From NCBI GenBank assembly GCA_030746295.1, contig JASLMY010000115.1, positions 1 to 14,758 of the forward strand: a DNA stretch of 14,758 nucleotides. Reading direction: 5' to 3'. Under the pieces are notes generated by a model. The model ran no database searches. It worked only from the letters and a program-made list of their open reading frames with translations, and was not told the origin of the DNA. The stretch's first letter is position 1. Each line of letters starts with the position of its first letter. Source of the stretch: Alphaproteobacteria bacterium (GTDB lineage: Bacteria; Pseudomonadota; Alphaproteobacteria; GCA-2731375). Below, piece after piece: positions 1-14,758 of the stretch. Both the position numbers and the translations under genes were made by a program.

Positions 1-1
1 G

Positions 2-901
2 ATCCCGGCGATGCAGCACGGCTGCGCGCTGGTGATGATGGATGAATGGGATCCGGGCCGGGCGCTCGACATCATCGAGGCCGAGCGGGTCTCGATCATG
101 GGCGGCATCCCGACCCATTTCATCGACCTTTTGGCCCAGCCCGGCGTCGAGACGCGCGACACCCACTGCCTGAAGGCGGCCTGGATCGGCGGCGCCCCGG
201 TGACGCCGAAGATCGCGCGGACGGTCAAGGAGACGCTGCATCTCGATGCCCTGCAGGCGGTCTACGGCATGACCGAGACCATGGGCATGACGGTGTTGAG
301 CGAGTTCGAGGCGCCGATCGAGGTCACGGCCGAGAACAAGGGCAAGCCCGTCGGCGACTACGAGGTCCGTGTGGTCGAGCCTGAGACCGGTGCCGAAAAG
401 CCGACCGGCGAGGACGGCGAGGTTTGGGTCCGCGGCTATCTCGTTATGCTGGGCTACTACCGGAACGAGGCGGCGACCGCCGAGGCGATCACCGAGGACG
501 GCTGGTTCCGCACCGGCGATCTTGGCCGCTTCGATGCCGAGGGCTATCTGCAGATCACGGGCCGGGCCAAGGAGATGTTCATCGTCGGCGGCTCGAACGC
601 CTATCCGGCCGAAATCGAGCGTTTCCTCGAGACCCACCCGAAGGTGCACCAGGCCGTGGTCGCCGGCGTGCCGGATGCCCGCCTCGGCGAGGTCGGCTTC
701 GCCTTCGTCATGCCCAAGCCCGGCGAGGCCTTGACCATGGCCGAGGTGCTGGACTTCTGTCGCGGCGCCATCGCCGACTACAAGGTGCCGCGCTACGTCG
801 AGGTCGTGGACGACTTCCCGCGGACTTCGACCAACAAGATCCAACGCTATCTGCTGCAGCAGGATGCCATGGCGCGCTTCGAGGTCGAGGCGGCCTCCTG
901 A
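2..901 (+). CDS. AMP-dependent acyl-CoA synthetase/ligase (3' part; 5' end outside window)
   Basis: This is the C-terminal part of a class I adenylate-forming enzyme, which activates a carboxylic acid as acyl-AMP and transfers it to CoA. The reading frame is open to the left edge, so the N-terminal part, including the P-loop-like motif, is missing. About 299 residues are visible. In order they show YGMTET (adenine/substrate motif A5), GWFRTGDLGRFD (A7, with the ribose-binding Asp), ITGRAKEMFIVGGSNAYPAEIE (A8 hinge), and PRTSTNKIQRYLL near the end, with the conserved A10 catalytic Lys. The small C-terminal domain is complete and the stop is at 899-901. A fumarylacetoacetate-hydrolase-family gene follows after 41 bases on the same strand, which suggests a shared aromatic or carboxylic acid catabolic operon. 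The substrate cannot be told from this part; fatty acid, benzoate-like or dicarboxylate acids are all possible. Confidence 0.93.
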   Translation: MPAMQHGCALVMMDEWDPGRALDIIEAERVSIMGGIPTHFIDLLAQPGVETRDTHCLKAAWIGGAPVTPKIARTVKETLHLDALQAVYGMTETMGMTVLSEFEAPIEVTAENKGKPVGDYEVRVVEPETGAEKPTGEDGEVWVRGYLVMLGYYRNEAATAEAITEDGWFRTGDLGRFDAEGYLQITGRAKEMFIVGGSNAYPAEIERFLETHPKVHQAVVAGVPDARLGEVGFAFVMPKPGEALTMAEVLDFCRGAIADYKVPRYVEVVDDFPRTSTNKIQRYLLQQDAMARFEVEAAS

Positions 902-919
902 CGGCAACCCCTGTCCAAC

Positions 920-941
920 TGGGAGTATCTTGGGAGTATCT
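920..941 (+). repeat. Tandem 11-bp duplication carrying two Shine-Dalgarno copies
   Basis: TGGGAGTATCT occurs twice head to tail (920-930 and 931-941) directly before the ATG at 943. Each copy carries a GGGAG Shine-Dalgarno core. The second core ends six bases before the start codon, a normal spacing, so it should be the working one. The duplication supports 943 as the start of the downstream gene. It probably arose by slippage or local duplication. Confidence 0.7.
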
Positions 942-942
942 G

Positions 943-1881
943 ATGAAGCTTCTCTACTTCGACGACTTTCGCTTGGGCGTCCTAAAGGGCGACCAGGTGG
1001 TCGACGTCTCGGCCGAGGTGGCCGACATACCGCACACCGGGTCCGGCGACCTGATAAACGGCCTGATCGCGCGCTTCGATGATTACCGCGCCCGCCTCGA
1101 AGCGGCGGCGGCCGACGGTGAGGGCGTCCCTCTAGACCAGGCGCGGATCCGCCCGCCGCTGCCCGGGCCCGGCAAGATCGACTGCATGGCGGTCAACTAC
1201 ATGGAGGACGGCACCCGCGACGCGCCCGCACCCTTGAACGCCTTTCACAAGGCGCCGAGCGCGGTGATCGGCGACGGCGACGCCATGGTCCTGCCCGACG
1301 TGCCGGCCACCATCTTCGAGGGCGAGGCCGAGCTCGCCGTCGTCATCGGCAAGCGGGCGACCAACGTCTCCGCCGCCGATGCGATGAGCCACGTCTTCGG
1401 CTACGTGAACTTCATCGACGGCTCGGCCCGCGGCTTGCTGCCGGCCGGCAACACCTTCTTCCAGATGAAGTCGCGCGACACCTTCGCCCCCATCGGCCCC
1501 TACCTGGTGACGGCGGACGAGATCGCCGATCCGCACAAGCTGCAGGTCCGGCTTTGGGTCAACGGCGATCTGATGCAGGACTTCAACACCGACGACATGG
1601 CGCACCAGATCCCGCGCTGCATCGAATGGCTGAGCGCCATCCACACGCTGGAGCCCGGTGACATCGTCGCCACCGGCACCAATCACCGTGGCCTCAGCGC
1701 CTTCCAGGACGGCGACCGCATCGAGCTGGAGAGCGAGGGGCTCGGCCGGCTTCGCTTCGAGGTCCGGAACGCGCTGCAGCGGACCTGGTCGCGCGATACC
1801 CGCCTCCAGCACCACGAGAAGGGCCTGGAGGGCCCGGCGACGCCGCAGTTGACCGGCAAGTACGCGCCCCGGAGCGCGTAA
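943..1881 (+). CDS. Fumarylacetoacetate hydrolase (FAH) family protein
   Basis: A 312-residue protein of the FAH superfamily, whose members are metal-dependent hydrolases, decarboxylases or isomerases of beta-diketo or 2-oxo acids, mostly in aromatic catabolism. The conserved core is clear. FEGEAELAVVIGK carries the paired acidic metal ligands (E128, E130), FGYVNFIDGSARG supplies the third carboxylate (D159), FFQMKSRDTFAPIGPYLVT (about 172-190) holds the conserved Lys, and GDIVATGTNHRG is the family GD-TGT motif. An N-terminal domain of about 75 residues (MKLLYFDDFRLGVLKGDQVVDV) precedes the core, as in many bacterial members annotated as 2-hydroxyhepta-2,4-diene-1,7-dioate isomerases. The start at 943 is chosen from the GGGAG site and the homologous start MKLLYF; the open frame runs further upstream but only as a shadow of the ligase. 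The exact reaction is unknown. Confidence 0.92.
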   Translation: MKLLYFDDFRLGVLKGDQVVDVSAEVADIPHTGSGDLINGLIARFDDYRARLEAAAADGEGVPLDQARIRPPLPGPGKIDCMAVNYMEDGTRDAPAPLNAFHKAPSAVIGDGDAMVLPDVPATIFEGEAELAVVIGKRATNVSAADAMSHVFGYVNFIDGSARGLLPAGNTFFQMKSRDTFAPIGPYLVTADEIADPHKLQVRLWVNGDLMQDFNTDDMAHQIPRCIEWLSAIHTLEPGDIVATGTNHRGLSAFQDGDRIELESEGLGRLRFEVRNALQRTWSRDTRLQHHEKGLEGPATPQLTGKYAPRSA

Positions 1882-1892
1882 GGCGCAGCCAC

Positions 1893-2543
1893 TCAGGCCC
1901 AGCGCGCCGTATCCTCGGCGTCGGTCGCGGTCAGAAGCGTCGTCGTGTAGACCACGGTCCAATCGCAGAGGTCGTAGCGGCGGCTGAGCTTGCGGCGGAC
2001 CTCGGCCTCGGCAGCGCCTTCCGGCAGTTTCGAGCGCTCCCACATGGCGAGGCTCGGCCGGCGGGTCAGCAACAGGCTACGCACGCGGTCCGGCGTCGCC
2101 CCGGCGAGCCGCCAGAGGCCGATGACTTGCGAGTCATAAGCCGCCTCGAAGCCGGGCCAGGCGCCTTGGCAGAGCTCCAGGAACTCCGGCCAATCGGAAT
2201 CGCCCAATTCGAACCAGCGAAAGGCGTAGTTGCCTTGACGCGCCGGCGGCGTGGGCTCGGAGGGGCGTAGCGTCGGGGACATGAGCTCGCTGTCGATGCC
2301 GGCGACCTCGCCCGCGGCCGCACCGAGCGCCGCCGCCGCGCCCGCCGCTACCTCGGCGTCGGGCCAGACGGTGAGCACCGTCAGCTCGTCTCTCGGGCGG
2401 CCGATCTGGCTGCGCCAAATGCCGAAGAGGACGCCCCCGCTGGGCCACGGACCGGCCGCCGCCCGCTCGGCGATCGTCCGGGCGGTGCTCTGCCATTGCC
2501 GCGGCGGGCAGTCGATTCGATGATGCATATAGCTCAGAGGCAT
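1893..2543 (-). CDS. Hypothetical protein, possibly NIPSNAP/dimeric alpha-beta-barrel type
   Basis: A 216-residue soluble protein with no signal peptide or membrane segment. The sequence appears to hold two similar halves. Each has a strand pattern reminiscent of NIPSNAP or EthD-like ferredoxin-fold domains: GGVLFGIWRSQIG followed by ELTVLTVWPDA in the first half, and SQVIGLWRLAGATPDRVRSLLLTRRPSLAMWERSK in the second. This family guess rests on pattern only, and I see no catalytic motif. The ATG at 2543 has GGAG eight bases upstream (GCGGAGAATCGTCC before ATG). The gene converges on the FAH-family gene, with only 11 bases between the stops, and is divergent from the small membrane protein gene at 2665. 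It may be unrelated to either neighbour. Confidence 0.75.
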   Translation of the reverse strand: MPLSYMHHRIDCPPRQWQSTARTIAERAAAGPWPSGGVLFGIWRSQIGRPRDELTVLTVWPDAEVAAGAAAALGAAAGEVAGIDSELMSPTLRPSEPTPPARQGNYAFRWFELGDSDWPEFLELCQGAWPGFEAAYDSQVIGLWRLAGATPDRVRSLLLTRRPSLAMWERSKLPEGAAEAEVRRKLSRRYDLCDWTVVYTTTLLTATDAEDTARWA

Positions 2544-2664
2544 GGACGATTCTCCGCAACCGTTGTCGCCAGCATAGCGGCAACCGAGTAGGGCCGCTTT
2601 TGACTTTCGTCCCTGCCGCCATCGGTGCGAGGATGCGCCCGAGCGTCGGGCAAGGAAGAAAGCC

Positions 2665-2847
2665 GTGGAATTTCTCTATCTCGTCGTCGTCGGAATCGTC
2701 CTCTACGTGGTTTCGGACCGGATTCTGGACTACATCGAGCGCCGGCGCGGCGCCCGCCTCGAGCAGCGCAGCCTGTTGTTTTTCGCCATTTTGCTCGGCC
2801 TAGCCGTCATCACCTTCGCCATCATCCGCAGTTTCCTCGCCGGTTGA
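2665..2847 (+). CDS. Small two-helix membrane protein, hypothetical
   Basis: A 60-residue protein starting with GTG at 2665, preceded by a purine-rich site (AAGGAAGAAA) at a suitable distance. It has two hydrophobic segments (about residues 3-17 and 37-56) joined by a short, highly charged loop (DRILDYIERRRGARLEQR). A hairpin with its charged loop in the cytoplasm would fit the positive-inside rule. I do not recognise a family. It lies 38 bases upstream of an FNR-like box and may be separate from the oxidase-like run, because that box and a probable promoter stand between them. The composition matches a real membrane protein, and the overlapping frames here look like shadows. Confidence 0.65.
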   Translation: MEFLYLVVVGIVLYVVSDRILDYIERRRGARLEQRSLLFFAILLGLAVITFAIIRSFLAG

Positions 2848-2884
2848 CCGGTCCCGCGAGCATCCCCGGCGCCCGGTCGGATAA

Positions 2885-2898
2885 TTGACCGTGATCAA
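2885..2898. promoter_or_regulatory. FNR/Dnr-type binding site upstream of the heme-copper cluster
   Basis: TTGACCGTGATCAA matches the dyad TTGA(T/C)-N4-(A/G)TCAA bound by FNR/CRP-superfamily regulators of anaerobic and NO metabolism (FNR, Anr, Dnr, NnrR). One half site is the FNR form (ATCAA) and the other the TTGAC form often seen for Dnr/NnrR. It is in the 140-base gap before the 57-residue gene, with its centre about 96 bases upstream of that start codon. A class II promoter centred at -41.5 would begin near 2933, and CACACT at 2921-2926 would be a weak -10. The regulator and the transcription start are inferred. Confidence 0.7.
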
Positions 2899-2987
2899 TG
2901 TTAGGGGCTGCGCATTTGCTCACACTCCCGTGAACTGGCGGCCGGCCTAGATGCCGTACGGGGCCGCCCAGGGCGAGGAGAACCTCT

Positions 2988-3161
2988 ATGAGCGATCAAT
3001 CCCAGGCAGGCCCGTCGTCGGAGGAAGAAGAGCGCATCCCCTTCTTTCAACGGGTTCTCGATAACCCGTTTCTATTGCTGTTCATAGGCGTGGCCATGCC
3101 GGCGTGCCTGTACGTGATTTGGGGGATCATGGAGGTTGCCCAGATCCCGATAGCGAAATAA
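2988..3161 (+). CDS. 57-residue single-helix protein, putative small subunit of the heme-copper enzyme
   Basis: A short gene with ATG at 2988, preceded by AGGAG at 2976-2980 (seven bases), and TAA at 3159-3161. The product begins with an acidic soluble stretch (MSDQSQAGPSSEEEERIPFF), then has one hydrophobic helix (about residues 28-51, FLLLFIGVAMPACLYVIWGI) and a short tail ending in AK. It lies 37 bases before the CuA subunit gene and directly behind the FNR-like box, so it is probably the first gene of that operon. Small one-helix subunits encoded next to subunits I and II are known in B-type oxidases (subunit IIa of the ba3 enzyme), and this may be an equivalent. That role is inferred from size, topology and position only; I see no sequence signature. 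Confidence 0.7.
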   Translation: MSDQSQAGPSSEEEERIPFFQRVLDNPFLLLFIGVAMPACLYVIWGIMEVAQIPIAK

Positions 3162-3198
3162 CCGGCCGTTTTCCGGCGCGGGAGCGAGGGAGAGGATT

Positions 3199-3744
3199 AT
3201 GGCGATAAGTCCCCCGGAAGAACGGATTTGGTGGAAGGAACCCTTACGGCGGGCCGAGATCGTGTGGATCGCGATCGGCTTCGTCTGGGGCCTGGTGATG
3301 TTCTTCACCATGGTCACCTGGCATGTCACGGGCAAGCAGAACCTGTCGAACGAGGCCTACCGGATCGACCCGGAGGTGTTTGCGGCCCGTACCGAGGCCA
3401 TGACCGAGAAATACAAGGTGCGCGAGGAAACCGATTCGGGAATCCCCGTGGCGCACCCGCCGCCCGGCAGTGACGTCTACATGCTGGGGCGGCTTTGGGA
3501 GTGGTGGCCGATACTGGAGCTGGAAAAAGACCAGACCTATCGCCTCCATCTTTCGTCGATGGACTGGCAGCACGGGTGGTCCCTGCAGCCGCAGAACATC
3601 AATCTCCAGATCCACCCCGGCTACGACATGGTGGTGACCATCACGCCCGACAAAGCGGGCGAGTTTACCGTCGTCTGCAACGAATTCTGCGGCGTCGGCC
3701 ATCACACCATGCTGGGCAAGATCTACGTCGTCGAGAAGAAATAG
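3199..3744 (+). CDS. Heme-copper oxidase/NO reductase subunit II with CuA site
   Basis: A 181-residue membrane-anchored cupredoxin that takes electrons from a periplasmic donor and passes them to subunit I. One N-terminal helix (about residues 20-42) anchors a periplasmic domain. The CuA ligands are complete: H125 in the SSMDWQHGW segment, then C160, E162, C164, H168 and M171 in CNEFCGVGHHTM. The short single-helix form resembles subunit II of B-type (ba3-like) oxidases rather than the two-helix form of aa3 oxidases. It starts at 3199 behind GAGGGAGAGG and ends nine bases before the subunit I gene. Because subunit I lacks the oxygen-reductase tyrosine, this protein is likely the NorS-like CuA subunit of an sNOR-type NO reductase. 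That assignment follows from the partner and is not shown by this protein alone. Confidence 0.93.
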   Translation: MAISPPEERIWWKEPLRRAEIVWIAIGFVWGLVMFFTMVTWHVTGKQNLSNEAYRIDPEVFAARTEAMTEKYKVREETDSGIPVAHPPPGSDVYMLGRLWEWWPILELEKDQTYRLHLSSMDWQHGWSLQPQNINLQIHPGYDMVVTITPDKAGEFTVVCNEFCGVGHHTMLGKIYVVEKK

Positions 3745-3753
3745 GGGGCGGTC

Positions 3754-5451
3754 ATGGCAAGCGCAGCAATTTTCAGGACCTGCCCGGAGACGGGCTTACG
3801 CGTACACTCTCAGGCGGAGGCCCTGATCAAGGCCAATGCGGTGGTCGCCATCGTCTTCCTCGCCATCGGCGGCCTTTTCGGCCTGTTGGTGGCGCTGACG
3901 CGCTGGCCGGCGGTGCATATCCTCGATGCCGAACTCTTCTATCTGGCGCTGACGGCGCACGGCGCCGATGCCCTGCTGGTCTGGATCATCTTCTTCGAGG
4001 TGGCGATCCTCTACTTCGCATCGGCGATCCTGCTGAACTGCCGCTTGGCGGCGCCGTGGGTCGCGTGGCTCGCCTTCGTCTTGATGCTGGTCGGCGCGCT
4101 GGTGGCGAACGTCGCCGTGCTACAGGGCGAGTCGAGCGTGATGTTCACCTCGTACGTCCCGATGAAAGCGGCACCGCACTTCTATCTAGGCCTGATCCTG
4201 TTCGCGGTGGGGGCGCTGCTCGCCTGCTTCGTCTTCTTCGGAACGCTGGTGATCGCCAAGGACGAGAAGACCTATGAAGGCTCGATCCCACTGGTCACCT
4301 TCGGCGCCGTGGCGGCGGCGATCATCGCCGTCTTCACCATCGCCTCGGGCGCGATCATCCTGATCCCGACGCTTCTGTGGTCGCTCGGCTACATCGCCAA
4401 CATCGATCCGCTGACCTACAAAGTGGTCTGGTGGGCGATGGGCCATTCCTCGCAGCAGATCAACGTCTCGGCCCATGTCGCGGTCTGGTACGCGGTGGCG
4501 GCCATGGTGCTGGGCGCCAAGCCGTTGTCGGAGAAGGTCAGCCGCATGGCCTTCCTGTTGTACATCTTGTTCCTGCAGTTGGCCTCGGCGCATCACTTGC
4601 TGGTCGAGCCCGGGTTGAGCTCCGAGTTCAAGATCTTCAACACCTCCTACGCTCTCTATTTGGCGGTGTTGGGCAGCATGATCCACGGCCTCAGCGTGCC
4701 CGGCGCCATCGAGGCGGCGCAGCGGCGGCGCGGCTTCAACAACGGCGTCTTCGAGTGGTTGAGGAAGGCGCCGTGGGGCAACCCGGCCTTCTCGGGCGTG
4801 GCGCTGTCGATCGTGATGTTCGGGTTCCTGGGCGGCATTTCGGGTGTCGTCATGGGCACCGAGCAGCTGAACCTGATCATGCACAACACCCTCTATGTGC
4901 CGGGACATTTCCACGGCACCGTGGTGGCCGGGACGACGCTCGCCTTCATGGCGGTGACCTATCTCGTGGTGCCGTTGATCTTCCGGCGCGATCTGATCTT
5001 GAAGGGCTTGGCCAAGTGGCAGCCCTACCTCTTCGGCATCGGCGTCGCCGGCATCTCGGTCTTCATGATGGGCGCCGGCACGCTGGGCGTGGCGCGGCGC
5101 CATTGGGACATGACCTTCTCCGATGCCCCGATGAGCTTCGAGTACCCCGCTGCCGCCTTCATGATGATGGGGCTGAACGGGATCAGCGCCATCATGGCGG
5201 CCGTCGGCGGAATCCTGTTCATCGTCATCATCGTCGGCAGCGTGCTGTTCGGCAAGCCGCGGGACGCGGCAACGATCCAGGCGGCGCCCGCCATCGGTAC
5301 CGGCGGCGCCGACGCGGTCGCCAGCTACGGCGGCGAGGACACGGTCAAGCTGCCGGGCACGATCACGCTGGTGGCGGTCTTCCTGATCTCCTTCATCCTC
5401 TACTACTACGTCAACTGGAAGTACCTGTCCGAGATCTGGCCGTTGAGCTGA
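3754..5451 (+). CDS. Heme-copper oxidase superfamily subunit I, putative sNOR-type NO reductase (annotated families: cytochrome c oxidase subunit I)
   Basis: A 565-residue protein with about 12-14 hydrophobic helices. Metal ligands can be placed by motif: H69 (TAHGADALL) and H387 for the low-spin heme, H385 for the high-spin heme (YVPGHFHGTV), and H231, H280 and H281 for CuB or FeB (WWAMGHSSQQ; SAHHLLVEPG). The spacing and the HHLLVEPG and VPGHFH motifs are closest to B-family (ba3-like) enzymes. The Tyr of H-x3-Y in helix VI, cross-linked to a CuB His in A- and B-family oxygen reductases, is replaced by Gln235. In helix VII, where C-family enzymes carry theirs, the only Tyr (Y270) lies ten residues before the His pair. 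Loss of this Tyr is a mark of NO reductases in the superfamily. The neighbours CuA subunit and SenC match norSY-senC (sNOR) clusters reported in ammonia oxidisers. A divergent oxygen reductase is the alternative. The gene starts behind GGGGGCGG. Confidence 0.9.
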   Translation: MASAAIFRTCPETGLRVHSQAEALIKANAVVAIVFLAIGGLFGLLVALTRWPAVHILDAELFYLALTAHGADALLVWIIFFEVAILYFASAILLNCRLAAPWVAWLAFVLMLVGALVANVAVLQGESSVMFTSYVPMKAAPHFYLGLILFAVGALLACFVFFGTLVIAKDEKTYEGSIPLVTFGAVAAAIIAVFTIASGAIILIPTLLWSLGYIANIDPLTYKVVWWAMGHSSQQINVSAHVAVWYAVAAMVLGAKPLSEKVSRMAFLLYILFLQLASAHHLLVEPGLSSEFKIFNTSYALYLAVLGSMIHGLSVPGAIEAAQRRRGFNNGVFEWLRKAPWGNPAFSGVALSIVMFGFLGGISGVVMGTEQLNLIMHNTLYVPGHFHGTVVAGTTLAFMAVTYLVVPLIFRRDLILKGLAKWQPYLFGIGVAGISVFMMGAGTLGVARRHWDMTFSDAPMSFEYPAAAFMMMGLNGISAIMAAVGGILFIVIIVGSVLFGKPRDAATIQAAPAIGTGGADAVASYGGEDTVKLPGTITLVAVFLISFILYYYVNWKYLSEIWPLS

Positions 5452-5464
5452 GGCGGAGACGAGG

Positions 5465-6406
5465 ATGACGGCACCCGACGGAATGCGGCGCGGAACGCCA
5501 CCGCCCGCACCCGTCGGGTCGGGGGGAGCAGCAGGGGTCTCTACGATGCGCTGGGGGAAAGAGCTCTACGCAGTCTTCAAGCTTCGGATCGGCATCGCCA
5601 TCGCGGTCACCGCAGTGGCCGGCCTGGCGGTGACGCCGGGGCCGGCGCCGACGGCTTGGCAGGTCGTGGCCGTGGCTTTGGCAGTCTTGTTGTCAGCGGC
5701 CAGTGCCGGCGCCTTGAACCACTATATCGAGCGCGATCTCGACGCCTTGATGCCGAGGACGCGCGGGCGGCCCTTCGTCACCGGGGTCTTTCGGCCCGGG
5801 CCGCTCTGGCTGACGGTGATCTTCCTGATGCTCTTGGTCGCGGTGGTCATGGCCGGACTGGCGGTCAACGCCTGGGTCGCGGTCTACACCTTCCTCGGTG
5901 CCTTCTTCTATGGCGTCGTCTACACCATTTGGCTGAAACGGCGAACCTGGCTCAACATCGTGCTGGGTGGCCTCTCGGGCAGCTTTGCCGTGCTGGCCGG
6001 CGCGGCGGCGGTCGACCCCGCGATCCCGGCGGCGCCGATGCTGCTGGCGGTGGTCCTCTTCCTCTGGACGCCGCCGCACTTTTGGAGCCTGGCGATGCGG
6101 CTCGACGCGGAATATGCCCAGGCCCGGGTGCCGATGCTGCCGGTCGTCATCGGCTCGGCCGCGGCGGCGCGCGTCATCCTGGCGCACACCGTGGCTCTGG
6201 TCGCGCTGTCGCTGTTGATCGCGGTACTGGGGCTCGGCTGGATCTATCTCGCCGCTGCCGCCATCGGCGGGGGCTACTTCATCTATCGCAGTGTGCAATT
6301 GGTGCGGCGTCCCGGCCCCGAGGCGGCGGCAAGGAACTTTCACGCCTCGCTCGTGCAGCTGGGGCTGCTGTTGATCGGCGCCCTCGCCAGCACGGGCGGG
6401 CTCTGA
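5465..6406 (+). CDS. ctaB: Protoheme IX farnesyltransferase (heme O synthase)
   Basis: A 313-residue UbiA-family membrane prenyltransferase that converts protoheme IX to heme O with farnesyl diphosphate. Diagnostic motifs are present: NHYIERDLDALMPRT (residues 85-99, the Asp-rich diphosphate/Mg site), YTIWLKRRTWLN (153-164) and WTPPHFWSLAM (201-211). About eight to nine helices are visible after a Pro/Gly-rich N-terminal tail of about 27 residues. The start at 5465 has GGAG eight or so bases upstream; an internal Met at residue 28 (MRWGKELYAVFKL) is nearer the usual family start. The stop overlaps the next start in TGATG. No heme A synthase (CtaA) is seen here, so the heme-copper enzyme of this cluster could carry heme O, or the gene may serve another oxidase. 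Its presence beside a putative NO reductase is notable because classical cNOR uses only heme b. Confidence 0.95.
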   Translation: MTAPDGMRRGTPPPAPVGSGGAAGVSTMRWGKELYAVFKLRIGIAIAVTAVAGLAVTPGPAPTAWQVVAVALAVLLSAASAGALNHYIERDLDALMPRTRGRPFVTGVFRPGPLWLTVIFLMLLVAVVMAGLAVNAWVAVYTFLGAFFYGVVYTIWLKRRTWLNIVLGGLSGSFAVLAGAAAVDPAIPAAPMLLAVVLFLWTPPHFWSLAMRLDAEYAQARVPMLPVVIGSAAAARVILAHTVALVALSLLIAVLGLGWIYLAAAAIGGGYFIYRSVQLVRRPGPEAAARNFHASLVQLGLLLIGALASTGGL

Positions 6407-7248
6407 TGGCGCCGGCCGGGCCGCGCCTCGCCCTTCTCGCTATCGCCGCTGCCGTGTTTTGGTTGGGTGCGCCTGGCGCCCTCAGCGCGCAAGGCGTCGC
6501 GGTGGCGGGCGATCCCGACCGCGCCCTCGAGGTCAGCCAGGCGGCGATCGGCCGCCGTCTCGACGGCTATCGTTTCCTGGACACCGAGCGGCGGTCGGTC
6601 CAGATCGACGACTTCCGCGGCAAGCCCCTGGTGGTCAACCTGATCTATACCGCTTGCGTGCATACCTGCCCGCTGATCACCCAGACCCTGCTGGACGTCG
6701 CCGACGGTGCCCGCGAGGCCTTGGGCGAGGACAGCTTCAATATCGTCACGATCGGTTTCGACGCGCCCAACGACACGCCTCAAATGATGCGCGCCTTCGC
6801 CCGGACCCAGGGATTGGACCTCGACAACTGGCAATTCCTCTCCGCTGACAGCCGCACCGTCGAGCGCTTGACCGAGACCCTCGGCTTCGTCTATTTCCCC
6901 TCGGCGAAAGGCTTCGATCATTTGGCGCAGCTCAGCGTCATCGATGCCGAGGGTCTGGTCTATAGGCAGGTTTACGGCGAGACCTTCGAGGCGCCGTTCC
7001 TGGTCGAGCCGCTGAAGGATCTGGTCTTCGGTCGGCAGGGCAACTACACCAGCGTCGAGGGTCTGATCAATCGCCTCAAGCTCTTCTGCACGCTCTATGA
7101 TCCCGCGGCCGGACGCTACCGCTTCGATTATTCGGTCTTCATCGGTGCCGGTATCGGTATTCTCATACTCTTGGTCTTGGGGACCATTTTGGTACGGGCG
7201 ATCTTGCGCGAGCGGCGCGGACGCGAGGCGGTATCGTCCACGGGATAG
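6406..7248 (+). CDS. SCO1/SenC/PrrC-family copper chaperone with C-terminal membrane helix
   Basis: A 280-residue thioredoxin-fold copper chaperone that loads or reduces the CuA site of subunit II. An N-terminal signal-like segment (residues 6-28, ending GALSAQ) is followed by the fold with the copper site C84-x3-C88 (YTACVHTCPL) and H172 (KGFDHLAQL), the classical SCO triad. Beyond the domain comes an extension with a further Cys (C228, LKLFCTLYDPAAGRYRFDYS) and a second membrane helix (about 244-266), ending in a basic tail. The usual SCO protein has a single N-terminal anchor and stops at about 200 residues, so this C-terminal anchor is a variant. The gene is translationally coupled to ctaB (TGATG, one-base overlap). 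In norSY-senC clusters the SenC protein occupies the same position. I am sure of the family; the partner is inferred. Confidence 0.92.
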   Translation: MAPAGPRLALLAIAAAVFWLGAPGALSAQGVAVAGDPDRALEVSQAAIGRRLDGYRFLDTERRSVQIDDFRGKPLVVNLIYTACVHTCPLITQTLLDVADGAREALGEDSFNIVTIGFDAPNDTPQMMRAFARTQGLDLDNWQFLSADSRTVERLTETLGFVYFPSAKGFDHLAQLSVIDAEGLVYRQVYGETFEAPFLVEPLKDLVFGRQGNYTSVEGLINRLKLFCTLYDPAAGRYRFDYSVFIGAGIGILILLVLGTILVRAILRERRGREAVSSTG

Positions 7249-7274
7249 GGCTTCGATGAGCTTTCGGTTGCAAT

Positions 7275-7292
7275 GGCGCCGAATTCGGCGCC
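7275..7292 (+). promoter_or_regulatory. Perfect 18-bp palindrome / hairpin in leader of cytochrome b-ferredoxin gene
   Basis: GGCGCCGAATTCGGCGCC reads the same on both strands. As RNA it would fold with a 7-bp stem and an AATT loop. It lies in the 66-base gap between the SCO gene and the fused cytochrome b gene and abuts a second hairpin at 7293-7314. No T tract follows, so it does not look like a terminator. It could stabilise or segment the mRNA, or be a protein-binding dyad. Function is inferred. Confidence 0.5.
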
Positions 7293-7314
7293 GGTCGCCG
7301 TTGGGGAGGCGACC
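7293..7314 (+). promoter_or_regulatory. Hairpin overlapping the ribosome binding site of the cytochrome b-ferredoxin gene
   Basis: GGTCGCC (7293-7299) and GGCGACC (7308-7314) are exact inverted repeats with an eight-base loop, GTTGGGGA. The Shine-Dalgarno site GGGGAGG (7303-7309) lies half in the loop and half in the stem, and the stem ends at the base before the ATG at 7315. A folded stem would therefore hinder initiation. The strong site also decides the start at 7315 over an in-frame ATG at 7273. Confidence 0.5.
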
Positions 7315-8907
7315 ATGGAATACGTGAGGCGGCCGCTTCGCAGCCTATTCCTATGGCTCGAGGCCGGCCTCAACTACTGTTTCGGAACCAGGCTGAACCC
7401 CTTCGCGCAGCTCGGCGCGCTGGGCTTCTTCTTCTATTGGATCGTCGCCGTCAGCGGCATCTACATCTACGTCTTCTTCGACACCGGCATCTCCGAGGCC
7501 TACGACTCGATCGAGTACATGACCAACGAGCAGTGGTATCTGGCCGGCGTCATGCGCAGCCTGCACCGCTATGCCTCCGACGGCCTGATCGTGGTGATGC
7601 TGCTGCACATCGCCCGCGAGTTCGCGTTCGACCGCTACCGGGATTCGCGCTGGTTCACTTGGATCACCGGCGTGCCGATCCTGTGGCTCGTCTACGCCGC
7701 CGGGATCGGCGGCTATTGGCTGGTCTGGGACAAGCTGGCCCAATATATCGCCATCGCGACCACGGAATGGCTCGATTGGCTGCCGATCTTCGGCGAGTCG
7801 ATCGCGCGGAACTTCCTCTCGCCGGCGCATCTGGACGACCGCCTCTTCACCCTGTTGATCTTCCTGCACATCGCCGTGCCATTGATCCTGCTTCTCGTGC
7901 TCTGGATCCACCTGCAACGGATCGCCAAGGCCAAGTACAACCCGGACCGCTGGTTGGCGATCCCGACCTTCGTGGTCCTGATGCTGGTCTCGATCCTGAA
8001 GCCGGCGACGAGCCAAGGGCCGGCCGATCTCGCGACGGTGCCGGCGGAAGTCGGCCTCGACTGGTTCTACCTGGCGGCCTATCCCTTGCTCGACATCCTG
8101 TCCGCCGGCGAGGTCTGGGCCATCGCCTTCGTCCTGACGCTGGGGCTGATCCTGCTGCCCTTCCTGCCGCGCAAGCGCTTGGGGGCGCCGGCCGAGGTGG
8201 CCTTGGCCAGCTGCAACGGCTGCGGGCGCTGCGTTCTCGACTGTCCCTTCAACGCCATCTCGCTGCAACGGCGTAGCGACGGCCGGCCTTTCGAGATGGA
8301 GGCCAAGGTCGAGCCCAAGCTCTGTGTCTCCTGCGGCATCTGCGCCGGCGCCTGTCCGACCGCGATCCCCTTCCGCCGCGCCAGCGCGCTGGTGCCGGGG
8401 ATCGAGCTGCCCGACGAGACGATGCACGAGCTGCGCGAGCGCTGCCACAAGGAGGGCGAGGCGCTGTCTGGTCCTGCCAGAGTGTTGCTCTTCGGCTGCC
8501 GGAACGGCGCCGATGTCGACCGATTTCGCGGCGATGGCGTCGGTGTCGTCAGGCTGCCCTGCATCGGCATGCTGCCGCCGTCCTTCATCGACTACGTGCT
8601 GAGCCGCGGCGTTGCCGATGGCGTCGTCCTGGCCGGCTGCCGTGTCAATACCTGTCACCACCGGCGCGGCGTGATCTGGTCCGAGGCGCGGATCGCCGGC
8701 GAGCGGGACCCGCATCTGCGCGCCCGGGTACCGCGCGAGCGGTTGCTGACTTGTTGGGCTGCGGCGACCGACCGGCGCAAGGTCGAGCGCGAGCTGACCG
8801 AGTTCCGCGAGCGCCTGGCAGCGATGGCCGAGCGCCAAGACGACGCCGGCCCGCCGCCCGAGGCGGCACCTTCCGAGCCCATGCCGGTCGGAGGTGACGA
8901 TGACTAG
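7315..8907 (+). CDS. Cytochrome b (diheme) fused to 2[4Fe-4S] ferredoxin and MvhD-like domain
   Basis: A 530-residue three-part protein. Residues about 1-215 form a cytochrome b/b6-like four-helix core with two bis-His heme sites: H84 and H98 in one helix, H185 and H199 in another, both pairs 14 residues apart as in bc1/b6f cytochrome b. A further helix (about 262-284) leads to a bacterial-type ferredoxin with C300-x2-C-x2-C-x3-C310 and C337-x2-C-x2-C-x3-C347. The C-terminal part resembles MvhD, the [2Fe-2S] subunit linking hydrogenase to heterodisulfide reductase: LLFGCRNGAD (C395), VRLPCIGML (C416) and VLAGCRVNTCHH (C442, C447), with one Cys where typical MvhD has CxWC. An acidic Pro-rich tail ends it. 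The arrangement could move electrons between quinone, hemes and FeS centres, possibly to or from the adjacent NO-reductase-like enzyme. No Rieske protein or cytochrome c1 is nearby. GGGGAGG sets the start. Confidence 0.88.
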   Translation: MEYVRRPLRSLFLWLEAGLNYCFGTRLNPFAQLGALGFFFYWIVAVSGIYIYVFFDTGISEAYDSIEYMTNEQWYLAGVMRSLHRYASDGLIVVMLLHIAREFAFDRYRDSRWFTWITGVPILWLVYAAGIGGYWLVWDKLAQYIAIATTEWLDWLPIFGESIARNFLSPAHLDDRLFTLLIFLHIAVPLILLLVLWIHLQRIAKAKYNPDRWLAIPTFVVLMLVSILKPATSQGPADLATVPAEVGLDWFYLAAYPLLDILSAGEVWAIAFVLTLGLILLPFLPRKRLGAPAEVALASCNGCGRCVLDCPFNAISLQRRSDGRPFEMEAKVEPKLCVSCGICAGACPTAIPFRRASALVPGIELPDETMHELRERCHKEGEALSGPARVLLFGCRNGADVDRFRGDGVGVVRLPCIGMLPPSFIDYVLSRGVADGVVLAGCRVNTCHHRRGVIWSEARIAGERDPHLRARVPRERLLTCWAAATDRRKVERELTEFRERLAAMAERQDDAGPPPEAAPSEPMPVGGDDD

Positions 8908-9403
8908 CCTTGCTCGCTATCTCGGTCAGGGCCTCGCCTATCTGTTGCTGGGCCTGGCCATCGCCTATTTCTCGGACTCGCCGGTCTACACCCATTTCTC
9001 GCCCGAGATGGCACAGATCAAGCTCAACATCCTGCACGGCGCCAAGCCGGCCGGGAAATGCCGGCGCCGGACCGCGGCCGAGCTGGCCGAACTGGCACCC
9101 AACATGCGCAAGCCCTTCGACTGTCCGAGAGGTCGCTTGCCGGTGCAGCTCGAGCTCGAGATCGACGGCGAGCAGGTCTTCGCCGGTGCCCTGCCACCGA
9201 CCGGGATCGCCGGCGATGGTCCTTCGCGGGTCTATCGCCGTTTCACGGTTGCCCCCGGGCCGCATCGAATCGCCGTCCGCATGCGCGATACGGCGCGCGA
9301 GGATGGCTACGACTACGAGCGCGCCACCGAGGTGACGCTGATGCCGAAGCAGAATTTCGTCGTCGACTTCAAGGCGCAGGCCGGCGGCATCGTCTTCCGC
9401 TAG
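8900..9403 (+). CDS. Membrane-anchored periplasmic protein of unknown function, two cysteines
   Basis: A 167-residue protein with one N-terminal helix (about residues 9-24, LAYLLLGLAIAYF) and a periplasmic domain rich in beta-strand patterns (VQLELEIDGEQVF, RVYRRFTVAPGPHRIAVRMRD, FVVDFKAQAGGIVF). VAPGPHRIAV recalls PEGA-like or other immunoglobulin-like folds, but this is only a pattern. Two cysteines (C54 and C75) could form a disulfide or hold a metal. ATG at 8900 has GGAGG at 8889-8893; the GTG at 8894 is too close to that site. The gene overlaps the preceding fused cytochrome b gene by eight bases, so the two are translationally coupled and likely function together. I do not recognise a family. 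Confidence 0.8.
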   Translation: MTSLARYLGQGLAYLLLGLAIAYFSDSPVYTHFSPEMAQIKLNILHGAKPAGKCRRRTAAELAELAPNMRKPFDCPRGRLPVQLELEIDGEQVFAGALPPTGIAGDGPSRVYRRFTVAPGPHRIAVRMRDTAREDGYDYERATEVTLMPKQNFVVDFKAQAGGIVFR

Positions 9404-9438
9404 TGGCGACGTCTGACGGCGAGGTTGGGGAAAATGAA

Positions 9439-9834
9439 ATGGCGCTGATCGACTGGAGCGACAATTTCGAGACCGGGATCGAATCCCTCGACTTCGAGCA
9501 CCGCGAGATGATCGCGCTTCTGAACGAGCTCGCGGCGAGCATCTCGGCCGAGAGCACGAGGGACGCGATCTTGGACTTTCTGGGCGAGGTCTACGCCAAT
9601 ATCTCGGCCCATTTCGCGCTCGAGGAGCGGGTCATGCGGGAGAACCGCTACGCCGGCTATCAGGCCCACAAGGACGATCACGAGCGGCTGTTGGACGAGC
9701 TTCGCGAGATCATGGATCGCACCGAGACGGAGCCCGAAGCCGCCATCCGCGCGGCGCTTTCCGAGCAGTTGAAGCGTTGGTTCATGGTCCATTTCCACGA
9801 GCAGGACGCCCACCTGCACGGCCTTATGGCCTGA
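9439..9834 (+). CDS. Bacteriohemerythrin
   Basis: A 131-residue single-domain hemerythrin, a four-helix bundle with a non-heme di-iron site that binds O2 reversibly and, in some members, NO. All seven expected ligands are present: H21 (FEHREM), H58 and E62 (ISAHFALEE), H77 and H81 (QAHKDDHE), H118 and D123 (VHFHEQD). No signal peptide is seen, so it is cytoplasmic. Length and the opening MALIDWSDNFETGIESLDFEH are typical of bacteriohemerythrin. It lies 35 bases after the anchored protein on the same strand and closes the run. A role in buffering O2 or NO for the preceding respiratory enzyme, or in protecting cytoplasmic FeS centres, is plausible but inferred. The start is the ATG at 9439; a poor purine site (GGGGAAAATG) precedes it. 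Confidence 0.93.
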   Translation: MALIDWSDNFETGIESLDFEHREMIALLNELAASISAESTRDAILDFLGEVYANISAHFALEERVMRENRYAGYQAHKDDHERLLDELREIMDRTETEPEAAIRAALSEQLKRWFMVHFHEQDAHLHGLMA

Positions 9835-9956
9835 GGCTCTCTGCGTCAGGCGGTGACGCTCCGCCAGCTATCGTCGGTAGGCGTTTTCAATCGCGCTATA
9901 GCCACCTCACTTCCTGATCGAGAACCAGGCCGTCGGACGATGCCGATTTCCCGCGC
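9835..9956. other. Convergent intergenic region with weak hairpin
   Basis: This 122-base gap separates the two converging gene runs. GCGTCA (9843-9848) and TGACGC (9854-9859) are exact inverted repeats around GGCGG, and GGCGG/CCGCC (9849-9853, 9861-9865) gives a competing stem. No T tract follows on either strand, so a bidirectional terminator is possible but poorly supported. I see no gene or RNA here. Confidence 0.3.
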
Positions 9957-10667
9957 CTACTCCTTGGCCCAGGGCACGTCCTTGTGGACGAGGTTGAAGT
10001 GGCATTGGATGCAGGTCTTCTCGCCCCGCTGCTGGTGGCGTTTGATCTTGGCGAACCACTTGCTCTCGGTCTTGTGGCAGGTTTTGCACTTGGCACTGTT
10101 CTCCGCCATCATCTGCTTGCGCGCCTTGGTCGCCAACTCGATGCGCAGGCTCTCCCATGTCGGGATGTCGCGCAGACTGTTAGAGATCGAGTGGAACGGG
10201 CTCTCGCCGATCGTTCCTTCGTTCACGTAGAAGAACTTCCAGGTCAGGATTTCGCGAACGCTGTGTGGGTTATGACAGCCCAGGCAACCCGGCCTGACGT
10301 CTCGGTCGTTGTCGTAGTGGGCCGATTCCCGATACTCCTCGAAGGGATAGGCGTGACATTCGGCGCAGCCGACGGTGACGTTGAAGCTCCCGGGATCGAA
10401 GGCCTTGACGGGTTTGAAATCCTCGACCGATTCGCTCAAGGGGCCGGCGGGCTGGTACTCGGCGACGTCGACGAAAATCTCGTGACAGGAGGTGCAGATG
10501 CTGATTCTGTTGAAGCGGCCGTGACTCCAGCCGCCGACGGCGAGGACCACGATCAACAGAAACACACCGCAGACGGCCGATGCCCAGAGGGCGAGCTTCT
10601 TCATCGGCGTCGTCGCGATGATCGTGCCGATCTGCAGTTTGCTGGTCAGTTCACCAAGCTTCGACAT
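9957..10667 (-). CDS. NapC/NirT-like multiheme cytochrome c with five CxxCH motifs
   Basis: A 236-residue membrane-anchored c-type cytochrome. One N-terminal helix (about residues 25-46) is followed by a periplasmic domain with five heme-binding motifs: CTSCH (58-62), CAECH (101-105), CLGCH (128-132), CKTCH (194-198) and CIQCH (219-223). NapC/NirT/NrfH proteins usually hold four hemes and oxidise quinol for periplasmic reductases; five motifs in a protein of this size is closer to TorC/DorC-like or pentaheme variants. The start MSKLGELTSK at 10667 is chosen because the longer frame overlaps the preceding molybdoenzyme gene. The gene lies 29 bases downstream of the molybdopterin subunit and is last in the minus-strand operon, so it probably exchanges electrons with that enzyme or with a soluble partner. 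Its direction of electron flow is unknown. Confidence 0.88.
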   Translation of the reverse strand: MSKLGELTSKLQIGTIIATTPMKKLALWASAVCGVFLLIVVLAVGGWSHGRFNRISICTSCHEIFVDVAEYQPAGPLSESVEDFKPVKAFDPGSFNVTVGCAECHAYPFEEYRESAHYDNDRDVRPGCLGCHNPHSVREILTWKFFYVNEGTIGESPFHSISNSLRDIPTWESLRIELATKARKQMMAENSAKCKTCHKTESKWFAKIKRHQQRGEKTCIQCHFNLVHKDVPWAKE

Positions 10668-10696
10668 GCCGTCTCTGCCGCTCCGTTGTCCGACGC

Positions 10697-13057
10697 TCAA
10701 GCCTGGCCGAGAAGCTTCTTGTAGATCTCGAGGTGCTTGGCGTTGTTGGCCTCTACATCGCCGTACCTGTCGCCCGTCTTCGCCGGCAGAACGGTCACCA
10801 CGGTGTCGTTCCAGGCCTGCACGCCGCTTTGCGGGTCGATGTTGATCGGGATGATGTCGTTGGGATTGACGCCGGCATCCCGCCACCAGACGTTGTCGTC
10901 GATGTCGGCGTCTTCCTGCGACTTGGCCGGCAGCGAGATGCGTGCGTCCGCGTCGGCCTGGGCTACCCGCCCATAGGCGGTCCGTCCCACCGAGGTCGAA
11001 ATGCCGACGACACGCGGGTGAATGCCGTGGGTCAGCCAGGCCCGGGTGACCAGATAGCCGGCATCGCTGGTGACACGCACGAGCTCGCCGTCCTCGATCC
11101 CCAGCTCGCGTGCCCCCTGCCGGTTTATCCAGAGCGGGTTGGAGTGCCAGATCTCGGCGAGATATTTCAAGTTGGTCGTCATCGACAGCGTGTGGTAGGC
11201 GACCTTGAAGGTGGCCAGCACGAACTCACCGTCGACCAAGGCGGCATGGCGCGGATTGGCGCTCCAGGCCGGCGCGGCGAGCTCGATCTTGCCCGAGGGC
11301 GTCGGGAACCCCGATGCGATATGGGCGCCGTACTCCGCCTCGAGCGGCGCCCCCTTGCGGATGATCTGGCGAGTGTTGGTATCGATCTTGCCGTAGTTCG
11401 GCCAGACGCCTTTTCTGATCTTCTTGTACTTGCCCTTCAACGCCGGGGTCGCGGAGACTTCCTGCTTGACCCAGTCCTTAGCGTTCTTGAAGGCCCAGTA
11501 TTGCTTGATGCCGCGGCTGCCGTCAGGGTCGATGGTCTCGGCGATCTTCTTCAGCGTCTCGCGCGCATCCCTCGCCTTGCCGCGCGGCTTCACGGGCGGC
11601 AGCGTCATGCTCGCCCAGGGGTGCAGCGCGGTCGGACTGCTGGCCAGGTCGTGCCGCTCCACCGCCACCACGTCGGGCAGGATCATATCGGCCAGCTCCG
11701 CGCTCTCGCTCATGAAGGGGCTGAAGTCGACGAGGTAGGGTATCAGTTTCTCGTCCTTCAGGACCTCGCGCCACAGGCTCGCGGCCGGAGAGCTGTAGGC
11801 CGGATTGCTCATGTGGTTCAGCAGAACCGCTACCTTACGGGCCCCCGCCTTGACCTCGAAGGGGAAGGCGTAGTTGTAGTGCAGCTGCTTCGGCCCGCCG
11901 CCGGGTTGTTCCGGCGCCGGTGCCGGCGGCCGGACATCGAACTGCCGCGGTAGGCAATAGCCGCCCTCGATCTCGATGTTGCCGGTGATCGCGGCGAGCA
12001 GAAGACAGGCCGACTCCGCGTCGATGCCGTTGCGATGCAGACTGACGCCGTTGAGGCTGAAAATGGTCCCCGGCTTCGTCTTGGCGAACTCGACCGCGAT
12101 CTGTCGGAGGGCCTTTGCGGGCACCCCGCTCGCCTCTTCCGCCATCTCCGGCGTGAATTGCTTCAGATCCTCCGCCAGCCGGTCGCTGGAATAACTGGTC
12201 CACTCGTCAATGAAGGCCTTGTCCGCCAGCCCCGACCCCATGATCACGTTGGCCATGGCGAGCGCAATGATGCCGTCGCTGCCGGGGAAGACCGGGAACC
12301 ACTCGTCGCTGCGCCCGGCGGTGTTCGACATGCGCACCTCGAAGGTGACCATCTTCAGCCGGTTGTTGACGACGCCATCGGTCAGGCGCTGCGCCAGGGG
12401 CAAGGCCGTTTCCATGATATTGGCGCCGAAGTTCAGCACATATTTCGTCTTCTCGAAGTCGGGATACATGACCGGTACGCCGAGCGCCTGGCGCAGTGCG
12501 GCCTGCTTGGGGATGCAGCCGACGCCCGGGATTCGGCTGCGGATGACGGAGCCGGAACCGATGGCGTTCATGAAGCGCAGGCTGCCGCCGTCCTTGAAGC
12601 CGCCTTCGTTGAGGTGGATCGTGTCGGGGTCGTCGAGGGCGTCCGAGATCTTGCCCGCCACCTCGGCGATGGCCTCGTCCCAGCCGATCTCCAGCCACTT
12701 GCCCGAGCCGCGCGCGCCGACCCGCTTGCGCGGTGAGAGAATCCGGTCCGGATCGGAGGCGGCGAAAAAGGCCGACAGCCCCTTGGCGCAGAACTTGCCG
12801 CGGGTCGCGATATGGTCGGGATTGCCCTCGGTCTTCAGGATCTCGCCGTCCTCGGCAAAGCTGTAGCCGCCGTCGAAATAGGGGCACATGGTGCAGAGCA
12901 GCGCGTTCCGCTCGCGCGGATGGAAGGTTCGGATCTGGTGGAAGTCCTGGCCGCCGAGTTTCAGCTCCATGCCCTGGGTCAAGTGCGGATAGGTGGCGGC
13001 AGCGGCGGCCGCGCCGGCACCGAGGATCATGAAGTTGCGTCTGTGGACCTTCACCAT
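10697..13057 (-). CDS. Molybdopterin oxidoreductase catalytic subunit (DMSO reductase family, CISM type)
   Basis: A 786-residue molybdenum bis-MGD enzyme with an N-terminal twin-arginine signal (VHRRNFMILGAGAAAAAA), so the catalytic site is periplasmic. The FeS motif reads C55-x2-C58-x3-D62-x27-C90: the spacing is canonical but the third cysteine is Asp. C181 (IPGVGCIPKQAALRQ) is the best candidate Mo ligand from its place before the YPDFEKTKYVLNFGAN segment. The C-terminal dinucleotide-binding domain contains HSNPLWINRQGARELGI and ends with NPNDIIPINIDPQSGVQAWNDT. The overall pattern fits the broad PsrA/PhsA/TtrA/SoeA group; the substrate (a sulfur or arsenic oxyanion, or another) cannot be assigned. 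ATG at 13057 sits nine bases after GAGGGG; a GTG at 13063 is possible but too close to that site. It follows the NrfD gene by 13 bases. Confidence 0.9.
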   Translation of the reverse strand: MVKVHRRNFMILGAGAAAAAATYPHLTQGMELKLGGQDFHQIRTFHPRERNALLCTMCPYFDGGYSFAEDGEILKTEGNPDHIATRGKFCAKGLSAFFAASDPDRILSPRKRVGARGSGKWLEIGWDEAIAEVAGKISDALDDPDTIHLNEGGFKDGGSLRFMNAIGSGSVIRSRIPGVGCIPKQAALRQALGVPVMYPDFEKTKYVLNFGANIMETALPLAQRLTDGVVNNRLKMVTFEVRMSNTAGRSDEWFPVFPGSDGIIALAMANVIMGSGLADKAFIDEWTSYSSDRLAEDLKQFTPEMAEEASGVPAKALRQIAVEFAKTKPGTIFSLNGVSLHRNGIDAESACLLLAAITGNIEIEGGYCLPRQFDVRPPAPAPEQPGGGPKQLHYNYAFPFEVKAGARKVAVLLNHMSNPAYSSPAASLWREVLKDEKLIPYLVDFSPFMSESAELADMILPDVVAVERHDLASSPTALHPWASMTLPPVKPRGKARDARETLKKIAETIDPDGSRGIKQYWAFKNAKDWVKQEVSATPALKGKYKKIRKGVWPNYGKIDTNTRQIIRKGAPLEAEYGAHIASGFPTPSGKIELAAPAWSANPRHAALVDGEFVLATFKVAYHTLSMTTNLKYLAEIWHSNPLWINRQGARELGIEDGELVRVTSDAGYLVTRAWLTHGIHPRVVGISTSVGRTAYGRVAQADADARISLPAKSQEDADIDDNVWWRDAGVNPNDIIPINIDPQSGVQAWNDTVVTVLPAKTGDRYGDVEANNAKHLEIYKKLLGQA

Positions 13058-13070
13058 CGTCACTGTCCCC

Positions 13071-13979
13071 TCAATAGAAGGTCTGCATGTACTGGCCGCC
13101 CATGACCCACCAGATCCGCATCCCGTAGACGCCGAAGCAGACCATGTAGGCTGCCAACAGCACGAAGGTCTTCCGCCGCTTCAGGGGCGTGACGAGAATG
13201 AAGAACGGAATCAGCAGGCCGATCACCACCTCCATCCAGACATAGGGGAAGCGGAAGACGCCCATCAGCACCGCGTCGTGGGCCAGCGCCAGGCTGGCGC
13301 TGCCGTAGATCGACTGCAGGAATTCGAGGAACAGCAGGAAGGCATCGAAGACGAGGCCGTACATCATGTACTGGGCCATCTCGTTGATCAGCGCCCAGTC
13401 GATCCGCTTCTCGGGTGGCATCACCAGGTTCCTGAGCCAGAGGATCAGGATCAGGAGGCCGATGCCGGAGATGAAGGCGCCGGTCAGGAACAGCAGCGGC
13501 GCGAGCGCGGTGTGGTTCAGGAATCGTCCGGGGTTGAGCTCCATGACGACGCCCGTGTACCAGTGCGTCGACAGCGCCAGCACGATGGCGATGATGCCGA
13601 AGATCTTCGCCCAGGTGACGTTGTTCCTGAGGACGAAGAAGGTGTAGATGATCATCGAGATCGGATAGGTCAGGATCAGCACGGTGCCCCAGGACATCGG
13701 CCCCGTGGCATGCCAGTAGCCGGGCAGCAGCAGGTAGATGAAGCGCACCGGCTTGCCCAGATCCCAGATCAGCAGGATCGGCACCAGCAACAGCATGATG
13801 ATCGCCGTCACCGAGGCGGTCATCGCCAGCGGCTTGTAGCGCTGGATCCCGAAGACCCAGCCGAAGCTGGAAATCACGAACGAGCCGGCGCTGGCGCCGA
13901 CCAGCCAGAAGTAGATGGAGATCGAGGTTCCCCACGCGATGTGGTGGAAAACGTTTTGTATGACGACGCTGTCTTGCAC
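13071..13979 (-). CDS. NrfD/PsrC-family membrane subunit
   Basis: A 302-residue integral membrane protein with about eight or nine helices and no cofactor motif. It is the quinone-reacting subunit of CISM complexes. Family marks are IWDLGKPVRFIYLLLP (71-86, with D73 and R79 at the likely quinone side), GPMSWGTVLIL (93-103) and MELNPGRFLNHTALAPLLFLTGA. The only suitable start is the GTG at 13979, with a weak ribosome site; the gene begins 16 bases after the ferredoxin subunit stop and may depend on coupling. The stop is 13 bases before the molybdopterin subunit start. Together with its neighbours it should connect the quinone pool to the periplasmic molybdoenzyme through the four-cluster ferredoxin subunit. 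Confidence 0.92.
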   Translation of the reverse strand: MQDSVVIQNVFHHIAWGTSISIYFWLVGASAGSFVISSFGWVFGIQRYKPLAMTASVTAIIMLLLVPILLIWDLGKPVRFIYLLLPGYWHATGPMSWGTVLILTYPISMIIYTFFVLRNNVTWAKIFGIIAIVLALSTHWYTGVVMELNPGRFLNHTALAPLLFLTGAFISGIGLLILILWLRNLVMPPEKRIDWALINEMAQYMMYGLVFDAFLLFLEFLQSIYGSASLALAHDAVLMGVFRFPYVWMEVVIGLLIPFFILVTPLKRRKTFVLLAAYMVCFGVYGMRIWWVMGGQYMQTFY

Positions 13980-13995
13980 GGGTCAGGCGTCCGAT

Positions 13996-14758
13996 CTAGC
14001 CGAAGATGAAGATCCCGAAGGACTTGAGCACGTCTTTGGCCTTGTGCGGAATGCTGCCCATGAAGCCGAAGAAGTGCTCGGTGATCTGCCACATGGTCGA
14101 TTCCCCTTCGACGATGTCGGAGAAGGTGTCGCCCTTGTGGTTGCGTTTGAAGTCGTTGAACTCTTCGCGCAGCTGTCGGGTCCGGTTGGTATAGCTGTGC
14201 GGCTCGTCCATCATTTCCCACTCGGCGTCGATGTAGGAGACCGACGGGCTGGTGCCGATCTCGGGTTTCAGCACCGTCAGCCGTTCCCGCGCGGCCAGCT
14301 TCGAGACCTCGCTGTCGGGGTCGTTCATGTCGCCGAAGATCCTCGCGCCGCCGACGCAGGCCTGCACGCAGGCCGGGACCAGCCCCTTCTTGACCCGGTG
14401 GAAGCAGAAGGTGCACTTGTCCACCACCATGGTCGGCAGGTTCTTGTCCTTGCGTTTCGCCGGCAACAGATGGCGGGCGTTGTAGGGGCAGGCGACCATG
14501 CAGGTGCGACAGCCGATGCAGCGGTTGTAGCGCTGCAGGACGAAGCCGTCCTTGTGCTTGTAGGTGGCCTGGGTCGGGCAGTTGCGGACGCAGACCGGAT
14601 AGTCGCAGTGATTGCAGAGCCGGGGCATGAAAACCCGACGGGTCTCCGGATAGCGGCCCTTGTCGCCGACCTTGACCCAGGTCCGCCAGACCCCCAGGGG
14701 GACACCGTATTCCGCCTTGCAGGCGGCGACGCAGGACATGCAGCCGATGCATTTGCGA
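13996..14758 (-). CDS. Four [4Fe-4S] ferredoxin subunit of CISM complex (5' end outside window)
   Basis: The frame is open to the right edge, so the N-terminus is missing; about 253 residues are visible. Sixteen cysteines form four clusters in DmsB/PsrB/TtrB order: KCIGCMSCVAAC, then CNHC-x4-C-x3-C, CIGCRTCMVAC, and CTFC-x11-C-x3-C (numbering the visible residues: C3-C13, C48-C60, C80-C90, C115-C134). The protein passes electrons between the NrfD subunit and the molybdopterin subunit. After the last cluster comes a tail of about 105 residues without cysteines, longer than I expect for the simplest members, ending FGIFIFG. It contains HSYTNRTRQLREEFNDFKRN and a hydrophobic end that could rest on the membrane. 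It is the first visible gene of the minus-strand operon; its promoter lies outside the window. Confidence 0.93.
   Translation of the reverse strand, partial: RKCIGCMSCVAACKAEYGVPLGVWRTWVKVGDKGRYPETRRVFMPRLCNHCDYPVCVRNCPTQATYKHKDGFVLQRYNRCIGCRTCMVACPYNARHLLPAKRKDKNLPTMVVDKCTFCFHRVKKGLVPACVQACVGGARIFGDMNDPDSEVSKLAARERLTVLKPEIGTSPSVSYIDAEWEMMDEPHSYTNRTRQLREEFNDFKRNHKGDTFSDIVEGESTMWQITEHFFGFMGSIPHKAKDVLKSFGIFIFG

Follow-up and report, generated by a model that had tools for sequence, protein, structure and literature searches.

CbfD, a cytochrome b–ferredoxin–MvhD fusion protein encoded beside eNOR-type heme-copper enzymes in Proteobacteria

The eNOR class of heme-copper enzymes, defined by Hemp and Gennis, carries a cupredoxin subunit II and is marked by a glutamine that replaces the active-site tyrosine of subunit I, as stated in the covered sections of PMC8756737. 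A "degenerate B-family oxidase" of magnetospirilli, which also lacks the tyrosine and has an SCO gene in its operon, is described in the covered part of PMC6431628. The operon considered here has the glutamine and the cupredoxin subunit in common with the former, and the absent tyrosine and the SCO gene in common with the latter. Neither account, in the sections covered, mentions a cytochrome b–Fe-S partner. In the present operon this component is a single-chain fusion protein, named CbfD here.

The closest relatives of its individual parts are found in rather different complexes. With cytochrome b/b6 of the bc1 and b6f complexes CbfD shares the predicted membrane fold, the four heme histidines, and a PEWY-like motif on the P side. 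In contrast to these complexes, no Rieske or cytochrome c1/f gene was seen alongside it, its Qi histidine is replaced, the cysteine of heme cn occurs in only 4 of 117 sequences, and the chain continues into an Fe-S/MvhD C-terminus. Rieske/cytochrome b complexes with an NAD(P) oxidoreductase are known from anammox bacteria (Kustd1480-1485 and Kuste4569-4574), and a P-side nitrogen-oxide reaction has been proposed for Kuste4569-4574 (PMC12954380, sections covered). As far as these sections describe the anammox complexes, the common element is an Fe-S/flavin module on the N side that is attached to a b6-like cytochrome b. However, CbfD is one chain, its operon contains neither a Rieske protein nor a multiheme cytochrome c, its P-side partner would be the CuA-bearing eNOR, and its module is of the MvhD or the plant-ferredoxin/FNR type. 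An N-side NAD(P) oxidoreductase module is absent from the CbfD of the DNA analysed here; domains of this kind are fused to the cytochrome b of a paralog in at least 19 of 200 genomes. The order of ferredoxin and MvhD domains is that of the HdrA2 C-terminus (NCBIfam, stretch aa 293-507, 73 of 1100 bits), and the four cysteines of MvhD are kept. Unlike MvhD and HdrA2, CbfD is joined to a membrane cytochrome b, and no hydrogenase, formate dehydrogenase, or HdrBC was seen in the operon. In NCBIfam, the membrane part scores highest against the b-type cytochrome ExtP (100 of 290 bits), with ExtQ reaching 24.5 of 150 bits; both scores are far below the cut-off, and ExtP and ExtQ are, judged by their names, separate proteins of a selenite/tellurite operon.

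The stretch of DNA analysed, referred to as the window, comprises 14,758 nucleotides, and its features are collected in Table 1. An earlier note, based on the sequence of the window, had described CbfD as a fusion, within one chain, of diheme cytochrome b, 2[4Fe-4S] ferredoxin, and MvhD-like domains. Pfam assignments and invariant ligands bear this description out: the C-terminal part matches the MvhD profile, and structure prediction gives a cytochrome b/b6 fold for the membrane part, with two histidine pairs for a diheme arrangement. In an alignment of 80 sequences including that of the window, H84, H98, H185, and H199 do not vary, and the eight ferredoxin cysteines together with C395, C416, and C442 are constant (80/80), while C447 is present in 79. 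A relative of 764 residues (P0111) has a Pfam string that includes SCO1-SenC; it may be an SCO–CbfD fusion or an annotation artefact.

Table 1. Features of the eNOR–CbfD operon in the window
Feature	Position	Strand	Remarks
FNR/NnrR-type box TTGACCGTGATCAA	2885..2898		upstream of operon
Small protein, 57 aa, one presumed TM helix, possible extra subunit	2988..3161	+	
COX2-like subunit II with CuA ligands	3199..3744	+	Pfam COX2
Subunit I of the eNOR-type heme-copper enzyme, with Gln235 in place of the catalytic Tyr	3754..5451	+	COX1
CyoE-like heme O synthase	5465..6406	+	UbiA, E 7e-52
SCO/SenC copper chaperone	6406..7248	+	SCO1-SenC
CbfD (fusion; name used here): cytochrome b + 2[4Fe-4S] ferredoxin + MvhD	7315..8907	+	single ORF
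CbfD six-TM cytochrome b part: b6 plus two subunit-IV-type helices	7390..8184	+	TM number and sides inferred from model and b6/bc1 match
CbfD PEWY-like motif D249-W250	8059-8064	+	within cytochrome b part
CbfD 2[4Fe-4S] ferredoxin domain, eight invariant Cys	8209..8364	+	N-side by charge bias
CbfD MvhD/FlpD domain, Cys C395, C416, C442, C447	8494..8826	+	PF02662 above cut-off
orf7: membrane-anchored, presumably periplasmic beta-sandwich	8900..9403	+	model pLDDT 95
Hemerythrin, conserved diiron ligand candidates	9439..9834	+	last operon gene

The membrane part was compared residue by residue in 117 relatives of the MvhD type, 22 of a second type with a flavin module (FAD-type, described below), and 7 bc1-like cytochromes b. 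The heme histidines and D249-W250 are both present in 117/117 MvhD-type and 22/22 FAD-type rows. At the PEWY position the relatives mostly read [LIFVM]-D-W-[FY], so that the glutamate is replaced by aspartate, D and W are found in 139/139, and the leading proline is retained in one row only. The Qi histidine of bc1 is found in all seven bc1-like rows, and most CbfD relatives have S, T, A, or P there. At the b6f heme-cn position (position 32), cysteine occurs in 4/117 MvhD-type and 0/22 FAD-type rows. Because D249-W250 is constant and both the Qi histidine and the heme-cn cysteine are mostly absent, the P-side quinone site of CbfD looks kept and the N-side one lost. The four stretches presumed to face the N side (28, 9, 13, and 14 residues) contain 4, 3, 4, and 3 lysines and arginines, and the three presumed to face the P side (20, 39, and 35 residues) contain 0, 2, and 1. 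From this bias we infer that the C-terminal Fe-S part lies on the N side, in the cytoplasm.

The gene for CbfD is part of an operon with the order small membrane protein, cox2, eNOR subunit I, cyoE, sco, CbfD, orf7, and hemerythrin. The best PDB relatives of subunit I are ba3 oxidases. It has H231 followed by Q235, and Q234 and Q235 are constant in 63/63 aligned sequences; the CuA ligands of subunit II (H125, C160, E162, C164, H168, and M171) are constant in 60/60. By the glutamine at the tyrosine position and the CuA-bearing subunit II, this heme-copper enzyme is assigned to the eNOR-type B family, which sharpens the "NO-reductase-like" neighbour of the earlier note. The note had also reported no hydrogenase, Hdr, Rieske protein, or cytochrome c1, and the operon agrees: the scan of window proteins and the set of recurrent operon genes revealed no Rieske or cytochrome c1/f gene, and hydrogenase, formate dehydrogenase, and HdrABC are likewise absent from the recurrent operon genes of 80 loci. 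A cytoplasmic partner of the MvhD domain was not found in the operon. A frame of about 750 aa with ferredoxin and MvhD similarity occurs away from the operon in 3 of 10 genomes.

The conservation of this arrangement was assessed in 126 stretches that matched the search pattern. A relative was encoded in 110 of them, and the best 80 of these 110 were kept. Maritimibacter, Roseovarius, Magnetovibrio, and Bradyrhizobium are among the genera named as carriers. Homologues were found for orf7 in 77, sco in 73, HCO in 68 (including L078, with a distant HCO only), hemerythrin in 62, and cyoE and cox2 in 60 each, in a set in which many contigs end inside the operon. The 57-aa small protein has no Pfam match, and a pattern search picked up a small ORF resembling it ahead of cox2 in 64/90 loci. 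Of 100 loci inspected, 77 had at least 300 bp of sequence upstream of cox2, and 55 of these 77 have a TTGA-N6-TCAA box no more than 700 bp ahead of the gene, where 0.66 would be expected from shuffles and about 5.7 from the background density. The whole operon, in the same gene order, is also present on a Defluviimonas plasmid of 165 kb typed as non-mobilizable (L199, NZ_CP156080.1); consequently, it can reside on a plasmid. The putative diiron ligands of the hemerythrin (H21, H58, E62, H77, H81, H118, and D123) are constant in 61 sequences, and handling of O2 or NO by this protein is a guess.

Several further genes were observed around these operons. In the window, a convergent cluster on the minus strand (9957-14739) encodes a DsrO/TtrB-like Fe-S protein, an NrfD/DsrP-like membrane protein, a molybdopterin oxidoreductase whose N-terminus looks Tat-like by eye, and a NapC-type cytochrome. 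In L075, L148, and L156, homologues with 62-82% identity lie near the genes for CbfD or eNOR. Upstream, judged by eye only, there are the C-terminus of an AMP-ligase-like protein (11-901) and, within 424-1881, a fumarylacetoacetate-hydrolase-like frame, both apparently unconnected with the operon. A COX1-like protein of about 470 aa is encoded near orf7 or a second CbfD in L057, L063, L070, L071, L073, L074, L077, L078, and L080, with 23-27% identity to the eNOR subunit in these loci, and also in L182-L190, L192, L193, L195, and L197. Read by eye in some of these loci, it seems to lack the helix-VII CuB histidine pair.

The position of CbfD, mostly between sco and orf7, raises the question of a role in assembly. 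In such a role, CbfD would be a maturation factor that passes electrons across the membrane and keeps SCO/CuA copper and thiols reduced while eNOR is assembled. The sco product has constant C84, C88, and H172 in 67 sequences. The orf7 gene, which overlaps the end of CbfD by 8 nt, encodes a protein with constant P28, H46, R70, R77, R79, G102, and G120 and nearly constant Cys54 and Cys75 (alignment A2). It belongs to no Pfam family and to no NCBIfam family above cut-off, and comparison of its model with known structures gave no confident fold match. The constant H46 and nearly constant cysteines of orf7 and the SCO domain of P0111 are in line with a maturation role. However, P0111 is a single case that may be artefactual, and no assembly reductase is known to need a cytochrome b that has two hemes and a PEWY-like site. 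Overall, a maturation role is very improbable.

A different kind of evidence comes from the distribution of the genes across genomes. Ten genomes (G001-G010) were first reached via loci, and three of them served as centres of separate draws; each centre is a known operon carrier and was counted in the first and third draw. Within the ten, eNOR was found in nine, with eNOR and CbfD on different contigs in G005; in G008, CbfD lies at a contig start and no eNOR match was found in the genome. The first draw comprised 289 genomes of the class of G002 (Alphaproteobacteria), G002 included, with eNOR called at 71% identity or more. CbfD was present in 19 and eNOR in 18 of them, and all 18 were common to both. 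CbfD thus occurs in 18/18 eNOR genomes and in 1/271 others (Fisher 1e-27, kinship ignored); three further genomes of the 289 had only HCOs of 27-28%. In the nineteenth CbfD genome (G286) no eNOR was found, and its 9.8 kb contig ends within or after sco, close upstream of CbfD. In the same draw, nirS was found in 15/18 eNOR genomes and 4/271 others, again ignoring kinship. The second draw covered 299 genomes of the phylum of G003, in which CbfD was looked for only in HCO-positive genomes. Besides G003, eNOR was found in 29 genomes, once as a fragment (G504), and CbfD in 28 of these 29 and in 0/2 genomes with other HCOs only (kinship ignored). In the exception (G356), CbfD was not found and the contig ends after sco. 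The association seen in the earlier note in one neighbourhood consequently extends across genomes.

CbfD is not always directly downstream of sco. In L141, L142, L148, L150, L153, and L154 it is placed elsewhere: further along the contig of the eNOR operon in the genomes of L148 and L150, and on another contig in those of L141, L142, L153, and L154. CbfD therefore co-occurs with eNOR also where the genes are not directly linked. Two MvhD-type copies were seen side by side on one contig in L157 (G479), G417, and G504. This distribution bears on the possibility that CbfD is a ferredoxin or NAD(P)H:quinone reductase that feeds the quinone pool and is merely co-regulated with eNOR. The P-side quinone motif combined with an Fe-S or NAD(P)H module would suit such an enzyme, as would the FNR-type box ahead of the shared operon. 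Such a reductase should, however, also be expected without eNOR, yet it was found in 1 of 271 eNOR-negative genomes, and there at a contig break. A pool-feeding role is accordingly regarded as quite unlikely.

The cytoplasmic module is not the same in all relatives. Gallionella and its relatives have a second chain in which the same cytochrome b is followed by Fer2, FAD_binding_6, and NAD_binding_1 (Pfam, two proteins scanned). In the third draw, 200 genomes of the order of G001 with G001 counted in, 188 matched, and full-length FAD-type chains are present in at least 19 genomes among the matches listed. The other listed matches look like separate reductases because they cover the reductase part only. 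Of the 19 genomes, 18 have eNOR (two as fragments) and 16 also have a full MvhD-type copy. The genome G713 has an FAD-type chain and a fragment of a second cytochrome b, with no eNOR match. Two genomes (G591 and G662) have the FAD-type chain only, without an MvhD-type CbfD; in both, an eNOR operon with GHS(S/A)QQIN and CuA motifs carries it between sco and orf7, and in G591 the contig measures 3.96 Mb in a genome listed at 4.0 Mb. The membrane parts of 98 rows were used to calculate a maximum-likelihood tree: 70 of the 117 MvhD-type (chosen at random), 22 FAD-type, and six of the seven bc1-like sequences. The FAD-type forms one clade nested in the MvhD-type (97/67; 98% of bootstrap trees), with support below the double threshold of the tree tool (SH-aLRT 67). 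The simplest reading of this phylogeny is a single exchange of the N-side module during which the association with eNOR was retained.

Taken with the quinone sites, the modules also allow a bifurcation without a Rieske protein to be considered. In this scheme, quinol at the P side would give one electron to eNOR. The other would travel through hemes bL and bH into the cytoplasmic Fe-S/flavin module, where reduced ferredoxin or NAD(P)H would be made. The D249-W250 pair at the PEWY position in 139/139 relatives, the replaced Qi histidine, and the Fe-S or NAD(P)H module that follows on the presumed N side are consistent with it. NO has a very high potential, and its reduction offers ample driving force. 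A similar idea has been put forward for the Rieske/b complexes of anammox bacteria that have NAD(P) oxidoreductases (PMC12954380, sections covered). Nevertheless, no Rieske or cytochrome c1/f gene was seen in the operon, and no one-electron acceptor at the Qo site is known. Several hosts belong to genera of heterotrophs, which would presumably not need reverse electron flow. Bifurcation of this kind is rather unlikely. The boldest reading, a NO-driven quinol bifurcator without Rieske protein in which NO reduction would yield a low-potential reductant, is judged to be unlikely.

The reading preferred here, given about an even chance of being right, is that CbfD is a dedicated transmembrane relay or redox partner of proteobacterial eNOR, which mostly carries electrons from a cytoplasmic reductant to the P side. 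The cytoplasmic module, either 2[4Fe-4S] with an MvhD-type cluster or a [2Fe-2S]-FAD-NAD(P)H reductase, would exchange electrons with a cytoplasmic carrier. This is suggested by the module swap, in which a reductase of the NAD(P)H-flavin-[2Fe-2S] kind takes the place of the Fe-S/MvhD part. Electrons would pass between the module, heme bH, and heme bL, and the hemes would reach a quinone-type site on the P side, next to the CuA-bearing eNOR. The tight tie to eNOR, even where the genes are unlinked, points to eNOR or its quinone/cytochrome supply as the P-side partner, not to the general quinone pool. The usual direction would be from the cytoplasmic reductant via the hemes to the P-side quinone/CuA site, and eNOR would thereby be supplied with electrons by a route additional to bc1 and cytochrome c. 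The co-occurrence of nirS with eNOR and the FNR-type boxes agree with this reading. In 9/10 genomes inspected there is a separate bc1-like cytochrome b; consequently, eNOR could also draw on cytochrome c and CbfD could serve otherwise. The near-complete loss of the PEWY proline, the change of E to D, the lack of a partner for the MvhD domain among the operon genes, and the genomes in which eNOR or CbfD was found without the other (G356, G008, G286, and G713) also count against the relay.

The earlier note had called this unit undescribed, which holds only partly. The domain combination, the operon, and a RefSeq name are on record: RME88945.1, listed in an appendix domain table of PMC8756737 (sections covered), is one ORF with cytochrome b6, DMSOR-beta, and FlpD, and in the RefSeq record of Defluviimonas the eNOR appears as "cbb3-type cytochrome c oxidase subunit I" and CbfD as "cytochrome b N-terminal domain-containing protein". 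The covered sections of PMC11388526, PMC12569097, PMC8114936, and PMC10734462 mention eNOR and not a CbfD-like protein, and no description of CbfD as eNOR partner was found in the literature covered. The term is provisional, because Murali et al. 2024, the main eNOR paper according to PMC12569097, is outside this literature. Provisionally, then, CbfD is a widespread membrane protein that is apparently undescribed as a partner of eNOR.

CbfD bears on two questions about eNOR, namely what its physiological electron donor is and whether its NO reduction conserves energy. Since a cytochrome b accompanies eNOR almost constantly and carries a module that can be exchanged, both questions can be put to a direct test. 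The relatives also form a natural module-swap series for studying how Fe-S or NAD(P)H chemistry can take the place of the N-side quinone site in a rewired bc-type cytochrome b. Judging from the names that eNOR and CbfD carry in the one RefSeq record, the capacity for NO reduction may be undercounted. If the bifurcator reading were true, proteobacterial denitrification would hold a so far unseen energy-coupling step. The pairing of eNOR with CbfD, together with the module swap, suggests that a denitrification enzyme is connected to the cell interior in a new way.
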